DNA from: an uncultured Actinomycetes bacterium
GTDB taxonomy: Bacteria; Actinomycetota; Acidimicrobiia; Acidimicrobiales; SZUA-35
NCBI GenBank assembly: GCA_902826025.1
Contig: CADEDH010000005.1
Coordinates: forward strand, 75,607-139,606
Direction of reading: 5' to 3'
DNA: 64,000 nucleotides
This document shows positions 1 to 64,000 of the stretch, in pieces. How positions within the stretch are numbered: position 1 is the first letter of the stretch; each line of letters starts with the position of its first letter. The notes beneath the pieces are model-generated. The model ran no database searches, was not told where the DNA came from, and worked only from the letters and a program-made list of their open reading frames with translations. Both the position numbers and the translations under genes were made by a program.

Positions 1-14
1 GGGCAACAGCCTGG

Positions 15-317
15 CTACATGTTCTTCTCGGAGGCGACCTCGTACATCGTGATCGACCGGCCCGTGATCTTGAGCTCCTTGAGGGCCCGGCCGAAGGTGC
101 GCATGTGGTCGGCCTTCATGTGGGGGCCGAGGGCGGCCTCGTTGTCCCACTTCTCGAACAGGTGGATCACGCCCGGGTCGTTGATGTCGGGGGCGAAGTT
201 GTAGGCCTGGCAGCCCTCTTCCTTGTGGGTCTCGGCCATCATCGCCTTGGCCGCCGTGAGGAAGGCGTCACGGTCTTCGGGCTCGATCTGGAACGTTCCT
301 GCAATCACGACTGTCAT
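15..317 (-). CDS. ABM-family (antibiotic biosynthesis monooxygenase-like) small protein
   Basis: A 100-residue protein matching the ferredoxin-like ABM/YgiN fold. It shows the usual run of an EEGCQAYNF strand, a DINDPGVIHLFEKW strand and a later helix with histidines (GPHMKADH). Members act as small cofactor-free monooxygenases or quinol-handling proteins, usually as dimers; the substrate cannot be read from sequence. I start at the ATG at 317 rather than further upstream because the ABM fold begins there and a TAGGGT box lies 7 nt before it, as in a leaderless transcript. It diverges from the LLM oxidoreductase at 412, so the two may share a regulatory gap, but no functional link is proven. 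Confidence 0.8.
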   Translation of the reverse strand: MTVVIAGTFQIEPEDRDAFLTAAKAMMAETHKEEGCQAYNFAPDINDPGVIHLFEKWDNEAALGPHMKADHMRTFGRALKELKITGRSITMYEVASEKNM

Positions 318-324
318 GAGCCGC

Positions 325-330
325 ACCCTA
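325..330 (-). promoter_or_regulatory. Leaderless -10 box of the ABM gene
   Basis: TAGGGT on the minus strand ends 7 nt before the ATG at 317, so transcription would start at or within a base or two of the start codon. No Shine-Dalgarno sequence is visible. Confidence 0.5.
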
Positions 331-411
331 GTGGCAGGCGGCCCGACGGCTTCAAGTCGGCGGCGGCCCGAGAGTAGGGTCGGATCACAGAAGCAGAAGA
401 GGGGAACCACC

Positions 412-1533
412 ATGAAGTTCGGTCTGCTGTACGAGATGGAGACGCCGCGGCCGTGGCACGACCGCTCGGAGTACAACATCTACTGGGAGGCGCTGGCCCA
501 GATCGAGCTGGCCGACCGCCTCGGGTTCGACCACGTGTGGGAGGTGGAGCACCACTTCCTCGAGGAGTACTCCCACTCGTCGGCCCCCGAGGTGTTCTTC
601 GGCGCCGTGAGCCAGCGCACCCGCAACATCCGCATCTCGCACGGGGTGCGGCTGCTGCCGTTCAAGTTCAACAACCCGATCAAGGTGGCCGAGCAGGCCG
701 CCGTGCTCGACATCTTGTCCAACGGCCGGGTGGACGTGGGCACCGGCCGGTCCACCACAGCGGCCGAGCTCGACGGGTTCGGCATCGATTACGACCGCAC
801 CCGGGCCGAGGTCCGCGAGGCACTCGAGATCCTGGTCAAGGCGTGGACCGACGAGTACCTGGAGCACGACGGCGAGCTGATCCAGATCCCCCGTCGCATG
901 GTGGTGCCCAAGCCCATCCAGAGGCCCCACCCACCGATGTGGATGGCCTGCGTGGCCCCCGACAGCTACGAGATGGCGGCCAACCGGGGCCTGGGGGTGC
1001 TGAGCTTCTCCCTCAACTTCGAGGGGGTGGCCAAGGCCATCGACAAGTTCCGGGTGACGGCGCAGACCCCCAACGACGTGATCCCCAAGATCGTCAACGA
1101 CCAGTTCGGGGCCATGGCCATCGTGCACGTGTGTGAGAACGCCGAGGAGGAGCGGGTGGGCCTGGCCGGGGCCCGCTGGTTCCTGCACCACGTGGCCAAG
1201 CTGTTCGAGCCGTTCATGACGAAGAACGAGCTCTACTCCTACGAGTACCTGCGCCGGGTGTTCGGGCTGGGGGCCGACGCCAACGACCTGTCGGACGCCG
1301 AGATCAAGGAGCACCCGATGGTGGTGGTCGGCAACCCCGACGAGTGCGTGGCCAAGCTCGAGGGCTTCGCCTCCATCGGGGTGGATCAGGTGCTGTGCTT
1401 CAAGCAGTGCGGGGCCATCCCCCACGCCAACATCATGCGCTCGCTCCAGCGCATGGGCACCTACATCCTGCCCTACTTCAACCCGGGCAAGCTGGCGGCG
1501 GTGGACACGCTGCCCACCGGCGTCGTGGACTGA
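412..1533 (+). CDS. LLM class flavin-dependent oxidoreductase (bacterial luciferase-like)
   Basis: A 373-residue TIM-barrel protein of the bacterial luciferase-like monooxygenase family. It has the N-terminal strand KFGLLYEMETP, the EVEHHF motif near residue 45, and a central segment typical of the flavin site (NPIKVAEQAAVLDILSNGRVDVGTGR). Such enzymes use FMNH2 or F420 to oxidise or reduce small organics; which cofactor is used here is unknown. The start at 412 follows a purine-rich AGAAGAGGGG ribosome site. The last codons and stop lie in the first copy of a three-fold 24-bp repeat, so the C-terminus has been exposed to repeat slippage. The neighbouring ABM gene is divergent. Confidence 0.85.
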   Translation: MKFGLLYEMETPRPWHDRSEYNIYWEALAQIELADRLGFDHVWEVEHHFLEEYSHSSAPEVFFGAVSQRTRNIRISHGVRLLPFKFNNPIKVAEQAAVLDILSNGRVDVGTGRSTTAAELDGFGIDYDRTRAEVREALEILVKAWTDEYLEHDGELIQIPRRMVVPKPIQRPHPPMWMACVAPDSYEMAANRGLGVLSFSLNFEGVAKAIDKFRVTAQTPNDVIPKIVNDQFGAMAIVHVCENAEEERVGLAGARWFLHHVAKLFEPFMTKNELYSYEYLRRVFGLGADANDLSDAEIKEHPMVVVGNPDECVAKLEGFASIGVDQVLCFKQCGAIPHANIMRSLQRMGTYILPYFNPGKLAAVDTLPTGVVD

Positions 1534-1581
1534 CTGCCCACCGGCGTCGTGGACTGACTGCCCACCGGCGTCGTGGACTAG
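1510..1581 (+). repeat. Three tandem 24-bp copies spanning a stop codon
   Basis: The 24-bp unit beginning CTGCCCACCGGCGTCG occurs at 1510-1533, 1534-1557 and 1558-1581. The first two copies end in TGA and the third in TAG. Copy 1 encodes the C-terminal LPTGVVD plus the stop of the LLM gene; copies 2 and 3 are untranslated duplicates. This looks like recent replication slippage. Confidence 0.95.
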
Positions 1582-1588
1582 GCGCAGC

Positions 1589-3544
1589 CTAGGCGGCCGG
1601 TGGGTGGGGCCCCACCGGCGATGGGGGAGGCGGCCGAAGGACGCCGTCGGGGGCGCAGCCCCCGCAGGACACAGCCGGTGTGTATCGGTGGCGGGGTAGG
1701 GCCAGCACCTCGGCCAGGGGTCGGGGTCGGGCGAAGTGGTAGCCCTGGCCGTAGAGAATGCCGGCCTCGGCAACCAGGGCCGCCACCTCCGCCGACTCGA
1801 TCCCTTCGGCCACCACCCGGTAGCCGAGCTGGTGGCCGAGGCCGGCCACGCACTCCAGAACGGGCCGGGCCCGCTGGCTGGTCGACAATCGGAGGGCCAG
1901 CTCCGGCGCCGTCTTGAGGTAGGTACAGGGGAGCTGGTCGGCCAGGGCCAACGACGAAGCGCCGACACCGAAGTCGTCGATGGCCATGGCCGCCCCCAGG
2001 GCCTCGATCCGGCCGGCCTCGGCCGCCGCCCGGGTGATGTCGGTCATCACCTGGGACTCGGTGATCTCCACGATGAGACGGTCGGCCGACGCCCCCGTCC
2101 GCTCCAGCACCTCGCACAGGTCGTGGTAGAGATGGCCCGACAGGAGATGGTTGGGGGTGACGTTCACCCCGAAGCGGAGCCCGCTGGCCAGCGCCGCCTC
2201 CGCCGCCTGGGCCAGCATGGCCCGGCCCAGCGCCCGGTCGTGGCCATAGTGCTCGGTCAGGGGGATGAACAGGTCTGGCGAGATCACGGTGCCGTCGGGC
2301 CGGACCCAACGGGCCAACAGCTCGTAGCCTCGGCATTCGCCGCTGGCCAGGGTGACGGCGGGCTGGGCGTAGGCCACGATCTCGCCTCGCTCGATGGCGC
2401 CCGGCAGCTCCCGGGCCAGTGCCAGCTGGCCTCGGCGGCGGTCGGCCTGGCCCAGCTGGTAGTGCTGGGCGGCCCGGCCCCCACTGCCTTTGGCGGCGTA
2501 CATGGCCAGATCGGCCCGGCTCAGGATCTCCTCGGTGCTCACCGCCTCGCCGCTCTCGGCGATCCCCACCGACGCCGTGACCCGCACCGGGGGCTCGTCG
2601 CCGATCGGCTCGCCCAGGGCGGCGATCACCCGCTCGGCCACGGCGTCGGCCCGGGAGGTGTCGAGCCCGCCGGGCAGGGCCACCACGAACTCGTCGCCTC
2701 CCAGGCGGCCCACCACATCGCCCGAGCGCACGAGCTGCTGTAGGCGGTCGGCCACGGTCACCAGCACCTCGTCGCCCCGGGCGTGGCCCAGACCGTCGTT
2801 CACGTCCTTGAACCCGTCGAGGTCGATGAACAGCATCGTGATCGCGCCGTGGCGTTCGAGCAGGGCGTCGGCGGCGTCGACTACGGCGCCCCGGTTGAGC
2901 AGCCCGGTGAGCGAGTCGGTGGAGGCCTGGACGGCCAGCTCGTCGGCCAGCACCGTGGAGCGGACCCGGGCGTCGACCGTGCGGGCAAGGATCAGGTGGA
3001 CCACGGTCTGGTACGACATGCCAGCCACCATCGCGGCCACCCCTACCAGAGCGGCCGCCGGCGACGAGCGGGCCAGCATCACCGTGATGTACAGCGACCA
3101 CTGGCCGACCAGGTAGAACCGGCCGGCCAGGAGCGATCCGGCGAAGGAGATGGCGGCCGTGGCCGAAGCGGCCACCATGAACGCCAGCAGCAGCATGTCG
3201 ACGCCGAACCGGTCCTGGGTGGTGCGGTCGATGAGCACGAACGACGCCCAGATCACGCCGTTCAGACCGCTGATGAGGGCGTAGGCCCGTTCCCACCGCA
3301 CGATCGCCCGATTCGACGTCGACCACCAGCGGCTGTGGCCGGCGATCCCGAGGCCGTGGAGCACGGCCCCGGCCCACACCGCACCCGCCCACCACCAGGT
3401 CTGACCCGGGTCGAGGTACATCCCGGCCAGCAGGCGGAACAGCAGGGGCACGGCCACCAGCGCCCCCAGGTTGAACCAACCCATGGGCACCAGCGCCTCG
3501 AGCAGGAGGCGCTGGCGGAGCTGATTGCAGCCCGGTTCGGTCAC
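1589..3544 (-). CDS. Membrane GGDEF-EAL protein (cyclic di-GMP synthesis/degradation)
   Basis: A 651-residue protein with about six hydrophobic segments in residues 20-185, then a GGDEF domain (about 210-370) and an EAL domain (about 375-625). The GGDEF motif (GRLGGDEF) is intact and has an RSGD inhibitory I-site five residues before it. The EAL side keeps E-x-L-x-R (ELLAR), NVTPNHL, EITES, IDDFGVG, the lysine of YLKT, VAEGIES and QGYHF. Both activities are therefore plausible; the Asp usually after that lysine (LKID) is replaced. It would raise or lower cyclic di-GMP from the membrane. Start is GTG at 3544; an ATG 21 codons later is an alternative. It stands alone, convergent with the LLM gene. 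Confidence 0.88.
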   Translation of the reverse strand: MTEPGCNQLRQRLLLEALVPMGWFNLGALVAVPLLFRLLAGMYLDPGQTWWWAGAVWAGAVLHGLGIAGHSRWWSTSNRAIVRWERAYALISGLNGVIWASFVLIDRTTQDRFGVDMLLLAFMVAASATAAISFAGSLLAGRFYLVGQWSLYITVMLARSSPAAALVGVAAMVAGMSYQTVVHLILARTVDARVRSTVLADELAVQASTDSLTGLLNRGAVVDAADALLERHGAITMLFIDLDGFKDVNDGLGHARGDEVLVTVADRLQQLVRSGDVVGRLGGDEFVVALPGGLDTSRADAVAERVIAALGEPIGDEPPVRVTASVGIAESGEAVSTEEILSRADLAMYAAKGSGGRAAQHYQLGQADRRRGQLALARELPGAIERGEIVAYAQPAVTLASGECRGYELLARWVRPDGTVISPDLFIPLTEHYGHDRALGRAMLAQAAEAALASGLRFGVNVTPNHLLSGHLYHDLCEVLERTGASADRLIVEITESQVMTDITRAAAEAGRIEALGAAMAIDDFGVGASSLALADQLPCTYLKTAPELALRLSTSQRARPVLECVAGLGHQLGYRVVAEGIESAEVAALVAEAGILYGQGYHFARPRPLAEVLALPRHRYTPAVSCGGCAPDGVLRPPPPSPVGPHPPAA

Positions 3545-3607
3545 ACGATGGAGTATCGAGCGGCCGATCCTGGGGCTTGAGAACTACACCGTGATCAGTA
3601 GCGCCGG

Positions 3608-4621
3608 CTAGGGCACCGGGGCTGGGATCTCGCCCGAGCCCCGGGGAATGAGCCGGGTGGGCACCACATGGCTGACTGTTGGCGACCGGTCGCCGTCGAG
3701 GCGGCGCAGCAGCACCTCGGCCGCCACCTGGCCGATCCGGGCCGGGTCCTGGGCGATCACGGTGATGCCGGGCTCGAGCAGATCGGCGAGGAGGATGTCG
3801 TCGAAGCCGACCAGGGCCACGGCCCGGTGGCGGCCGGCCCGCCGCAGGGCCCGCAGGGCGCCGATGGTGAGGAAGTTCTGGGCCGAGAACACGGCCGTGG
3901 GCGGCTCGGACCGCCCCAGCAGCTCGGTGGTCACGGCCTCGGCCGCCTCCATGCCGTGCAGGTCGAGACGCACCAGGGCCTCGTCAACACCGATCCCCTG
4001 GGCCGCCAGCTCCTCCCGGTAGCCCTGGTGGCGCTGGTGGGCGGTGGAGATCGACTGCAGATCGCCCAGGTAGGCGATGCGGCGGTGACCGTGGGCGATC
4101 AGATGGCGAACCCCCAGGCGGGTGCCGGCCACGTTGTCGGCCACCACGGCATCGGCGTCGAGGAAGGCGGGGGGCCGGTCCACGAACACGATCGGGGTCC
4201 CGGCCCGACGCTCGGTGAGCAGGTAGCTGTGGTCGGCGCCGGCCGGCATGATCACCAGTGCGTCGACCCGGCGGCCGGTGAGGGCCGACACCAGGATCCG
4301 CTCCCGTGCGTCGTCGTTGTCGCAGCTCCCGGCGAGCACCATCATGCGCCGGGTGCGGACCACATCTTCCACCGCCCGCAGGACGGCGGCGGAGTAGGGG
4401 TTGGCCAGATCTTCCAGCACCATGCCGATGGTGGCCGACCGGCGGTGGGTGCGGCGCAGCTCGCTGGCGGCGAAGTCCTGCCGGTAGTCGAGGCGCTCCA
4501 CCGCCCGCGCCACCCGCCGGGCCGTGTCGGCCGACACCCCGGCCTCGCCGTTGATCACCCGGCTCACGGTCTTGATACTCACCCCGGCCAGCGCCGCCAC
4601 TTCGCGCATCGTGGCCCGCAC
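3608..4621 (-). CDS. LacI-family transcriptional repressor
   Basis: A repressor with an N-terminal helix-turn-helix (MREVAALAGVSIKTVSRVIN) and a periplasmic-binding-protein-like effector domain that begins near TIGMVLEDLANPYS. It is divergent from a sugar ABC importer whose promoter holds two CG-centred palindromes of the LacI-operator type, so it most likely represses that importer until a sugar binds. The start is uncertain: GTG at 4621 gives the usual short lead to the helix-turn-helix, ATG at 4609 is next, and the frame stays open to a TTG at 4759. None has a convincing ribosome site. A degenerate copy of the operator core lies at 4680-4691, so autoregulation is possible. Confidence 0.88.
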   Translation of the reverse strand: MRATMREVAALAGVSIKTVSRVINGEAGVSADTARRVARAVERLDYRQDFAASELRRTHRRSATIGMVLEDLANPYSAAVLRAVEDVVRTRRMMVLAGSCDNDDARERILVSALTGRRVDALVIMPAGADHSYLLTERRAGTPIVFVDRPPAFLDADAVVADNVAGTRLGVRHLIAHGHRRIAYLGDLQSISTAHQRHQGYREELAAQGIGVDEALVRLDLHGMEAAEAVTTELLGRSEPPTAVFSAQNFLTIGALRALRRAGRHRAVALVGFDDILLADLLEPGITVIAQDPARIGQVAAEVLLRRLDGDRSPTVSHVVPTRLIPRGSGEIPAPVP

Positions 4622-4679
4622 GGCGGCGCGGTCGGTGGACGGCGCCGTGGAGTCGGTGGGAGGTGGGAGCGGTGGAGAC

Positions 4680-4691
4680 GTCAACGTTGCC
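4680..4691. promoter_or_regulatory. Degenerate operator-like site near the repressor 5' end
   Basis: GTCAACGTTGCC matches 10 of 12 bases of the operator core GACAACGTTGTC found twice in front of the ABC importer. It lies just upstream of the likely lacI-type start, suggesting weak autoregulation or a looping site. Confidence 0.35.
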
Positions 4692-4819
4692 AAAGCTGCC
4701 GGCGGTGGGTCGCCGACAACCGTACCGACATCGGCCACCACCTTCAATGCAGGAACCAACGTGAGAAAATGCTCGTGAACGAAGCATGACGATGCGGTTA
4801 CGAAGACCCTACCGGGGAC

Positions 4820-4848
4820 TTGCCTGTGACCGGTGTCCTACTTATGCT
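4820..4848 (+). promoter_or_regulatory. Promoter of the sugar ABC importer
   Basis: TTGCCT at 4820-4825 and TATGCT at 4843-4848 are separated by 17 bp, a good fit to a housekeeping promoter. The expected transcription start falls inside the first operator, so repressor binding would block initiation directly. Confidence 0.6.
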
Positions 4849-4861
4849 GACAACGTTGTCA
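4848..4861. promoter_or_regulatory. LacI-type operator O1
   Basis: TGACAACGTTGTCA is a perfect 14-bp palindrome centred on CG, the classic LacI/GalR-family shape. It abuts the -10 box at 4843-4848. Confidence 0.7.
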
Positions 4862-4866
4862 AGACC

Positions 4867-4878
4867 GACAACGTTGTC
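4867..4878. promoter_or_regulatory. LacI-type operator O2
   Basis: GACAACGTTGTC repeats the core of O1 with its centre 18 bp further downstream. Two half-overlapping-face sites this close suggest cooperative or double-dimer binding over the transcription start. Confidence 0.65.
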
Positions 4879-4921
4879 AGGTGCCCGGTCCGACCGGACG
4901 CCGAGGGAGAAGGACACCCAT

Positions 4922-6097
4922 ATGCGCACCACCCGTTTCCGTCGCCTCCAGGTGGCGGCAGGCCTGCTGCTGGCCGGGTCGCTGACCGCAGCGGCCTGCG
5001 GCAGCTCCACTGACGACACCGAGACCTCGACCTCGGCGGGCTCGGGCGGCTCCACCGCCAGCTCCGAGGCGTCCACCGCTGCTTCCGGCGGCGGGTCGAG
5101 CTCGTCGTCGGGCGACGAGGTCGGCGTCTCGCTGATCCTGAAGAACACCACCAACCAGTTCTTCGTCTCGATGCAGAAGTCGGCCGAGGCCGAGGCCGAC
5201 AAGATCGGCGTGGAGCTCACCGTGGCCGCCGGCAAGGAAGACGGCGACACCGCCTCCCAGATCACCGCCATCGAGAACGCCGTGTCCAAGGGCGACCAGG
5301 GCATCCTCATCACCCCCAACGGCGACGCCGTGGTGCCCGCCATCAAGAAGGCCCGCGACGCCGGCCTGCTGGTGATCGCCCTCGACACCCCGCCCAACCC
5401 GGCCGACAGCGTCGACATCACCTTCGCCACCGACAACTACCTGGCCGGCCAGCTCATCGGCCAATGGGCCGCCGCCCAGCTCGACGGCAAGAAGGCCACG
5501 ATCGCCATGCTCGACCTGTTCAACGACAAGGTCGTCTCGGTCGACACCCGCCGTGACCAGGGCTTCCTCAACGGCATGGGCATCATCGAGAAGGAGGACC
5601 CGTCGGGCAACGGCAAGGAGCCGGCCACCGGCAAGTACACCGGCGGCAAGGGCGGCGACTACGAGGTCGTCTGCCACGAGCCGACCAAGGGCTCGGCCGA
5701 CGGCGGCAAGACGGCCATGGAGACCTGCCTGTCGAAGAACCCCGACGTCAACGTCGTCTACACGATCAACGAGCCGGCCGCTCAGGGCGCCGACGGCGTG
5801 CTGAAGAGCGAGGGCAAGGAAGGCGTGATCATCGTGTCGGTCGACGGTGGCTGCAAGCCCGGCCTCGAGCTGGTGGCGTCGGGCGTGATCGGCGCCACGG
5901 CCCAGCAGTACCCGGGCAAGATGGCCACCCTCGGCATGCAGGCCATCAAGGACCTGGCCGCCGGCAAGCCGAAGCCCGCCGTCACCCCCGGCCTCGACTT
6001 CTTCAACACCGGCGTGGCGCTGGTGACCGACACCAAGGCCGACGGCGTGGAGTCGATCTCGGTGGCCGACGGCCAGAAGATCTGCTGGGGCGCCTGA
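4922..6097 (+). CDS. Sugar ABC transporter substrate-binding lipoprotein (FrcB/RbsB type)
   Basis: A 391-residue binding protein that captures a sugar outside the membrane for the permease and ATPase encoded next. The lipoprotein signal ends at Cys26 (SLTAAACGSS), followed by a Ser/Thr-rich tether to about residue 60. The periplasmic-binding domain begins with VGVSLILKNTTNQFF and includes ILITPNGDAVVPAIKKA and TFATDNYLAGQL. Overall the sequence is closest to fructose-binding FrcB among families I know; ribose or another pentose/hexose is possible. The start follows a GGGAGAAGGA ribosome site. Expression is likely controlled by the divergent LacI protein. A hairpin after the gene probably reduces read-through so that the binding protein is made in excess. 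Confidence 0.88.
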   Translation: MRTTRFRRLQVAAGLLLAGSLTAAACGSSTDDTETSTSAGSGGSTASSEASTAASGGGSSSSSGDEVGVSLILKNTTNQFFVSMQKSAEAEADKIGVELTVAAGKEDGDTASQITAIENAVSKGDQGILITPNGDAVVPAIKKARDAGLLVIALDTPPNPADSVDITFATDNYLAGQLIGQWAAAQLDGKKATIAMLDLFNDKVVSVDTRRDQGFLNGMGIIEKEDPSGNGKEPATGKYTGGKGGDYEVVCHEPTKGSADGGKTAMETCLSKNPDVNVVYTINEPAAQGADGVLKSEGKEGVIIVSVDGGCKPGLELVASGVIGATAQQYPGKMATLGMQAIKDLAAGKPKPAVTPGLDFFNTGVALVTDTKADGVESISVADGQKICWGA

Positions 6098-6112
6098 TCG
6101 CTCCCTAGTTTC

Positions 6113-6150
6113 GAGGGGTCGTCCCGCAGGGCGAAGCGGGGCGGCCCCTC
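6113..6150 (+). terminator. Hairpin between binding-protein and permease genes
   Basis: Two 15-nt arms starting GAGGGGTCG and ending GGCCCCTC pair with only two G-U/mismatch positions around an 8-nt loop, followed by TTGTTGTT. It is a good intrinsic terminator or attenuator. In an operon it would set the binding protein above the membrane components. Confidence 0.6.
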
Positions 6151-6220
6151 TTGTTGTTCCCGGGCACCCGGGAACGCAGCATGATCAGTTGACGCAAGCA
6201 GAGGGGACAGGGAGGAAGCG

Positions 6221-7288
6221 ATGGCAGTCGACGTCGTCGCGGCGGACGATACCGACGATCAGGAGATCGCGGCCGACGCCGGACAGGAACAGGGGCGGGG
6301 AAACCTCGTCTCGAGCATTCAGAGTGTGTTGCACCGGTACCCGGCGCTCAGCCCGGCCCTGGTGCTGCTGGCGGCCTACGTGGTCTTCACCTTCCTGGGC
6401 GACGGGCGCTTCGCCCGCCTCGACACGACCGGCCGCATGCTGCAGCAGACGGCGGTGGTGGGCGTGCTGGCCATCGGCCAGACGATCATCGTGCTCACCG
6501 CCGGCATCGACCTGTCGATCGGCGTGATCGCCATCTTCTCCCACCTGTTCATGGCCCGGCTGGCCATGAACAACGGGTGGCCCTCGATACTGGCCCTGCT
6601 GGCCGGGTTCGTGGCCGCCACCCTGTTCGGCACGCTCAACGGGGCCCTGGTGTCGAAGGTGAAGCTGCCGCCGTTCATCGTGACGCTGGGGACACTGAAC
6701 ATCTTCGTGGCCCTGGGCCTGATCTACAGCCAGGCCCGGGAGATCTCGGGCGACGACCTGCGGGGCTCGGGCAACGGCCTGCTGGTGTGGACGGGCAAGA
6801 CGATCTCGTTCGGCTCGCTGCGGATCACCACCGGCGTGCTGATGGTGGTGGTGCTGTACGCCGTGTTCGCCTATGTGCTGTCGAACACGGCCTGGGGTCG
6901 TCACATCTATGCCGTGGGCGACGACGCCGACGCCGCCGCCCTGGCCGGCATCGACGTGAACCGGGTGAAGCTCAGCGCCTATGCCGTGGCCGGTCTGATC
7001 TACGGCATCGGCGGGTGGATCCTTCTGGGCCGGGCCGACACGGCCAGCACCAACAACGCCGGGGGGGCCAACCTCGACACGATCACCGCCGTGGTGATCG
7101 GGGGCACCAGCCTGTTCGGCGGGCGGGGCCTGATCTGGGGCACCCTGTTGGGGGCCCTCATCGTGACCGTCTACAACACCGGGCTGTCGCTGGCCGGCGT
7201 GAACCAGGATTACCGGACGCTGGCCATCGGCATCCTCGTGATCGTGGCCGTTGCCATCGACCAGTGGATCAGGAAGGCCCGCAAGTGA
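6221..7288 (+). CDS. Sugar ABC transporter permease (FrcC/RbsC type)
   Basis: A 355-residue integral membrane permease of the BPD_transp_2 family. After a charged N-terminal stretch it has around ten hydrophobic segments and the family signature LTAGIDLSIGVIAIFSHL near residue 95, plus the late VIGGTSLFGGRGLIWGTLLGAL segment. It forms the channel of the importer with the preceding lipoprotein and the following ATPase. A GGGAGGAAG ribosome site precedes the ATG. Its stop overlaps the GTG start of the ATPase gene, so the two are translationally coupled. Confidence 0.9.
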   Translation: MAVDVVAADDTDDQEIAADAGQEQGRGNLVSSIQSVLHRYPALSPALVLLAAYVVFTFLGDGRFARLDTTGRMLQQTAVVGVLAIGQTIIVLTAGIDLSIGVIAIFSHLFMARLAMNNGWPSILALLAGFVAATLFGTLNGALVSKVKLPPFIVTLGTLNIFVALGLIYSQAREISGDDLRGSGNGLLVWTGKTISFGSLRITTGVLMVVVLYAVFAYVLSNTAWGRHIYAVGDDADAAALAGIDVNRVKLSAYAVAGLIYGIGGWILLGRADTASTNNAGGANLDTITAVVIGGTSLFGGRGLIWGTLLGALIVTVYNTGLSLAGVNQDYRTLAIGILVIVAVAIDQWIRKARK

Positions 7289-8073
7289 GCGCCGCTGACA
7301 CCCCCGCTGCCCCCATCCTCACCGCTCAGGGCCTGGTCAAGCGGTTCGGCCGGGTGGTGGCCCTGTCGGGCGCCGACCTCGAGCTCTACCCGGGCGAGGT
7401 GCTGGCCGTCATCGGCGACAATGGCGCCGGCAAGTCGTCGCTGATCAAGTGCCTGTCGGGGGCCATGATGCCCGACGAGGGCGTGATCGAGCTCGACGGC
7501 CAGGCTGTCCACTTCCGCCGGCCCCAGGACGCCCGGGCCGCCGGGATCGAGACCGTGTACCAGACGCTGGCCGTGGCCCCGGCGCTCGACATCGCCGCCA
7601 ACATGTTCCTCGGACGGGAGAAGCGGCGCCCCGGGCCGCTGGGCTCGATCCTACGGATGATCGACAAGCCGGGGATGCGGCGCTCGGCCCAGGAGGCGGT
7701 GCAGAAGCTCGGCATCGCCACCATCCAGAACATGAATCAGGCAGTGGAAACGCTGTCGGGCGGGCAGCGCCAGGCGGTGGCGGTGGCCCGGGCGGCGGCG
7801 TTCGGGTCGAAGGTGGTGATTCTCGACGAGCCGACTGCGGCGCTGGGCGTGAAGGAGTCGGGTCTGGTGCTGCAGATGATCCGGGACCTGCGGGAGAACG
7901 GGCTGCCCGTGATCCTGATCAGCCACAACATGCCTCACGTGTTCGAGGTGGCGGACCGGATCCATGTCCAGCGGCTGGGCCGCCGGGTGGCCGTGATCAA
8001 GCCCGACGAGTATTCGATGTCGGATGCGGTGGCCATCATGACCGGCGCCGCCACCGTCGCCGGCGGGGCGTAG
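7285..8073 (+). CDS. Sugar ABC transporter ATP-binding protein (FrcA type)
   Basis: A 262-residue single-domain ATPase that powers the sugar importer. Walker A is GDNGAGKSS (about residues 44-52), the signature is LSGGQRQAVAVARA, and Walker B is VVILDEPTAALG; the switch histidine follows in LISHNM. It is half the length of RbsA/XylG-type double ATPases and matches FrcA-like proteins, so it would act as a homodimer. The GTG start overlaps the permease stop by 4 nt (GTGA). Confidence 0.9.
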   Translation: MSAADTPAAPILTAQGLVKRFGRVVALSGADLELYPGEVLAVIGDNGAGKSSLIKCLSGAMMPDEGVIELDGQAVHFRRPQDARAAGIETVYQTLAVAPALDIAANMFLGREKRRPGPLGSILRMIDKPGMRRSAQEAVQKLGIATIQNMNQAVETLSGGQRQAVAVARAAAFGSKVVILDEPTAALGVKESGLVLQMIRDLRENGLPVILISHNMPHVFEVADRIHVQRLGRRVAVIKPDEYSMSDAVAIMTGAATVAGGA

Positions 8074-8083
8074 CCTCCCCCCG

Positions 8084-8101
8084 GATTTCCCGCGGGAAAT
8101 C
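8084..8101. terminator. 18-bp perfect palindrome after the ABC operon
   Basis: GATTTCCCGCGGGAAATC is fully self-complementary and sits between the ATPase gene and the next gene, 7 bp before a -10-like TAGAAC. No T-run follows, so it may be an operator for the downstream gene instead of, or as well as, a terminator. Confidence 0.45.
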
Positions 8102-8108
8102 GATGGGC

Positions 8109-8114
8109 TAGAAC
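8109..8114 (+). promoter_or_regulatory. Leaderless -10 box of the SCO6745-type gene
   Basis: TAGAAC ends 6 nt before the ATG at 8121, with no ribosome site between. Confidence 0.5.
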
Positions 8115-8120
8115 TCGACG

Positions 8121-9050
8121 ATGGATCTGGCTCCCGATCACCGCACCCGCAAGCTGCGCAACCAGGCCGACGTGATCGCCGGTGTCGGCTTCTTCGCCGA
8201 CGAGATCCAGCGGGCCTACGCCGAGCTCGGCTTCCGGGATCCCGGCTTCGTCCGCAACGGCCTGCGCATGTTCAACTGGCAGCCCTACTTCCTGGCCCGT
8301 TCGGCTCCGATGGGCCAGGTGACGGGCGAGGTGGTGGCCGCCACCTTCGGCGTGTTCCCCCTCCACCGGGTGCTGGCCAACGTGGCCGAGGGGCTGCAGC
8401 TGGCCGACTTCCCCACCATGCTCGCCACCCGGTTGACCGCCACCACCGCCGCCATGACCCGCATCCTCGGCGCCGAACCGGAGGGGGCCCGGCGGGCCAC
8501 CGAGCTCCTGCGCCGGGGCGTCGACCACGCCGATGTGTCGGGCCGGGCCCTCTACGCCGGGCTCCGCTCGCTCCCCTACCCCGGCACCACCGTGGGCGAC
8601 CTGTGGCACGCCTGCACCCTGTACCGGGAGCACCGCAACGACGTCCACATCTCGGCCTGGACCACGGCCGGGCTCACCGGGGCCCAGGCCTGCCTGCTCA
8701 ACGACCTGCGCCAGAAGCTCGGGTTCAAGACGTTCGTACGCACCCGGGGCTGGAGCGAGGAGGAGCTGCAGGTGGCGGTGGCCGGCCTGGAGCGGCGGGG
8801 CCTGATCGAGGGCGAGACGATGACGCCGGCCGGCCATGAGCTGCGGGAATGGATCGAAGCGGCCACCGATGTCCAGCAGACCCCGATCGTCGACGCCATC
8901 GGCGACGACCTCGACGAGTTGCTCGCCCTCCTCGACCCCATGCGGCGGGCGGTGCTGGCCGACGGTGCCTACCCGTCGAGCAACTACGTTCACACCACGG
9001 CCAAGGACCGGAAAGCCGGGACATCGTTGGGCGACGACGTGCAGGGCTGA
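8121..9050 (+). CDS. SCO6745-type helix-turn-helix-like protein
   Basis: A 309-residue protein that resembles the actinobacterial SCO6745 family, whose members are annotated as winged-helix-like proteins of unknown function. The recognisable parts are an N-terminal helical region with EIQRAYAELGF, the FFARSAPMG-like segment YFLARSAPMGQVTGEVVAATFG, and a C-terminal winged-helix-like stretch (WSEEELQVAVAGLERRGLIEGE). No catalytic motif or signal peptide is seen. It precedes the two amidohydrolase genes by only about 75 bp and could be cotranscribed with them. Function unknown. Confidence 0.7.
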   Translation: MDLAPDHRTRKLRNQADVIAGVGFFADEIQRAYAELGFRDPGFVRNGLRMFNWQPYFLARSAPMGQVTGEVVAATFGVFPLHRVLANVAEGLQLADFPTMLATRLTATTAAMTRILGAEPEGARRATELLRRGVDHADVSGRALYAGLRSLPYPGTTVGDLWHACTLYREHRNDVHISAWTTAGLTGAQACLLNDLRQKLGFKTFVRTRGWSEEELQVAVAGLERRGLIEGETMTPAGHELREWIEAATDVQQTPIVDAIGDDLDELLALLDPMRRAVLADGAYPSSNYVHTTAKDRKAGTSLGDDVQG

Positions 9051-9124
9051 GCGCCTCGAAACTAGCGTTGAGGTCATACGGGGGCCGGCGAGACCCAGCA
9101 GGCCCGCAGGCAAGGGGACCCGCA

Positions 9125-10822
9125 ATGCACGACCTGATCATCCGCAACGCCCGCGTCGTCGACGGCACCGGGGCGACGGCCTTCACCGGCGACGTCGCCG
9201 TGAGCGACGGCCGCATCACCGCCGTGGCTCGCACCAGCGACGGCGACGAGCCGATCGAGGGGACGGCCGCCCGGGAGATCGACGCCCAGGGCCACCTGCT
9301 CACCCCCGGCTTCGTCGACATCCACACCCACTACGACGGCCAGGTGTGCTGGGACAAGATGGTCACCCCGTCGTGCTGGCACGGCGTCACCACGGTGGTG
9401 ATGGGCAACTGCGGCGTCGGTTTCGCCCCCGTCCGCCCCGGCACCGAGACCGAGCTGGTCGAGATCATGGAGTCCGTCGAGGACATTCCGGGCACGGCGC
9501 TGCACGAGGGGATCCCGTGGGGGTGGGAGACCTTCGGCGACTACCTCGACGCCATCGACACCCCCTACGTCATGGACATCGGGGCCCAGGTGCCCCACGT
9601 GGCCCTGCGCCACTACGTGATGGGCGAGCGCTGCTACGACGACGCCACGGCCGACGACATCGTGGCCATGGCCGCTATCACCCGCCAGGCCATGCTCGAC
9701 GGCGCCCTCGGCTTCTCCACCTCGCGCTTCTACGGCCACATCGACAAACACGGCAACACCGTGCCCGGCACCGACGCCACGGCCGATGAGATCATGGGCA
9801 TCGGCGACGCCTTGGCCTCGGTCGATCACGGCACGGTGGAGATCATCACCGACCACATGGACAACCCCGACGAGCGGGCCTGGATCGAGTACATCGCCCG
9901 CCGCACCGGCCGGCCCGTCACCACCCTCGTCGCCTCCAACGCCTCGGAAGCGGTGTGGGACCTGGCGGCACAGATGGCGGCCGAGGGCCTGAGCTTCCGG
10001 CCCCAGGTGGGCGCCCGCCCGGCCTCGGTGCTGATGAGCCTGCAGGGCACGGTCAACCCGATGCGCCAGTTCCCGTCGTACGACGAGATCAAGAACCTCC
10101 CGTTCGACGAGCAGCGCACCATGCTGCTCGACCCGGCGTTCCGGGCCAGGGTGCTGGCCGACGAGCCCAAGGTGTCCCGCTACGCCGACACCAACCGGAT
10201 GATCTCCACGTGGGACCGCATGTACGTGCTACCGGAGGACCTGAGCTACGAGCCCGACTACTCCGACTCGGTCGGCGGCATCGCCGAGGCCAAGGGCATC
10301 CACGTTCGGGAGGCGCTGATGGACGTCATGGCCGCCGGCCGGCCGATCCTGTTCCTGCTCGGCGGGTACAACGGGAAGCTGGAGCGTCAGCGGGAACGGA
10401 TCGAGAACGAGCTGTCGGTGTTCGGCCTCAGCGACGGCGGGGCCCACTGCGGGGCCCTGTGCGACGCCTCGGTGCCCACCTACATGCTGGCCTACTTCTG
10501 CCGGGACCGGACCCGGGGCCCGAAGATGGCACTCGAGTTCACCGTGCACAAGATGACGCAGGACACGGCCCTGCTCTACGGCCTGGCCGACCGGGGGGTG
10601 ATCGCCCCCGGCTACCGGGCCGACCTCAACCTCATCGACTTCGACCGCCTGGCCCTGGAAGATCCGCAGATGGTCTACGACCTGCCGGCCGGGGGCAAGC
10701 GGCTGATCCAGGGGTCGAAGGGCTACCTGGCCACGATCTGCGCCGGTGAGGTGACCTTCGAGAACGGCGAGCCCACCGGCGCCATGCCGGGCCGGCTGAT
10801 CCGGGGAGGCACCACCGCCTGA
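9125..10822 (+). CDS. Amidohydrolase, N-acyl-D-amino-acid deacylase family
   Basis: A 565-residue metal-dependent hydrolase of the D-aminoacylase branch. Metal ligands are visible as HTH in DIHTHYDGQ (about residue 66), the Cys of [12 protein letters not shown], His in IITDHMDNP, and the aspartate in LSDGGAH near residue 440. Family members remove acyl groups from D-amino acids or open cyclic amides; the real substrate is not known. The start ATG follows a GGGGACC stretch. The stop overlaps the next ATG by one base (TGATG), so it forms an operon with a second amidohydrolase. Confidence 0.85.
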
Positions 10823-11655
10823 TGATCATCGACGCCCAGGTCCACTGCTACGAGGCCGACACTCCGATCCGGCCGTGGGCGGCCCACCTCCACGGGCCGC
10901 CCGAGGTCACGGGGGACGACATGGTGGCGGCCATGGATGCCGTCGGCGTCGACGGCGCCATCCTGGTGTCGCCCTGGACCCTGTACCGGTTCGACCCGAG
11001 CTACGTGGTGGGGGCCCAGGCCGCCCACCCCGGCCGGTTCGGGCTGGTGAAGCCGATCGACACCACGGCCGACGATGCCGGCGAGGTGGTGGCGGCCTGG
11101 GCGTCGGCCCCCGGGGCGGTGGGGGTGCGGATCATGATGGTGGGCGACGTCGGGCGTGACGCCGGCCAGCCCGGGGTGAACGCCGTGCTGGCCTCGGCCG
11201 GTCGGGTGGGCCTGCCCGTCAACCTGCTGTGCTGGGGCAAGACCGATGTGGTGGCCGAGCTGGCCCGCCGCCACCCCGACACCCAGCTCGTGATCGACCA
11301 CCTGGGGCTGCGCCAACCGTTCGAGCCGCCGGCCCCGCCCGAGCCATGGGCCGACCTGCCGAAGGTCACGGCGCTGGCCGCCTTCCCCAACGTGGTGGTG
11401 AAGGTGACCGGGGCCTGCACGCTGGCCCACGAGCCCTACCCCTACCCCGACATCTGGGACCCGCTGGCCCGCCTGTTCGACGCCTTCGGCATCGAGCGCT
11501 GCCTGTGGGGCACCGACTGGACCCGGGCCGTGAACCTGCTCACCTACGAGCAGGGGGTGCGGCCGTTCGTGCTCACCGACCGGCTGACCGACGCCGAGCG
11601 CGACCAGCTGATGGGAGCGAACTCGGCCCGGGTCTACAACTGGTCGCCCAGCTGA
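10822..11655 (+). CDS. Amidohydrolase-2 family TIM-barrel hydrolase
   Basis: A 277-residue predicted TIM-barrel metal-dependent hydrolase of the amidohydrolase-2 group (decarboxylase/lactonase-like). Motifs are the N-terminal DAQVHCYE, a central VIDHLGL and a C-terminal LWGTDW with the metal-binding aspartate. Family members hydrolyse lactones or decarboxylate aromatic acids. One-base overlap with the deacylase gene suggests the two act on successive steps of one catabolic route. A hairpin whose left arm contains the stop codon ends the operon. Confidence 0.8.
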   Translation: MIIDAQVHCYEADTPIRPWAAHLHGPPEVTGDDMVAAMDAVGVDGAILVSPWTLYRFDPSYVVGAQAAHPGRFGLVKPIDTTADDAGEVVAAWASAPGAVGVRIMMVGDVGRDAGQPGVNAVLASAGRVGLPVNLLCWGKTDVVAELARRHPDTQLVIDHLGLRQPFEPPAPPEPWADLPKVTALAAFPNVVVKVTGACTLAHEPYPYPDIWDPLARLFDAFGIERCLWGTDWTRAVNLLTYEQGVRPFVLTDRLTDAERDQLMGANSARVYNWSPS

Positions 11656-11666
11656 TCCTCAGCTGG
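11648..11666 (+). terminator. Terminator overlapping the amidohydrolase stop codon
   Basis: CCAGCTGA and TCAGCTGG form a perfect 8-bp stem with a 3-nt loop; the left arm includes the stop codon. A short TTTTCTTC run follows about 12 nt later. Confidence 0.5.
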
Positions 11667-11725
11667 TCGCACCACCTTTTCTTCAAACGTTGTAACACCT
11701 CGGGGACCAGGGAGGACTGCCATCG

Positions 11726-11756
11726 TCGACGGGCCCGGACTGGCCGGGCCCCGACG
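11726..11756 (+). other. Hairpin in the 5' leader of the secreted-protein gene
   Basis: GGGCCCGG and CCGGGCCC pair around a 5-nt loop, extended after a small bulge by GTCG with CGAC. It ends about 15 nt before the GTG at 11771, close to where the ribosome would bind, so it could control translation. Confidence 0.45.
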
Positions 11757-11770
11757 AAAGGCTCGTTCCC

Positions 11771-12772
11771 GTGCAACGTTCGCACTCTGTTCGGCGCGCC
11801 CTGTTGGCTGCGCTCCTCCTCCTGGCCACCGTGCTGGGGCTGTCCACCACCGCCGGTGCCTCCGGCGGCCAGACCGTGTATGTCCCGTCGGCCACCGTGA
11901 ACGGCAAGACCGTCACGTTCCCGCTCCACGAGGGGATCGGCCCCGACGGCCGGCCGGTGTGGTTCATCGTGATCGAGGCAGCCGATTCGGCCACGGCCGA
12001 CCGGTGGCGCGCAGGCGTGGTCAACAAGCTCAGCAACGTCGGAGCCGGAGCCCAGCAGGCCCGGTGGGAGAACGGCAGACTCCGGTTCGAAGGCGGCGTG
12101 GACTTCACGCCCGACCAGGATGTGAAGGGCACCCCCGGTACCGGATTCCCCCCGACGGTGGCCGAGCCCGGCTCGGTGGGCGACGTCCGCTACAGCCCCA
12201 TCGCCCGTATCGCCGGCGGCGGCGTGATCAACGCCCCCCAGATCGCCAACGCCTCCGGTGTGCACGACAAGGTGGTGTCGATCGACTACACGGCCAAGCG
12301 GGTGACGCTGGCCCTGACCGATGGCTTCGCCCGGAGTGACGCCGTGATCTACCTGTCGACCGACGCCTCCGACCACGACGTGGCGGCACTGGAAGGTTCC
12401 ACCTGGGCTTCCCGCCTGGCCCAGGCCCCCACGGCCGGCGACGACTCCACCGCCTCGGGTCGGGCTTCGCTGGCGGCCTTCGTCAACGGCCCCACGGGCG
12501 CCGCCAACCCAGACCGCCAAGGGGTCAACTCGGCCCTGCTCGGTGAGGGCGACCCCCTCAACGTGCTGGCCTGGACCCCGAACCAGGGCCGCTACAGCCC
12601 CCTGTGGGACGTCCACCTCACCCAGTGGGCGGCCGGACGCGCCCCGGCGCGGATCACCCGGTTCGCCGACGTGGAAGACCTGGCGGCCAGCGGCACCGTG
12701 ACCGGCCCCAGCGGCGCGCCGTGGCAGGCCAACGACGTCGTCGTGAACTGCCCGATCATCGCCAGGGTGTGA
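11771..12772 (+). CDS. Secreted protein of unknown function
   Basis: A 333-residue protein that starts at GTG with a clear signal peptide: basic MQRSHSVRR, a leucine/alanine core, and a probable cleavage around AGASGG near residue 30. The mature part is rich in beta-forming stretches (TVYVPSATVNGKTVTFPLHEG) and has a conserved-looking LSTDASDHDVAALEGSTWASRL and a final NDVVVNCPIIARV. I do not recognise a catalytic motif. It resembles exported hypothetical proteins in which a short YVPSATVNGK-type opening recurs. It is isolated between a terminator and a convergent oxidoreductase gene. Confidence 0.65.
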   Translation: MQRSHSVRRALLAALLLLATVLGLSTTAGASGGQTVYVPSATVNGKTVTFPLHEGIGPDGRPVWFIVIEAADSATADRWRAGVVNKLSNVGAGAQQARWENGRLRFEGGVDFTPDQDVKGTPGTGFPPTVAEPGSVGDVRYSPIARIAGGGVINAPQIANASGVHDKVVSIDYTAKRVTLALTDGFARSDAVIYLSTDASDHDVAALEGSTWASRLAQAPTAGDDSTASGRASLAAFVNGPTGAANPDRQGVNSALLGEGDPLNVLAWTPNQGRYSPLWDVHLTQWAAGRAPARITRFADVEDLAASGTVTGPSGAPWQANDVVVNCPIIARV

Positions 12773-12784
12773 CCAGCGGCCGGG

Positions 12785-14791
12785 CTAGGCCGGAAGCACC
12801 TCGACCCGGGTGTCGTTGAAGCAGGCGCCGTTGACCAGCGGGTCGCCGGTGTCGGGAGTGAGCAGGTTGAGGCCGGCAGGGTGGATCACTCCCCTGCCGG
12901 CGTCGGCGTTTTCGGGACCGCTGGCCGCGGGGGCGAAGCTGCGGCGCCAGATGCCCTTGGGGATCGACACCACGCCGGGGCGGACGTCGTCGGTCACCCG
13001 AACGGTGACCGACAGGGCGCCCTGGCCGTTGCGGATCGTGGCGGCGGCCCCCGAGCTGAGACCGCGGGATGCGGCGTCGTCGGGGTGGATGAGGAGCTGG
13101 GCCGCCGGGCTCTGGAACTCGCCGAACATGGAGTTGACCAGCTTGTCCGACGCCGGCGAGATCAGAGTGAGAGGCTCGGCCGCAGGCAGGGGCTCGTAGC
13201 GGGGGGCGCCCTGACCGGCATCGATCAGGCGGGCCTTCCCTTCGGGCGGGAACGACTCGGCGAACTGGCGGGGGCTGGCCGCCAGGCGGGGCCCGGGATC
13301 GGCCACGGCGTCGGTGAGGGGGGCCGCCCGCCACGGCTGGCCGTGGTCGTCGACCAGGCCGAGGGTGGTGGCGAGGGCCAGACCCACCTCGTCGTTGGAG
13401 CGGGACTCGCCCACCCGGCCGATCACGGCCCGCACCGGCTCCACCGACATCGAGCCGTAGCTGACATTGACGTCGTCGATCTCGAAGCTGGTGGTGGCGG
13501 GCAACACCACGTCGGCGAACCGGGCGGTGTCGGTGAGCACCTGGTCGTGGACGACGGTGAACACGTCGTCCCGGGCCAGGGCCCGGTCGACCGCCGCCGT
13601 GTGGGGGCACATCACCGCCGGGTTGGAGCCCTGCACGAACAGCACCCGGTACGGGGTGCCGGCGTCGGGGGCCAGCCAGCGGCCGATCTGGTGCATCGGT
13701 ACCACGGGCCGGTCGGCGGCCCGGGCCGCCCGGCGGGCGGACTCGGGCCAGCGGCGTTGAGGGCGCACGTCGGCCCCGGTGGCGTAGATCACGCCGGCCC
13801 CCGGCACGCCGAACGAGCCGGCCAGTACGGCCAGGGCCAGGATGGCCCGGGACGAGGCCCCGCCGTTGGCGTTGCGCTCCTGCCCCCAGCCCAGGCGGAG
13901 CATGGTGGCCGGGGTGGCGGCCCAGGCGTCGGCCACGGCCTCGATGGCGGCGACCTCCAGGCCGCACACCTCGGCCGCCCGGGCCAGCGGCCATTCGGCC
14001 GCCGCCGCCAGGAACTCCTCGACCCCGGTGGCGTGGACGTCGGTGAACGACCGGTTGATCCGGCCCTGCTCGGCCCATCGGTGGGCGATGGCCAGGGCCA
14101 GCACGGCATCGGTGCCGGGGCGGACGGCGAGGTGATGGTGGGCCCGGCGGGCCATGGCGGTGCGCCGGGGGTCGATCACCACCAGCGTTGCCCCCTCGGC
14201 CACGGCCCGGGTGACGAGAGGGGGGAAGTGGGTGTTGGACACGGTGGGGTTGGCCCCCCAGATCACGATCAGCTTCGAGTGCACCACGTCGGTGGGGTCG
14301 CCGCTGGCCATGGCCCCGAACACGCTGCCCCAGGCGGCCGATGCGGTGGCGGCGCAGATCGTGTGCTCGGCCGAGGTGGCCCCGATGGCGGCGAAGAAGG
14401 CGTCGGTCAGCGAGGCCTTCTCCACTGCGGCGGCCGAGGAGTTGTAGGTGTAGCCCACGATCGAGGCCGGGCCGCCCGGACCGGCGATCGCTTCCCTCAG
14501 GCGCTCTCCGATCAGGCCCAACGCCTCGTCCCACGTGGCTGGCTGGAACTCCCCCGTGCCCTTGGGCCCCGTGCGGATCAGTGGGGTGAGCACCCGGTCG
14601 GGGCCATACACCCGTTTGGCGTGCTGGCGGACCTTGGCGCAGATCCAGCCATCGGTGAAGGGGTTGGCGGGGCCGGCGTCGACCCGGGTGATCCGGCCGT
14701 CGGTGACGGTGACAGCCAGCGAACAGGCGTCGGGGCAGTCGAGCGTGCAGGCGGTGTGATGAACGTGACTGGAGCTGACCTCGGTGCTCAT
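12785..14791 (-). CDS. Molybdopterin-dependent oxidoreductase catalytic subunit
   Basis: A 668-residue protein of the DMSO-reductase/formate-dehydrogenase superfamily. An N-terminal 4Fe-4S binding site is present (CTLDCPDAC, then a fourth Cys in DGWICAKV), followed by molybdopterin-binding domains (GYTYNSSAAAVEKASL; IWGANPTVSNTHFPP; VLFVQGSNPAVM) and a C-terminal cap with a molydopterin dinucleotide-binding beta-barrel. The start ATG at 14791 overlaps the stop of the NTF2-like gene (ATGA). No Tat signal is seen, so it is probably cytoplasmic. Substrate unknown; no small subunit or ferredoxin lies nearby. Confidence 0.88.
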   Translation of the reverse strand: MSTEVSSSHVHHTACTLDCPDACSLAVTVTDGRITRVDAGPANPFTDGWICAKVRQHAKRVYGPDRVLTPLIRTGPKGTGEFQPATWDEALGLIGERLREAIAGPGGPASIVGYTYNSSAAAVEKASLTDAFFAAIGATSAEHTICAATASAAWGSVFGAMASGDPTDVVHSKLIVIWGANPTVSNTHFPPLVTRAVAEGATLVVIDPRRTAMARRAHHHLAVRPGTDAVLALAIAHRWAEQGRINRSFTDVHATGVEEFLAAAAEWPLARAAEVCGLEVAAIEAVADAWAATPATMLRLGWGQERNANGGASSRAILALAVLAGSFGVPGAGVIYATGADVRPQRRWPESARRAARAADRPVVPMHQIGRWLAPDAGTPYRVLFVQGSNPAVMCPHTAAVDRALARDDVFTVVHDQVLTDTARFADVVLPATTSFEIDDVNVSYGSMSVEPVRAVIGRVGESRSNDEVGLALATTLGLVDDHGQPWRAAPLTDAVADPGPRLAASPRQFAESFPPEGKARLIDAGQGAPRYEPLPAAEPLTLISPASDKLVNSMFGEFQSPAAQLLIHPDDAASRGLSSGAAATIRNGQGALSVTVRVTDDVRPGVVSIPKGIWRRSFAPAASGPENADAGRGVIHPAGLNLLTPDTGDPLVNGACFNDTRVEVLPA

Positions 14792-15273
14792 CGGACCGGC
14801 ATCTCCGCCGGGGGCGGCCCGCTGAGCCAGCGGGCATCGACCGTGACCGTCTCGAACTTCCAGGCTCCTCCCGCCTTCACGTAGGTGTCGGCATAGGTGC
14901 CGGTGAGCCAGGCCTGCCACTCGGTCCCGTTGGACGAACGGCGGGTGCAGGGCTGCCACAGGTACCAGGTGCCCGAGGCCCGCCGTTGCGGCCCCGGCGG
15001 ACCCTCCAGGGTGATCTCAGGGACCAGGGTGAAGTGGAGGGCCCACGGGATGCGGGCCGGCGCCCCTCGGAAATGCTCCCGGATCACCTCCAGGCCCTCC
15101 CGGCGGCCGAACAAGGCACCGCCGTCCCACACTCCGCCGTCGGCGAACAGCGAGGCGATCCCGTCGGGGTCGTACCCGTTATCGCAGAATCGGGCGTAGC
15201 GGGCCTTCAGGGCCCGGATCGCCTCCAGGTCTTCCAGGTCGGCCACCCGGGCTGCCAGGTCATCGTCGGCCAC
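14788..15273 (-). CDS. SnoaL/NTF2-like protein
   Basis: An approximately 160-residue nuclear-transport-factor-2-like protein with the typical opening LEDLEAIRALKARYARFCDNGYDPDGIASLFADGGVWDGG and a C-terminal TGTYADTYVKAGGAWKFETV strand pair. Such cone-shaped folds serve as isomerases, dehydratases or ring-hydroxylase small subunits. I chose the GTG at 15273 because an AGGGGAGA ribosome site precedes it; an upstream in-frame start at 15303 is possible. It overlaps the molybdopterin oxidoreductase by 4 nt, so it is likely to act with it. Confidence 0.75.
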   Translation of the reverse strand: MADDDLAARVADLEDLEAIRALKARYARFCDNGYDPDGIASLFADGGVWDGGALFGRREGLEVIREHFRGAPARIPWALHFTLVPEITLEGPPGPQRRASGTWYLWQPCTRRSSNGTEWQAWLTGTYADTYVKAGGAWKFETVTVDARWLSGPPPAEMPVR

Positions 15274-15366
15274 TGCTGCATCTCCCCTGCCGGTCGCTGC
15301 CACCGCGTTCGTTTGTCGCCACCGTAGTTGACCGGTGTGACAGCGGGCCCGTCGACAGGCGGGGGT

Positions 15367-16383
15367 TCAGCGGCCCCAGGACACCCGCAGGACCAGCTCG
15401 CTCGACGGGATCAGGGCGTCGTCGGCGTCGACCACGGCCAGCACCCGCAGCTCGCCCCGGGCCGCCCCTCCGGCCAGATCGGCCAGATCGGCCAGATCGG
15501 CTGGAGCCGGCCCCTGGAGGAGGGCCAGGCCCTCGATCTTCGGCACCTGGCCGCTCACCAGGGGCACCTGGCCGTGGTGGACCACCCCCAGCTCGGGGCC
15601 GGCCACGATCGACAGGGCGGTGCCCACAACCGGGCCGTCGTCGACGTTGTTCGGTGTGTCCTCGGCCGCCGACGAGACGAGGATGGCCCCGCCCCCCAAC
15701 GACACGGCGTCGGTGACCGACAGGGCAACGCCGGCCACGGTGCCGAGCTCATGCCACAACGGTTCGCCCACCGCCACCTCGCCGGCCGGGCGCCGACCTT
15801 CGATGGCGTCGAGCAGCCCGCGGCCGTCGATCTCGACGCTGGCCGAGCCGACGCCGAGGGCCCCGTTGCCCCGGTTGAACCAGCGCAGCGTGCCCCCGCC
15901 GGACCGGCCCACGCTCAGCCCCTCGAAGTTGACCTGGGACGGCTCGAGCCCGAGAACGGCCGTGGCCCGCTCGTACAGCGGGCCCAGGTCGGCCCAGGTG
16001 ACCGACGGGCCGCCGATGACGTTGCCGCTGTCGTCGGGCCAGGTGACCACGGCCCCCCGGCGACGGGCGGCGGTGGAGCCCGAACCCAGCACGAGGACGG
16101 CCGGGGTGGCGCTGAACGGCACCTCGCAGGCCGCCTCCAGGTCGGGCTTGAGGTGCTTGGTGCCATCGTGCTCGGCGAAGTGGTCGAGGCCTTCCACCGG
16201 GGGAAAGATCCGCAGGGGGGTCACGGGGCCATCGGGCATCACCAGGGCGGCGTGGGTGCCGTCGTCCTGCACCACCAGCCACCCGCCGGCGAAGCGGGCC
16301 ACCCCGGACGCCGCCCGCACCGGCGCCCCATCGGCGAACACCAGCTCGCGGACCCGCTCCACCTCGATCGTCAGCTCGCCCAT
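15367..16383 (-). CDS. DUF6929-like protein of unknown function
   Basis: A 338-residue protein built mainly of beta strands and short turns, consistent with a propeller-type fold (GVARFAGGWLVVQDDGTHAALV; FSATPAVLVLGSGSTAARRRGAV; LRWFNRGNGALG; LPVVDDALIPSSELVLRV-like end). It resembles the DUF6929 group, but that assignment is from pattern memory. No signal peptide or catalytic motif was found. A 9-bp tandem repeat near its 3' end encodes repeated ALD units. The ATG at 16383 has a TACCCT box 9 nt upstream. It is divergent from tcuA with about 100 bp between. Confidence 0.55.
   Translation of the reverse strand: MGELTIEVERVRELVFADGAPVRAASGVARFAGGWLVVQDDGTHAALVMPDGPVTPLRIFPPVEGLDHFAEHDGTKHLKPDLEAACEVPFSATPAVLVLGSGSTAARRRGAVVTWPDDSGNVIGGPSVTWADLGPLYERATAVLGLEPSQVNFEGLSVGRSGGGTLRWFNRGNGALGVGSASVEIDGRGLLDAIEGRRPAGEVAVGEPLWHELGTVAGVALSVTDAVSLGGGAILVSSAAEDTPNNVDDGPVVGTALSIVAGPELGVVHHGQVPLVSGQVPKIEGLALLQGPAPADLADLADLAGGAARGELRVLAVVDADDALIPSSELVLRVSWGR
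15472..15501. repeat. 9-bp tandem repeat within the DUF6929-like gene
   Basis: GGCCAGATC occurs three times in a row at 15472-15498, followed by a partial copy. It encodes a short Ala-Asp-Leu repeat. Confidence 0.9.
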
Positions 16384-16472
16384 CGAGGGAACAGGGTACG
16401 GGACCACACCGGATCGGTGCACGGAGGACGCCACCGGCGGCGGCGTGCTGGTCACGTGATCCCACGGGGGCG

Positions 16473-16478
16473 TAGCGT
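16473..16478 (+). promoter_or_regulatory. Leaderless -10 box of the tcuA-like operon
   Basis: TAGCGT lies 8 nt before the ATG at 16487 with no ribosome site between. Confidence 0.45.
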
Positions 16479-16486
16479 CTTGGGTC

Positions 16487-18004
16487 ATGGAGATCGAACA
16501 GGGTCCTCGAGCCGATGTGGTCGTGATCGGGGCGGGCAACGCGGCGCTGGTGGCCGCGCTGTCGGCCAAGGAGCAGGGCGCCAGCGTGCTGGTGCTGGAG
16601 GCCGCCCCCCGGGAGCAGCGAGGGGGCAACAGCCGGTTCTCGGGCGGGATCTTCCGCTTCGCCCACGGCGGGCGCGACCACATCGCCCCCCTGCTCACCG
16701 AGGAGGGGGCCACCTGGCTCGACCGGGTGACGATCGAGCCCTACGAGCCCCACCGGTTCCGGGCCGACATCGACCTGGTGTGCCAGGGGCAGAGCGATCC
16801 CGACCTGATCACCACCCTGATCGACACCAGCTACGACACGATGGCGTGGATGCAGGGCCACGGCGTGCGCTGGGAGCTGGTGACCGACAAACTGTTCGAC
16901 CCGAAGAAGATCGAGCCCGGCGTCACCTACGCCATGCCCCCGGGCGGGGCCGTGCGGGCCACCAACGAGGGCGTCGGCCTCATGTACGACCTGTTCAACG
17001 CGGTGGAGGCCCAGGGCATCGAGGTGCTGTACGACGCCCCGGCCCACGAGCTGCTGATGGACGGGGCCCGCTGCACCGGGGTCCGGATCCGGCGGCCCGA
17101 CCGGTTCGTCGACGTCGGGGCCGGGGCCGTGGTGCTGGCCTGTGGCGGGTTCGAGTCGAACCCCGAGCTGCGCCTCCGCTACCTGGGCCCGGGCTGGGAC
17201 CTGGTGAAGGTGCGGGGCACCCGGTTCAACATGGGCTCGATGCTGATGCACGCCCTGGCCGTGGGGGCCGCCCCCGGCGGGCACTGGGGCGGGGCCCATG
17301 CCTCCCCGCTCGACGCCCACGCCCCCGACGTCGGCGAGCTGTCGCTCACCGACCGGATGAGCCGCTACTCGTATCCCTACTGCCTGCTGGTGGACCGGGA
17401 CGGCAACCGCTTCGTCGACGAGGGCGAGGACGAGGTGTGGCTCACCTACGCCAAGACGGGGTGGGCCATCCGGGCCCAGAAGGGAGCCCGGGCCTGGCAG
17501 ATCTTCGACCAGAAGACGATCAACCTGTTGGAGCCCCGCTACTCGACGGGCACCCCGGTGGAGGCCGGCTCGCTGGAGGACCTGGCCAACAAGCTGGGCA
17601 TCTCGGCCGAAGGGCTGCAGCAGACCGTGGCCGAGTTCAACGCCGCCTGCGGCCCCAACGATGCGTTCGACCCGTTCCACAAGGACGGGCTGCGGTCCGG
17701 GGCCGGGATCACGCCCCCCAAGTCGAACTGGGCCCAGCCGATCGACAAGGCCCCCTATGTGGCCTACGCCGTGACCTGCGGGATCACGTTCACCTACGGC
17801 GGGCTCAAGATCGATACCGGGGCCAAGGTGATCTCCACCGTCAACGCCCCCCTCGGCGGGCTCTACGCCACGGGCGAGATCGCCGGCGGGTTCTTCTACC
17901 ACAACTACGCCGCCGGCTCCGGCCTGATGCGGGGGGCCACGTTCGGCCGCATCGCCGGGCGGGAAGCGGCGGCCCACGCCCTCGGCGGCGGGGCGGCAGG
18001 CTGA
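16487..18004 (+). CDS. tcuA: FAD-dependent dehydrogenase, tricarballylate dehydrogenase (TcuA) type
   Basis: A 505-residue flavoprotein of the fumarate reductase/succinate dehydrogenase superfamily. The FAD site is VVVIGAGNAALVAALSAKEQGASVLVLEAAP at residues 11-41, and GGNSRFSGGIFRFAHGG matches TcuA-type proteins. The C-terminal segment GGLYATGEIAGGFFYHNYAAGSGLMRG is the usual flavin-binding end. TcuA oxidises tricarballylate to cis-aconitate; here the true acid is uncertain because the membrane partner TcuB and transporter TcuC are absent. It is followed 2 nt later by a PrpF-type gene and then a PrpB-type lyase, which points to a tri- or methyl-substituted dicarboxylate pathway. Confidence 0.8.
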   Translation: MEIEQGPRADVVVIGAGNAALVAALSAKEQGASVLVLEAAPREQRGGNSRFSGGIFRFAHGGRDHIAPLLTEEGATWLDRVTIEPYEPHRFRADIDLVCQGQSDPDLITTLIDTSYDTMAWMQGHGVRWELVTDKLFDPKKIEPGVTYAMPPGGAVRATNEGVGLMYDLFNAVEAQGIEVLYDAPAHELLMDGARCTGVRIRRPDRFVDVGAGAVVLACGGFESNPELRLRYLGPGWDLVKVRGTRFNMGSMLMHALAVGAAPGGHWGGAHASPLDAHAPDVGELSLTDRMSRYSYPYCLLVDRDGNRFVDEGEDEVWLTYAKTGWAIRAQKGARAWQIFDQKTINLLEPRYSTGTPVEAGSLEDLANKLGISAEGLQQTVAEFNAACGPNDAFDPFHKDGLRSGAGITPPKSNWAQPIDKAPYVAYAVTCGITFTYGGLKIDTGAKVISTVNAPLGGLYATGEIAGGFFYHNYAAGSGLMRGATFGRIAGREAAAHALGGGAAG

Positions 18005-18006
18005 GG

Positions 18007-19058
18007 ATGGCCGATCTGCCGGTGGCGATCGTGCGGGGCGGGACGTCGAAGGGCGTGTTCCTCCATCTCGGCCTGCTGCCGGGCGATCCGGCCGAGCGGG
18101 ACCGACTGCTGCTGCGGCTGATGGGTTCGCCCGACCCGATGCAGCTCGACGGGTTGGGCGGCACCCATTCGTCGACCTCGAAGGTGATGGCGGTGGGGCC
18201 GGCGGGTGAGCCGGGGGCCGACGTCGACTACCTGTTCGCCCAGGTGGCGGTGGACGAGGCGGTGGTCGATCTCACCGGCAACTGCGGCAACCTGACGGCC
18301 GCCGTTGGCCACTACGCCATCGACGAGGGCATGGTGCCGGGTCTTGTTCCCCCGGGCCCGGCCACCACCGTGGTGCGGCTGCGGAACCTGAACACGGGAG
18401 TGGTGATCCGGGCCACGATCCCGGTCACGGCCGACGGCCGGGCGGCCTGGGAGGGCGACACCGTGATCGACGGGGTGCCCGGCACCGGGGCCGCCATCGT
18501 CACCGACTACCTCGACCCCGGCGGCTCGGTGACGGGCAAGCTGTTCCCCACGGGCTCCCGGGCTGAAGATCTGGGCGGGCACATCGCCTCGATCGTGGAC
18601 GTGTCGAGCCCGTACCTGTTCCTGGCCGCTTCGTCGTTCGGGCTGACCGGCCACGAGGCCACGGCCGAGCTGAACGGCCGGCCCGAGCTCCTGGGCGAGC
18701 TGGAGCAGCTGCGAGCCGAGGCCGGGCGCCGGATCGGGGTGGCGTCGAAGGCGATCCCCCGCACCGTGCTGGTGGCCGAGGGTCGTGACCTGCGGGTCCT
18801 GGCCACGTCGATGGGCCGGTTCCACCACGCCGTGCCCATGACGGGGGCGTTGTGCATCGGGGCCGCCGCCCGCCTGGCCGGCACCGTCGTCCACCACGTC
18901 ACCCGCCCGGCTGATGGGGCGGGGGCCGGGTCGGTGGTGCGCATCGAGCACCCCAAGGGGGCGGTGGAGGCCGCGGTGGAGATCGACGGCGACGACCATG
19001 TGGCCAGCGCCGGCGTGGTCCGCACCGCCCGCCGCCTCCTCACCGGCACGGCCCACCT

Positions 19059-19062
<4 letters not shown>
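18007..19062 (+). CDS. PrpF-family aconitate/methylitaconate isomerase
   Basis: A 351-residue protein of the PrpF family (diaminopimelate-epimerase-like fold). The N-terminus LPVAIVRGGTSKGVF, the lysine in THSSTSKVMAVGP and the cysteine in TGNCGNLTAAVGHYAIDEG are the residues expected for proton transfer. PrpF moves the double bond of methylaconitate, and relatives isomerise methylitaconate/dimethylmaleate. It starts 2 nt after the tcuA-like stop and overlaps the lyase gene by 4 nt (ATGA), so the three are one transcription unit. No AcnD is present here, so the substrate may be other than in propionate use. Confidence 0.82.
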
Positions 19063-19940
<878 letters not shown>

Positions 19941-19949
<9 letters not shown>

Positions 19950-19987
19950 CATGGCCTGGCCTATTCGGCCGCGCCCTGTCAGAGATC
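19941..19987. terminator. Bidirectional terminator between convergent genes
   Basis: GATCTCTGACA and TGTCAGAGATC are perfectly complementary 11-nt arms that enclose a smaller GGCC/GGCC stem. The left arm contains the stop of the lyase gene; the other side faces the RidA gene stop at 20015. Confidence 0.6.
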
Positions 19988-20014
19988 CACCGAAGAGCAG
20001 GTCAGCGGGCCCCG

Positions 20015-20362
20015 CTAGCGGGCGGCGTCGATCATGATCTCGACCCGGGCCTTGGGGGCGGCCAGCTTGGCCTCCACCGTGGCCCGGGCCGGCGTGTTGG
20101 CCGGGTCGACCCAGGCCTTCCACGCCTCGTTCATGTTGGCCCACTCGCCGATGTCGGTCAGCCAGATGTTGGCCTTCAGGATCTTGGACTTGTCGGACCC
20201 GGCGGCGGCCAGAAGCTCGTCGACCTGGGCCAGGATCTGCTCGGTCTGACCCTTGGTGTCGGCGTCCTGGTCGGCCGCCACCAGGCCGGCCAGGAACACC
20301 CGGTCGCCGTGGACCACCGCCTGGCTCATGATGGGGCCGGGCTTGATGCGTTCGATCGTCAT
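20015..20362 (-). CDS. RidA-family protein
   Basis: A 115-residue RidA/YjgF-family protein. Features are SQAVVHGDRVFLAGLVAADQDADTKGQTEQILAQVDELLAAAGSDKS, NIWLTDIGEWANMNEAWKAWVD and the substrate-contact arginine in TPARATVEAKL. RidA hydrolyses reactive enamines/imines from PLP enzymes. The arginine is kept, so deaminase activity is possible. The ATG has a TAGAAC box 6 nt upstream and no ribosome site, so the mRNA is probably leaderless. Confidence 0.88.
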   Translation of the reverse strand: MTIERIKPGPIMSQAVVHGDRVFLAGLVAADQDADTKGQTEQILAQVDELLAAAGSDKSKILKANIWLTDIGEWANMNEAWKAWVDPANTPARATVEAKLAAPKARVEIMIDAAR

Positions 20363-20368
20363 GGCCCT

Positions 20369-20374
20369 GTTCTA
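20369..20374 (-). promoter_or_regulatory. Leaderless -10 box of the RidA gene
   Basis: TAGAAC on the minus strand ends 6 nt before the ATG at 20362. Confidence 0.5.
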
Positions 20375-20415
20375 GCAGGTGGCTCGGGGGCCGGCAGGGG
20401 TGGGAGGATGGCGCC

Positions 20416-21246
20416 GTGAGCGATCAGGCCGTCACCGAGTTCACCGCCATCGAGGATCCGCCCGAGATCCAGAAGGCCAACCCGATCCACGCCGAGGGGG
20501 CCACGGCCTACGGCTACGAACGGCCGATCGTGGCCGGCCTGTCGAGCTACGGTTGGGCGGCGGCGGCCCTTATCGAGCTGCTGGGCGAGCACTGGCTCGA
20601 CCTCGGCTGGGCCGACCTGGCCCTGCGTCGCCCGGTGTTCGCCGGCGACCGGTTGACCACCACCGCCACCCTCACCGGCGACGGCCGCTGCCACTACGTG
20701 CAGGTCAACGAGGCGGGCAAGGCCACGGTGGAGGGCGACGCCGGCCTGGGCCTGGCCCCCTTCCACGACCAGTGGCAGCTCCCCACCCGGCGCGGCCCGG
20801 TGCCCCCGGCCGAGGTGCGGCCGCTGCTGTTGCCCGAGGAAGCCCCGGTTGACGAGGACTACCCGCCGATGGCGGCCGACTTGTCGCTGGAGCGCACCCG
20901 CTGGTGGTCGGCCGGGCGCCTGGGCGACCATCACCCCCGTTACCACCAGGGCGACCATCCCCGCGCCCACCCCAGTTGGGTGCCGGGCCAGATGACGCCC
21001 CTGATCCGCCACAGCTACCGCTTCGCCGCCGGCATCCACACCACGGGCCGGGTGCAATACCTGGCGCCCATGCGGGCCCCGATGACGGTGACGGTGGCCG
21101 GCCGCTGGATCGGCAACACCGAACGCAACGGGAAGTGGTGGTCCACCAGCGACGCCGTGTTCCTCGCCCCCGACGGCACCGAGCTGGCCCGCTGCCAGCA
21201 GGCCCAGATCCTCCTCCCCCCACTCCCGAAGAAGGAGACCCCCTGA
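20416..21246 (+). CDS. Double-hotdog acyl-CoA dehydratase/thioesterase-like protein
   Basis: A 276-residue protein that I read as two hotdog domains (MaoC-like). The N-terminal half has EGATAYGYERPIVAGLSSYGWAAAALIELLG and LRRPVFAGDRLTTTATL; the C-terminal half has VQYLAPMRAPMTVTVAGRWIGNTERNGKWW. A clear catalytic Asp/His pair of MaoC hydratases is not obvious, so substrate binding without hydration is possible. It starts at GTG after a GGGAGGA ribosome site and overlaps the enoyl-CoA hydratase gene by one base, implying action on the same acyl-CoA. Confidence 0.5.
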   Translation: MSDQAVTEFTAIEDPPEIQKANPIHAEGATAYGYERPIVAGLSSYGWAAAALIELLGEHWLDLGWADLALRRPVFAGDRLTTTATLTGDGRCHYVQVNEAGKATVEGDAGLGLAPFHDQWQLPTRRGPVPPAEVRPLLLPEEAPVDEDYPPMAADLSLERTRWWSAGRLGDHHPRYHQGDHPRAHPSWVPGQMTPLIRHSYRFAAGIHTTGRVQYLAPMRAPMTVTVAGRWIGNTERNGKWWSTSDAVFLAPDGTELARCQQAQILLPPLPKKETP

Positions 21247-22025
21247 TGTCCGATCCCGTCCCGGTGCCGGCCGAGACCGAGGTGCTCGTCACCCACGAGC
21301 AGCACGACGGTGCCGTGGCCACGGTGACCCTCCACCGGCCCGAGGCCCTCAACGCCATCACCCCCACCATGCTGGGCTCCCTGGGCGACGCCCTGGAGGG
21401 CCTGGCCGCCGACCCCGCCACCCGGCTGGTGATCCTCACCGGGGCGGGCCGGGCGTTCAGCGCCGGGGTCGACCTCAAGGCGCTGGGCGACCGGGAGCTG
21501 CACAACGGCAAGGTGGGCGACATCCTCGACCTGCCGGCCCGGCGGGTCACCGCCCTGCTGGCCACCATGCCGCAGGTGACCGTGGCCAAAGTCAACGGGT
21601 TCTGCTTCACCGGCGCCCTGGAGCTGGCCCTGGCCTGCGACCTGATGGTGGTGGCCGACGAGGCCAAGCTGGGCGACACCCACGCCAAGTTCGGGATACG
21701 ACCGACCTGGGGGATGAGCCAGCGCCTGCCCCGGGCGGTGGGGATGCAGGCGGCCCGGGAGCTGTCGCTCACGGCCCGCACGTTCACCGGGGCCGAGGCC
21801 AAGGCGATGGGTATGGCGGCCCGTAGCGCCCCCGCCGCCGAGCTCGACGGGGAGGTGGCCGAGCTGGTGACGGCGATCCTGGCCAACAGCGACGACGCGC
21901 TTCGGGCCTACAAGGATCTCTACCGCCAGACTCAGGAGCTGCCCCTCACGCAGGCCCTGGCCTACGAGTACGGCACCGACTACGACATCGCCGACACCGC
22001 CGAGCGCCTGGCCGGCTTCCGGTAG
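21246..22025 (+). CDS. Enoyl-CoA hydratase/isomerase family protein
   Basis: A 259-residue crotonase-fold protein. The oxyanion-hole segments AFSAGVDLKALG and GFCFTGALELALACDL are present. The first catalytic glutamate position is kept (GALELA), but the second (E164 in rat hydratase) is replaced in GDTHAKFGIRPTWG, so ordinary hydration may be weak and isomerase, dehalogenase or hydrolase chemistry is possible. It is translationally coupled (TGATG) to the preceding hotdog gene. Confidence 0.82.
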   Translation: MSDPVPVPAETEVLVTHEQHDGAVATVTLHRPEALNAITPTMLGSLGDALEGLAADPATRLVILTGAGRAFSAGVDLKALGDRELHNGKVGDILDLPARRVTALLATMPQVTVAKVNGFCFTGALELALACDLMVVADEAKLGDTHAKFGIRPTWGMSQRLPRAVGMQAARELSLTARTFTGAEAKAMGMAARSAPAAELDGEVAELVTAILANSDDALRAYKDLYRQTQELPLTQALAYEYGTDYDIADTAERLAGFR

Positions 22026-22028
22026 GGA

Positions 22029-23360
22029 TCAGGGGGCGCCGCCCCCGTCGCCGCCTGCCGGGTGGGATTCCTCCATCCGGCGGAGCAGATGGCGCCGCTC
22101 GGCCGGGTTGCCGGTGAGGTCCCGGGCCCGGGCGAACGCCGCGACGGCCTCAGCCGGGCGGCCGGCGCGCGCCAGCAACTCAGCCCGGGCGGCATGGAAG
22201 AGGTGGTAGCCGTCCACCCCATGGAGCGTGTCGAGCACGGCCAGGCCGGCCGCCGGCCCGTCGAACATGGCCACGGCCACCGCGTGGTTCACCTGCACGA
22301 CGGGCGAGCCGGTCATGGCCACGAGGTGACGGTAGGCGGCGGCGATACCGGGCCAGTCGGTGTCGGCCGCCGTGGGGGCGTTGGCGTGGTAGCCGGCGAT
22401 GACGGCCTGCAGCTGATAGGGGCCGGGCCGCATCCGGCCGATGGCCTGGTGGAGGAGGGCGTTGGCGGCGACGATCTCGCCCCGGTCCCACCGGGCCCGG
22501 TCCTGGTGATCGAGCAGCACCAGATCGCCCAGGGCGTCGGTGCGGGTGGCCAGGCGGGCCCGGTGGAAGCGCTGCAGGGCGAGCAGCCCGATCACCTCAG
22601 CATGGTCGGGAACCAGCGTGGCGAGAAGGCCGGTGAGCCGCACCGCCTCGTCCACCAGATCCACCCGCACCACGTCGCCCGAGTCGCTGCGGCTCAGGTA
22701 GCCCTCGTTGAACACGAGGTACAGCACCGACAGTACGACCTCGATCCGGGTGTCGAGGTCGGCCGGGATCCGCAGCGGGATCCCGGCGTCGCGGATCTTG
22801 CGCTTGGCCCGCACGATCCGCTGGGCCAAGGTGGCCTCGGGCACGAGGAAGGCGGCGGCGATCTCCGACGACGACAGGCCGCCCACCAGGCGCAGGATGA
22901 GGGCCACCTGGGCCTCCCGACCGAGCGCCGGGTGGCAGCACAGCAGCATGAGCCGCAACCGGTCGTCGTCGACCGCAGGGTCGCCGGGATCGTCGACCAG
23001 GAGCGGGCCCCGGGCCGCCGAGGGCTCGTCGCCCCCGGCGGCCAGCTCGGCGGCGGCCGCCATCGTCCGGCGCCGGGCGCTCGAGGTGCGCCGCAGGCGG
23101 TCGATGGCGTTGCGCCGGGCCACCGTCAGCAGCCAGCCCGCCGGGTTGGCCGGCACGCCCCGCTGGGGCCAGGTGCGTGCAGCGTCGGCCAGAGCGTCCT
23201 GCACCGACTCGTCGGCCAGATCGAGGTCACCGAACCGACGGGCCAGGAGGGCGAGCACCCGGCCGCTCTCCTCCCGGGCCAGCCGGGTCAGCGCCCCACC
23301 AGGGTCGTTCCCTGGGTGGTCGCCCTGGTCGTTGCCGGTACGGGACAGCTCAGCCGGCAT
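22029..23360 (-). CDS. ECF sigma factor with C-terminal TPR-like extension (ECF42 type)
   Basis: A 443-residue sigma factor. Region 2 (ESGRVLALLARRFGDLDLADESVQDALADAARTWPQRG, then GWLLTVARRNAIDRLRR) and region 4 (LRLVGGLSSSEIAAAFLVPEATLAQRIVRAKRKIR) are in the first 190 residues. The rest is the DUF6596/TPR-like extension ending in NHAVAVAMFDGPAAGLAVLD and repeated helices. This architecture and the adjacent DGPF (YCII) gene define the ECF42 group, in which the extension, not an anti-sigma factor, controls activity. It overlaps the DGPF gene by 11 nt. Target genes are unknown. Confidence 0.87.
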   Translation of the reverse strand: MPAELSRTGNDQGDHPGNDPGGALTRLAREESGRVLALLARRFGDLDLADESVQDALADAARTWPQRGVPANPAGWLLTVARRNAIDRLRRTSSARRRTMAAAAELAAGGDEPSAARGPLLVDDPGDPAVDDDRLRLMLLCCHPALGREAQVALILRLVGGLSSSEIAAAFLVPEATLAQRIVRAKRKIRDAGIPLRIPADLDTRIEVVLSVLYLVFNEGYLSRSDSGDVVRVDLVDEAVRLTGLLATLVPDHAEVIGLLALQRFHRARLATRTDALGDLVLLDHQDRARWDRGEIVAANALLHQAIGRMRPGPYQLQAVIAGYHANAPTAADTDWPGIAAAYRHLVAMTGSPVVQVNHAVAVAMFDGPAAGLAVLDTLHGVDGYHLFHAARAELLARAGRPAEAVAAFARARDLTGNPAERRHLLRRMEESHPAGGDGGGAP

Positions 23361-23712
23361 CGGGCCGGAAGGCCACCGGCCGGATCTCGAACGAGGCGAA
23401 CGGGATCGGGATGGCCGTGGCCAGCTCGATGGCCTGGTCGAGATCGGCCGCCGACACGAGGTAGAACCCGCCGAGCTGCTCCTTGGTCTCGGCGAACGGT
23501 CCGTCGGTGACGGCCGGCTCGGCGCCGACACTCTTGTGCACGGTCGTGGCCGTGGCCGTGGGCTGGAGGCTGGCGCCGGCGATCCAGTGGCCGCCGTCGA
23601 TGAGGCGCTGGTTGTACGCCATCCAGCCCGCCATCATCTGATCGAACTCGGGCGTGCCGGGGCCGGGCACCTCGGCGTGCTCATCGCTGTGGATGAGAAT
23701 CATGTACTCCAT
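23350..23712 (-). CDS. DGPF (YCII-related) protein paired with the ECF sigma factor
   Basis: A 120-residue YCII-like alpha/beta protein (MEYMILIHSDEHAEVPG) with the TDGPFAETKEQLGGFYLVSAADLDQAIELA signature of DGPF proteins. These are the usual partners and targets of ECF42 sigma factors; their biochemical role is unknown. An AGGAGAT ribosome site precedes the ATG at 23712. It is upstream of, and overlaps, the sigma gene, so both are made from one mRNA. Confidence 0.88.
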   Translation of the reverse strand: MEYMILIHSDEHAEVPGPGTPEFDQMMAGWMAYNQRLIDGGHWIAGASLQPTATATTVHKSVGAEPAVTDGPFAETKEQLGGFYLVSAADLDQAIELATAIPIPFASFEIRPVAFRPDAG

Positions 23713-23813
23713 CGTGGTGATCTCCTTCAGGGGGTCGGCTTGGTCCGATACCGCCATGACGCAGCCCCCCGCCCCGATCGACAGCCCCGAGCGAACTTTT
23801 TCTGACGGCGGCC

Positions 23814-24302
23814 CTACGAGGGCTGGCGATACCGGAAGTCGCAGTGGGAGGCGCCCTGCATCCGGGTCTGGGTCCGGTTGAACTCGAGGCCGGGGGCCAT
23901 GCCCTCGAAGCTGGCGAAGTCACGGTTGCAGCTGAGCAGGAAGCCCAGCTCACCCGCCTCGAGCTCGTCGTACATCTCCACGAACTGGCAACGGGTGACG
24001 TCGAACCCGAAGCGCTCGGTGTCGTCCTCCACCACCTCGATGGTGAGCGACCCCTCGCTCACGGGGCCGCCGGAGCGGAACCGCTGCGACAGCTCAACCA
24101 CGGTCTCGATGGGGTGGGCCTCCCGCTGGGCCGCCCCCTGGCTGCGGGCCAGGTTCTTGATGGCGTCGGCCACCACATCGTTCACCTCGTCGACCCCGAA
24201 CCGGGCCTGCATGGCCCGGATCACCGGGATCAGGACCATGGCCTCGATGCGGCGCCGCTCCAACAGCGGGAGGTCGTCGACGGTGGCGGTCTTGTCGGTC
24301 AT
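23814..24302 (-). CDS. L-2-amino-thiazoline-4-carboxylate hydrolase family protein
   Basis: A 162-residue protein of the ATC hydrolase-like family. The diagnostic half is C-terminal: FGFDVTRCQFVEMYDELEAGELGFLLSCNRDFASFEGMAPGLEFNRTQTRMQGASHCDFRYR, which contains the conserved cysteines and His of the putative active site. ATC hydrolase opens a thiazoline ring on the way to cysteine, but many members act on unknown substrates. A GAAGGGA ribosome site precedes the ATG. It is a single gene. Confidence 0.78.
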   Translation of the reverse strand: MTDKTATVDDLPLLERRRIEAMVLIPVIRAMQARFGVDEVNDVVADAIKNLARSQGAAQREAHPIETVVELSQRFRSGGPVSEGSLTIEVVEDDTERFGFDVTRCQFVEMYDELEAGELGFLLSCNRDFASFEGMAPGLEFNRTQTRMQGASHCDFRYRQPS

Positions 24303-24348
24303 CGTGTGGGTCCCTTCTCCCCCTGGGCCGCTCGGGGCGACCCGATGG

Positions 24349-24894
24349 TCAGTGCTCCTGGACGCTACAGCCCTCGGCCGGCAGGATCTGGCTGCGCATC
24401 CCCCGGGGGCCGATCGTGATCCAGCCGAACGTGGCCTCCGGAGCCCGGCGCCGCTGGGTGGGCGAGCCCGGGTTGAACAGCCGCTGACCGTGGGCGCTGG
24501 GCACGTTGAGGGGCAGGTGGCTGTGGCCGAAGATCACCAGCTCGGCGTCGGGGAACCAGCGCTTGAGCCGAAGCTCCCGGCCGGTGCGGGCCCCCGAATC
24601 GTGGACCATGGCCAATCGGTGGCCGCCGAAGCACAGCTCCAGACGCTCGGGGAGGCGATGCTCGAGCCCGTGGTCGTTGTTGCCGAGCACGGCATGGACC
24701 GGCACCCGAGCGGCCAGCTCGTCGAGCAGGGCGGCCTCGGTGACGTCGCCGGCGTGGAGCACGGCGGTGGCCCGCTCCAGGGCCCGCCACACCGGTTGGG
24801 GGAGCCCGTCCACCCGATCCTCGGTGAGGTGGGTGTCGGCCAGGACCAGCAACCGGTGCTCGTCGGGTGGGGGCACGGGACCATTGTGGACCAT
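24349..24894 (-). CDS. YfcE/MJ0936-type metallophosphoesterase
   Basis: A 181-residue calcineurin-like phosphoesterase. The metal-binding series is complete: LLVLADTHL, HAGDVTEAA, LGNNDHGLEHR, MVHDSG and IFGHSHLPLN. Relatives hydrolyse phosphodiesters in vitro; the physiological substrate is not known. ATG at 24894 or GTG at 24876 are both possible starts; neither has a strong ribosome site. It is divergent from the cyclase gene. Confidence 0.88.
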   Translation of the reverse strand: MVHNGPVPPPDEHRLLVLADTHLTEDRVDGLPQPVWRALERATAVLHAGDVTEAALLDELAARVPVHAVLGNNDHGLEHRLPERLELCFGGHRLAMVHDSGARTGRELRLKRWFPDAELVIFGHSHLPLNVPSAHGQRLFNPGSPTQRRRAPEATFGWITIGPRGMRSQILPAEGCSVQEH

Positions 24895-24995
24895 CCGGGG
24901 CACCGAGACGCAAGCGGTACTGCCCAGCGACTCCTCCACCGGGGATCGGGGCGGGCGGAAACGCCCACCATCGCGGCCCGTCGGGGCCGGCCGGC

Positions 24996-25001
24996 TAGGT
25001 T
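24996..25001 (+). promoter_or_regulatory. Leaderless -10 box of the cyclase gene
   Basis: TAGGTT ends 7 nt before the ATG at 25009. Confidence 0.5.
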
Positions 25002-25008
25002 CCCGACG

Positions 25009-25887
25009 ATGGAGAACGAGAACCATGCGTCCACCGATCGTCCCGTCCCCACCGCCGGGCGCGCCCGCTGGGGCCGCCGGAGCGCGGTGGCCGCCCTGGC
25101 CGCCACCGCGGTGATGGCCGGGGCCGCCGGAGCGGCCGGCGCCCGCTACGGCTTCGAGGTGCGGGGCTCCTCGTCGGGCGGGGGCGGCGGGGCCGTGCTG
25201 CGCTGCGACGGTGGCATGACCCGGCTCAGCCACGTGCTGTTCGAGGGCGCCTCGGTGTTCGGGGACGACCCGATCCCGACGGTCGAGAACCTCGCCGAAA
25301 TCGCGGAGGACGGCTTCAAGCTGGAGCTGGTCGCCACCGGCACCCATACCGGCACCCACCTCGACGCCCCCGGGCATTTCCGCATCGGAGGTCGCACCGT
25401 CGACCAGCTGGAGGCCGAGGAACTGGTGTGGCCGGCCTACGTGATCGACGTCCGGGCCCGGATGGCGGCCACGGAAGCCGACGCCTTCCAGCTCACGGTC
25501 GACGACATCCGCCAGGTGGAGCGGCGCCAGGGTCGGATCCCCAACGGGGCCCTGGTAATCATCCAGACCGGGTTCGACGACCTGTTCGGCTCCACCGCCT
25601 ACGACGCGCCGGCCCCCGGCTTCGCCGGCGACACCGTGCAATGGCTGTTCGACCAGCGCCACATCGGCGGGGTGGGTTCCGACACCTACGGCCCCGACGC
25701 CACGTCCGACGAGACGTTCTCGGCCACCGATACCGCCCTGGCCAACGACGGGATCGCCATGCCCGGCATCAACCACCTCGATTCGCTCAACCGCACGGGC
25801 GACATCGTCATCGCCGGGGTCGTCCCCCTGAAGGACGGCTCCGGCTACCAGATCGACCCCCTGGCCTGCCACGGCCGCAAGCGCTGA
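25009..25887 (+). CDS. Exported cyclase-family (kynurenine formamidase-like) hydrolase
   Basis: A 292-residue protein with an N-terminal twin-arginine-like signal (WGRRSAVAA followed by an alanine-rich core to about residue 45) and a cyclase/KynB-type domain. The metal motif HTGTHLDAPGHF is intact, as are VIIQTGFDD and NHLDSLNRTGDIVIAG. Cyclase-family enzymes hydrolyse amide or ester bonds such as N-formylkynurenine. Export by Tat would fit a metal-containing folded enzyme but is an inference. A single gene with a leaderless-type promoter. Confidence 0.82.
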   Translation: MENENHASTDRPVPTAGRARWGRRSAVAALAATAVMAGAAGAAGARYGFEVRGSSSGGGGGAVLRCDGGMTRLSHVLFEGASVFGDDPIPTVENLAEIAEDGFKLELVATGTHTGTHLDAPGHFRIGGRTVDQLEAEELVWPAYVIDVRARMAATEADAFQLTVDDIRQVERRQGRIPNGALVIIQTGFDDLFGSTAYDAPAPGFAGDTVQWLFDQRHIGGVGSDTYGPDATSDETFSATDTALANDGIAMPGINHLDSLNRTGDIVIAGVVPLKDGSGYQIDPLACHGRKR

Positions 25888-25902
25888 GCCCGTCCGGCCC
25901 GG

Positions 25903-27690
25903 TCAACAGGCGCCGTCTTCGACGGGGCCCGTCGCCCGGGCCAGGTTCCAACCGAGGATGCCGTACCCGGCCGAGGGCTCGCCGTCGGCGCACAGCCACC
26001 GGGTGACGCTCTCGGGGCGGCCGCCAACGGCCGACCAGTCGAAGGCGGCGATCGGGCCCCTTGCGTCGGGCCCGAGTTGTAGCAGGTAGGGCACGTCGAG
26101 GAGGCGGGCGGGGGCCGACGGGGAGCCGTCGGTGGCCCGGCCGAGGTTGGCCCGGGCCACGATGGCCGCCGGGTTGGCCCCGGCGTAGCCGATGGCCACC
26201 GCCGCCGCGCTGAGCACGGTGGCCGACTGGAGCCAGTGGCGGCCGGGGGCCAGCCCCAGCGAACGGGCCACCGACAGCACCGTCATCAGGGCCAGCCAGC
26301 CGAGAAAGGTGGCCACGGCCAAGCGGAGCATGGTGAGCCCGAAGGCCTCCATGTAGTAGGCGAGACGGGCGAAGGTGGCGACGATGAGCACGATCAGGGC
26401 CACCCCGATCACGGCCGCCGGGCCCCGGCGGGCGAACCGGCCGGGCAGGCCGATCAGGAAGTGGTGGGTGAGGTTGAGCACGGCCAGCGTCAGGGCCGCC
26501 ACCGCCACCAACTGGAAGAACCCTTGGCGGGCGTACTCGGCCACGGTCAGTCCCTGACTCTGGATCACAGTGCGGGCCCCGCCGCTCACCACCACCAGCT
26601 GCACCCCGCACCACAGCGACAGCAGCCCGGCGGTGGCCCAGCGGGCTGCCAGCGACTCCGCCACGAACCGTCCCGAACGGAGGGCGACCCCGGGGCCGGG
26701 CCGGAGGTCGTCGTCAGCAGCAATCGCCGGGTCGTGGGAGCGCAGAGCCAGCACGGCCACCGCCCCCATCGGGAACGTCAGCACGGCCGTCACCACCAGG
26801 TGACTCAGGCCGGCGCCGGGATGGAACGACGTGAGCACGGCGCCGAACACGGCGTCTCCGCTGGCCAGCAGGCCACCCAGCAGCACCAGCACCAGGCCTG
26901 CGGTCACCACCGCCCGCACCGCCTGGGTGGCCCGACCGTCCCCCAGTCGGGGTACACGGGTGGCGAAGGCGGCCAGCCAGGCCGGCACGCTCACCAGGCT
27001 GGCGAGCCAGGCGGCGGCCGAGCGGAGCCAGGTGGGTCCCTGGTCTGTCCGCAGGCCGTCAGCAGCGGCCAGGAGGACGAGTGCCACCACCGCGCCGCCC
27101 GTGATCCAGGCCACCCAGGGTGAGGCCCGCAGCACGAAGGCGGTGGAGGCGGCGACCACCAGGGCCGCCGCCACCCGCTGGGTCGTCGTGCGTAGGCCCC
27201 CGGCCGCCGCCACCAGTCCTACCAGGCACAAGGTGAGCAGGGTCGTCGCCGCTGTGCCCGGCGGCAGGCGAATGGCCACGTCGGCCAGCGCCGCTGCCGC
27301 CACCACCCACGCCAGGACGGCCGGCCGGGTCGCCGGCACGTCCGGCCCACCCCGCCATCGCAGCGTCCGGTCCCCCCGCCCGGCCCCGCCGCCTCGGTTC
27401 CAACCCGGCGCCCACGGCCCCACCGGGGCAGGCGACAGGATCGCCGCGGCCGCTGGCGGCGGAGGCGGCCCCGGCGGATCCGGCGACGCGAACGGCACCC
27501 CACTCTCGACCTCGGTGCTGCCTTTCCCGGTGCCCTCGTTCTGGGTGCTGGGGGCACCACCGGCGGCGCCCCTTGCACCGGGAACGGGATGGGTGGACTT
27601 GACGCGATCGGCAGCAGGGTCGGGATCGTCGGACGCCGGGCGCGCCGGGGGGCGGGGCGCGTCGAAGCAGGGGGTGGGGGTGGTTGACAT
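25903..27690 (-). CDS. DUF4153 (DUF4173-like) polytopic membrane protein
   Basis: A 595-residue protein: a Pro/Gly-rich cytoplasmic N-terminus (1-110), then 11-13 hydrophobic segments, with the family mark LTVAEYARQGFFQLVAVAALTLAVLNLTHHF near residue 390, and a short hydrophilic tail ending in GYGILGWNLARATGPVEDGAC. The family has no assigned function. An AGAGGACC ribosome site precedes the ATG. It lies 70 bp downstream of the histidine kinase stop in the opposite orientation of reading order (same strand), so it could be part of the same regulon, but nothing proves it. Confidence 0.75.
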   Translation of the reverse strand: MSTTPTPCFDAPRPPARPASDDPDPAADRVKSTHPVPGARGAAGGAPSTQNEGTGKGSTEVESGVPFASPDPPGPPPPPAAAAILSPAPVGPWAPGWNRGGGAGRGDRTLRWRGGPDVPATRPAVLAWVVAAAALADVAIRLPPGTAATTLLTLCLVGLVAAAGGLRTTTQRVAAALVVAASTAFVLRASPWVAWITGGAVVALVLLAAADGLRTDQGPTWLRSAAAWLASLVSVPAWLAAFATRVPRLGDGRATQAVRAVVTAGLVLVLLGGLLASGDAVFGAVLTSFHPGAGLSHLVVTAVLTFPMGAVAVLALRSHDPAIAADDDLRPGPGVALRSGRFVAESLAARWATAGLLSLWCGVQLVVVSGGARTVIQSQGLTVAEYARQGFFQLVAVAALTLAVLNLTHHFLIGLPGRFARRGPAAVIGVALIVLIVATFARLAYYMEAFGLTMLRLAVATFLGWLALMTVLSVARSLGLAPGRHWLQSATVLSAAAVAIGYAGANPAAIVARANLGRATDGSPSAPARLLDVPYLLQLGPDARGPIAAFDWSAVGGRPESVTRWLCADGEPSAGYGILGWNLARATGPVEDGAC

Positions 27691-27760
27691 GGTCCTCTCC
27701 AGGGTTTGGCGGGGCCGGGGCGGGCGCGCCGGCCGACGGTTCAGGGGGTGGTGATGGCGG

Positions 27761-28831
27761 TCAGGCCGGCTCCGGGGGCGGGGCGGGGCGCTCCCGGTTG
27801 GGGCGGGCGGGCAGGGTCACGCCCACCCTGGCCCCCCGGGGCCGGTTCGACGAGATCGTGATGACGCCACCGTGGCGCTCCACGATCCGCTTGCAGATGG
27901 CCAGCCCGAGCCCGGCCCCGCCCCCACCGGTGAGGGCGGTGCCGTCGGCCTGCCAGAACCGCTCGAACACCCGGGCCTGGTGCTGGGGGGCGATCCCGGG
28001 GCCGAGGTCGGCCACGTGGACCGTCACCTCGGTGTCGCCCCCGTCGGCCGCCACGGTGACCTCGCTGCCCAGCGGGGCGAAGCGCAGGGCGTTGCCGATC
28101 AGGTTGGTGAACAGCTGATGGAGGCGGGTCTCGTCGCCCATGACGCCCAGCGGCCCGTGGGTGGCGAGCGTGATGTTGGCGCCCGGGTGGAGCATCTCGG
28201 CCTCGGCCACCACCTGCTTGAGCAGCACCCCCAGCGCCACCAGCTCGCCCGGAGGCGGGTCGCCGCTGTCGAGCCGGTTGAGGTCGAGCAGCTGGACCAC
28301 CAGGGTGGACAGGTGCTCGATCTGGGCCAGCATCGTGGCCAGCGTCTCGGGGGTGGGATCGGTGACCCGGTCCACCAGGTTCTCGATGTGGCTGCGCAAC
28401 GCCGTCACCGGGGTCCGCAGCTCGTGGGAGGCATTGGCCACGAACTCCTTCTGCACCCGGTCGACCTCGGCGAGGGCCGCCGCCATCTGGTTGAACGCCA
28501 CCGCCAACTGGCCCACCTCGTCGTTGGCCCGCACCGGCACCCGCCGCCCGTAGTCGCCCTGTCGGAGGGCGGCGGCGGCCGCCGCCATCTGGCGCAGGGG
28601 CGAGGTCATCCCCCGGGCCAGCACCTGGACCGCGGCCAGGGCCAGGGACGCCGCCAGCAGCGGGCGCAGCCACACCGGCCAGCTGAGGTAGTAGCCGATC
28701 TGGCTCATCAGGGCGGTCACGGCCACGGCGGCCACGATCACGATCGACCACTTGGTCTTGATGCTGCCCACCCGGTCGAGGGGGCGGGGCCGGTGGACCC
28801 GGATCCAGGTGATGGCGCGGCGGACGCTCAT
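27761..28831 (-). CDS. HAMP-domain sensor histidine kinase
   Basis: A 356-residue kinase. Two transmembrane segments (about 30-50 and 55-75) are joined by only a few residues, so there is no periplasmic sensor domain; sensing is likely in the membrane. HAMP follows (SPLRQMAAAAAALRQGDYGRRV), then the H-box VANASHELRTPVTALRSHIE, N-box HQLFTNLIGNALRFAP, and G-boxes DLGPGIAP and GGGGAGLGLAIC. It phosphorylates the response regulator encoded just upstream, with which it overlaps by 4 nt (ATGA). The stimulus is unknown. Confidence 0.9.
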   Translation of the reverse strand: MSVRRAITWIRVHRPRPLDRVGSIKTKWSIVIVAAVAVTALMSQIGYYLSWPVWLRPLLAASLALAAVQVLARGMTSPLRQMAAAAAALRQGDYGRRVPVRANDEVGQLAVAFNQMAAALAEVDRVQKEFVANASHELRTPVTALRSHIENLVDRVTDPTPETLATMLAQIEHLSTLVVQLLDLNRLDSGDPPPGELVALGVLLKQVVAEAEMLHPGANITLATHGPLGVMGDETRLHQLFTNLIGNALRFAPLGSEVTVAADGGDTEVTVHVADLGPGIAPQHQARVFERFWQADGTALTGGGGAGLGLAICKRIVERHGGVITISSNRPRGARVGVTLPARPNRERPAPPPEPA

Positions 28832-29541
28832 GGCGCCACCGCCCCGCCCGACCCGGCGTCCACCTCGTCGCCCAGTGAGTAGCCGATGCCGTGGACGGTG
28901 CGGATCACCCCATCGGCCGTCTTGCGCCGGATCGAGCGGATGTGGCTGTCGACGGTGCGGGCGGCCGATGCGTCGTCGTAGCCCCATACCTGGTCGATCA
29001 GCTGCCCCCGGGACAGGACGGCCCCGTCGGCCCGCACCAGCACCCGGAGCAGGTCGAACTCGGTGGGGGTGAGGTGCACGGCCTCCCCCCGGAACACGAC
29101 CCGCCGGCGGGCCGGGTCGACTTCGAGCGGCCCCCGGCGTACCGGGGCGGCGGCCGCCGCCGATTCGTTGGCCCGGCGCAGCACGGCCCGCACCCGGGCC
29201 ATCAGCTCCTTCATGGAGAACGGCTTGGTCAGGTAGTCGTCGGCCCCCAGGCCCAGGCCCACCAGCACGTCGGTCTCGTCGGTGCGGGCGGTGACCATGA
29301 TCACCGGCACCCGCCGCCGGGAGTGGACCTGGCGGCACACCTCGAGGCCGTCGAACCCACTGAGGTTGAGGTCGAGGATGATCAGGTCGGGGTCGGCGGC
29401 GGCGGCCCGCTCCACCGCGGTGGGTCCATCGGCGGCCAGCAGGGCCCGGAAGCCTTCGGCCCGGAGCCGGGCCACGATCGCATCGGCGATCGACGGCTCG
29501 TCCTCCACCACCAGGATCGTCTCGCCCTCCGACGGTGTCAC
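28828..29541 (-). CDS. OmpR/PhoB-family response regulator
   Basis: A 237-residue regulator. The receiver domain has the acidic pocket (VVEDEPS), the phosphoacceptor Asp in LIILDLNLSGFDGLEV, the Thr in VTARTDET and the Lys in YLTKPFS. The C-terminal winged helix is VHLTPTEFDLLRVLVRADGAVLSRGQLIDQVWGYDDASAARTVDSHIRSIRRK. I start at the GTG at 29541 because a TAGGGT box lies 8 nt before it, as at other leaderless genes here. Coupled to the histidine kinase by an ATGA overlap. Confidence 0.9.
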   Translation of the reverse strand: MTPSEGETILVVEDEPSIADAIVARLRAEGFRALLAADGPTAVERAAAADPDLIILDLNLSGFDGLEVCRQVHSRRRVPVIMVTARTDETDVLVGLGLGADDYLTKPFSMKELMARVRAVLRRANESAAAAAPVRRGPLEVDPARRRVVFRGEAVHLTPTEFDLLRVLVRADGAVLSRGQLIDQVWGYDDASAARTVDSHIRSIRRKTADGVIRTVHGIGYSLGDEVDAGSGGAVAP

Positions 29542-29549
29542 GTCGACCA

Positions 29550-29555
29550 ACCCTA
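29550..29555 (-). promoter_or_regulatory. Leaderless -10 box of the response regulator
   Basis: TAGGGT on the minus strand ends 8 nt before the GTG at 29541. Confidence 0.5.
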
Positions 29556-29612
29556 AACCACGGGTGCGGAGAAGTCCGTCGGCGGTTGTGAAGATGTGGT
29601 GCAGGCTGTGAT

Positions 29613-29640
29613 CCTGGGGGCTCGCGCCCCCGGCGGCTCC
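29613..29640. repeat. 28-bp hairpin repeat, copy 1
   Basis: Identical over 28 bp to 29700-29727. The core GGGGGCTCGCGCCCCC forms a 6-bp G-C stem with a 4-nt loop. Related GGGGGC/GCCCCC hairpins lie near gene ends at about 1646, 22032 and 31501. Confidence 0.85.
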
Positions 29641-29699
29641 GCCGCCTCCCCATCGTCGTCGGGGCCCCCACCCCACCGACGGTCGCCTCCGGCGCCCTA

Positions 29700-29727
29700 C
29701 CTGGGGGCTCGCGCCCCCGGCGGCTCC
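29700..29727. repeat. 28-bp hairpin repeat, copy 2
   Basis: Second identical copy, directly abutting the stop codon of the PhyH-type gene at 29728. It probably acts as terminator or boundary for that gene. Confidence 0.85.
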
Positions 29728-30555
29728 CTAGCCGTCGTAGAAGAACGGCTGGTGGAGGCCCAGGAGCTGGGCTTCCCGCTCCGAGCCGATGCGAGCCCGG
29801 GCCTCGGGGGCCACGTGGTTCACGGTGTGGGTGGTGAGCACCCGCTGGGCGATGTCCCGCCGCCCATAGTGGCACTGGACGAACAGCCGGCCCCGCCCAC
29901 TGGCCAGCGAGGGGGTCCCCCGGTGCCAGCTGTCGCTCACGAACAGCAGCACGTCGCCGGCGGCCGCCTCTGGGGCCACGGCCGGACGGCCCTGGTAGCT
30001 CAGATCGGGGTCGGTGATCCGGTCCCGGGGCGGGAGCCGGCCCGAGCGATGGGAGCCGGGAATCACGGCCGTGGGACCGTCGGCGGTGGTGACATCCCGC
30101 AGCCACAGGTGGGCACCGATCACGAACACCGGGTAGGGGATGCGATCGTCCCACGGCACACCCTCGGGACGGGGCACGTGGGGGCCGGCGTCGCAGTGCC
30201 AGGGGCCGCCGGGGAAGTCGGGCGGGTTGCGCCAGCAGGTGTTGGCGATCACATGGCAGTCTTCGCCCAGCAGGGGCTCGATGGCGGCCAGGATCGCCGG
30301 GTGGGCGATGGCCCACTGCACGGCCGGGCTGCGGTTGTACATCTCGTAGCGGAAGTCGGGCCGGTCGGCCTCCCGGAAGCGGACGTCGGGCTCAGTGGCG
30401 CCGTACACGGCGTCTATCTCTGCGGTCAGACCGGCCACCTCGGCCGGGGTGAACACCCCGGTGAGCAGGGCCCATCCCTCCGCTTCGAGCTGAGCCGATG
30501 CCGCCGGCGCCGTCGAATCGAGCAGCCCCAGGTTCCTCCCCACACGCCGGATCAT
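29728..30555 (-). CDS. Phytanoyl-CoA dioxygenase (PhyH) family oxygenase
   Basis: A 275-residue Fe(II)/2-oxoglutarate-type oxygenase. The metal ligands are H and D in GPWHCDAGPH (about residue 118) and the distal His in FVSDSWHRGTPSL; the 2-oxoglutarate-binding arginine is likely the Arg shortly after (SGRGRLFVQCHYGRR). Family members hydroxylate acyl-CoAs, betaines or secondary metabolites; the substrate is unknown. ATG at 30555 has TACCGT 7 nt upstream. Divergent from the MBL gene, with 75 bp between. Confidence 0.85.
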   Translation of the reverse strand: MIRRVGRNLGLLDSTAPAASAQLEAEGWALLTGVFTPAEVAGLTAEIDAVYGATEPDVRFREADRPDFRYEMYNRSPAVQWAIAHPAILAAIEPLLGEDCHVIANTCWRNPPDFPGGPWHCDAGPHVPRPEGVPWDDRIPYPVFVIGAHLWLRDVTTADGPTAVIPGSHRSGRLPPRDRITDPDLSYQGRPAVAPEAAAGDVLLFVSDSWHRGTPSLASGRGRLFVQCHYGRRDIAQRVLTTHTVNHVAPEARARIGSEREAQLLGLHQPFFYDG

Positions 30556-30562
30556 GCCTCCG

Positions 30563-30568
30563 ACGGTA
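30563..30568 (-). promoter_or_regulatory. Leaderless -10 box of the PhyH gene
   Basis: TACCGT on the minus strand ends 7 nt before the ATG at 30555. Confidence 0.45.
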
Positions 30569-30630
30569 CCGCAACGCCCCGCCCCGGCCCCAGATCGACG
30601 GGGCCGGGTGGCGCGATCCATGATGGCGCC

Positions 30631-31491
30631 ATGCCTCAAGGACCCACCTGGACCATCGGCGACGTGACGGTCACCAGCATCATCGAGATCGACCAGCACT
30701 GGCGGTTCGCCTGGCTGCTGCCGTCGGTCACCGACGATGATCTGGCCCGGCACAGCTGGCTCTCCCCCGACTTCGTCGACGAGAAGGGGAAGATGATCCT
30801 GCGCATCCAGGCGCTGGTGGTGGAGAGCCAGGGGCAGCGGATCATCGTCGATACCTGTGTTGGCAACGACAAACCCCGCCCCACCCCCCTGTTCGACAAC
30901 CTCCAGACCACGTTCTTCGACGACCTGGTGGCCGCCGGGTTCGGGCCCGACTCGATCGACCAGGTGATCTGTACCCACATGCACGTGGACCACGTGGGGT
31001 GGAACACGAAGCTGGTGGACGGCCAGTGGGTGCCCACGTTCCCCAAGGCCCGCTATCTGTTCGGCCGCACCGAGTTCGAGCACTGGTCGAAGACCGACGA
31101 GACGGCGGTGTACGGCGACGTGATGGGCGACTCGGTGGACCCCATCGTGGCCGCCGGGCTGTCGATGCTGGTGGACAACGATCACCACCTCACCGACGAG
31201 GTGTACCTGGAGCCGACGCCGGGCCACACCCCCGGCCACAACAGCGTGCGGATCCGCTCGGCCGGCCAGGAGGCGGTGATCACGGGCGACATGATCCATC
31301 ATCCGATCCAGTTCCCCATGCCCGATCTCACATCCGACGCCGACACCAGCAACGAGGGGGCGGTGGCCACCCGCCGGGCGGCGTTCGACCGGTGGTGCAA
31401 GGCCGGTCTGCTCGTGATCGGCACCCACTTCGCCGGGGTCGGCGCCGGCCGCCTCGAAGCCGACGGCGACACCTGGCGGTTGGTCAGCTGA
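30631..31491 (+). CDS. MBL-fold metallo-hydrolase
   Basis: A 286-residue metallo-beta-lactamase-fold hydrolase with CTHMHVDHVGWNT (the HxHxDH metal site), PTPGHTPGHNSVRI, VITGDMIHHPIQF and the final GTHFAGVGAG. It resembles the N-acyl homoserine lactonase/methyl parathion hydrolase-like branch; lactone or ester hydrolysis is likely. No signal peptide. No ribosome site is seen, but the start fits the domain opening. Ends before a hairpin-rich gap shared with the convergent DUF2277 gene. Confidence 0.87.
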   Translation: MPQGPTWTIGDVTVTSIIEIDQHWRFAWLLPSVTDDDLARHSWLSPDFVDEKGKMILRIQALVVESQGQRIIVDTCVGNDKPRPTPLFDNLQTTFFDDLVAAGFGPDSIDQVICTHMHVDHVGWNTKLVDGQWVPTFPKARYLFGRTEFEHWSKTDETAVYGDVMGDSVDPIVAAGLSMLVDNDHHLTDEVYLEPTPGHTPGHNSVRIRSAGQEAVITGDMIHHPIQFPMPDLTSDADTSNEGAVATRRAAFDRWCKAGLLVIGTHFAGVGAGRLEADGDTWRLVS

Positions 31492-31499
31492 GCTTTTTC

Positions 31500-31540
31500 C
31501 GGGGGCTGCGCCCCCGACGGCCGGCAAGCCGGCTCCCCCA
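31500..31540. terminator. Double hairpin between convergent genes
   Basis: GGGGGCTGCGCCCCC at about 31501 is followed by GCCGGCAAGCCGGC, each self-complementary. They lie between the stop of the MBL gene and the stop of the DUF2277 gene and could end transcription from both sides. Confidence 0.5.
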
Positions 31541-31570
31541 TCCGCCCAGGGGACGACCCCAACCCCTGGG

Positions 31571-31831
31571 TCAGCCTCCGGCTGCGCGGGCGGCGATACG
31601 GCGCAGGGGTGGCAGGGTGGGTGGCGGCTGCTTGCGGGGTGGGAGCTCGGCCAGCAGTTCAGCGGTGATGGCGGCGATCTGAGCTACCGCACGCTCGAAC
31701 ACCTCCTCGGTGGCCGGGCTCGTTTTCTGCACACCGGAGATCTTGCGGACGTACTGGCGGGCCCCGGCCTCGATCTCGGCCGTGGTCGCCGCCGGCTCCA
31801 GCCCGCGGAGGGTGGTGATGTTACGACACAT
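31571..31831 (-). CDS. DUF2277 small protein
   Basis: An 86-residue protein starting MCRNITTLRGLEPAATTAEIEAGARQYVRKISGVQKTSPATEEVFERAVAQI, a close match to the DUF2277 pattern (Cys2, N-terminal RNI, ARQYVRKISG). Function unknown; members are small cytoplasmic proteins common in actinobacteria and proteobacteria. The frame allows a GTG one codon earlier. Single gene. Confidence 0.85.
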   Translation of the reverse strand: MCRNITTLRGLEPAATTAEIEAGARQYVRKISGVQKTSPATEEVFERAVAQIAAITAELLAELPPRKQPPPTLPPLRRIAARAAGG

Positions 31832-31881
31832 CACCCCAGTGTGGCGGCCCCGCCGCCGCGGCGCGGCCTCAGCCCGACCGA

Positions 31882-32613
31882 TCAGCGGAAGACGCAGATC
31901 TCACCGGCCCACAGCTCGGTGACGGTGGCGGTCTCCTCCGGCCCCGTGAGCAGGCCGCCCATGCCCCCGCCCTCGCCGCCGCCCTCCGTGGCGAACTCGG
32001 TGCCGAGACTCGTCTCATCGACCATGATCACGATCGACGACTCCACCTCGGCCCGGGTCGACCCCAGGCCGACCCCGCTCACCGTGGTGAGAGGCGATTG
32101 GCGATCGAGCTGCCAGCTGATCATGTGATCGTCGCGGATGTCGACCGAGAGCTGGCCGGGCCACAGCAGCTGCTCGTCGGCCTGGTTGCCGCACTCGGGG
32201 CTGGACGGCGTGGCCGTGGGTGACGCGCCGAGCACCGCTTCGAGGGTCGTGAACACCTCGTCGCGGCCGGTGCCGAACGGGAGCTGGACGATGCGGGCGC
32301 CGTCGATGAGCTGAAGGCCGTCAGGCCCAACACCCACACCGCCATCCAGGACCGGCGCTGCGGTGGAGGACGAACCCCCGCCCCCGCTGGTTGGCGGGGA
32401 CGAGCTCGGGGTGGCGGCGCCGCTGGTGCTGGTGCTGGCGCTCCCCGTTGAACCGGAGCCGGCCGACGCCTCGGTGGTGGGCACCGAGCCGGCGGTGGCC
32501 GTGCCCTCGTCGGCCGAGCTGCCGCAGGCCGAGGCGGCGAGCCCCAGGGCGGCGAGGGAGGCCAGCGCCACCGTCCGCGCCCGCCCTCCCGGCGCGGGCC
32601 TGACGCCGGTCAT
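31882..32613 (-). CDS. Putative lipoprotein of unknown function
   Basis: A 243-residue lipoprotein: signal peptide with lipobox LAASAC (Cys30), then a Ser/Thr/Gly/Pro-rich tether to about residue 90, and a compact domain of about 150 residues (DGLQLIDGARIVQLPFGTGRDEVFTTLEAVLG ... GVGLGSTRAEVESSIVIMVDETSLGTEF). The domain has two GxxxxEV-type repeats (GTGRDEVFTTLE and GLGSTRAEVESS) that recall small beta-lactamase-inhibitor/PepSY-like folds, but no family is certain. Its start overlaps the DinB gene stop (ATGA), so it is cotranscribed with it. Confidence 0.65.
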   Translation of the reverse strand: MTGVRPAPGGRARTVALASLAALGLAASACGSSADEGTATAGSVPTTEASAGSGSTGSASTSTSGAATPSSSPPTSGGGGSSSTAAPVLDGGVGVGPDGLQLIDGARIVQLPFGTGRDEVFTTLEAVLGASPTATPSSPECGNQADEQLLWPGQLSVDIRDDHMISWQLDRQSPLTTVSGVGLGSTRAEVESSIVIMVDETSLGTEFATEGGGEGGGMGGLLTGPEETATVTELWAGEICVFR

Positions 32614-33140
32614 GGCTCTACCACCCAGTACCCGTCGATCATCGTGATGCTCCCACTCCCTGGCACCGGGCCCGGCGCCAGCCCCTGCAGCTGGCGCATC
32701 TCGACGACCCAGGCGTTGTGCTGGTACTCGTGGTTGATGGCGGCCACCAGCACACCGGCGGCGATCATAGGCATCTGATTCGGGGCGCCCACGGCACCCT
32801 GGTCGATCCGCTCAGTCATGGCGCGGGTCCGCTCCCCCACCGCGGCCCGATAGGCCAGGAGCCGGCCCCGGGCCGGCAGATCGCCCCGGTCGATCTCGGG
32901 CGTGGCCGAGTCGAACACGGCGTCGAGCTCGGGGTCGGGGCTCGGCTCGGCCGACATCAGGTTGCGGATGAGGAAGTGGTTGACCGCGGCCTGGTGGCCG
33001 AGATGCCAGGCGATGGCGCTCGACGTAGGACTGGGCCGCCAGAAGAAGGCCGGGTCGTCGAGGTCGGCCGTGAGCTGATCGGTCCAGGCCCGGGCCCGGT
33101 CGTACTCGTCGAGCAGGTGGCGCAGAGAAAGGGCGGTCAT
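32610..33140 (-). CDS. DinB-family protein
   Basis: A 176-residue DinB-like four-helix-bundle protein. Metal ligands are visible: His in AIAWHLGHQAAVNHF and His in INHEYQHNAWVVEM. DinB-like proteins include mycothiol- and bacillithiol-dependent transferases; the exact reaction is unknown. A CATCCT box lies 6 nt before the ATG. Overlaps the lipoprotein gene by 4 nt. Confidence 0.83.
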   Translation of the reverse strand: MTALSLRHLLDEYDRARAWTDQLTADLDDPAFFWRPSPTSSAIAWHLGHQAAVNHFLIRNLMSAEPSPDPELDAVFDSATPEIDRGDLPARGRLLAYRAAVGERTRAMTERIDQGAVGAPNQMPMIAAGVLVAAINHEYQHNAWVVEMRQLQGLAPGPVPGSGSITMIDGYWVVEP

Positions 33141-33183
33141 GGCACCAGGATGGCGGCGCGGGCCGGCGTTGCCCCGCCCGGGC

Positions 33184-34038
33184 TCAGGCCGGCTTGTTGG
33201 CCTCGATGTAGGCCAGGATCTCGTCCCGGGTGCGGTGGTGGCCGGGCTGGAGGATCAGGCGGTCGACACCGAGCTCAGCGTAGGCCTCCAAGTCGCCCGG
33301 CTTGAGCCGACCCGGGGGCGTGATGCTGATCTCCAGGCGGCCCAGGTCGGCCGGGCGCTCGTGGCGGTCGGCCGCCTCGGCCAGCATGTCCAGGTCGGCC
33401 CGGGTGGTCTCCGGGCTGCGCATGAACCCGTACCAGCCGTGGCCCAGGGTGACGGCCCGCTTGGCTGCCGACTTGGTATGGCCGCCCACCACCACCGGGA
33501 TCGTCGGCCGTCCCGGCCCCTGGGCCGGCTTGGGGTTGGCGGTGACGCTCGTGAAGTTGACGTACTCCCCGTCGAAGGAGGCGGCATCGGTGGTCCACAG
33601 CAGGCGCATGGCGGCCAGGTACTCGTCGGATCGGCGGCCCCGGGCGGCCAGGGGCACACCGCAGGCCGTCATCTCCGGTTCGAGGTAGCCGACACCGAGC
33701 CCGAAGATGAAACGGCCGCCCGAAAGGTGGTCGAGGCTGGCCAGGCTCTTGGCCAGTACCGCCGGCTGGCGCTGGGGCAGGATGATGATGCCCGAGCCGA
33801 GGCGGATGGTGGAGGTGGCGGCGGCCACGTAGGCCAGGGCGACGGCGGTGTCGACCATCGGGACCTCGGGCGCCGCCGGCGACGGCGGGGCCTGGGGATC
33901 GGGCAGGACGATGTGCTCGCCCGTCCATACCGACTCATAGCCGGCGGCCTCGGCCGCCCGGGCCACGGTGACCATGGTCTCCGGGTCGGCCATGTTGCCC
34001 ATGTTGATGCCGAACAGGGCGAGTTTCGGGTTCGTCAT
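33184..34038 (-). CDS. LLM class F420-dependent oxidoreductase
   Basis: A 284-residue luciferase-like TIM-barrel protein, shorter than the one at 412 and of the F420-dependent (TIGR03619-type) kind: KLALFGINMGNMADPETMVTVARAAEAAGYESVWTGEHIVLP, LGSGIIILPQRQPAVLAKSLASLDHLSGGRFIFGLGVGYLEPEM. The substrate is unknown. I start at the ATG at 34038 because a TAGGCT box lies 7 nt upstream. Confidence 0.86.
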   Translation of the reverse strand: MTNPKLALFGINMGNMADPETMVTVARAAEAAGYESVWTGEHIVLPDPQAPPSPAAPEVPMVDTAVALAYVAAATSTIRLGSGIIILPQRQPAVLAKSLASLDHLSGGRFIFGLGVGYLEPEMTACGVPLAARGRRSDEYLAAMRLLWTTDAASFDGEYVNFTSVTANPKPAQGPGRPTIPVVVGGHTKSAAKRAVTLGHGWYGFMRSPETTRADLDMLAEAADRHERPADLGRLEISITPPGRLKPGDLEAYAELGVDRLILQPGHHRTRDEILAYIEANKPA

Positions 34039-34045
34039 GCGGTGC

Positions 34046-34051
34046 AGCCTA
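34046..34051 (-). promoter_or_regulatory. Leaderless -10 box of the LLM gene
   Basis: TAGGCT on the minus strand ends 7 nt before the ATG at 34038. Confidence 0.5.
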
Positions 34052-34079
34052 GCTGCCGGCCGGTTTTGGGTCCCGGCCG

Positions 34080-34775
34080 TCACACGTCCAAGCGGTGGTA
34101 GACCCAGCCCTCGGTGTGCATGACGAGGCGGTGGCGGGGGCCGTCGGCCTCGGCCGGGCCACCTCCGTAGGCCACGTCGCCGAACCAGGCCACGGTGCGG
34201 GGCTCCTTACCAATGGGTCGGGTGCGGAACAGCTCCGGCTCCCGGCTCCGGGCCCAGGCCATGGCCTCGGCCACGGTCGAGTGGGCCTCCAGCTCGTGGA
34301 GGGTGACCCAGGTGGGAGGCACGAGCTCGATCTCACCGGCGTCCCGTCGGGCCTTGGCCTCCGAGGGGGCGATCCAGACATGGTCGTGGATCTCGTCGCC
34401 GTCGATGGCCACGTCGCCGTCGGGGGCGTGGGTGACGAAGAACCAGGTGGAAAAACGGCGGACGGGGCCGCGGCCGCCGGTGGTCATCTGGGGGGCGGCC
34501 GGCGGCACCCAGTGCGACCAGGTCTCCATGGCGTCGGGGGCGATCACGAGGCCGCATTCCTCCTCGGCCTCCCGCACTGCGGCCCGGCGGGCCGAGGCCA
34601 GGCTGTCGCCGGGGACGATCTCGTGGTCGTCCACCCGTCCGCCGGGAAAGACCCACATCCCGCCGAACGGCCCCTCGTTGTTGCGGCGTAGCATCAGCAC
34701 CTCGAGCCCGCCGGGGGTGTCGCGCAGGACCACCACGGTGGCGGCCGGGGTGAGGTCGTCGTCGTCTTCGATCAC
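34080..34775 (-). CDS. NUDIX hydrolase
   Basis: A 231-residue NUDIX protein. The box is present but stretched: GGRVDDHEI, then an insertion, then RRAAVREAEEECGLVI; the metal-binding REAEEE core is intact. It hydrolyses a nucleoside diphosphate linked to another group, exact substrate unknown; the long, split box is like NUDT19/RNA-capping type members. GTG at 34775 is supported by a TACGTT box 6 nt upstream; the frame is open to a TTG at 34811. It is divergent from the structured leader of the next gene. Confidence 0.85.
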   Translation of the reverse strand: MIEDDDDLTPAATVVVLRDTPGGLEVLMLRRNNEGPFGGMWVFPGGRVDDHEIVPGDSLASARRAAVREAEEECGLVIAPDAMETWSHWVPPAAPQMTTGGRGPVRRFSTWFFVTHAPDGDVAIDGDEIHDHVWIAPSEAKARRDAGEIELVPPTWVTLHELEAHSTVAEAMAWARSREPELFRTRPIGKEPRTVAWFGDVAYGGGPAEADGPRHRLVMHTEGWVYHRLDV

Positions 34776-34781
34776 GGGGCC

Positions 34782-34787
34782 AACGTA
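34782..34787 (-). promoter_or_regulatory. Leaderless -10 box of the NUDIX gene
   Basis: TACGTT on the minus strand ends 6 nt before the GTG at 34775. Confidence 0.45.
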
Positions 34788-34820
34788 CGGGGCCGGACGG
34801 GCCGGCGCCAAAGCGTCCTT

Positions 34821-34913
34821 GATGGGTAGAGCGGAAGCCGCCAGGGCAAGCAGCGCCCGGAGGCGCTGGGTTGCTGTGCGTTGGAGGAGGAGCGGCTCCC
34901 GCTGCTACCCATC
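34821..34913 (+). ncRNA. Candidate structured RNA element with a 20-bp interrupted stem
   Basis: GATGGGTAG (34821-34829) pairs with CTACCCATC (34905-34913), AGCGG (34830-34834) with CCGCT (34899-34903), and AGCCGC (34836-34841) with GCGGCT (34892-34897). A single bulged G and one mismatch are the only breaks. Inside, CAGCGCC and GGCGCTG close a CGGA tetraloop, flanked by GCAA/TTGC. The strand is assigned from the downstream gene but a palindromic arm cannot tell strands apart. I compared it with tRNA, SRP RNA and RNase P and saw none of their marks. Confidence 0.45.
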
Positions 34914-34917
34914 GACT

Positions 34918-34940
34918 CCGGTGAGGGTGATGATCACCGG
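34918..34940 (+). other. Second leader hairpin
   Basis: CCGGTGA and TCACCGG form a 7-bp perfect stem with a 9-nt loop, directly after the 93-nt element. A weaker GCCCC/GGGG hairpin follows at about 34977-34992 in the same leader. Confidence 0.4.
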
Positions 34941-35034
34941 CGTGAGTACCATCGACAGCTGACCGCGTGTCCTTGAGCCCCAATCCGGGGTCGGCCTGTC
35001 CCTCCTGAACTGATCCGAACCTGAGGAGCCAGCC

Positions 35035-35235
35035 ATGCTGGGAGACAACTTCCTCGCCTACCTCACTCTGGCCCTGGGGGCGGCCCTCGCCCTCGGCACC
35101 GGCCTCGCCCTGGCCAAGCCGCAGGTCGACGAGGCCACCGGTGAGACGATGAAGGCCCCGGTCGGCCGCTCGCTGATCCAGATCACGATCGGCACCATCG
35201 CCGCCGTGTGGGGCCTGGCCACGCTGCTCAGCTAG
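35035..35235 (+). CDS. Small membrane protein of unknown function
   Basis: A 66-residue protein with two hydrophobic segments (FLAYLTLALGAALALGTGLALA and SLIQITIGTIAAVWGLATLL) joined by a charged loop with KPQVDEATGETMKAPVGR. A GAGGAG ribosome site precedes the ATG. It has no recognised family. It is preceded by about 220 bp of strongly folded leader and is convergent with dnaB, with 13 bp between their stops. Confidence 0.65.
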   Translation: MLGDNFLAYLTLALGAALALGTGLALAKPQVDEATGETMKAPVGRSLIQITIGTIAAVWGLATLLS

Positions 35236-35248
35236 AACTCATGGTCAG

Positions 35249-38200
35249 CTAGAACTCGTCGGGTCCCCCGCCCTTGGGCGGCGCCGTGCGGGCCATGTTG
35301 TCGAACCGGGTGTACTGACCCCGGAAGGCGAGCCGGACCCGGCCGGTGGGGCCGTTACGGTGCTTGGCCACGATCACCTCGGCCACCCCCTTGTCGGGCG
35401 AGGCCTCGTCGTACACCTCGTCCCGATACAGGAACAACACGACGTCAGCATCCTGCTCAAGACTGTTGTGAGCGATGATCCCGTTGGCGACGAAGTTGTG
35501 AGGCCCGGGCACCGTCAGGTCGAAGGTCTCCTCCTCGCCCGCCGGTTCGATCGAGACGATCTCATCCCAGTAGATGTCAGATGTCGCCACGGCAACCAAT
35601 CGCGGAGAGTCGGTGAGCCGACCCATCCGCTCCAGCCGCTCCCTCGAGAACCGTCGCTGCCGAGTATGGCTACCAAGCGAGTAGGAACCGCAATACTGCT
35701 CCCCGAGGCCCGCCGCCAACTGACGATGCGAGAGTCCGGTGGTGACCATGGCGTCCTTCACCTGGGCCGCAATCGGCAATGGCACCAGGTCATTGTTCGG
35801 ATTGCCCTTCACCTGCTCGAGGATCGTGCGTGCCTCAGGCACGAGATCTCCCCGTGCGCCGTGACATCCCACCAGATCGAGAAAGGCCAGTTGGTTGCCG
35901 GCCCCCTGGACCCTCACGTGATAGCTCACCGGGTAGTGGCTGCCATCTGGCCTGCTCTTCAGCGTCCTGCCGATCGCCGTTCGGATTCCCAAACGGCCGA
36001 GCGCGTGCTGCACATCATCGGCCAGCCGACCGCTGTTGGTGGCGTAGTAGCAGCGGACGGGGGGACCGGCCGCCCGCCGGTTGATGGAGAGCGAGCCGTC
36101 CGTTGCCCATAGGTGGTGCAGGAAATGGGCGAGGTCGGCGTTCGGCTGTGAGAACACCGACGGAGGGATGAACTTGGTGCCCGACCGGCTGAGCCAGAGG
36201 CCGTGAGGCTCGAGCCACGTCCTGACAGGGTGATACCTGCCGTGGGTAAGTCGGTATGGACATGGGAGCCACATCTGGGTGGTGCCGTTGTAGACCGGAG
36301 CCTGCGCCTGGATACCGAACAAGGATCGGGCCGTTGCGGCGACATAGTCCCGGTTCGCTGGGTCGATCGTCGCATACTTGACTCCCGATCCGATCGTGCG
36401 GTCGCCGATCAAGTGGGCAAGGAGGCCAAGCTGGTCGCGAGACCACACAGCTTCACCGAGGATGGGTTCAGGCAAGATCCGCGGGGTGGCCAGGTACTCC
36501 CCCACCGGCAGCTCATCGAGCCGCTTCCAGCCCTCGATCGTAAGAAACCTGTGATTGGCCGTGGCCTCAACCTGCCGACCGGATGCCAAACGGAGCCGGA
36601 ACACAGGTTTGACTCCGGTGCTGAAGACTCGGGAGACCTGCGCCGGAACGACCCGCTGCCTGTCATCCAGAGCCCAGACGACCGGTAGGTCGCCGGATTC
36701 CATCAGGCTGTCAATCGTGGCCTCCCGACCAGTGTCGGCCCTGAGAATCCTGGTCGAACCCGTGAGACATCCACTCTCCCTGAGGTCCGACAGCATGGGC
36801 CGCTTGTCGGTGCGCTGTTCCAGCGAGCGGTTGAGCTGGGCCAGGGCGATAACCGGCGCTTCCAGCTCACGGGCCAGGATCTTCAGGTTCCGGGAGATCT
36901 CGGACACCTCGACCTGGCGGCTCTCGGCGTTGGACCGGCCGCTCATCAGCTGGATGTAGTCGATCACGATCATCCCCAGGTCGCCCTCCCGGCTCTTGAG
37001 CCGGCGGGCCTTGGCCCGGATGTCCATGATCGAGGTGTGGGGATTGTCGTCGATGTAGATCGGGGCCTCGGCCAGGCGACCCACAGCGTGGGAGATACGG
37101 GTCCACTCCGCCTCCTCCAGCCGGCCGGTCTTCACCTTGCCCGAATCGACCAGTGCCTCCGAGCACAGCAGACGCTGGGAGAGCTCGAGCTGACTCATCT
37201 CCAGGGTGAAGATGAGAACCGGCTTGCGGTCCTTCATGGCCGAGTTGCACGCCATCCCCAGCGCGAATGCGGTGTTGTGGGTGGCGATCATCTCCCGACC
37301 CGCCAGGTACAGATGAGACGGCGAGTCCACCGTGATGCACTGCGTCGGCACCGACGGCACCGGTCGGGCATCAACGATCGTTCGCCACCGAGGCGTGCTA
37401 TTGGGCCGATCGACCACGCGCTGCGCTTCGGCCTTGCGACGGAGACGGAACACCGGCACGTAGGCCGAGAAGTTCATGGTCCACACGTCAGTGCCGTAGT
37501 TCGAGCGCTTGTGTTTCAAGGGACCGGCCTTGATGCCAAGCGACAGCGCCAGCTCACGCACCTGCTCGATAAGAACACGGTGCGGCAGCGCGATCTGGCA
37601 GGTGGTCTGTCCCTTCACCACGCAGCCATCGGTGTCCATCAACCCCTGCAGCAGGGCAAGTCGCTGCTTCTCCGACGCCCGGAGGTAGGAGCCCGGAATG
37701 TGTTTGCTCACCGTGCCGGGTTCGCCGTTGGGCCGGGAAGCCCACAGCCCGATGTCTCGCAGCACCCTGGTGAAGCGCAGCATCGGCCGACCGCCGACCT
37801 GCACAACAGCAAGCCGGCTTTCATCGTCCAGGGCATGGTGGATCACGTAGGTCGTGGCCCGCCCGGCGGGTTGCGCTTCGACGAGCGTCCAACCGTCAGC
37901 CTCGAAGGCGGCCACGATCTCGCGGTCCATGGTGGTGATCTGCGGGCTGCCGGTGTGACCGTCTCCGAGCCACAGGCCCAGCAGGTACGGATCCAGCGGC
38001 AACTCGGCCTCAGGCAGATCGAGGGGGCCTGCCACCTCGATGCGATGGTTCGGACGCTGATCGTTGCCCACCCGGAGCGAGGCCGCGATCTCGCGGGTCG
38101 ACCGCACAGCCGGCCATGTGCGCTTGCGGGTCTGGTCCCGGGCGTACCGGGGATTGGGCACCGGCCCCCGGGCAGCGCGGGCCTCGGCCTCACGCTTCGA

Positions 38201-39100
38201 CTTCCATGCCCGGTGGTCCCATGTCTCCCACAGGTGGTCGGCGTCGGCGACGATGGTGGAGCCGTCGTCGAAGACGACCTCGTAGCAGTCGTGGCCCTCG
38301 AAGACCGGGCTCTTGTACGTCACCGTGCACGGGGTGCCCCGCTCGTCGAACACCTCGTCGCCCGCCCGGACCTCGCCCATGGTGGTCCAGCCGTCGGGCG
38401 TCGCCAGTGGGGTGTCGAGCGCTAGGGCCTTCCCCATGGCGGGGCGGGCGCCGATGACGTACAGCGCGTTGGGTTGGAGGCCGGCGAGCTTCTCGTCGAG
38501 ATCGAGGTAGCCGCTGCTCATACCGGTGATGGCTTCGCCCCGGTCGTACAGCATCTCGATCCGGTCCAGGTTGGCCGGTAGCAGGTCACGGATGGCGGCC
38601 GTGGTGTTCGTGACCCTGCGCTGGGCCACGTCGAACATCTTGGCCTCGGCGTCGTCGACGGCCTGAAGCACGTCCTCGGGAACGCTGTAGGCCATCTCGG
38701 CGATCTCGTTGGACACCGAGATCATCCGCCGGAGCAGGGCGTGCTCCTCCACGATCTTGGCGTAGTGGTGGGCGTTGGAGATGGCCGGCGTGGTGGCCTG
38801 GAAGTCGAGCAGCACGGCCGGACCGCCGACCTCGTCGAGCATGCCGGCCCGCTTGAGCTCGTCGGCCACGGTGACGGCATCGACCGGCTCGCCGCTGGAG
38901 TAGAGGCTCAGGATCGCCTCGTACAGGTGACCGTGGGCCGGCTTGTAGAAGTGCTCCGGCTCCAGGATCTCCACGACCTCGGCGATCGCCTCCCGGCTGA
39001 GCAGCATCGCGCCCAGCACCGACTCCTCGGCCCGCAGGCTGTTCGGAGGGACACGGGCCAGAGGAGACGGGCGGGGAGAGCCATCAGGCATGCGGTTCAT
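35249..39100 (-). CDS. dnaB: Replicative DNA helicase DnaB with two inteins
   Basis: A 1283-residue precursor. Three exteins (residues 1-224, 610-777 and 1213-1283) add up to 463 residues, the normal size of DnaB. The N-terminal domain begins PNSLRAEESVLGAMLLSREA; the RecA-like domain has Walker A ARPAMGK-T split by intein 1, Walker B GMIVIDYIQLM, and the DLRESG-SLEQDADVVLF region split by intein 2. After splicing it would be the hexameric fork helicase. ATG at 39100 follows AGGACAGG. It closes the rpsF-ssb-rpsR-rplI cluster on the same strand, separated from rplI by 210 bp of repeat-rich DNA. Confidence 0.95.
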   Translation of the reverse strand: MNRMPDGSPRPSPLARVPPNSLRAEESVLGAMLLSREAIAEVVEILEPEHFYKPAHGHLYEAILSLYSSGEPVDAVTVADELKRAGMLDEVGGPAVLLDFQATTPAISNAHHYAKIVEEHALLRRMISVSNEIAEMAYSVPEDVLQAVDDAEAKMFDVAQRRVTNTTAAIRDLLPANLDRIEMLYDRGEAITGMSSGYLDLDEKLAGLQPNALYVIGARPAMGKALALDTPLATPDGWTTMGEVRAGDEVFDERGTPCTVTYKSPVFEGHDCYEVVFDDGSTIVADADHLWETWDHRAWKSKREAEARAARGPVPNPRYARDQTRKRTWPAVRSTREIAASLRVGNDQRPNHRIEVAGPLDLPEAELPLDPYLLGLWLGDGHTGSPQITTMDREIVAAFEADGWTLVEAQPAGRATTYVIHHALDDESRLAVVQVGGRPMLRFTRVLRDIGLWASRPNGEPGTVSKHIPGSYLRASEKQRLALLQGLMDTDGCVVKGQTTCQIALPHRVLIEQVRELALSLGIKAGPLKHKRSNYGTDVWTMNFSAYVPVFRLRRKAEAQRVVDRPNSTPRWRTIVDARPVPSVPTQCITVDSPSHLYLAGREMIATHNTAFALGMACNSAMKDRKPVLIFTLEMSQLELSQRLLCSEALVDSGKVKTGRLEEAEWTRISHAVGRLAEAPIYIDDNPHTSIMDIRAKARRLKSREGDLGMIVIDYIQLMSGRSNAESRQVEVSEISRNLKILARELEAPVIALAQLNRSLEQRTDKRPMLSDLRESGCLTGSTRILRADTGREATIDSLMESGDLPVVWALDDRQRVVPAQVSRVFSTGVKPVFRLRLASGRQVEATANHRFLTIEGWKRLDELPVGEYLATPRILPEPILGEAVWSRDQLGLLAHLIGDRTIGSGVKYATIDPANRDYVAATARSLFGIQAQAPVYNGTTQMWLPCPYRLTHGRYHPVRTWLEPHGLWLSRSGTKFIPPSVFSQPNADLAHFLHHLWATDGSLSINRRAAGPPVRCYYATNSGRLADDVQHALGRLGIRTAIGRTLKSRPDGSHYPVSYHVRVQGAGNQLAFLDLVGCHGARGDLVPEARTILEQVKGNPNNDLVPLPIAAQVKDAMVTTGLSHRQLAAGLGEQYCGSYSLGSHTRQRRFSRERLERMGRLTDSPRLVAVATSDIYWDEIVSIEPAGEEETFDLTVPGPHNFVANGIIAHNSLEQDADVVLFLYRDEVYDEASPDKGVAEVIVAKHRNGPTGRVRLAFRGQYTRFDNMARTAPPKGGGPDEF
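35465..36769 (-). other. DnaB intein 2 (class 1, 435 aa, LAGLIDADG)
   Basis: Residues 778-1212. It begins with Cys1 (CLTGSTRIL), has the block B TANHRFL with T-x-x-H, block F TFDLTVPGPHNFVANGI, and ends in AHN followed by Ser+1. These fit a standard class 1 mechanism. A LAGLIDADG endonuclease lies between: LLAHLIGDRT and HHLWATDGS carry the two acidic residues. It is inserted in RESG-SLEQDAD, the known intein site shared by cyanobacterial DnaB. GC content is visibly lower than in the exteins, as expected of an acquired element. Confidence 0.93.
37274..38428 (-). other. DnaB intein 1 (P-loop, class 3 features, 385 aa, LAGLIDADG)
   Basis: Residues 225-609, inserted between Lys and Thr of the Walker A motif (ARPAMGK-T). 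It starts with Ala (ALALDTPLATPDGW), not Cys or Ser. It carries the W-C-T set reported for class 3 inteins: Trp two after the block B His (DADHLWETW, intein residue 67), Cys in block F (PTQCITVDSP, residue 364) and Thr before the terminal His-Asn (ATHN, residue 383), with Thr+1. The LAGLIDADG endonuclease motifs LLGLWLGDG and LLQGLMDTDG keep both aspartates. As it splits the ATP site, no helicase activity is possible before splicing. Confidence 0.93.
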
Positions 39101-39120
39101 CCTGTCCTGGTGTGCCTGTG

Positions 39121-39260
39121 GGCATCTAGACGGTCAACGTTGGGGGAAACCTGTTGAAAACCGGGATATCCACGTGCATATCCCATGCTTGTGGGAAACC
39201 TTGGGGAAACTGGGCGCGATGAATCCACAGTGTTGCGCCGCTATCCCCACCGCCTGTGGG
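39121..39260. promoter_or_regulatory. DnaA-box-like cluster and palindrome upstream of dnaB
   Basis: Five 9-mers match TTATCCACA or its complement at 7 of 9 positions, among them ATATCCACG, TGTGGGAAA and GAATCCACA. A near-perfect 22-bp palindrome at 39163-39184 has arms GGGATAT/ATATCCC around CACGTG. Three GGGGAAAC-type direct repeats are interspersed. The region is gene-free and less GC-rich than its surroundings; it probably holds the dnaB promoter. Confidence 0.45.
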
Positions 39261-39273
39261 TTTTGTCTCGCCC

Positions 39274-39304
39274 CCCCTCCCCCGCTAGCGCGGGGCGGGA
39301 GGGC
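39274..39304 (-). terminator. Hairpin downstream of rplI
   Basis: CCCTCCCCCGC and GCGGGGCGGGAGGG pair around TAGC with a small bulge. It lies 7 bp past the rplI stop; no T-run follows, so read-through into dnaB is possible. Confidence 0.4.
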
Positions 39305-39310
39305 CGTCGA

Positions 39311-39757
39311 TCAGGCCGGGACGACCGAGATCGACACTGGGAACTGGACGTCGTGATGAGGCTTCACCGTGACGGCATGGGTACCGAGCGAGCGGATCGG
39401 CTCGTCGAGGTCGATCATCCGCCGGTTCAGCTCCACCCCGGCCTGAGCCTGGACGGCGTCGGCGATCTCGTTGGTGGTGACCGAACCGAACAGCTTGCCC
39501 TCGCCACCGGCGCGGGCCTTGATCTCGATCGTCTTGGCCACCAGGATCTTGGCGATCTCCTCGGCCGCCTCCCGCTCGCGGGCGTTGCGGACCTGCCACG
39601 ACTTCTTCATGGCCGCCGCCTGGGCCACCACCCCGGTGCTGGCCTGCTGGGCCTTGCCGGCCGGGATCAGGAAGTTGCGGGCATGGCCGTCGGCCACCTC
39701 GACGATGTCGCCCCGATTGCCCAGGCCGCTGATGGTCTCGTGCAGTACGACCCGCAT
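39311..39757 (-). CDS. rplI: 50S ribosomal protein L9
   Basis: A 148-residue L9. The N-terminal domain [36 protein letters not shown] is the family signature and binds 23S rRNA; a long helix follows, then the C-terminal domain (GKLFGSVTTNEIADAV). Standard length. Its ATG overlaps the rpsR stop by one base (TGATG). Confidence 0.97.
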   Translation of the reverse strand: MRVVLHETISGLGNRGDIVEVADGHARNFLIPAGKAQQASTGVVAQAAAMKKSWQVRNAREREAAEEIAKILVAKTIEIKARAGGEGKLFGSVTTNEIADAVQAQAGVELNRRMIDLDEPIRSLGTHAVTVKPHHDVQFPVSISVVPA

Positions 39758-40185
39758 CAGTCCTCGCCCTCGGTGTCGGTGTCGGTGTCGACCGTGGGGG
39801 CTTCGGACGTCGCCTCGGTCTCGGCCCCATCGCCCCGGGACTCGGAGTCACGGGGGCCACGGCCACCGTCGCGACCGCCATCGCGGCCGCCGTCACGACC
39901 ACCGCCGCCCCGGCGCTGGGTGGTGACCCGGCTGGTGTAGGCGAGGAGACCCATCTCACGGGCATTCTTGATCGCCCGGGCGATGTCACGCTGCTGCTGG
40001 GAGTCGTTTCCCGACACTCGCCGCGAGCGGATCTTGGCCCGATCGGACATGAAGCGGCGCAGCAGCTCGACGTCCTTGTAGTCGATGTAGGGCACGCTCT
40101 CGGTAGCGAGCGGGCTGATCTTCTTCTTCGGCTTGCGGCCGCCGTCTCGCGGCTTGAGCCGGCTGCGGGTGGGTGCTTTGGCCAT
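39757..40185 (-). CDS. rpsR: 30S ribosomal protein S18 with long C-terminal extension
   Basis: A 142-residue S18; the normal protein is about 75-90 residues. The core runs from [42 protein letters not shown] to [14 protein letters not shown]. The last 50 residues are a low-complexity tail: repeats of Gly-Gly-Arg-Asp, then an acidic [19 protein letters not shown] end. The tail could contact rRNA or partners; its role is unknown. One-base overlaps on both sides couple it to ssb and rplI. Confidence 0.93.
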
Positions 40186-40646
40186 CAGAACGGCTCCTCG
40201 TCTGGGTTGTAGGCAGGGGCTCCTCCGCCGCCGCCGGAAGGCCGGCCGGCAGGGGCGGCACCACCGAAGGCACCGCTGTCGCTCCGCTCGTTGCGGTTGA
40301 TCTCCACCGTGGCCCAGCGCAGGCTCACGGCGATGTCGTCGGCCACGATCTCGACCTTGGATCGCTTGTCGCCCTCGGGGGTCTCCCACGAGCGCTGGTC
40401 GAGGCGGCCGGTCACGGTGACCCGGGTGCCCTTGGCCACCGATTCGGCGATGTTCTCCGCCAGCTGGGACCACGCCGTGACGTCGAAGAACGACACGGCC
40501 TCCTCCCACTCCTGGGTTTGGCGGTTCTGCCAGCGCCGGTTCACGGCCACGCCGAACGAGGCAACGGCCTGGCCCGACGGGGTGTAACGCAGCTCCGGTT
40601 CGCGGGTGGCGTTCCCGGTGATGGTGACGGTGTTGTCTATGGCCAC
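40185..40646 (-). CDS. ssb: Single-stranded DNA-binding protein
   Basis: A 153-residue SSB: OB fold with [36 protein letters not shown], then [40 protein letters not shown], a short Gly-rich linker and the acidic C-terminal tip DEEPF that docks other replication proteins. It sits between rpsF and rpsR as in many bacteria. One-base overlap with rpsR. Confidence 0.96.
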
Positions 40647-40657
40647 AGCTGGGCCTC

Positions 40658-40981
40658 CTATGCGGTGGCGGCTGCGAGGCCCCGACGATGGGCCTCGTCG
40701 AGGGGCAGTCGCAGGAACTTGTGGCGGATCACCTCGTCCGCGAGTCGCATCACCCGGTCCAGCTCGGTGAGGGCGTTGGGGGCCGTGAACTCGGCCACCA
40801 CGTAGAACCCCTCACGGGCCTTCCCCATCTCATGGGTGAACCGGCGCACGCCCCACTTGTCGAGCTTCGACAGCGTGCCACCGGACTGCTTGGCCATCTC
40901 GCCCAGCCGGTTCATGAAAGTCTGGATGGCCGACTCTTCAGTGTCGGCCCGAAAGATGACCATGAGCTCATAAGCCCGCAT
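40658..40981 (-). CDS. rpsF: 30S ribosomal protein S6
   Basis: A 107-residue S6 with the usual [17 protein letters not shown] start, a [22 protein letters not shown] middle and the [18 protein letters not shown] end. It pairs with S18 on the small subunit. ATG at 40981 follows a strong GGAGGGAGG ribosome site, which itself follows a perfect palindrome. First gene of the rpsF-ssb-rpsR-rplI block. Confidence 0.96.
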
Positions 40982-41002
40982 GGGCTGGTACCTCCCTCCG
41001 GA

Positions 41003-41020
41003 CCCGCTCAGCTGAGCGGG
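41003..41020 (-). promoter_or_regulatory. 18-bp perfect palindrome just before the rpsF ribosome site
   Basis: CCCGCTCAGCTGAGCGGG is self-complementary and ends a few bases before GGAGGGAGG. As RNA it forms a hairpin beside the ribosome site of rpsF. In many bacteria rpsF leaders bind the S6:S18 complex for feedback; this is the place where such a site would be, but I cannot confirm the known consensus. Confidence 0.4.
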
Positions 41021-41206
41021 GCCCCCGACGGTCAGGGGCAGGGTTTGACGTGGGAGCCAGGTAGGGCCCCACACGACCGGCGCCCACGTTGTGCCGACCG
41101 GGTGGCCGGCGCGCGAGACCGTGCGGGAAGGCTACCGATTCTCCAGGGCAAATCCTCATGCCCTCGACCCTACGCAGGGGGTGTGACAGTGAGGGCGGGG
41201 CGAGGC

Positions 41207-43921
41207 TCAGTTGGTGGGGAAGGTCGTGTTGTTCCCGTTGCCGTTACCCCGCCGGTTGGTGGTCGTGCTGTCGAGCTGATCGGGGATGGTGAAGGTGGGC
41301 AGGGTGAATGTGGGTCCGGGGAGCGTGGTGCTCCGGCCCCGGCCGGTGGAGGACGTGCTCTGATCCGTGGTGTCGGGCACCGTGACCGTCACCGTGCTCG
41401 GACCCCGGGGATCGACGGTGGACGTCGACCCGTCGGGTGAGGTCGGATTGGGCCCGCCGACCACCGTGGTACCGCCCTGGCCGGCCCATTGGTCAACCGG
41501 TATACAGTTCGTCGCCGGCGCCTGGCCACCGTCCTGCTGGAACGGCAGGCCCTGGTTGTTGTCCCCCTGCCCGGTGGGCGGCTGCTGGGGAACGGTGGTG
41601 ATCGGCACGAACTTGTCGGGCGAGCCACCCTTGGGGAAGCCGTACTTGTCGAGCTCCACCCCGCACGGGGGCAGGGTGGTGGTGGACAGCTCCTGGTTGT
41701 ACCGGGTGCCCGGGAAGTCTTCCTGCACCGGCAGCTCGGTGCAGGGCGGGGCGTCGGTGGTGATCCGGGTCATGTATTCGTGCCAGATCATGGCCGGGAA
41801 GTTCCCGCCCTCCACGTTGCGCCAGTTCGGGTCGTCGATCGGATCACCGTTCTTGTCGACCGGGGGTTTGCCGTCGGCCGGGAGCGGCTTGCGGAAGTCG
41901 TACATGGGGCGTTGGGCGTCGGTGAAGCCCATCCACACCACGGTGGTCAGGTCGCAGGTGAACCCGGCGAACCAGGCGTCGCTCGAGTTCTGGGTGGTGC
42001 CCGTTTTGCCTGCGATCAGGTGATCCTTGCCCAGGGCGGCGCGTTTGCCGGTGCCCTTCGCCACCACCTGGGTGAGGGCGTAGTTGACCTGGCGGGCCGT
42101 CTCGTCCTGGATGGTCTCCACCCCGGGGCGCTCGGGGGGCGGCGCGTTCTCGCTGAGCCGCTCCGTGCACACGCCCGCCACCGGGTACCAGCACACGGTG
42201 CCGTCGCTCTCCACCACCCGCTCGATCAGCACCGGGTCCTTGCGGAAGCCCTCCCGGGCGAAGGTGGAGTAGGCCGACGCCATCTCGATCACCGGCACAC
42301 CCTGTGACCCGAGCACGAGCGAGCAGGGGGTGAAGACGCCGTCGCCCGTGCCCCCCTGCAACGACGCGTTGATGCCCATCTCCCGGGCCGTGTCACGCAG
42401 CTCGTCGGGACCGATCTCGTCAACCAACTCGGCGAACACGATGTTCGACGACACGGTCAGGGCGTCGATCAGGTCCCGGTAGCGGGTCTCGGCGTTACCC
42501 CCGCCGGTGACCTTCCACGGCTTGCCGTTGTCGGAGCAGCGGCCCCCGATCTCGAGCGTGCCCGGGTTGGCCGGGAAGAACGACTTGGCCGACATGCCCT
42601 GCTCGATCGCAGTGGCCAGAGCGAACGGCTTGAACGTGGACCCCGCCTGGCGGGCGTCGCTGCCCTTCGACGTGGCCAGGTTGAACTCCGACTCGGCGAA
42701 GTTCTTGCCGCCGACCATGGCCTTGACCCGGCCTTCACCGTCGAGGGTCACGATGGCGGCCGCCGGATCGCCGTTCTCGGGCTTGAGGGTGAGGGCACCC
42801 ATGTCCGGCAGGTCGCGTTTCGGGTCCTCGGCAAACTCCTCGTAGACCGTCTTCCACGCCTCTTCCTGCTTCTTCTGGTCGAGGGTGGTGTAGACCTGCA
42901 GACCCTTGGTGTAGATCTCGCCGTTCGGGTAGATGGCATCGAGCTGCTGGCGCACCTCCTCCACGAAATACTCGCTGCCGTACTGGGCGCCCTGCACCAC
43001 GCCCAGGCCCTCTCGGACCACCTTGTCCTTGTAGACGACGGGCTCCTTGGTGGCGGCGTCGGCCTCCTCCGGGGTGATGTAACCGGCGTCCGCCATCAGC
43101 TTGATCGTGGTGCCCCGGCGACGCTCGGCCTCCTCGGGGTGGGTGCTGGGCTCGGCCCCGTTGGGGTTTCGCAGCAGGCCAGCGATGAAGGCCGACTGAC
43201 TCACCGTGAGCTGGCCCACCTCGACACCGAAGTAGGTGCGGGCGGCGGCCGACACGCCCGACGCCCCCCGGCCGAAATAGGCCCGGTTGAGATAGCGCTC
43301 CAGGATCGTTTCCTTGGCGCACTGCTGGGGCGTCCGGTCGCCCAGCAGCTCAGGCTTGTGGGAGCAGTCCTCGGCCAGGTCCTGCTCCAGCTTGATGGCC
43401 CGCATGGCCTCCCGGGCCTTGCGGTCGAGCGTGCGCTCCTTGTCCTTGAACGCCAGCTTCACGTACTGCTGGGTGATCGTGGACCCGCCCTGCACAACAC
43501 CCTGGCCCCGCAGGTACTGGTAGGCGGCCCGGGTGATGCCCTTGGGGTCGACCCCGCGGTGGGTGAAGAAGCTCTGGTCCTCGGTGGCCACCACGGCATT
43601 GATCAAGGTGGGGGGCAGCTCGCCGTAGGTGACGATCTTGCGGTCCTCGCCCGGGCTGGCCAGCGTGGCGGTGGCGTTCTCGGGCCCGCAGTTGTCGGTC
43701 ACCTCGGCCGTGCACAGGTAGCTCGACTGGGCGATCTGTTCGAAGGCGTCCTCCGGCAGCTCGGTGTGGCTGAACACGTAGAGCACACCGCCCACGGCCG
43801 CTACCGCCAGCAGGCCGAGGATGAAGAACAGGCGACGGAAGCGCCATGCGGGGTTACGCCGCCGGTTGCGGCCGCGATGGGGACCCGACAATGGATCGAA
43901 CGCGCGTTGAACAGAAGTCAC
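41207..43921 (-). CDS. Bifunctional (class A) penicillin-binding protein
   Basis: A 904-residue membrane protein that polymerises and cross-links peptidoglycan. A cytoplasmic basic start is followed by one transmembrane helix (RLFFILGLLAVAAVGGVLYVF). The glycosyltransferase domain has VVATEDQSFFTHRGVD and GGSTITQQYVKL; the transpeptidase has AGSTFKPF (S-x-x-K), SSNIVF (S-x-N) and GKTGTTQ (K-T-G). The last 150 residues are a Pro/Thr/Gly/Asn-rich tail outside the cell. The GTG start has an AGGAGGAGA ribosome site. Confidence 0.94.
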   Translation of the reverse strand: MTSVQRAFDPLSGPHRGRNRRRNPAWRFRRLFFILGLLAVAAVGGVLYVFSHTELPEDAFEQIAQSSYLCTAEVTDNCGPENATATLASPGEDRKIVTYGELPPTLINAVVATEDQSFFTHRGVDPKGITRAAYQYLRGQGVVQGGSTITQQYVKLAFKDKERTLDRKAREAMRAIKLEQDLAEDCSHKPELLGDRTPQQCAKETILERYLNRAYFGRGASGVSAAARTYFGVEVGQLTVSQSAFIAGLLRNPNGAEPSTHPEEAERRRGTTIKLMADAGYITPEEADAATKEPVVYKDKVVREGLGVVQGAQYGSEYFVEEVRQQLDAIYPNGEIYTKGLQVYTTLDQKKQEEAWKTVYEEFAEDPKRDLPDMGALTLKPENGDPAAAIVTLDGEGRVKAMVGGKNFAESEFNLATSKGSDARQAGSTFKPFALATAIEQGMSAKSFFPANPGTLEIGGRCSDNGKPWKVTGGGNAETRYRDLIDALTVSSNIVFAELVDEIGPDELRDTAREMGINASLQGGTGDGVFTPCSLVLGSQGVPVIEMASAYSTFAREGFRKDPVLIERVVESDGTVCWYPVAGVCTERLSENAPPPERPGVETIQDETARQVNYALTQVVAKGTGKRAALGKDHLIAGKTGTTQNSSDAWFAGFTCDLTTVVWMGFTDAQRPMYDFRKPLPADGKPPVDKNGDPIDDPNWRNVEGGNFPAMIWHEYMTRITTDAPPCTELPVQEDFPGTRYNQELSTTTLPPCGVELDKYGFPKGGSPDKFVPITTVPQQPPTGQGDNNQGLPFQQDGGQAPATNCIPVDQWAGQGGTTVVGGPNPTSPDGSTSTVDPRGPSTVTVTVPDTTDQSTSSTGRGRSTTLPGPTFTLPTFTIPDQLDSTTTNRRGNGNGNNTTFPTN

Positions 43922-43936
43922 GGGGCCGGTCTCCTC

Positions 43937-44311
43937 CTAGCCACTCACCGCGAAGGATTCACGCAGGTGGTTCCACCAGCACTGGCGGCACACCTCGATC
44001 AGATAGCAGGTAGCCGGCCGGCCCCGACGGCGCAGCTTCCGCATTTCGGCCGAGTCGAGCGCGCGCCCGTGCTTGGGCAGCCCGGGCCCGAAAGCGAAGG
44101 TGACAGCCACCATGTCGTCACCGTCGCAGATGGGGCAGGGCTCCTGAATCGGGGTGGCACAGCTGTGGGCCACCCGCCGGAGCTCCGGCTGGGCGTCGCA
44201 GATCTCCTCGGTCGTGCGGCGCCCCCGGACGAAGGCGTCCACCAGGCGTTGGCGGGCCAGCCTGTAGCTGACCACACCGGCCGGGGCCGACGACTTCCGT
44301 GCGACGCTCAC
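43937..44311 (-). CDS. DUF5318 zinc-ribbon-like protein
   Basis: A 124-residue actinobacterial protein of the DUF5318 family: VVSYRLARQRLVDAFVRGRRTTEEICDAQPELRRVA, PCPICDGDDMVAVTFAFG, and CRQCWWNHL, so two CxxC pairs likely bind zinc. Function unknown. It usually neighbours a class A penicillin-binding protein near the origin, as here. I start at GTG 44311 because a TAACCT box lies 8 nt upstream; a TTG three codons earlier is also in frame. Confidence 0.86.
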   Translation of the reverse strand: MSVARKSSAPAGVVSYRLARQRLVDAFVRGRRTTEEICDAQPELRRVAHSCATPIQEPCPICDGDDMVAVTFAFGPGLPKHGRALDSAEMRKLRRRGRPATCYLIEVCRQCWWNHLRESFAVSG

Positions 44312-44319
44312 AGCCGACA

Positions 44320-44325
44320 AGGTTA
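44320..44325 (-). promoter_or_regulatory. Leaderless -10 box of the DUF5318 gene
   Basis: TAACCT on the minus strand ends 8 nt before the GTG at 44311. Confidence 0.4.
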
Positions 44326-44357
44326 GCCACTGTGAGGCGCCGACGGCAGGGCGACCG

Positions 44358-45656
44358 TCATTCGTCTGTCACAATTCGTCCGTCGGGACCGGCCCGCAGG
44401 AGGGCCAGCGCCTCGTCGGCCGTCATCGGCCCGGCCGCCAACCGGTGCTGACGCAGCCGGTCGAGGGCCTGACCAACGGCCGGACCGGGGGTGAGGCCCA
44501 GCTCCTCCATCACCCGCCGCCCGTCGACCGGCGGATCCAGGTCGGCCAGGTCTTCCTGCGCCGCCAGCCGATGGAAACAGTCGAAGAACCGGGACCCCAC
44601 GCCCGACCCCCGGACCGGGCTCAGAGCGGCGACGTTGGCCGCCAGCGTTTCCAGGTCGGCCATGGCATCCAGGCCCACCTGGTCCACCACCCGCCGTACC
44701 ATCTCGTCGAGCGGACCATCGCCCGGGCCCACCCCAGCACCACGGCCCGCATCGGCGGCGAGCACCGTGGAAAGCGCCGACAGGAGCCGCCCGGTGGCCT
44801 CGGCCTCGGCGTTGGGGTAGCGCAGAGCGGCCAGCGCCGGCCCCGCCCCCTCCGGCCCCAGCGGGCCGAGGAGCCCGGCCCGGCGCACCCGGGACGGGCC
44901 GGGGGCGGCGGCCAGCTCGCAGGCCTCGGCCCGGGCCGCCTCGCCCAGGGCGGCCAGCGCCGGCACGGCCCGGCCCAGCAGTCCGGTGCGATGGAGGAAG
45001 GCCAGGCCCCGGGCCGGCTCGGACACGGCCAATAGCCGCTCCAGCTCGTCCCGTACCCGCTCCACCGACACGATCGACAGGCGGGGGGCCAGTTCGGCCG
45101 CCGCCGCCTCCAATCCCGGCTCGGGGTCGAGGTCGAAGCGGGGCAGGAACCGGGCCGCCCGCAGCATCCGGAGGGGGTCGTCGCCGAACGACTCAGCCGG
45201 GGAAAGCGGCGTCCGCAGCCGGCGGGCAGCGAGATCGGCCGCCCCTCCGTAGGGGTCGAGCAGCTCCCGGTCGGGCAGCGACACGGCCATGGCGTTGATC
45301 GTGAAGTCCCGCCGGGACAAATCGTCGACGATGGAATGGCCGAAGCTCACAACGGGCTTACGCGACGCCGGATCGTAGGCCTCGGCCCGATGGGTGGTGA
45401 TCTCCACCGCCCGGCCCTCAACCCGGGCCCCGATCGTGCCGAACCGCTCGCCCTGACTCCACACGTCGGTGGCCAGCGGCGCCACCAGGTCCTTGATCCG
45501 GGGCGGGTGGGCGTCGGTGGTGAGATCGATGTCGTCGTGGGTGGTGAGCGACCCGAGCATGAGGTCCCGCACCACACCGCCCACCAGATAGAGACGGTGG
45601 CCGGCATCGGCGAACGCCGCCGCCAGTTCATCGACCACGGCCAGCACCTCGCTCAA
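44358..45656 (-). CDS. CCA tRNA nucleotidyltransferase / poly(A) polymerase family
   Basis: About 432 residues. The nucleotidyltransferase head has YLVGGVVRDLMLG, the metal-binding DD/D in THDDIDLTTDAHP, and SRRDFTINAMAVSLPDRELLDPYGGAADL; an RNA-binding helical body follows (DPLRMLRAARFLPRFDL). It adds or repairs the CCA end of tRNAs. There is no ATG near the 5' end; TTG at 45656 or GTG at 45647 are the candidates, and neither has a clear ribosome site. It lies 62 bp after the HDAC stop and may be reached by translation from that mRNA. No HD domain is visible. Confidence 0.88.
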   Translation of the reverse strand: MSEVLAVVDELAAAFADAGHRLYLVGGVVRDLMLGSLTTHDDIDLTTDAHPPRIKDLVAPLATDVWSQGERFGTIGARVEGRAVEITTHRAEAYDPASRKPVVSFGHSIVDDLSRRDFTINAMAVSLPDRELLDPYGGAADLAARRLRTPLSPAESFGDDPLRMLRAARFLPRFDLDPEPGLEAAAAELAPRLSIVSVERVRDELERLLAVSEPARGLAFLHRTGLLGRAVPALAALGEAARAEACELAAAPGPSRVRRAGLLGPLGPEGAGPALAALRYPNAEAEATGRLLSALSTVLAADAGRGAGVGPGDGPLDEMVRRVVDQVGLDAMADLETLAANVAALSPVRGSGVGSRFFDCFHRLAAQEDLADLDPPVDGRRVMEELGLTPGPAVGQALDRLRQHRLAAGPMTADEALALLRAGPDGRIVTDE

Positions 45657-45718
45657 TCCGACGGTCCACGCCGGGTTGTCGAGCCCGGGGTCCCCGGCGG
45701 GGCCCGGGCCACGTGGGC

Positions 45719-46750
45719 TCAGTTGAGCCGCCCTTCGAGATGGATCTGGCGGGCCGTCTCCACTGCCGCCGCGCCCGGCCCGCCGCTGGAGGCGGCCTCG
45801 GGCCGGAACTCCTCGCCCAGCGCCACCGCCGCTACCGCTCCGGCGGAGTCCCGCAGGGCCGGCAGGTCGTAGCCGCCCTCCAGGAACAGCAGGCGGCGGC
45901 CAGCCGGGGCCAGCATCAGGAGATCGCCCACGATGTCGGCGTAGTCGCCGGCGGTGAGGCCCAGGTCGGTGATCGGGTCGGCCCGGTGGGCGTCGAACCC
46001 CACCGACAGCAGCAGCCAGGTGGGGGCGAACCGCTCCACCACCGGCGCCACCACCTCGGCGATCCCCTGCCGGTAGCTGTCGCCGGTGGACCGGGCCGGC
46101 ATGGCCAGGTTCACCGTGGTGCCCACCCCGTCGCCCTCGCCCTGTTCGTGGGGCCAGCCGGTGTGGGGATAGAGGGGAAACTGGTGGAAGCTGACGAACA
46201 GCACCCGGGAATCGGTGTAGAAGATGTCCTGCGTGCCGTTCCCGTGATGGGCGTCGATGTCGACGATGGCCACCCGCTCGCCCCGATCGGCCAGGGCCCG
46301 GGCCGCCACCGCCACGTTGTTGATCAGGCAGAACCCCATCGACACCCCCGAGGTGGCGTGGTGGCCGGGCGGGCGCACCATCGACCAGCCGGCGGCCGCC
46401 TCTCCCCGGTCGAGCCGATCGATCAGGTCGAGCCCGGCACCGGCGGCCCGCCGGGCGGCCTGGAGGGAGTGGGCCGACAGCCAGGTGTCGGCGTCGAGCT
46501 CGCCCCCACCCTGACGGTCGATCTCGTCGAGCCGGGCCAGCATCGGCGGCCGGTGCACGGCCTCCACCGCTGCCATCGACGTCTCCGGCGCCTCCACCCA
46601 CGTCACGCCGTCGGCCACCCCCGACAGCTCGATCCCGTGGCGCACCGCGGTGAGCCTCTGGGGCCGCTCGGGATGGCCCGGGCCGGGATCGTGCTGCCAG
46701 CACAGATCGTGGGTGGCGATCAGCAGGCCGGACGGAGAGGCGCCGTTCAT
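45719..46750 (-). CDS. Histone-deacetylase-family (acetylpolyamine/acetoin-type) hydrolase
   Basis: A 343-residue zinc hydrolase. Active-site marks are MVRPPGHHA, IVDIDAHHGNGTQD, LLSVGFDAHRADP and LFLEGGYDLPAL, so the zinc ligands (Asp, His, Asp) and the transition-state Tyr are all kept. Bacterial relatives remove acyl groups from polyamines, acetoin enzymes or proteins. ATG at 46750 has TACCGT 6 nt upstream. It diverges from a GNAT acetyltransferase, so an acylation/deacylation pair is possible. Confidence 0.9.
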   Translation of the reverse strand: MNGASPSGLLIATHDLCWQHDPGPGHPERPQRLTAVRHGIELSGVADGVTWVEAPETSMAAVEAVHRPPMLARLDEIDRQGGGELDADTWLSAHSLQAARRAAGAGLDLIDRLDRGEAAAGWSMVRPPGHHATSGVSMGFCLINNVAVAARALADRGERVAIVDIDAHHGNGTQDIFYTDSRVLFVSFHQFPLYPHTGWPHEQGEGDGVGTTVNLAMPARSTGDSYRQGIAEVVAPVVERFAPTWLLLSVGFDAHRADPITDLGLTAGDYADIVGDLLMLAPAGRRLLFLEGGYDLPALRDSAGAVAAVALGEEFRPEAASSGGPGAAAVETARQIHLEGRLN

Positions 46751-46756
46751 GAATCC

Positions 46757-46762
46757 ACGGTA
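46757..46762 (-). promoter_or_regulatory. Leaderless -10 box of the HDAC-like gene
   Basis: TACCGT on the minus strand ends 6 nt before the ATG at 46750. Confidence 0.45.
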
Positions 46763-46856
46763 CCCGCCGCAACCGGCGAGGGGCCCAGCCCGGCGTTAGT
46801 CTGGGGGTCGCCCCCGGCCCGATCCCCGGCCCGCCCGGCATCTCGTTCTCCCGCTC

Positions 46857-47654
46857 GTGTCTCCCACCACTCCCCCGGTCAACCGGCCCCTCTGGCCCCG
46901 CTCCCTCTCGGTCCTGCTCGGCCGGGGCGACGAGCGCGCCGGGCTGGGTCATCGCACGGTCCTCCGCACCCTGTCGGGCCACCACTTGCGGGTGGCGCCG
47001 TGGCAGGGCCAGCCCGATGTGGCTCTGGTGGGCCCGGGCCGGGCCAGCCGCAACCTGCAGCCAATGGAGATCGTGTCGTGCGTGGAGGCGCTGGTGCACC
47101 GGGGGGTGCGTCAGGCCGTCACCCCGGCCCTCAGCCCCCACGAGGCCGAACCGTTCTTCCGGGCCGGATTCCGCCTGCACGAGAACCTGCACCTCCTGGC
47201 CCGTCCGATCGACGGTGAGCCGCCGGCGGTGTCGCACCGGCTACGCCGGGGCCGGCCGTGGGACCGACGCCGGGTGCTCGCCCTCGACAACGCCGCCTTC
47301 GAGCAGTTCTGGCAGTTCGACTCGTTCTCGCTCAAGGAGGCCCGCCGGGCCACCCCCACCAACCGATTCATGGTCTGCCCCGGCCCCGACGGGGTGGTGG
47401 GCTACGCCGTGACCGGCCGGGCCGGTGGCCGGGGGTACCTGCAGCGGCTGGCCGTCCACCCCGAGGCCCAGGGCCAGGGGATCGGGGCGGCGCTGGTGAA
47501 CGACTGCCTGTGGTGGCTGCACAACCGGGGAGTCAGCCTGGCGCTGGTCAACACCCAGGAGCGGAACGCCCGGGCCCTCGGCCTGTATGAACGCCTCGGC
47601 TTCGTGCTCCAGCGGGAAGGGCTGCTCGTGCTGCGCTGGGACACTCCTGCGTGA
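46857..47654 (+). CDS. GNAT-family N-acetyltransferase
   Basis: A 265-residue protein with a GNAT domain in its C-terminal half: RFMVCPGPDGVVGYAVTGRAGGRGYLQRLAVHPEAQGQGIGAALVNDCL, where QGQGIG is the acetyl-CoA pyrophosphate loop, then NTQERNARALGLYERLGF. The N-terminal 120 residues look like a second, degenerate GNAT-like half. Acceptor unknown. GTG start. Its stop overlaps the DUF6049 gene by 4 nt, so it heads the origin-flanking plus-strand operon. Confidence 0.85.
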   Translation: MSPTTPPVNRPLWPRSLSVLLGRGDERAGLGHRTVLRTLSGHHLRVAPWQGQPDVALVGPGRASRNLQPMEIVSCVEALVHRGVRQAVTPALSPHEAEPFFRAGFRLHENLHLLARPIDGEPPAVSHRLRRGRPWDRRRVLALDNAAFEQFWQFDSFSLKEARRATPTNRFMVCPGPDGVVGYAVTGRAGGRGYLQRLAVHPEAQGQGIGAALVNDCLWWLHNRGVSLALVNTQERNARALGLYERLGFVLQREGLLVLRWDTPA

Positions 47655-49855
47655 CAACCAGGCCGCCCCGGCAGCGCCGACGGAACAACTCTGCCCGGCG
47701 GCACCGGCTGGCTGCGGTGATGGCGGCGGCGGTGGCGCTGGCTGGATCGGTGGTGCTCGGATCCGGGCCGGTGGCCGGCGCCCCGGACGTGGTGGGCCAG
47801 GAGACCGGTGAGCTGCGGCTGGTGTCGGCCATCCCGCTCGTGCCGGCCAACGGCACGTTCAGCGCCCGAGTGGACCTGGGCCCACTGGCGGCGGCCTCCG
47901 ATCTGACGGTCGGCGTCACCGTCTACACCGTGCTCGACACCGAGCGGGGGCTCGATGCTGCACCCCGCCTGCCGATCAACCAGATCCCGTCGAGACCGCT
48001 GAGCGAGCTCCCGGTGGATGCCGACGGTGTGGTGACGGTGGATGTGCCGATCCGTAGCGGCGAGCCGTTCGACAGCCTCGACCGTATCCGCATCCCCGAC
48101 GCCGGGATCTACCCGGTGGTGATCGACCTCCGGGACGGCCAGGGACCGGTGGCGTCGCTCCGCCTCGACCTGATCCGCCTGCCGGCCTCCCCTACCGGCC
48201 CGCCGCCGGCCGACGAGGCCCCGGCGCGGCGGCTCGGCCTGGCCGTCGCTGTGGGCCAGCACGGCCTCAGCGTCACCGCCGCCACCGAGCTGCTCCGCCG
48301 GCACCGGTCGGTGCCCCTCACCGTGGTGCTGGGGCCGGGGGTGCTGGCCCGGCTCACGGCGGGCGCGGCCAACGCCCCGGACCTGATGGCCGCGGTCGGG
48401 AGCCGCCCGGTCGTCTCGGTCGTCGACCCCGATCTCGACCCGTCGGCCCTGGCCGCCATCGGCCAGGGCGACCTCTACCTCCAGGCCGTGGCAGCCACCG
48501 CCGATGCCGTCGCCCGCCTCGGTTTCGTGGCCGACCGGACCATCGTGGTCACCACCAGCCCCCTCACGCTCGACGGGGCTGATCTCGTGGTCCGGGCCGG
48601 CGGACGGGTGGCCGTCGAGCTGGGCCCACCCACCGTCCCGGCCGACGCCCAGAGCGACGAGGGGCCGCCCACCGGCGTGATCACCACACCGTCGGGTCTG
48701 CTGGCCGTGGTTTCGCTCGACACCGGTGGCCCCACCGACGACAGCCGGGCCACCCGGGACCCCGGTGACACCACAGCGACCGAAGAGACCGCCGGCGACC
48801 GGGGTGGAGCCGTGGGGTTGGCCCACCACGAACTGGCCCATCTGATGAGCCGGCCCCCGGGCGGCGCGACCCGGCTCCTGGGTGGCTTCGGGCCTCTGGA
48901 TCGGGTGCAGCCCGACGCCTTCGGCGACCCCGACGTGCTCGACGTCGTTCTCGATGTCCTCCAAGACACCGGAGCGGCCAGCCCAACGCCGCCAGTCGAT
49001 CCGTCATCGCGGCCCTTCACCCTGCTGGGGTTGGGTGAGGCGGCCCTGGAGCGGGCGGCCCAGGCGGAGCTCCCGACGGCCGCAGCCCCGGCCACGGATC
49101 TGGCGCCGTCGGCCGAGAGCGTGACCGCGCTCCAGGATCTGCTGTCGACCTACGACGGCTTCTACGATTCCGGCCGGGACTCGCCGGCCGATCTGCGGGC
49201 CCGGATGGCTCGGGCGCTCGCCGTCGACCACTCGGCCGAGGAGCGGGGCAAGGAGCTGGGGGAGATCACCAGGCTCATGAACGCCGAGCTCCTGTCGATC
49301 TCGCTGACGCCCGATCAGTCGGTGACCCTGGCCGCCCGCCGGGCCCCGATCCCCATCATCATCGAGAGCAGCGCATCCGGCGACCGGACCGTGCTGTTGA
49401 CCTTCCGCAGCGCCAACGTCACGGTGACCGAGAACAACAAGCTGATCACGGTGCAGCACGGCACGAACTTCATCGACGTGGAGGTGGAGGCCCGGGCGCT
49501 CGGGGCGTCACCGCTGGTGGTGACCGTGCGCACGCCCGACGGTCGCCATGAGCTGTCCTCCACCCGCTTCCAGGTCCGCTCCACGGCCGTTCCGGGGCTG
49601 GGCCTGGCCATCTCGGCTGCGGGGCTGGTGGGCCTGGCCATCTGGTGGTACGTCAGCATCAAACGCAACCGGGCCAACGGGGGACGGCGGAAGCGGCGGG
49701 GCCGGGGTGGCCCCGACGACGGCCCGGAGCCCACCGATCCAGGCCCGGGGCCCGATCGCGGCCGGGGCAACGTGGTGGAGCTCCCGCTCGACCGATCGGG
49801 CCGCGGTGAGATCGACCGAACCGCCACCCTGGTAGGCGATAGCGTGGTGCCGTGA
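47651..49855 (+). CDS. DUF6049 exported, membrane-anchored protein
   Basis: A 734-residue protein like Rv3909 of mycobacteria: signal peptide (RRHRLAAVMAAAVALAGSVVLGSGPVAGAP), a large extracytoplasmic part, one transmembrane helix near residue 660 (GLGLAISAAGLVGLAIWWYVSI) and a basic cytoplasmic tail with GGRRKRRGRGG. The family lies beside murJ and the kinase in most actinobacteria and is thought to act in cell-wall assembly; biochemistry unknown. Here murJ is missing after it: its stop overlaps the kinase start (GTGA). Confidence 0.85.
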   Translation: MTTRPPRQRRRNNSARRHRLAAVMAAAVALAGSVVLGSGPVAGAPDVVGQETGELRLVSAIPLVPANGTFSARVDLGPLAAASDLTVGVTVYTVLDTERGLDAAPRLPINQIPSRPLSELPVDADGVVTVDVPIRSGEPFDSLDRIRIPDAGIYPVVIDLRDGQGPVASLRLDLIRLPASPTGPPPADEAPARRLGLAVAVGQHGLSVTAATELLRRHRSVPLTVVLGPGVLARLTAGAANAPDLMAAVGSRPVVSVVDPDLDPSALAAIGQGDLYLQAVAATADAVARLGFVADRTIVVTTSPLTLDGADLVVRAGGRVAVELGPPTVPADAQSDEGPPTGVITTPSGLLAVVSLDTGGPTDDSRATRDPGDTTATEETAGDRGGAVGLAHHELAHLMSRPPGGATRLLGGFGPLDRVQPDAFGDPDVLDVVLDVLQDTGAASPTPPVDPSSRPFTLLGLGEAALERAAQAELPTAAAPATDLAPSAESVTALQDLLSTYDGFYDSGRDSPADLRARMARALAVDHSAEERGKELGEITRLMNAELLSISLTPDQSVTLAARRAPIPIIIESSASGDRTVLLTFRSANVTVTENNKLITVQHGTNFIDVEVEARALGASPLVVTVRTPDGRHELSSTRFQVRSTAVPGLGLAISAAGLVGLAIWWYVSIKRNRANGGRRKRRGRGGPDDGPEPTDPGPGPDRGRGNVVELPLDRSGRGEIDRTATLVGDSVVP

Positions 49856-52593
49856 CGTTGTGGGCATCGCCGGCTGACGGGCCGAGCACCTCGGTGGGGC
49901 CCGGCACGCGTCTCGGCGGTCGCTACGAGTTGCAGCGCCCCCTGGCATCCGGCGGCATGGCCCAGGTCTGGGTGGGGCTCGACACGGTCCTCGACCGCCA
50001 GGTGGCGGTGAAGATCCTCCACCCCCACCTGGCCACCGACACCTCGTTCGTGGCCCGCTTCCGTCGCGAAGCGGTGGCCTCGGCCCGGCTCTCGCATCCC
50101 TCGATCGTCGCCGTGTTCGACACGGTGAGCGGCAACGGCGTCGAGGCGATGGTGATGGAGCTGATCGAGGGCCGCACACTCCGGGGCCAGCTCGACGACG
50201 TGGGCGCCCTGCCCATCGACGAGGTCCTCCACGTCGGCATCTCGATCGCCAGTGCCCTGGACGAGGCCCACCGGGCCGGCATCGTGCACCGCGACATCAA
50301 GCCGGCCAACATCATGGTGGCCACCGACCACCGGGTCCTGGTGACCGACTTCGGTATCGCCAAGGCCGGCAGCGACGCCGACCTCACCGTCACCGGCACC
50401 CTCCTGGGCACCGCCAAGTACCTGTCGCCGGAGCAGGTCATGGGTTCCGCCATCGACCCCCGGTCCGACCTCTACTCCCTCGGCGTGCTGCTGTTCGAGG
50501 CCCTCACCGGCAATGTGCCGTTCAAGGCCGGCACCGACGCCGCCACCGCCCTGGCCCGCCTCCACCAGGACCCGCCCCAGCTACGGACGCTACGGCCCAA
50601 CGTACCGCCCGAGCTCGAGGCGATCGTGGCCAAGCTGATGGCCCGCAACCCGGACGACCGGTTCTCCCGGGCCAGCGCCGTCCAGGAGGCGCTGGTGCGG
50701 CTCCGGGCCAACCTCCCGTCGGCGTCCCGGCCCTTCACCGGCCCCACCCCGGTCGTGCCCCCGTCGGGCTGGCCCGCCCCTCCGGCGCCGTCGCTCCACC
50801 CTCCAACGTCGGAGGGGCCGGTGGTGGCGGCTCCGGCCCCAACGCCCCATCCCCCCTCGTCCGAGGCCCGGGCCGTTCCCCCCACCCCGCCTCCGAATCC
50901 TCCCGTGCCCGGGGCGCCGATCGCGTTCACACCTCCCCTGCCCGGGGCACCGGTGGTGCCGGTGCCGCCCCAGAGCGGGGTGGCGTTCGACAGCGGGGTC
51001 ACGGCCCCGGCCCCCAAGGGGAGCGGCGGTGCGCCGGGCGCCCCGCAGGCTCCAGCGGGCCCCGACGAGGCCGGCCGTCTCCGCCCACCCGACCCGCCGA
51101 AGGGCACCGTCTCCGGCCCCCCGCTCGACCCGGCGCTCATCGCCGTCGTATCGGCCCCCACTCCGGCCGGCCTGAACCGCCCGCCGACACCCGATACCGG
51201 CGGCGGTGCCCCGGGGACAGACGAGCAGGCGGCGCCCACCGAGCGGGCCGTCCCGCCCGACCCGCCCTCAGCTCCGGCCCCGCCTTCAGCCGTTCCGGCC
51301 CCGCCTTCAGCCGTTCCGGCCCCGCCTTCAGCCGTTCCGGCCCCGCCTTCAGCCGTTCCGGACATGCGCGAGGCCGGGACCGTGCGGGCCGACAGGCAGT
51401 CGGCATCCGTCGAGGCCACGCCAGGCGAACCGACCGAGGCTGGCTCCCCCCGGCTCGATGGAGCCCCGGTCCCGAGCATCCACGACGCCCGGACCGTCCG
51501 GGTCGAAACCACCAGCCAGTCCGAGGCCGCCCCGGTGGTCGATCCGATCCCGGTGGCTGGCCCGGTTCCCGACATGCACGAGGCCCGGACGATGCGAGCC
51601 GACGCGGAGTCCAGCCCCACAGAGCGGACCGACCCCGATCCCCCGCATCGCCCCACCACCGGGCCGACGCCGGCAGTGCCATCGTCGGCTGACGGCCAGG
51701 CCACCGTCCGCATCCCGCCCCCCGCCACCGAAACGTCCGTTCCGCCACTGGCCGTGCCGACCTCCTTTGGTGGCCCGAGCCCGCTCGGCACTCCGGCTGC
51801 CCTGGGCGTCCCGGACGCTCCGAGATCCCCGGGGCCACGGCCGCCATCCGGTCCGCTGCTGTCGCCGCCGGATCCCCCTTCGGCCCAGCCTCTGTCGGGT
51901 CCGCTGCGGGCGGCGTCGCCCGAACTTTCTCCCACCACCCCGGCTTCCTCCGGCCCCCCGCCTGCGCCGCAAGGTCCTTCGGCGCCAGCCCTCGACCGGG
52001 TTCGCCGGTCCGGCCGGTCCCGGGTGCTGTCGCTGGTGGTGGTGGCCGCCATCATGGTGGCAGTCTTCGCCATCGTGGCCTCGGGCGCCGGGCCGTTCGG
52101 ATCGGGAGACGACGACGGGCCGATGGACGACACCGACGGGCGCCAGGGTGCCGCCCTGGCCGTGGTCGACGCCGCCTCTTTCGATCCCCAGACTCGGGAC
52201 CCGGAGCAGCTGGAGCGGGAAGATCTCGTCGCCCAGGCCTTCGACGGTGACCGGCTGACCGCTTGGTCAACCGAGACCTACCGCCGCGAGGATTTCGGCG
52301 GCCTGAAAGATGGCGTCGGCCTGTTGCTCTCCCTCGAGGAGGCGGCCACGCTGCAATCGATCGACCTGGTCACCAACACGGTTGGCTACACAGTGGAGAT
52401 CTACGTTGGCGATTCGTTCGGCCCTGATCCGTCGGCCTGGGGCTCTCCGGCGGCCCAGGTGGCCGAAGGCCAGCCCGAGGTCTCGCTCGAGCTGGGCGAG
52501 GCGAGGGGCTCCACGGTGTTGATCTGGGTGCGGGACACGGGTCGGACGGGAGAGAAGTTCCGCTTCGAGCTGGCCGAGGTCGCTCTGCGTTGA
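49852..52593 (+). CDS. Ser/Thr protein kinase with discoidin-like extracytoplasmic domain
   Basis: A 913-residue kinase. The catalytic domain (about 20-290) is complete: ASGGMAQVWVGLD, the lysine in QVAVKIL, HRDIKPANIM, VTDFGIAKA and GTAKYLSPEQ. A Pro-rich linker (300-715) holds four PAPPSAV repeats and four Thr-Val/Met-Arg motifs. One transmembrane helix (about 722-745) precedes a C-terminal F5/8-type, discoidin-like domain (AFDGDRLTAWST ... GVGLLLSLEEAATLQSIDLVTN). It matches the non-MurJ part of mycobacterial Rv3910, whose kinase domain is inactive; this one keeps all catalytic residues. GTG start, overlapping DUF6049. Confidence 0.9.
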   Translation: MTLWASPADGPSTSVGPGTRLGGRYELQRPLASGGMAQVWVGLDTVLDRQVAVKILHPHLATDTSFVARFRREAVASARLSHPSIVAVFDTVSGNGVEAMVMELIEGRTLRGQLDDVGALPIDEVLHVGISIASALDEAHRAGIVHRDIKPANIMVATDHRVLVTDFGIAKAGSDADLTVTGTLLGTAKYLSPEQVMGSAIDPRSDLYSLGVLLFEALTGNVPFKAGTDAATALARLHQDPPQLRTLRPNVPPELEAIVAKLMARNPDDRFSRASAVQEALVRLRANLPSASRPFTGPTPVVPPSGWPAPPAPSLHPPTSEGPVVAAPAPTPHPPSSEARAVPPTPPPNPPVPGAPIAFTPPLPGAPVVPVPPQSGVAFDSGVTAPAPKGSGGAPGAPQAPAGPDEAGRLRPPDPPKGTVSGPPLDPALIAVVSAPTPAGLNRPPTPDTGGGAPGTDEQAAPTERAVPPDPPSAPAPPSAVPAPPSAVPAPPSAVPAPPSAVPDMREAGTVRADRQSASVEATPGEPTEAGSPRLDGAPVPSIHDARTVRVETTSQSEAAPVVDPIPVAGPVPDMHEARTMRADAESSPTERTDPDPPHRPTTGPTPAVPSSADGQATVRIPPPATETSVPPLAVPTSFGGPSPLGTPAALGVPDAPRSPGPRPPSGPLLSPPDPPSAQPLSGPLRAASPELSPTTPASSGPPPAPQGPSAPALDRVRRSGRSRVLSLVVVAAIMVAVFAIVASGAGPFGSGDDDGPMDDTDGRQGAALAVVDAASFDPQTRDPEQLEREDLVAQAFDGDRLTAWSTETYRREDFGGLKDGVGLLLSLEEAATLQSIDLVTNTVGYTVEIYVGDSFGPDPSAWGSPAAQVAEGQPEVSLELGEARGSTVLIWVRDTGRTGEKFRFELAEVALR
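51274..51357 (+). repeat. Four tandem 21-bp repeats in the kinase linker
   Basis: CCGGCCCCGCCTTCAGCCGT plus T is repeated four times without change (51274, 51295, 51316, 51337), encoding PAPPSAV four times. Perfect identity points to recent expansion and possible length variation. Confidence 0.95.
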
Positions 52594-52609
52594 GCGCCCC
52601 GGCCGGTCG

Positions 52610-53182
52610 GTGGCGCCCTATGCTGCCGCCATCGATGCGACTGACGCCGAGCTCGTGGCGAGGGCCCAGCAGGGCGACCGCGCCGCCATGGAGACCCTCC
52701 TGGGTCGGCACTATGAGCGCGTCCACACGATCTGCCGGCGTATCGCCGGCAACGAAGCCGACGCCGACGACGCCTGCCAAGAGGCACTCATGGCGATCGT
52801 GCGGGGCCTGGACCGGTTCGACGGCCGCTCGTCGTTCCGTACCTGGAGCTATCGGGTAGCGAGCAACGCATGCCTCGACGAGATGCGCCGGAAGAATCGG
52901 CGCCCCGTGCCGCGCGACATGCTGCCCGAGCGGCCCGACAGCGGGCCCGGCCTCGATGCGGCCGTGGCCGACCGCCTCACCCTCGACGACGCCCTGCCCC
53001 GGCTCAGCGAGGAATTCCGGGTCCCGGTGGTTCTGCGGGACGTCGCCGGCCTCGATTACGCCGAGATCGCCGACACACTCGGGATCCCGCCGGGCACGGT
53101 CCGGTCGCGCATTGCCCGGGGCCGCCGACAGCTGGCCGGAATGCTCGGGAACCAGGTACCCCCCGGCGAGCGTCAGAGCTGA
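52610..53182 (+). CDS. sigM: ECF sigma factor, SigM type
   Basis: A 190-residue sigma factor: region 2 (DAELVARAQQGDRAAMETLLGRHYERVHTICRRIAGNEADADDACQEALMAIVRGLDRFDGRSSFRTWSYRVASNACLDEMRR) and region 4 (LRDVAGLDYAEIADTLGIPPGTVRSRIARGRRQLAGML). Position between the kinase and trxB matches mycobacterial sigM. The gene after it encodes the membrane anti-sigma factor. GTG start 17 nt after the kinase stop; it probably responds to redox or envelope stress. Confidence 0.88.
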   Translation: MAPYAAAIDATDAELVARAQQGDRAAMETLLGRHYERVHTICRRIAGNEADADDACQEALMAIVRGLDRFDGRSSFRTWSYRVASNACLDEMRRKNRRPVPRDMLPERPDSGPGLDAAVADRLTLDDALPRLSEEFRVPVVLRDVAGLDYAEIADTLGIPPGTVRSRIARGRRQLAGMLGNQVPPGERQS

Positions 53183-53186
53183 TGCC

Positions 53187-54251
53187 ATGACCGACCACCA
53201 CGATGATCTCGCATCGGCGTACCTCGACGGGCAGCTGTCGCCCGAGGAGGCGGCGCGGGTGGAGGCCGACCCCGGGCTCCTGGCCGAAGTCGACGCCCTG
53301 GCCGCCGTGGTGGAACGGCTCCAGACCGAGGAGCCTCCGGTCGACGCCGGTACCCGGGAGCGTCATCTGTCGGCGGCCATGGCGGCCTTCGACGAGGCTC
53401 TGGCCCCCACCAACGTGATCGCGCTGGACTCGGCGGCCGGCCGCTCCGCGGCCGGTGACGACCCGACGCGGGTGTATCCCCAGCCCGACGACATGGCTCG
53501 CCGTACGGCCAAGGTCGCATCGGCCACGTCCGGCCCGGCCAGCGTCCGCCGCCTCGATGACCGGCGGCGCCAGGGCCTCCCGAGCTGGCTCAGCGCCGCC
53601 GCCGCCCTGCTCGTGATCGGCGGGGGGATCGGCTGGTTCCTGAGCCGCCAGGATCAGGGCGACGACTCCGCCGCCGTGTCGCTCGACGCCACCACCTCGG
53701 CCGAAGGCTCCGGGGCTGTAGCCGACGACGCCGCGTTCGAGTCCACAGCGGAGGGGTCACCGCCGACGTCCGCCGCCGCTCTCGGCGCCGACGACAGGGC
53801 GGCGGGCAACGCCGCGGCCCCCGCCGGCGGGAATGCAGCGTCTGAAGCCCAGCCGGTGATCCCCTCCCCCGACGGCACCGAGGTGCAGGCCTCCGCCCCT
53901 CCCAGCACCGCTTCCCCGTCGACCACCACCTCCCGGGCCATCACGTCGGCGGCCCCGTCGTCCACCACGCCGCAGTCCACTGTCACCACCCAGTTGGGGG
54001 CGTTGGCGTTCGGCTCGGTGCCGGCCGGCAGCGAGGTCCAGTCCCGCCTTACGGCCAGCGGTGCTTCACCCCAGCCGGCCGGCGGCTCCGCCTGTGGCGA
54101 CGCCGTGGCGGCCCCGGCCGGCACCACCCTCACCGGGTACGTGCCGATCACCGTCAACGGTGTGGCGGGCGAGGCCCTGTTCTACCGGTCGGGCCCGGGC
54201 GCCATCACCGTGCTGGTTGTCCGCACGTCGTCGTGCCTGGCGTTCTCCTGA
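53187..54251 (+). CDS. Membrane anti-sigma factor paired with the SigM-type sigma
   Basis: A 354-residue single-pass membrane protein. The N-terminus HDDLASAYLDGQLSPEEAARVEADPGLLAEVDALAAVVERL is a zinc-less anti-sigma domain; the helix WLSAAAALLVIGGGIGWFL lies at about 133-152. The outer part is Ser/Thr/Ala-rich, then a folded end with two cysteines (GGSACGDAVAAPAGTTLTG ... VVRTSSCLAFS) that could form a disulphide. It starts 4 nt after the sigma stop. It should hold SigM until a signal releases it; the outer cysteine pair is a possible redox sensor next to thioredoxin genes. Confidence 0.82.
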   Translation: MTDHHDDLASAYLDGQLSPEEAARVEADPGLLAEVDALAAVVERLQTEEPPVDAGTRERHLSAAMAAFDEALAPTNVIALDSAAGRSAAGDDPTRVYPQPDDMARRTAKVASATSGPASVRRLDDRRRQGLPSWLSAAAALLVIGGGIGWFLSRQDQGDDSAAVSLDATTSAEGSGAVADDAAFESTAEGSPPTSAAALGADDRAAGNAAAPAGGNAASEAQPVIPSPDGTEVQASAPPSTASPSTTTSRAITSAAPSSTTPQSTVTTQLGALAFGSVPAGSEVQSRLTASGASPQPAGGSACGDAVAAPAGTTLTGYVPITVNGVAGEALFYRSGPGAITVLVVRTSSCLAFS

Positions 54252-54271
54252 TCAGGGCTTAGGATCAGTGC

Positions 54272-54631
54272 ATGGCCGACCCTGAACCGAGGCTGAGGCG
54301 GATCCCGGTGAGCGATCCCCGTTCCGACGATTGGCCGGCCCGAGCGGCGGGTGCCATCGAGCGGTACGTGGGATCGGTTCGGGACAAGACCACGGGGCCG
54401 GTCATCAGCCTGTCCCGCTATGTCGTCTACCTGAGCACCATGGCCCTGATCGGATTGGTGGCGGGCGTTTTGGCCCTGATCCTCCTGGTCCGGCTCCTGG
54501 TGGCGCTGACCGGCTACGTCCCGGGCGTGGACGACGGCGAGTCGTGGCTGGCCTACCTCCTGCTGGGCGGAATCTTCCTGCTCTTCGGGTTGTTCCTGTG
54601 GCGCAAGAAAGAAGGAGGACAACGTGCCTGA
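54272..54631 (+). CDS. Small membrane protein of the sigM-trxB operon
   Basis: A 119-residue protein with a charged N-terminus (about 45 residues) and two transmembrane helices (YVVYLSTMALIGLVAGVLALILLVRLLVAL and WLAYLLLGGIFLLFGLFLW) ending in a basic WRKKEGGQRA. It resembles holin/phage-shock-like DUF families only in shape. It overlaps the trxB start by 8 nt. Function unknown. Confidence 0.7.
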   Translation: MADPEPRLRRIPVSDPRSDDWPARAAGAIERYVGSVRDKTTGPVISLSRYVVYLSTMALIGLVAGVLALILLVRLLVALTGYVPGVDDGESWLAYLLLGGIFLLFGLFLWRKKEGGQRA

Positions 54632-55589
54632 GACGCACGACGTCGTGATCATCGGCAGCGGCCCGGCCGGGCTGACTGCCGCCATCTACACCGCCCGGGC
54701 TGCCCTTTCGCCGTTGGTGCTGGAGGGCGAGCCGTCGTCCACCAGCGATCAGCCCGGTGGCCAGCTGATGCTCACCACCGAGGTGGAGAACTTTCCCGGC
54801 TTCCCCGAAGGGGTGATGGGTCCGGCCCTGATGAGCGACTTCCGGACGCAGGCCGTGCGCTTCGGCGCCCGCCTGGAGACGGTCAAGGCCAGCCGGGTGG
54901 ATCTGTCCGAGCGGCCGTTCAGGGTCTGGGTCGGCGATCCCGAGGCGGCCGAGCCCACCTACCTGGCCCAGTCGCTGATCGTGGCCACCGGGGCCAAGGC
55001 CCTGATGCTGGATCTGCCCAACGAGCAGCGCCTGATCGGGCACGGCGTGTCCACCTGCGCCACGTGCGACGGGTTCTTCTTCCGGGAGCAGGACATTGCA
55101 GTGGTGGGTGGCGGAGATTCGGCTCTGGAGGAGGCGAACTTCCTCACCCGTTTCGCCCGGTCGGTCACGATCATCCACCGGCGCGATGAGCTCCGAGCCT
55201 CCAAGATCATGCAGGACCGGGCGTTCGCCAATCCCAAGATCAACTTCCTGTGGAACTCCCAGGTCCTCGACATCGTGGGCGATGAGAAGGTGGAGAAGGT
55301 CGTGGTGCTCAACACCAAGACCGACGAGAAGTCCGAGATCGCGCTGAGCGGGGTGTTCGTGGCCATCGGCCACCGTCCCAACACCGATCTGTTCGAGGGC
55401 CAGCTCGACATGAAGGACAACGGCTATCTCGTCACCCAGGCCCCGAGCAGCCGCACCAGTGTGGAGGGCGTGTTCGCCTGCGGAGACGTGCAGGACGACG
55501 TCTACCGCCAGGCCATCACCTCGGCCGGGTCGGGTTGCACGGCGGCCCTCGACGCCGAGCGTTGGCTGGAGGCCCAGGGCGGGCATTGA
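54624..55589 (+). CDS. trxB: Thioredoxin reductase
   Basis: A 321-residue flavoprotein that passes electrons from NADPH to thioredoxin. FAD site VVIIGSGPAGLTAAIYTARA, redox-active CATC in GHGVSTCATCDGFFFR, NADPH site VVGGGDSALEEANFL, and the final VEGVFACGDVQD. Standard length. GTG start inside the preceding gene. The trxA gene follows after 93 bp. Confidence 0.96.
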   Translation: MPETHDVVIIGSGPAGLTAAIYTARAALSPLVLEGEPSSTSDQPGGQLMLTTEVENFPGFPEGVMGPALMSDFRTQAVRFGARLETVKASRVDLSERPFRVWVGDPEAAEPTYLAQSLIVATGAKALMLDLPNEQRLIGHGVSTCATCDGFFFREQDIAVVGGGDSALEEANFLTRFARSVTIIHRRDELRASKIMQDRAFANPKINFLWNSQVLDIVGDEKVEKVVVLNTKTDEKSEIALSGVFVAIGHRPNTDLFEGQLDMKDNGYLVTQAPSSRTSVEGVFACGDVQDDVYRQAITSAGSGCTAALDAERWLEAQGGH

Positions 55590-55682
55590 GCCCCGTCCGG
55601 CTCGCGCCGGCCGCACTCGGGGAATGCCGAGGGGGCCGGTCGGGTTGGCAGAACGAAGCACCAATCCAGGAAGGCATTGCCG

Positions 55683-56003
55683 ATGTCCGAGAAGATCACA
55701 AATCTCACCGAAGCCACGTTCGACGAGGTGGTGAACAGCTCGGCTGAGCCGGTCATCGTCGACTTCTGGGCTGAATGGTGCGGGCCGTGCAAGATGGTCG
55801 CCCCCATCCTCAACGAGATCGCCGAGGAGCAGGAGGGCAAGATCAAGGTCACGAAGCTGAACGTCGACGAGAGCCCGGCCGTGGCTCAGCGCTTCGGCGT
55901 GATGAGCATCCCCACGATGATCGTGTTCCGCGACGGCGAGATCGATCGTCGCATAGTCGGGGCCAAGGGCAAGGCCCAGCTGATGGCCGAGCTCGGCCTC
56001 TGA
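55683..56003 (+). CDS. trxA: Thioredoxin
   Basis: A 106-residue thioredoxin: MSEKITNLTEATFDEVVNSSAEPVIVDFWAEWCGPCKMVAPIL with the WCGPC site, cis-proline in GVMSIPTMIVFRDGE. Reduced by TrxB. ATG at 55683 has a CAGGAAGG ribosome site about 9 nt upstream; an in-frame ATG two codons earlier is less well placed. Mycobacterial cwlM, which usually follows, is absent. Confidence 0.96.
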   Translation: MSEKITNLTEATFDEVVNSSAEPVIVDFWAEWCGPCKMVAPILNEIAEEQEGKIKVTKLNVDESPAVAQRFGVMSIPTMIVFRDGEIDRRIVGAKGKAQLMAELGL

Positions 56004-56055
56004 TCCATCGGTCGCTGGCCCGCCAGGGCCGACGATTTCGTCTCCGGAGCCCCTG

Positions 56056-56076
56056 ATCCCCCCCTAGGAGAGGGGG
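56056..56076 (+). terminator. Hairpin after trxA
   Basis: A CCCCCC run and an AGAGGGGG run pair around CTAGG, between the stop of trxA and the stop of the convergent gene at 56113. No clear T-run. Confidence 0.4.
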
Positions 56077-56112
56077 CTCCGCCGCGTTCCGGCTGGGGGC
56101 GCCTGTCGGCGG

Positions 56113-57234
56113 TCAGGAGCCGGGCAGCGTGCCGGGGGTGAGCAGCTCGAGGGCGAGGATGACGGCAACGGTCTCCGACCGGTTCCAGCCTCGGGCTTCG
56201 CCCAGTTGCGTGATCTGCTCGAACTCGGAATCCGAGATCGACAGACGGAGCCGGGTACGGCCCCGGGCCATCATGCGGCCGCCGTAGCCGGCGTAGATGG
56301 CCTCCGAATGGCGGCGATAGCCGGCCATGACCACGTCGGCCGGGTTGATGCCCGTGCGGTCGAGGGCTTCGGCCAGCACGGTGGGGACGGTCAGTTCCCG
56401 CCGCTTGCGGTTGGCGCCCGGTGACGAGAGCGGGCCGGCGGGAGCGCCGGCGCCCACTGGTGTGGCCGGGGCCAGCGCCAGGCCCGGGGGTAGGACGGTG
56501 GTCGCCGGGGCATGGGATGCGGCCGCGGCTGGCGGAGGGGCGAGGGGGGGCGCGGTGGCCCACGTCGCGTCGGTGACAGGAGCCGCGGCGAGCACGGACG
56601 TTTGGTCGTCCCGCTGCCGGGCCGGTTCGCCGGGCGCCTCCGCGTATCCGGCTGGTGTCGGCGGGGCCGTGGGCGCGGCGGATTGCGGCGCCTCGGTCAT
56701 CGGCGGGCCGGGGGCCAGCGGGGGTGGGGCGGCACTCGACTCGGCGGCGGGCGTCGGCGGCGCCGGAGGAGCCGGCGCGACCAGGGTGGCGACGGGCGGT
56801 GCGGCCGCCGGCGGCGGCATCACCAGCGCCCGGGGCTCCGCCGGCGGTACGGCCCCGGGAGGAGGGCCGGGTAACACCGTCGTGGTTGCCGGCAAATCCG
56901 CCGGTGCCGGGATCGGGATCGGGATCGGGATCGGGATCGGGGCGGTGAGATCGATCACCGTCTCGGGTGCTGCGGCGGCGTCCGACGAGTCGCTGGCGGG
57001 AGACTCGTCCTCGATCGACTCGATCTCGGTCGCGTCGATCTCCTCGGGCTCCGCCGGACGGGGCTCGTCGGCCAGGGGCGCCCGCACCGGGCGGGGCTCC
57101 GGGCGGGGCGTCGGCACCGGTGGCGGTGGGGGAGTGGGGAGGCCGAGACGGTTGCGCCCGTTGGAGCCCTTGAAGGCCTTGGGGTCGGCGATCGAATTCA
57201 GGCCTCGGGCCTTGCCCAGCGTCCGGTCGCTCAT
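56113..57234 (-). CDS. Pro-rich protein with C-terminal ribbon-helix-helix motif, partner of a ParA-like ATPase
   Basis: A 373-residue protein in three parts: a basic, charged start (MSDRTLGKARGLNSIADPKAFKG), an approximately 230-residue Pro/Ala-rich linker with five Ile-Pro units, and a C-terminal domain. The last 45 residues (RTRLRLSISDSEFEQITQL then EARGWNRSETVAVILALELL) read as a ribbon-helix-helix: beta strand, helix, turn, helix. Such folds bind centromere DNA in ParA-based plasmid partition (ParG/Omega type). It overlaps the upstream ParA-like gene by 4 nt. A centromere-binding role is an inference. Confidence 0.65.
   Translation of the reverse strand: MSDRTLGKARGLNSIADPKAFKGSNGRNRLGLPTPPPPPVPTPRPEPRPVRAPLADEPRPAEPEEIDATEIESIEDESPASDSSDAAAAPETVIDLTAPIPIPIPIPIPAPADLPATTTVLPGPPPGAVPPAEPRALVMPPPAAAPPVATLVAPAPPAPPTPAAESSAAPPPLAPGPPMTEAPQSAAPTAPPTPAGYAEAPGEPARQRDDQTSVLAAAPVTDATWATAPPLAPPPAAAASHAPATTVLPPGLALAPATPVGAGAPAGPLSSPGANRKRRELTVPTVLAEALDRTGINPADVVMAGYRRHSEAIYAGYGGRMMARGRTRLRLSISDSEFEQITQLGEARGWNRSETVAVILALELLTPGTLPGS
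56909..56938. repeat. Five tandem GGGATC hexamers
   Basis: GGGATC is repeated five times. On the coding strand it gives an Ile-Pro run in the linker of the RHH protein. A likely slippage hot spot. Confidence 0.95.
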
Positions 57235-58118
57235 CGGCCGGCCTCCGCTGCCTCGGCCTCGGCGAGGAGCCGCTCAGCCAGCGCTATCCGATCGTCGACC
57301 TCGTCGGCCAACTCGTAGAACTCGCGGGCGAGGTCTGCCAGGTTGGCCGGGATCTTGATCCGGGAGCTGATCTGGTCCGACACCGAGACGGTGGACGCCC
57401 ATTCCGCGTACTCGTGGAGGAAGAGACCAGCCCGCCGGCTGTCGTCGTAGGCGGCCCCCGCCTCGCGGATGATCGTCTGGAACGGGTCGGCCACCCCGGC
57501 CAACACGTCGGCCACCTCGGCCCGGGTCTCCACCCGCTTCCGGGGGGCCGACGCCAGGATCTTCATCATCACCACACCCAGGAGCACGATGTCGGACTCC
57601 AGGGTCTCGAGTTCCTCGGCCAGCACCCGCAAGCCGTCGATATTGTCCACCCCGGAGCTCGTGGGGACGACCAGATACTTGCCGGTCTGCATGGCCAGGT
57701 CGGCGAGACGAGATGAGCCCGAGGGCGGAAGGTCGAAGACGATGCGGTCGAAGCGACCCGAAGCCATCAGCTTCTCGAAGGGGTAGGCGAAGACGTCGAT
57801 GCCGTTGTCGATCGTCACAAGGTGGTGGGACAGCGTCTTCGTGTGCCGGCCGGCCACCACGACCTCGAGGTTCTCCCGGGCCGGCACGGTCACCAGGTCG
57901 TCGCCGTACATGACGGCATCCATCAGGTGACGGCCGTCGCCGTGCGCACGGGGATCGAGGCCCACCACCTTGGTGGCCGATGCCTGGACGTCGAGGTCGG
58001 CCAGCAGGATCCTCTTGCCCTCACTCGACCAGATTCCCGACAACTGCGTGGCCAGGGTGGTCTTGCAGCTCCCGCCCTTGCCGATGCCGATCACGATCGA
58101 ACTCGGAATAGTCCGCAC
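57231..58118 (-). CDS. ParA-like ATPase, second copy near the chromosomal parAB
   Basis: A 295-residue MinD/ParA-type ATPase. The deviant Walker A is GKGGSCKTTLA with both lysines; then LLADLDVQASAT (A') and FDRIVFDLPPSGSSRLADLAM (B). No N-terminal helix-turn-helix is present, so it is of the short ParA type. It is clearly different from the Soj-type ParA at 60608. The C-terminal 60 residues are helical and charged. A GTG start follows a GAGGAGAGG ribosome site. It is cotranscribed with the RHH protein downstream and is preceded by the gene-free kilobase 58119-59162. Confidence 0.85.
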   Translation of the reverse strand: MRTIPSSIVIGIGKGGSCKTTLATQLSGIWSSEGKRILLADLDVQASATKVVGLDPRAHGDGRHLMDAVMYGDDLVTVPARENLEVVVAGRHTKTLSHHLVTIDNGIDVFAYPFEKLMASGRFDRIVFDLPPSGSSRLADLAMQTGKYLVVPTSSGVDNIDGLRVLAEELETLESDIVLLGVVMMKILASAPRKRVETRAEVADVLAGVADPFQTIIREAGAAYDDSRRAGLFLHEYAEWASTVSVSDQISSRIKIPANLADLAREFYELADEVDDRIALAERLLAEAEAAEAGR

Positions 58119-58314
58119 GTCACCCTCTCCTCATCCCACAACGCGATCGCGCCCCAGCTGCGTACCCCGGCGGGAACCGATCGCCCCCCGATCGTACCCG
58201 GGCCGGGTAGCGAAGGTGGTCGGTTGGGTGAGGAACTGGCTGACCTGGTGAATTGGGGGTGCCAGCGTGATGCATCTGGGTCGGGACACCACATTTTCGG
58301 GCGTGAGCCGTGGA

Positions 58315-58345
58315 CTTGGGGGTAGTGGGCGGGCCGGCTAGGGTA
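58315..58345 (+). promoter_or_regulatory. Possible promoter into the gene-free region
   Basis: TTGGGG and TAGGGT are 17 bp apart, reading right. No coding gene follows, so a product would be untranslated RNA. Confidence 0.3.
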
Positions 58346-58380
58346 GGAATGGGTATAACCCGGGGCGGGGTGCGGCCTCC

Positions 58381-58413
58381 GCTCGTCCGGCGCTTGGCGC
58401 GAACCGGACGAGC
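58381..58413 (+). other. Perfect 10-bp inverted repeat
   Basis: GCTCGTCCGG (58381-58390) and CCGGACGAGC (58404-58413) flank 13 nt. It follows the possible promoter by about 35 nt and could be an RNA hairpin or a protein-binding site. Confidence 0.5.
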
Positions 58414-59162
58414 TGGCCCGCAGCGAAAGGCACACTCGCATCCCCGGAACACACCCGAGCCCACCCCCAGCCCGCGAGCTAGGCCACACTCCTACCCCGA
58501 GCCCACCTGTTCGTACCGACCAGTGCTGCCTCACCACCCTGCGAGCACCCGTCTCGCCCCCCTATCAACCCATCTGATCCCCCGTCTTCCCGCCCAGCAC
58601 CCACTCGCCGCCGGGACACGCCCAAACCAGACCGCTCGGGACCTGCGGCCGCCACACCACACCTGACGAACCCTCGAGTCGCCGTCAACGGCGCTGAAGG
58701 CACGATCTCGCCCGCCACGCCGGCCCGGCACTGGACTGCCCCACCGGCGCCCCGCCAGGGCCCCTCAGCGTGCCCCTCACGCCGCACAGACGAATCGCGC
58801 GGGGCAGGTCCACTCCACTCCACCACAGCGGCCTCAGCGACTCCTGGGCCCCCCACCGACCTTCGGCCAGCAGGGGACCGCCATCACTACCCTTCCTCCC
58901 AGCTCCGCCGCTCCTCGCCCCTACTGAACCCGACCCGACCCGCAGAGCCCACATACACACCCAGCCTCACCCGCCGAGGACCCGCACCCGCCTCACCGAA
59001 CCCGCAGTTCACCGCCGCTGGGCGACACTTCCAACCCGACGCCCACCCTTTCATACCCATTCCCTACCCCGCGACACCCCGTCGCCGTCACCAGGTCCCC
59101 CGCCCCTGCCCGATCAGCACTCGAGCTGGTTCTTGGCGTCACCCCACTCAAGCAGACACGCC

Positions 59163-59498
59163 TCAACCCCCGATTCCGTACCGCTCCTTCATCGCTGCGT
59201 ACCGAGCGTGCACGTGCTCGTCCAACTCAGGCCGCAGGAAGCGGTCGAGCGCTGGGACGAGCTCCTCCCGCAGCGCCCGCCCCCTGACCATCCACTGGAA
59301 GTACCGACGACCGCTGTGGTCGTATGGCCCATACAGCTTCCCGCACGGCAGCCTGCTCTCCAGCCAGCGGAAGATCTTCTCGTGCCGGACGTGCATTCTC
59401 AGCGTCACCTGCGGCTGCCGCCCATCTCCGCCGAAGTGACCCTCCCCCACGAGAAGACCGACCAGGAACCCCCACTCGAAGTCCGTCAGTTCTGGCAC
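59163..59498 (-). CDS. Small single-motif LAGLIDADG-type protein
   Basis: A 111-residue protein whose first third matches a LAGLIDADG block (LTDFEWGFLVGLLVGEGHFGGDG), followed by VTLRMHVRHEKIFRWLESRLPCGKLYGPYDHSGRRYFQWMVRG, the usual beta-sheet part. With one motif it would act as a homodimer; the acidic residue is Glu (GEGHF). I start at GTG 59498 because GGAGGAG lies 6 nt before it; the frame also has an ATG at 59546 that overlaps a parS-like site. It may be a free homing endonuclease or a domesticated DNA-binding protein; adjacent to parB. Confidence 0.72.
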   Translation of the reverse strand: MPELTDFEWGFLVGLLVGEGHFGGDGRQPQVTLRMHVRHEKIFRWLESRLPCGKLYGPYDHSGRRYFQWMVRGRALREELVPALDRFLRPELDEHVHARYAAMKERYGIGG

Positions 59499-59516
59499 CA
59501 AGCTCTCCTCCGAAGT

Positions 59517-59545
59517 TGTTTCACCGTAAGGTACCACGTGAAACA
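59517..59545. promoter_or_regulatory. parS-like site beside parB
   Basis: TGTTTCAC (59517-59524) and GTGAAACA (59538-59545) are the two exact halves of the parS consensus TGTTTCACGTGAAACA, spread apart by 13 bp. The 16-mer 59530-59545 (ending CACGTGAAACA) also matches parS at 13 of 16 positions. It lies upstream of the LAGLIDADG gene and about 120 bp beyond the parB stop. ParB would be the expected binder. Confidence 0.55.
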
Positions 59546-59597
59546 TCTTGGGCCGGCTGTCCCCTAAGCAGGGCCTAAACCCTCAATCCGGGGTGGA

Positions 59598-59628
59598 TTC
59601 CCACAAGGCTGTCCACAAGCTGTGGGAA
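59598..59628. other. Inverted repeat downstream of parB with DnaA-box-like sequence
   Basis: TTCCCACA and TGTGGGAA flank CTGTCCACA, a 7-of-9 match to the DnaA box. The repeat may end parB transcription (minus strand) or bind DnaA. Confidence 0.35.
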
Positions 59629-59665
59629 CTTCTGCCCCGTCTCCGGGCGTACGGCCGGGGACTCG

Positions 59666-60595
59666 CTAGCCGCCGCTGGCCTCGTCCGAGCCACCCAACA
59701 GAGCCTGATACACCCGCTCCAGGTCGTCCAGGTCGGCGAACTCGATCACAACCCGGCCCCGACCCCCCGCCAACGTCACATCCACCCGCGTGTCGAGCCG
59801 CTCGGCCAAGAGCCGCTCGATCTCCAGCGCCGAGGCCGACTTCTCGTTCGCGCCGCCCCGCCGGGTCCGGTCCCGCTGATGATCGCCAGCGGCCCGAGCC
59901 AGAGCTCTCACCGCCTCCTCAACCTGACGCACCGACAACTCTTCAGCCACCACCCGCTCGGCCAATTCCAGCTGGCTGCGGGCCTCAGGCAAGGCCAGCA
60001 GAGCCCTGGCGTGGCCTGCGCCCAGCGCTCCCGACCGGACCAGGCGTTGAACCACGGGCGGCAACTGCAGCAGGCGAAGGGTATTCGACACCGCCGGCCT
60101 CGTCTTGCCCACGCGCCGCGCTACCTCCTCCTGGCTCAGCCCGAACTCGTCGAGCAGTTGCCGGTAGGCTGCCGCCTCCTCCAGAGCGTTGAGATCGGCC
60201 CGGTGGAGGTTCTCCACCACCGCCTCCTCCAGCGCCTGGCGGTCGCTCACATCACGCACCAGCGCTGGAACGTGGGTCAGCCCAGCCCGCTGAGCAGCGC
60301 GCCAACGCCGCTCGCCTGCCACCAGCTCGTACCTCCCGACGTCGATCCGACGAACGAGAATCGGCTGGAGCACGCCCACCTCCGCTACCGACGCCGCCAG
60401 CTCGTCGAGCTCGCCCTCGTCGAAATCCACCCTGGGCTGATAGGTGTTGGGCCGGATCGAGGTGACCGGCAACCTCAACAGGTCGATGCCATCACGACTC
60501 GATATATCTGACTCCTCAGCCCTGTCCTCACCGCTCGTCGCCGGATGGCGCGCGGCCGATCCCAGGCCGAGTAGATCGTCGAGACTGTCGCCCAT
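59666..60595 (-). CDS. parB: Chromosome partitioning protein ParB
   Basis: A 309-residue ParB. The CTPase domain starts at LLRLPVTSIRPNTYQPR and has YELVAGERRWRAAQRAG and EEAVVENLHRADLNALEEA; the helix-turn-helix is LSQEEVARRVGKTRPAVSNTLRLLQLP; the C-terminal dimer domain ends near VVIEFADLDDLERVYQALLG. It loads on parS as a CTP clamp and organises the origin. 12 bp after the parA stop. Confidence 0.96.
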   Translation of the reverse strand: MGDSLDDLLGLGSAARHPATSGEDRAEESDISSRDGIDLLRLPVTSIRPNTYQPRVDFDEGELDELAASVAEVGVLQPILVRRIDVGRYELVAGERRWRAAQRAGLTHVPALVRDVSDRQALEEAVVENLHRADLNALEEAAAYRQLLDEFGLSQEEVARRVGKTRPAVSNTLRLLQLPPVVQRLVRSGALGAGHARALLALPEARSQLELAERVVAEELSVRQVEEAVRALARAAGDHQRDRTRRGGANEKSASALEIERLLAERLDTRVDVTLAGGRGRVVIEFADLDDLERVYQALLGGSDEASGG

Positions 60596-60607
60596 GAGCG
60601 CCGGCCC

Positions 60608-61432
60608 TCAGGAGCGTTCCGGCGGTTCCCCGGCGATCTCCCGTGCCAGGTCGCGGTAAGCCAGGGCGCCCCTGGAAGCGGTGTCGAACACCGTGATCGG
60701 CTGCCCGAAGCTGGGCGCCTCCGACAGCCGAACCGTACGCGGGATGACCGTTTGGCATACCAGCTCCCCGAAGTGCTCCCGCACCTCGGTAGCCACCTGG
60801 CTGGCCAGATTGGTCCGGGCGTCGTACATCACCAACACGATGTGCGACAGGTGGAGATCAGCGTTGAGGTTCCGCTGCACGAGATCCACGTTGCGCAGAA
60901 GCTGCCCCAGACCCTCGAGGGCGTAATACTCGCACTGGATCGGGACCAGCACCTCGGTAGCGGCTGCGAACGCGTTCACGGTCAACAGGCCGAGCGACGG
61001 CGGGCAGTCGATGAAGACGAGGTCGTAGTCGTCCCTGATCTTGTTCAGCGCGTTCTTCAGCCTCATCTCCCGGCTGAAGGCCGGCACCAACTCGATCTCG
61101 GCCCCGGCGAGGTCGAGGTTGGCCGGCGCCAGGAACAGGTTCCGCACCGCCACCGCCTCGATGCAGTCATCCATCGGCACGTCGTGCAGGAGCACGTCGT
61201 ACATCGACGACTGCAGCGTCCGGGGGTTGATACCCAGACCGGTACTGGCATTCCCCTGGGGGTCGAGGTCGACGATGAGGACGCGATGCCCCAGCTCGGC
61301 CGCGGCAGCGCCCAGGTTCACCGCCGTGGTGGTCTTGCCCACGCCGCCCTTCTGGTTGGCCACGGCAATCAAGCGGGCTCCGGTGTTGGTCACCGACTTC
61401 GCCGTCCTTTCACTGGCCTCGAACGTCGTCAA
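60608..61432 (-). CDS. parA: Chromosome partitioning ATPase ParA (Soj)
   Basis: A 274-residue ParA with deviant Walker A VANQKGGVGKTTTAVNL, A' IVDLDPQGNASTGLG and B DLVFIDCPPSLGLLT. Standard Soj length and order, upstream of parB. It moves ParB-bound origins. The ATG is 12 residues before the fold; a downstream start (GARLIAVANQKGG) is less likely. Confidence 0.96.
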   Translation of the reverse strand: MTTFEASERTAKSVTNTGARLIAVANQKGGVGKTTTAVNLGAAAAELGHRVLIVDLDPQGNASTGLGINPRTLQSSMYDVLLHDVPMDDCIEAVAVRNLFLAPANLDLAGAEIELVPAFSREMRLKNALNKIRDDYDLVFIDCPPSLGLLTVNAFAAATEVLVPIQCEYYALEGLGQLLRNVDLVQRNLNADLHLSHIVLVMYDARTNLASQVATEVREHFGELVCQTVIPRTVRLSEAPSFGQPITVFDTASRGALAYRDLAREIAGEPPERS

Positions 61433-61583
61433 CCCTCATTCCTCCTAGTGGCCGTCATCTTGACCGCACAATCCGCCAACGGCAACCTGCCGTGGCGTCG
61501 CCCGGCGAAGGCTCACTCCACCAGCATGCAACGCCCAGGACCCCAGAGGGTGGCAAAGCCCCAACTACCCGTCCGAAGCGGCT

Positions 61584-62267
61584 TCAACGCCCCGGGCCGA
61601 GAAGCGGCTGCCGCGCCTGCAACCGGGCCGATCGAGGCAGGGCCGGGTCCATCTCGCCTCGCCGCTCGAACACCGCGCACCCCGCCCGTTGGTCCACCAT
61701 CACCAGTCCGCACCGGGCCAGTCCGTCGGCTGGATAGGCCCGATACTCCGGCGGCTCACTCAGCACCAGCCGCCCCCCCGGGCGCAGCAATGGTGCCCCG
61801 CACTCCAGGGTAGACGAGGGCGGCCCGAAGCCCCGGGCCATCACTGCGTCGAAACGGCCACGCCGTTCGTCGTCGTGCCCGAACGTCTCCGCCCGGCCAC
61901 ACCACGCCTCGGCCCGCTCCGCCACCCCCAGCTCCACCGCCGCCCACACCAGGAACGACACGCGCTTCTGGATCGCATCGACCAGGACCACCCGCAGCCC
62001 GGGCTGATCCACCAGGAGCGGCAACGACGGCAACCCGCCGCCGGCGCCCAGATCCGCTACCAACCCCCTGCCCACCTCGGGCCACTCGGCGGCTAAAGCC
62101 TCCCAGAACAATCGGGCATGCGCGATCTGGCCTTCGATGGGGCCCGGCCCCAGGAACCCCAATGCCCGCGCCCGATCCAACACGCCGGCCAACGCCCGAT
62201 CGCCCACCTCGTCGCCGTCGTCCCCCACCTCGCAGGGATCGGTCGTTTCACCGTTTGCCGCCATCAT
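61584..62267 (-). CDS. rsmG: 16S rRNA (guanine527-N7)-methyltransferase
   Basis: A 227-residue RsmG/GidB: SAM site LVADLGAGGGLPSLPLLVDQPGLRVVLVDAIQKRVSFL, VMARGFGPPSSTLECGAPLLRPGGRLVLSEPP. It methylates G527 of 16S rRNA. A GGAGGTGGGGG ribosome site precedes two adjacent ATG codons (62267, 62264). The C-terminus has an Arg-rich extension. Usual position before parA. The 150 bp between it and parA hold no gene that I can support. Confidence 0.93.
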   Translation of the reverse strand: MMAANGETTDPCEVGDDGDEVGDRALAGVLDRARALGFLGPGPIEGQIAHARLFWEALAAEWPEVGRGLVADLGAGGGLPSLPLLVDQPGLRVVLVDAIQKRVSFLVWAAVELGVAERAEAWCGRAETFGHDDERRGRFDAVMARGFGPPSSTLECGAPLLRPGGRLVLSEPPEYRAYPADGLARCGLVMVDQRAGCAVFERRGEMDPALPRSARLQARQPLLGPGR

Positions 62268-62376
62268 TCCCCCACCTCCATCGCCGCCGAGCACAGTCGG
62301 CCAAAACGGCCACCGCCGGCCCGCACCCACAGGTACGGACCGGCGGTGGCACCCAACCAGAGTCGGGACGACCCGG

Positions 62377-63564
62377 TCAGCTCTCGACCGTCTCGTCCTC
62401 GCTGCCGCCGGCTTCGGGCTCATCGCCCCCGGCGTGGCCAGGCACTGCGTCGTCCCCAGCATCCACAACGTCATCCACAGCAGCTTCGGGCGCCGAACCG
62501 TTGGTCGACACCTCAGCCACCTCGTCGGCCACCGGGGCATCGTCGGCCTCCTCCACCTCGGCCGGAGCCGCCGCGGCGCGAGCGCCCTCGGCCAACAACA
62601 CCACGACCCGACGGTGAGGCTCGTTCCCGGCGGAGCGGGTCTCGATGCCAGGCTCGCCGCTCAGCGCATCATGCACGACCTTCCGGTCGGCCGAGCTCAT
62701 CGGCTCCAGCAACCGCTCCCGCCCGTCGAGGCGAACGGCAGCCGCCGCCTCCAACGCAAAGGCCCGTAGGGCCTCCCGACGAACCTCGCGGTAACCGCCC
62801 ACGTCGACTTTGATGCGGATGCTGCTGGGAGCGCTTCGCTGCACGGATACCCGCGCCAGCTCCTGGATGGCATCGAGGGTCCGGGCCTTGGGCCCGACCA
62901 TCAGGCCGTGGCGGACCTCCACCATGCCCAGCACACCCTCGTCGTCATCCGACGTGATCGTGACCCGACCATCGTTCCCGAACGCCTCGCTCAGGCCCGA
63001 CAAGAAGGCCTCCAGTTGACTCGAGACCTCTTCCATGCTCGCCTCCTCGACGGGCTCGCGGCTGCTGTGCCGATCGCTTCCTCCGGATCGGCCGTTACCC
63101 GATCCGCCGCCGCCACCTTCACCCCGGCCCCGGCCAGCGCCGGTCCGGCCGCCTCGGCCCCGACCGGCCGAGTCTTCGGCCGGCGGCACCGTGACCACCG
63201 CAGCGTCGTCGGAATCGGCCTCGACCGACCCGTTGGACGACTCGGCCCGGGCATCGTCACGAGCCCGTCCACCGCCGCCGCCGGTTCCCCGGCCGCGACT
63301 GCGCGTGCCCGTAGCACTTGATCCGCCGGCGGCAGCGCCGCCCTCGGTCTTCCGTCGGGAGCGTCCCCGCTCCACCTTGGGCCGGGTGCCCTTGGGTTTG
63401 ACCCGGGCTCGGATGCGGGCGTTGCCCCGCTGTCGGCCGAAGAGCCCCTGGCGAGGCTCCTCGAGAATCTCGATCTCCGCCTCCGACTCGTCAACGCCGA
63501 GATTGTCCAGGGCCAGATCGATCGCTTCAGGAAGCGACTTGGCCGTGATGTTGACCCATTCCAC
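62377..63564 (-). CDS. khpB: KhpB/Jag RNA-binding protein with long disordered segments
   Basis: A 395-residue protein: Jag-N domain (MEWVNITAKSLPEAIDLALDNLGVDESEAEIEILEEPRQGLFG), an approximately 110-residue Arg/Gly-rich linker, a KH domain (LGMVEVRHGLMVGPKARTLDAIQELA), an R3H domain (GGYREVRREALRAFALEAAAAV) and an acidic tail of about 80 residues. KhpB with KhpA binds many RNAs and affects cell division. Typical proteins are about 200-250 residues, so the linker and tail are extra. 9 bp after yidC. Confidence 0.9.
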   Translation of the reverse strand: MEWVNITAKSLPEAIDLALDNLGVDESEAEIEILEEPRQGLFGRQRGNARIRARVKPKGTRPKVERGRSRRKTEGGAAAGGSSATGTRSRGRGTGGGGGRARDDARAESSNGSVEADSDDAAVVTVPPAEDSAGRGRGGRTGAGRGRGEGGGGGSGNGRSGGSDRHSSREPVEEASMEEVSSQLEAFLSGLSEAFGNDGRVTITSDDDEGVLGMVEVRHGLMVGPKARTLDAIQELARVSVQRSAPSSIRIKVDVGGYREVRREALRAFALEAAAAVRLDGRERLLEPMSSADRKVVHDALSGEPGIETRSAGNEPHRRVVVLLAEGARAAAAPAEVEEADDAPVADEVAEVSTNGSAPEAAVDDVVDAGDDAVPGHAGGDEPEAGGSEDETVES

Positions 63565-63573
63565 GCGTTACCT

Positions 63574-64000
63574 CTACCTCTTCCGCTTCCTCTTCGAGTC
63601 AGTTGGTTTGGTGCCCTTCGGCGTGACGCGGCTCGACGGTTCCGACCGGTTACGTGACGCCTGGGCCCGGGCCTTGCTGTCGCGACGCTGGGCCCAGGCC
63701 TGCTCGCGTTCAGCACTGCTCATCTTGCCGTGACTCTGGTCACTGTCCGACGTTGCCGACCCATTGGTCGACGCCGACGAGCCGTTTGCCGACCCGTTCG
63801 ATCCGTTCCGCCCGGCGCCACTGCGTCCGGACTCCCTTCGGCCCGGCGGTTTACCGCCGCCGCTGCCATCGCCCTTCGCCCCCGTCTTGCCTTTCGAGGC
63901 GCCGCCCTTGGCCTCCTCCACCTCGACGGCCTTGGCCGCTTCGGCTTCCGCTTCCCGAGCCTTCACCTTGTCCTCGGTGTAGAACGCCCGGGAGATGTAG
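63574..64000 (-). CDS. yidC: Membrane insertase YidC, 3' end only
   Basis: The open frame continues past the right edge. The visible C-terminus reads YISRAFYTEDKVKAREAEAEAAKAVEVEEAKGG, then a Gly/Ser/Asn-rich stretch and a basic KRKRKR end; the conserved core is outside the window. Identity is inferred from order (rsmG, khpB, then yidC) and from the basic cytoplasmic tail that contacts ribosomes. Low-complexity tail is unusually long. Confidence 0.72.
   Translation of the reverse strand, partial: YISRAFYTEDKVKAREAEAEAAKAVEVEEAKGGASKGKTGAKGDGSGGGKPPGRRESGRSGAGRNGSNGSANGSSASTNGSATSDSDQSHGKMSSAEREQAWAQRRDSKARAQASRNRSEPSSRVTPKGTKPTDSKRKRKR

Follow-up and report, generated by a model that had tools for sequence, protein, structure and literature searches.

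The window, a 64,000-nucleotide stretch of an uncultured Acidimicrobiales genome, appears to carry on its minus strand the gene of a small structured RNA. Comparison among relatives indicates a conserved RNA of ~125 nt, found once per genome, in which a 5′ hairpin is followed by a long stem that encloses a C-rich internal loop and an inner hairpin. The base pairing makes sense only on the minus strand, and the strand, the structure and the autonomy of the gene are well supported by these sequence comparisons. We consider it reasonably probable that this is a stand-alone regulatory sRNA gene with its own promoter, whose product would act in trans through its C-rich strand on Shine–Dalgarno regions. 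The original prediction, which read the element on the plus strand, had offered a small RNA as one of three options; this is the right kind of element, but it is read from the minus strand.

The gene is placed at positions 34818..34942 (minus strand) by a match to our minus-strand covariance model R2 at G000:C5:110415-110552, minus (E 4.3e-10, E-values of both our models being rough), and by its fold (z −7.9, a value that does not by itself settle the strand). The 5′ end would lie at ~34942 ± 3 (minus), as judged from promoter-like boxes, and the 3′ end probably at ~34818 or slightly beyond (minus). First comes the 5′ hairpin CCGGUG-AUCAUCACCCU-CACCGG (34918..34940, minus), with a conserved (A)UCRCCC in its loop; 98.3% of its cells are paired and 4 of its 6 pairs show changes on both sides in the 69-sequence alignment. 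The long main stem P1/P2 is formed by a 5′ strand at 34891..34913 (minus) and a 3′ strand at 34821..34842 (minus), the latter defined by pairing and covariation; its 13-bp core is 97.2% paired, with double changes in 12/13 pairs. Between these strands lie the mostly unpaired C-rich strand GCUCCUCCUCCAACGCACAGC (consensus ACUCCCUCCACACGCAUCGCC; 34873..34893, minus), a putative mRNA-pairing site, and the inner hairpin P3, CAGCGCC-UCCG-GGCGCUG (34851..34868, minus), which is 92.2% paired, has double changes in all 8 pairs and is among the top covarying pairs. The strong fold originally noted for 34821-34914, whose nested arms are long and enclose an inner GC-rich stem-loop, held up even on the plus strand (−59 kcal/mol, z −5.4), where 0/200 dinucleotide shuffles were as stable. 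Two further hairpins had been proposed beyond it: CCGGTG...CACCGG at 34918-34940 is real and conserved, but the region after 34945 has no conserved structure and holds promoter-like boxes instead. The element is present as a single copy in its own genome.

The check originally named, covariation in relatives, was passed very strongly. On the minus strand, the R2 alignment of 69 sequences supports 30 pairs, 27 of them changed on both sides, with 93.4% of cells paired. The covariation score was 0.569, against 0.263 ± 0.008 for shuffled and ≤0.139 for slid controls and 0.400 for the plus strand, and on each of the five measures 0 of 500 shuffles reached the observed value. Compensatory changes are thus found in most helices, above both controls, as in a structured RNA family, and all of the 15 strongest column pairs by APC-corrected covariation lie inside proposed helices or are direct extensions of the outer stem. 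In a MAFFT alignment made without fitting to the structure, minus-strand pairing of the 13-bp stem held at most positions in 58–61 of 61 sequences; on the plus strand, 82.6% of its cells are paired. The plus-strand reading of the 69-sequence alignment also gave helix double changes far above shuffled and slid controls.

The strand is distinguished by the type of non-canonical pair. Among helix cells read on the plus strand, A·C or C·A occurs 216 times versus 33 for G·U or U·G, and because A·C on the plus strand equals G·U on the minus strand, we read the RNA from the minus strand. The stem originally drawn is real as long nested pairing but was assigned to the wrong strand, and its mismatches partly vanish when A·C becomes G·U. 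The RNAalifold consensus energy is −86.2 kcal/mol on the minus versus −74.1 kcal/mol on the plus strand; the single-sequence minimum free energy is lower on the minus strand by only 1.35 kcal/mol on average (41/69 sequences). Since a stable inverted repeat folds on the plus strand too and this energy gap is small, the strand call rests on the wobble asymmetry together with the promoter-like boxes. A practical point follows: whether G·U or A·C predominates in covarying helices can flip the strand of a folded-element call. The length of the main region modulo 3 is spread 22/19/28 over the 69 sequences, which argues against coding, and a short ORF through an AUG on the plus strand was ruled out by 1–2 nt indels that the conserved loop carries among relatives and because the window has lost this AUG. 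A pseudoknot between CAUCG and the loop CGAUG (plus reading) was also rejected; it has no covariation support, and CAUCG corresponds to the −10-like box on the minus strand.

The occurrence of the element was followed with two covariance models, R1, built from 25 sequences, and R2, for which the promoter region was left out of the build, over a genome set that includes many incomplete MAGs, so that absences are soft. R1 placed the element in 36/39 genomes of the source family and, at a rough E<1e-10, in 42/248 genomes of the order, spread over some 20 families; carriers thus make up about one sixth of the sampled Acidimicrobiales species. R2 recovered the same 42/248 genomes, with one copy each, and at class level matched 15/296 genomes, all belonging to the same order. 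Outside Acidimicrobiales only weak matches were found (R1 scores of ~25 bits, R2 scores of at most 14 bits), which we did not accept, and a search of viral contigs gave no exact match. The named relatives are mostly Acidimicrobiales MAGs. In most family genomes, reading the plus strand upstream of the gene for a 66-aa membrane protein, the order is the same: the long stem, the inner hairpin, a nearly invariant GGCGATGCGTGTGGAGGGAG, the hairpin CCGGTG...CACCGG, then CATCG and CTTGAG.

Upstream of the first hairpin on the minus strand lie CTCAAG, a ~15-nt unconserved spacer, GCCGAT or a variant, and then about 10–14 nt. In the window, the −35-like box CTCAAG occupies 34972..34977 (minus), its distance being fixed in relatives, and the −10-like box GTCGAT (consensus GCCGAT), conserved in relatives and 15 nt past CTCAAG, occupies 34951..34956 (minus). 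The distance from CTCAAG to CG[A/T][T/A] is identical in 52/66 sequences and 1 nt shorter in 9/66; the boxes are rich in information, unlike the spacer, and CTCAAG is preceded by an A-rich tract and followed by TTT, giving the box consensus TCAAG(TTT)-N12-GCCGAT. Because conserved boxes flank a variable spacer of constant length, we read them as a probable promoter rather than an RNA helix. The flagellar/WhiG consensus has a −35 of TAAA and a −10 of GCCGATAA (PMC8325347). The boxes of the RNA come near to this consensus, known from the WhiG/RsiG sigma-28 regulon of Streptomyces and Rubrobacter, and WhiG-family sigmas are present here; the difference is a −35 of TCAA instead of TAAA, one base off, and the −10 rarely ends in AA. 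Strong FliA/WhiG sigma matches were found in 40/42 RNA-positive versus 100/206 RNA-negative genomes (Fisher p 2.5e-9, without phylogenetic correction), and three of four Acidimicrobiales species are reported to have the twin-motif anti-sigma RsiG (PMC8325347). The RNA is therefore likely to have its own promoter, sigma-28-like of the FliA/WhiG type in most lineages, and we infer that control by WhiG is likely because the boxes resemble the consensus, the sigma family occurs in 40/42 carriers and RsiG is reported in the order. A genome-wide motif scan gave ~1.5 exact matches per genome, against a reversed-pattern control that is probably biased by codon content; with so few exact copies, a sigma-28 regulon is not demonstrable from genome-wide motif copies. 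Part of one family (f19; loci L090, L095 and L103) carries at the promoter position, in place of CTCAAG/GCCGAT, boxes that we read as nearer to sigma-70, for example TTGGCA-N17-GATAAT in L103, so that the RNA may have changed its sigma class there.

The best-conserved unpaired strand of the RNA is CUCCCUCCACACGCAUCGCC. The CUCCCUCC part of the consensus has a mean unpaired probability of 0.89, with CCUCC kept in 65/69 and CUCC in 68/69 sequences. In the window copy the right half of the conserved loop is altered: the CAUCGCC half is lost, CUCCUCC is kept and CUCCUCCUCC is retained. AUCRCC is repeated in the loop of the 5′ hairpin. By analogy with other C-rich RNAs, a strand of this kind could block the ribosome-binding sites of mRNAs. 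Staphylococcus aureus RNAIII carries unpaired C-rich motifs complementary to Shine–Dalgarno sequences. The likeness to such RNAIII-type anti-Shine–Dalgarno motifs (PMC2837412) is that of a C-rich unpaired stretch set against Shine–Dalgarno sequences, a general mechanism only, RNAIII being an unrelated RNA without homology to ours. Mycobacterial B11 represses a target through either of two C-rich loops, for which a G tract in the 5′ UTR is a possible pairing partner (PMC10470900). Like B11/6C RNA (RF01066), the present RNA is an actinobacterial stand-alone sRNA exposing C-rich sequence, but it differs in fold and sequence, with CUCCCUCC in an internal loop where B11/6C place their C runs in two hairpin loops; the RF01066 model matched neither the window at its gathering score nor any of 11 relatives at E≤1.

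We favor a trans-acting translational repressor because such a strand can pair with Shine–Dalgarno sequences and because B11 represses through similar loops. The RNA would be transcribed from its own, probably sigma-28-like promoter; the exposed CUCCCUCC strand, perhaps with the repeated AUCGCC loops, would pair in trans with the G-rich Shine–Dalgarno regions of mRNAs, and this pairing may lower translation of the bound mRNAs, as mycobacterial C-rich-loop sRNAs do. A search of the order turned up no extended complementary target: a 17-mer complement with one mismatch allowed finds the RNA genes and scattered unrelated matches, so any mRNA pairing would use short seeds.

The main rival to mRNA pairing is that the same minus-strand stand-alone RNA binds a protein, either RNA polymerase, in the manner of 6S/Ms1, or an RNA-binding regulator, a reading we hold to be rather unlikely. 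A long near-perfect stem, an asymmetric conserved loop and the single copy would suit such a role, and the conserved loop, at ~20 nt, exceeds a bare anti-Shine–Dalgarno seed. The long stem with its central unpaired region and the single copy are also the features shared with 6S and 6S-like actinobacterial RNAs; however, the separate 5′-terminal hairpin is extra here and the conserved loop sequence is unrelated to 6S. Moreover, the window loses the CAUCGCC half of the loop yet keeps CUCCUCC, which pairing with mRNA fits better. The 6S model (RF00013) found no canonical 6S RNA above cut-off in the 39 family genomes, a point in favor of protein binding, but it matched just 5/14 control genomes, hence the absence of 6S says little. 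For want of an above-cut-off match, the identity of our RNA with 6S RNA itself was rejected. In one family genome a 6S match scored below threshold (L145, G031:C154:2439-2555; 30.2 bits against a cut-off of 46.4, E 3e-4), possibly a divergent 6S RNA of the order.

A different kind of explanation ties the element to a neighboring gene. As a 5′ leader or attenuator it would regulate the gene downstream on the minus strand, in the window a NUDIX hydrolase ORF (34811..34080, minus) that follows closely past the RNA, but we regard this as improbable, since most relatives have the NUDIX stretch 700–1000 nt off, on the other side, or not seen within 1.5 kb, and the gene closest to the RNA is often convergent with it. 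U-tailed terminators are few, at 5/69 loci versus 1.0 expected, and structure is stronger on the 3′ side of the RNA (mean z −0.87) than in an upstream control (mean z 0.07; p 3e-5). In one locus (L007, 2870-2990), just past the RNA, lie two near-identical copies of CAGCCAATTTCGTCAG(C/T)TGGCGTCTTTCCATTCCTTCG, each a hairpin with a pyrimidine-rich tail, perhaps a duplicated terminator.

On the other side of the RNA lies the gene of the 66-aa two-helix membrane protein (35035..35235, plus), a conserved neighbor that is divergent from the RNA in this genome. The protein is without Pfam or NCBIfam matches; it is present in 37/39 family genomes and occurs in other families too, near dnaB and the RNA. 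A copy with 55% identity, Acidimicrobiales-like, was also seen in a record titled as a Bifidobacterium breve MAG, which is probably mislabelled or contaminated. In the window, the dnaB gene itself (35249-39100, minus) encodes a replicative helicase of 1283 aa with Pfam Intein_splicing, two LAGLIDADG_3 stretches and one Hom_end match, consistent with two inteins.

The original prediction had leaned on this neighbor in proposing a riboswitch-like cis leader of the membrane protein on the plus strand. This was the reading that we pursued first: the protein gene stands divergently beside the RNA in 58/69 loci, starting 2–260 nt past the element on the plus strand, which folds well. It was dropped after the gene order in genus g11 and the wobble asymmetry (216:33 against the plus strand) became clear, and it now seems very improbable. 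In g11 the membrane-protein gene is convergent with the RNA, upstream of it or 2 kb away; it is displaced in three further genomes (G053, G041 and G137), gene order varies in families f3, f6 and f18, and in L007 the gene lies downstream of the RNA in the same direction. Seven genomes of several lineages, plus L007, have the two genes apart or in another relative orientation. At the rearranged loci the promoter-like boxes remain with the RNA, more weakly in G137, and the conserved CTTGAG is retained even where it is not followed by such a protein gene. The RNA is not a leader of the 66-aa protein, because it lies on the opposite strand, is divergently transcribed and is separable from that gene, and its gene order is independent of any one flanking gene, as expected for a stand-alone sRNA. 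A mobile palindrome or REP-like DNA element, also proposed at the outset, has next to no probability, since the inverted repeat occurs in one copy per genome in a fixed neighborhood and its covarying helices are broken by a conserved unpaired strand.

The statement that no common RNA class fits was borne out, as Rfam 15 gave no match on either strand of the window, and likewise none in 11 relatives. The kind of RNA is known, a structured, stand-alone, C-rich sRNA, but the family appears new; our literature searches found neither an sRNA study of Acidimicrobiales nor an sRNA member of the WhiG/RsiG regulon. The covariance models R1 and R2 can be used to annotate it. We raise, as a tentative and rather doubtful extension, that the RNA might be an order-specific RNA arm of the c-di-GMP-controlled RsiG–WhiG switch, in which a fall in c-di-GMP would free WhiG, the RNA would be transcribed and its anti-Shine–Dalgarno loop would silence a set of mRNAs. 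Acidimicrobiales are widespread yet poorly studied, and a conserved RNA of well-defined structure with a probable alternative-sigma promoter offers an entry point to their regulation.
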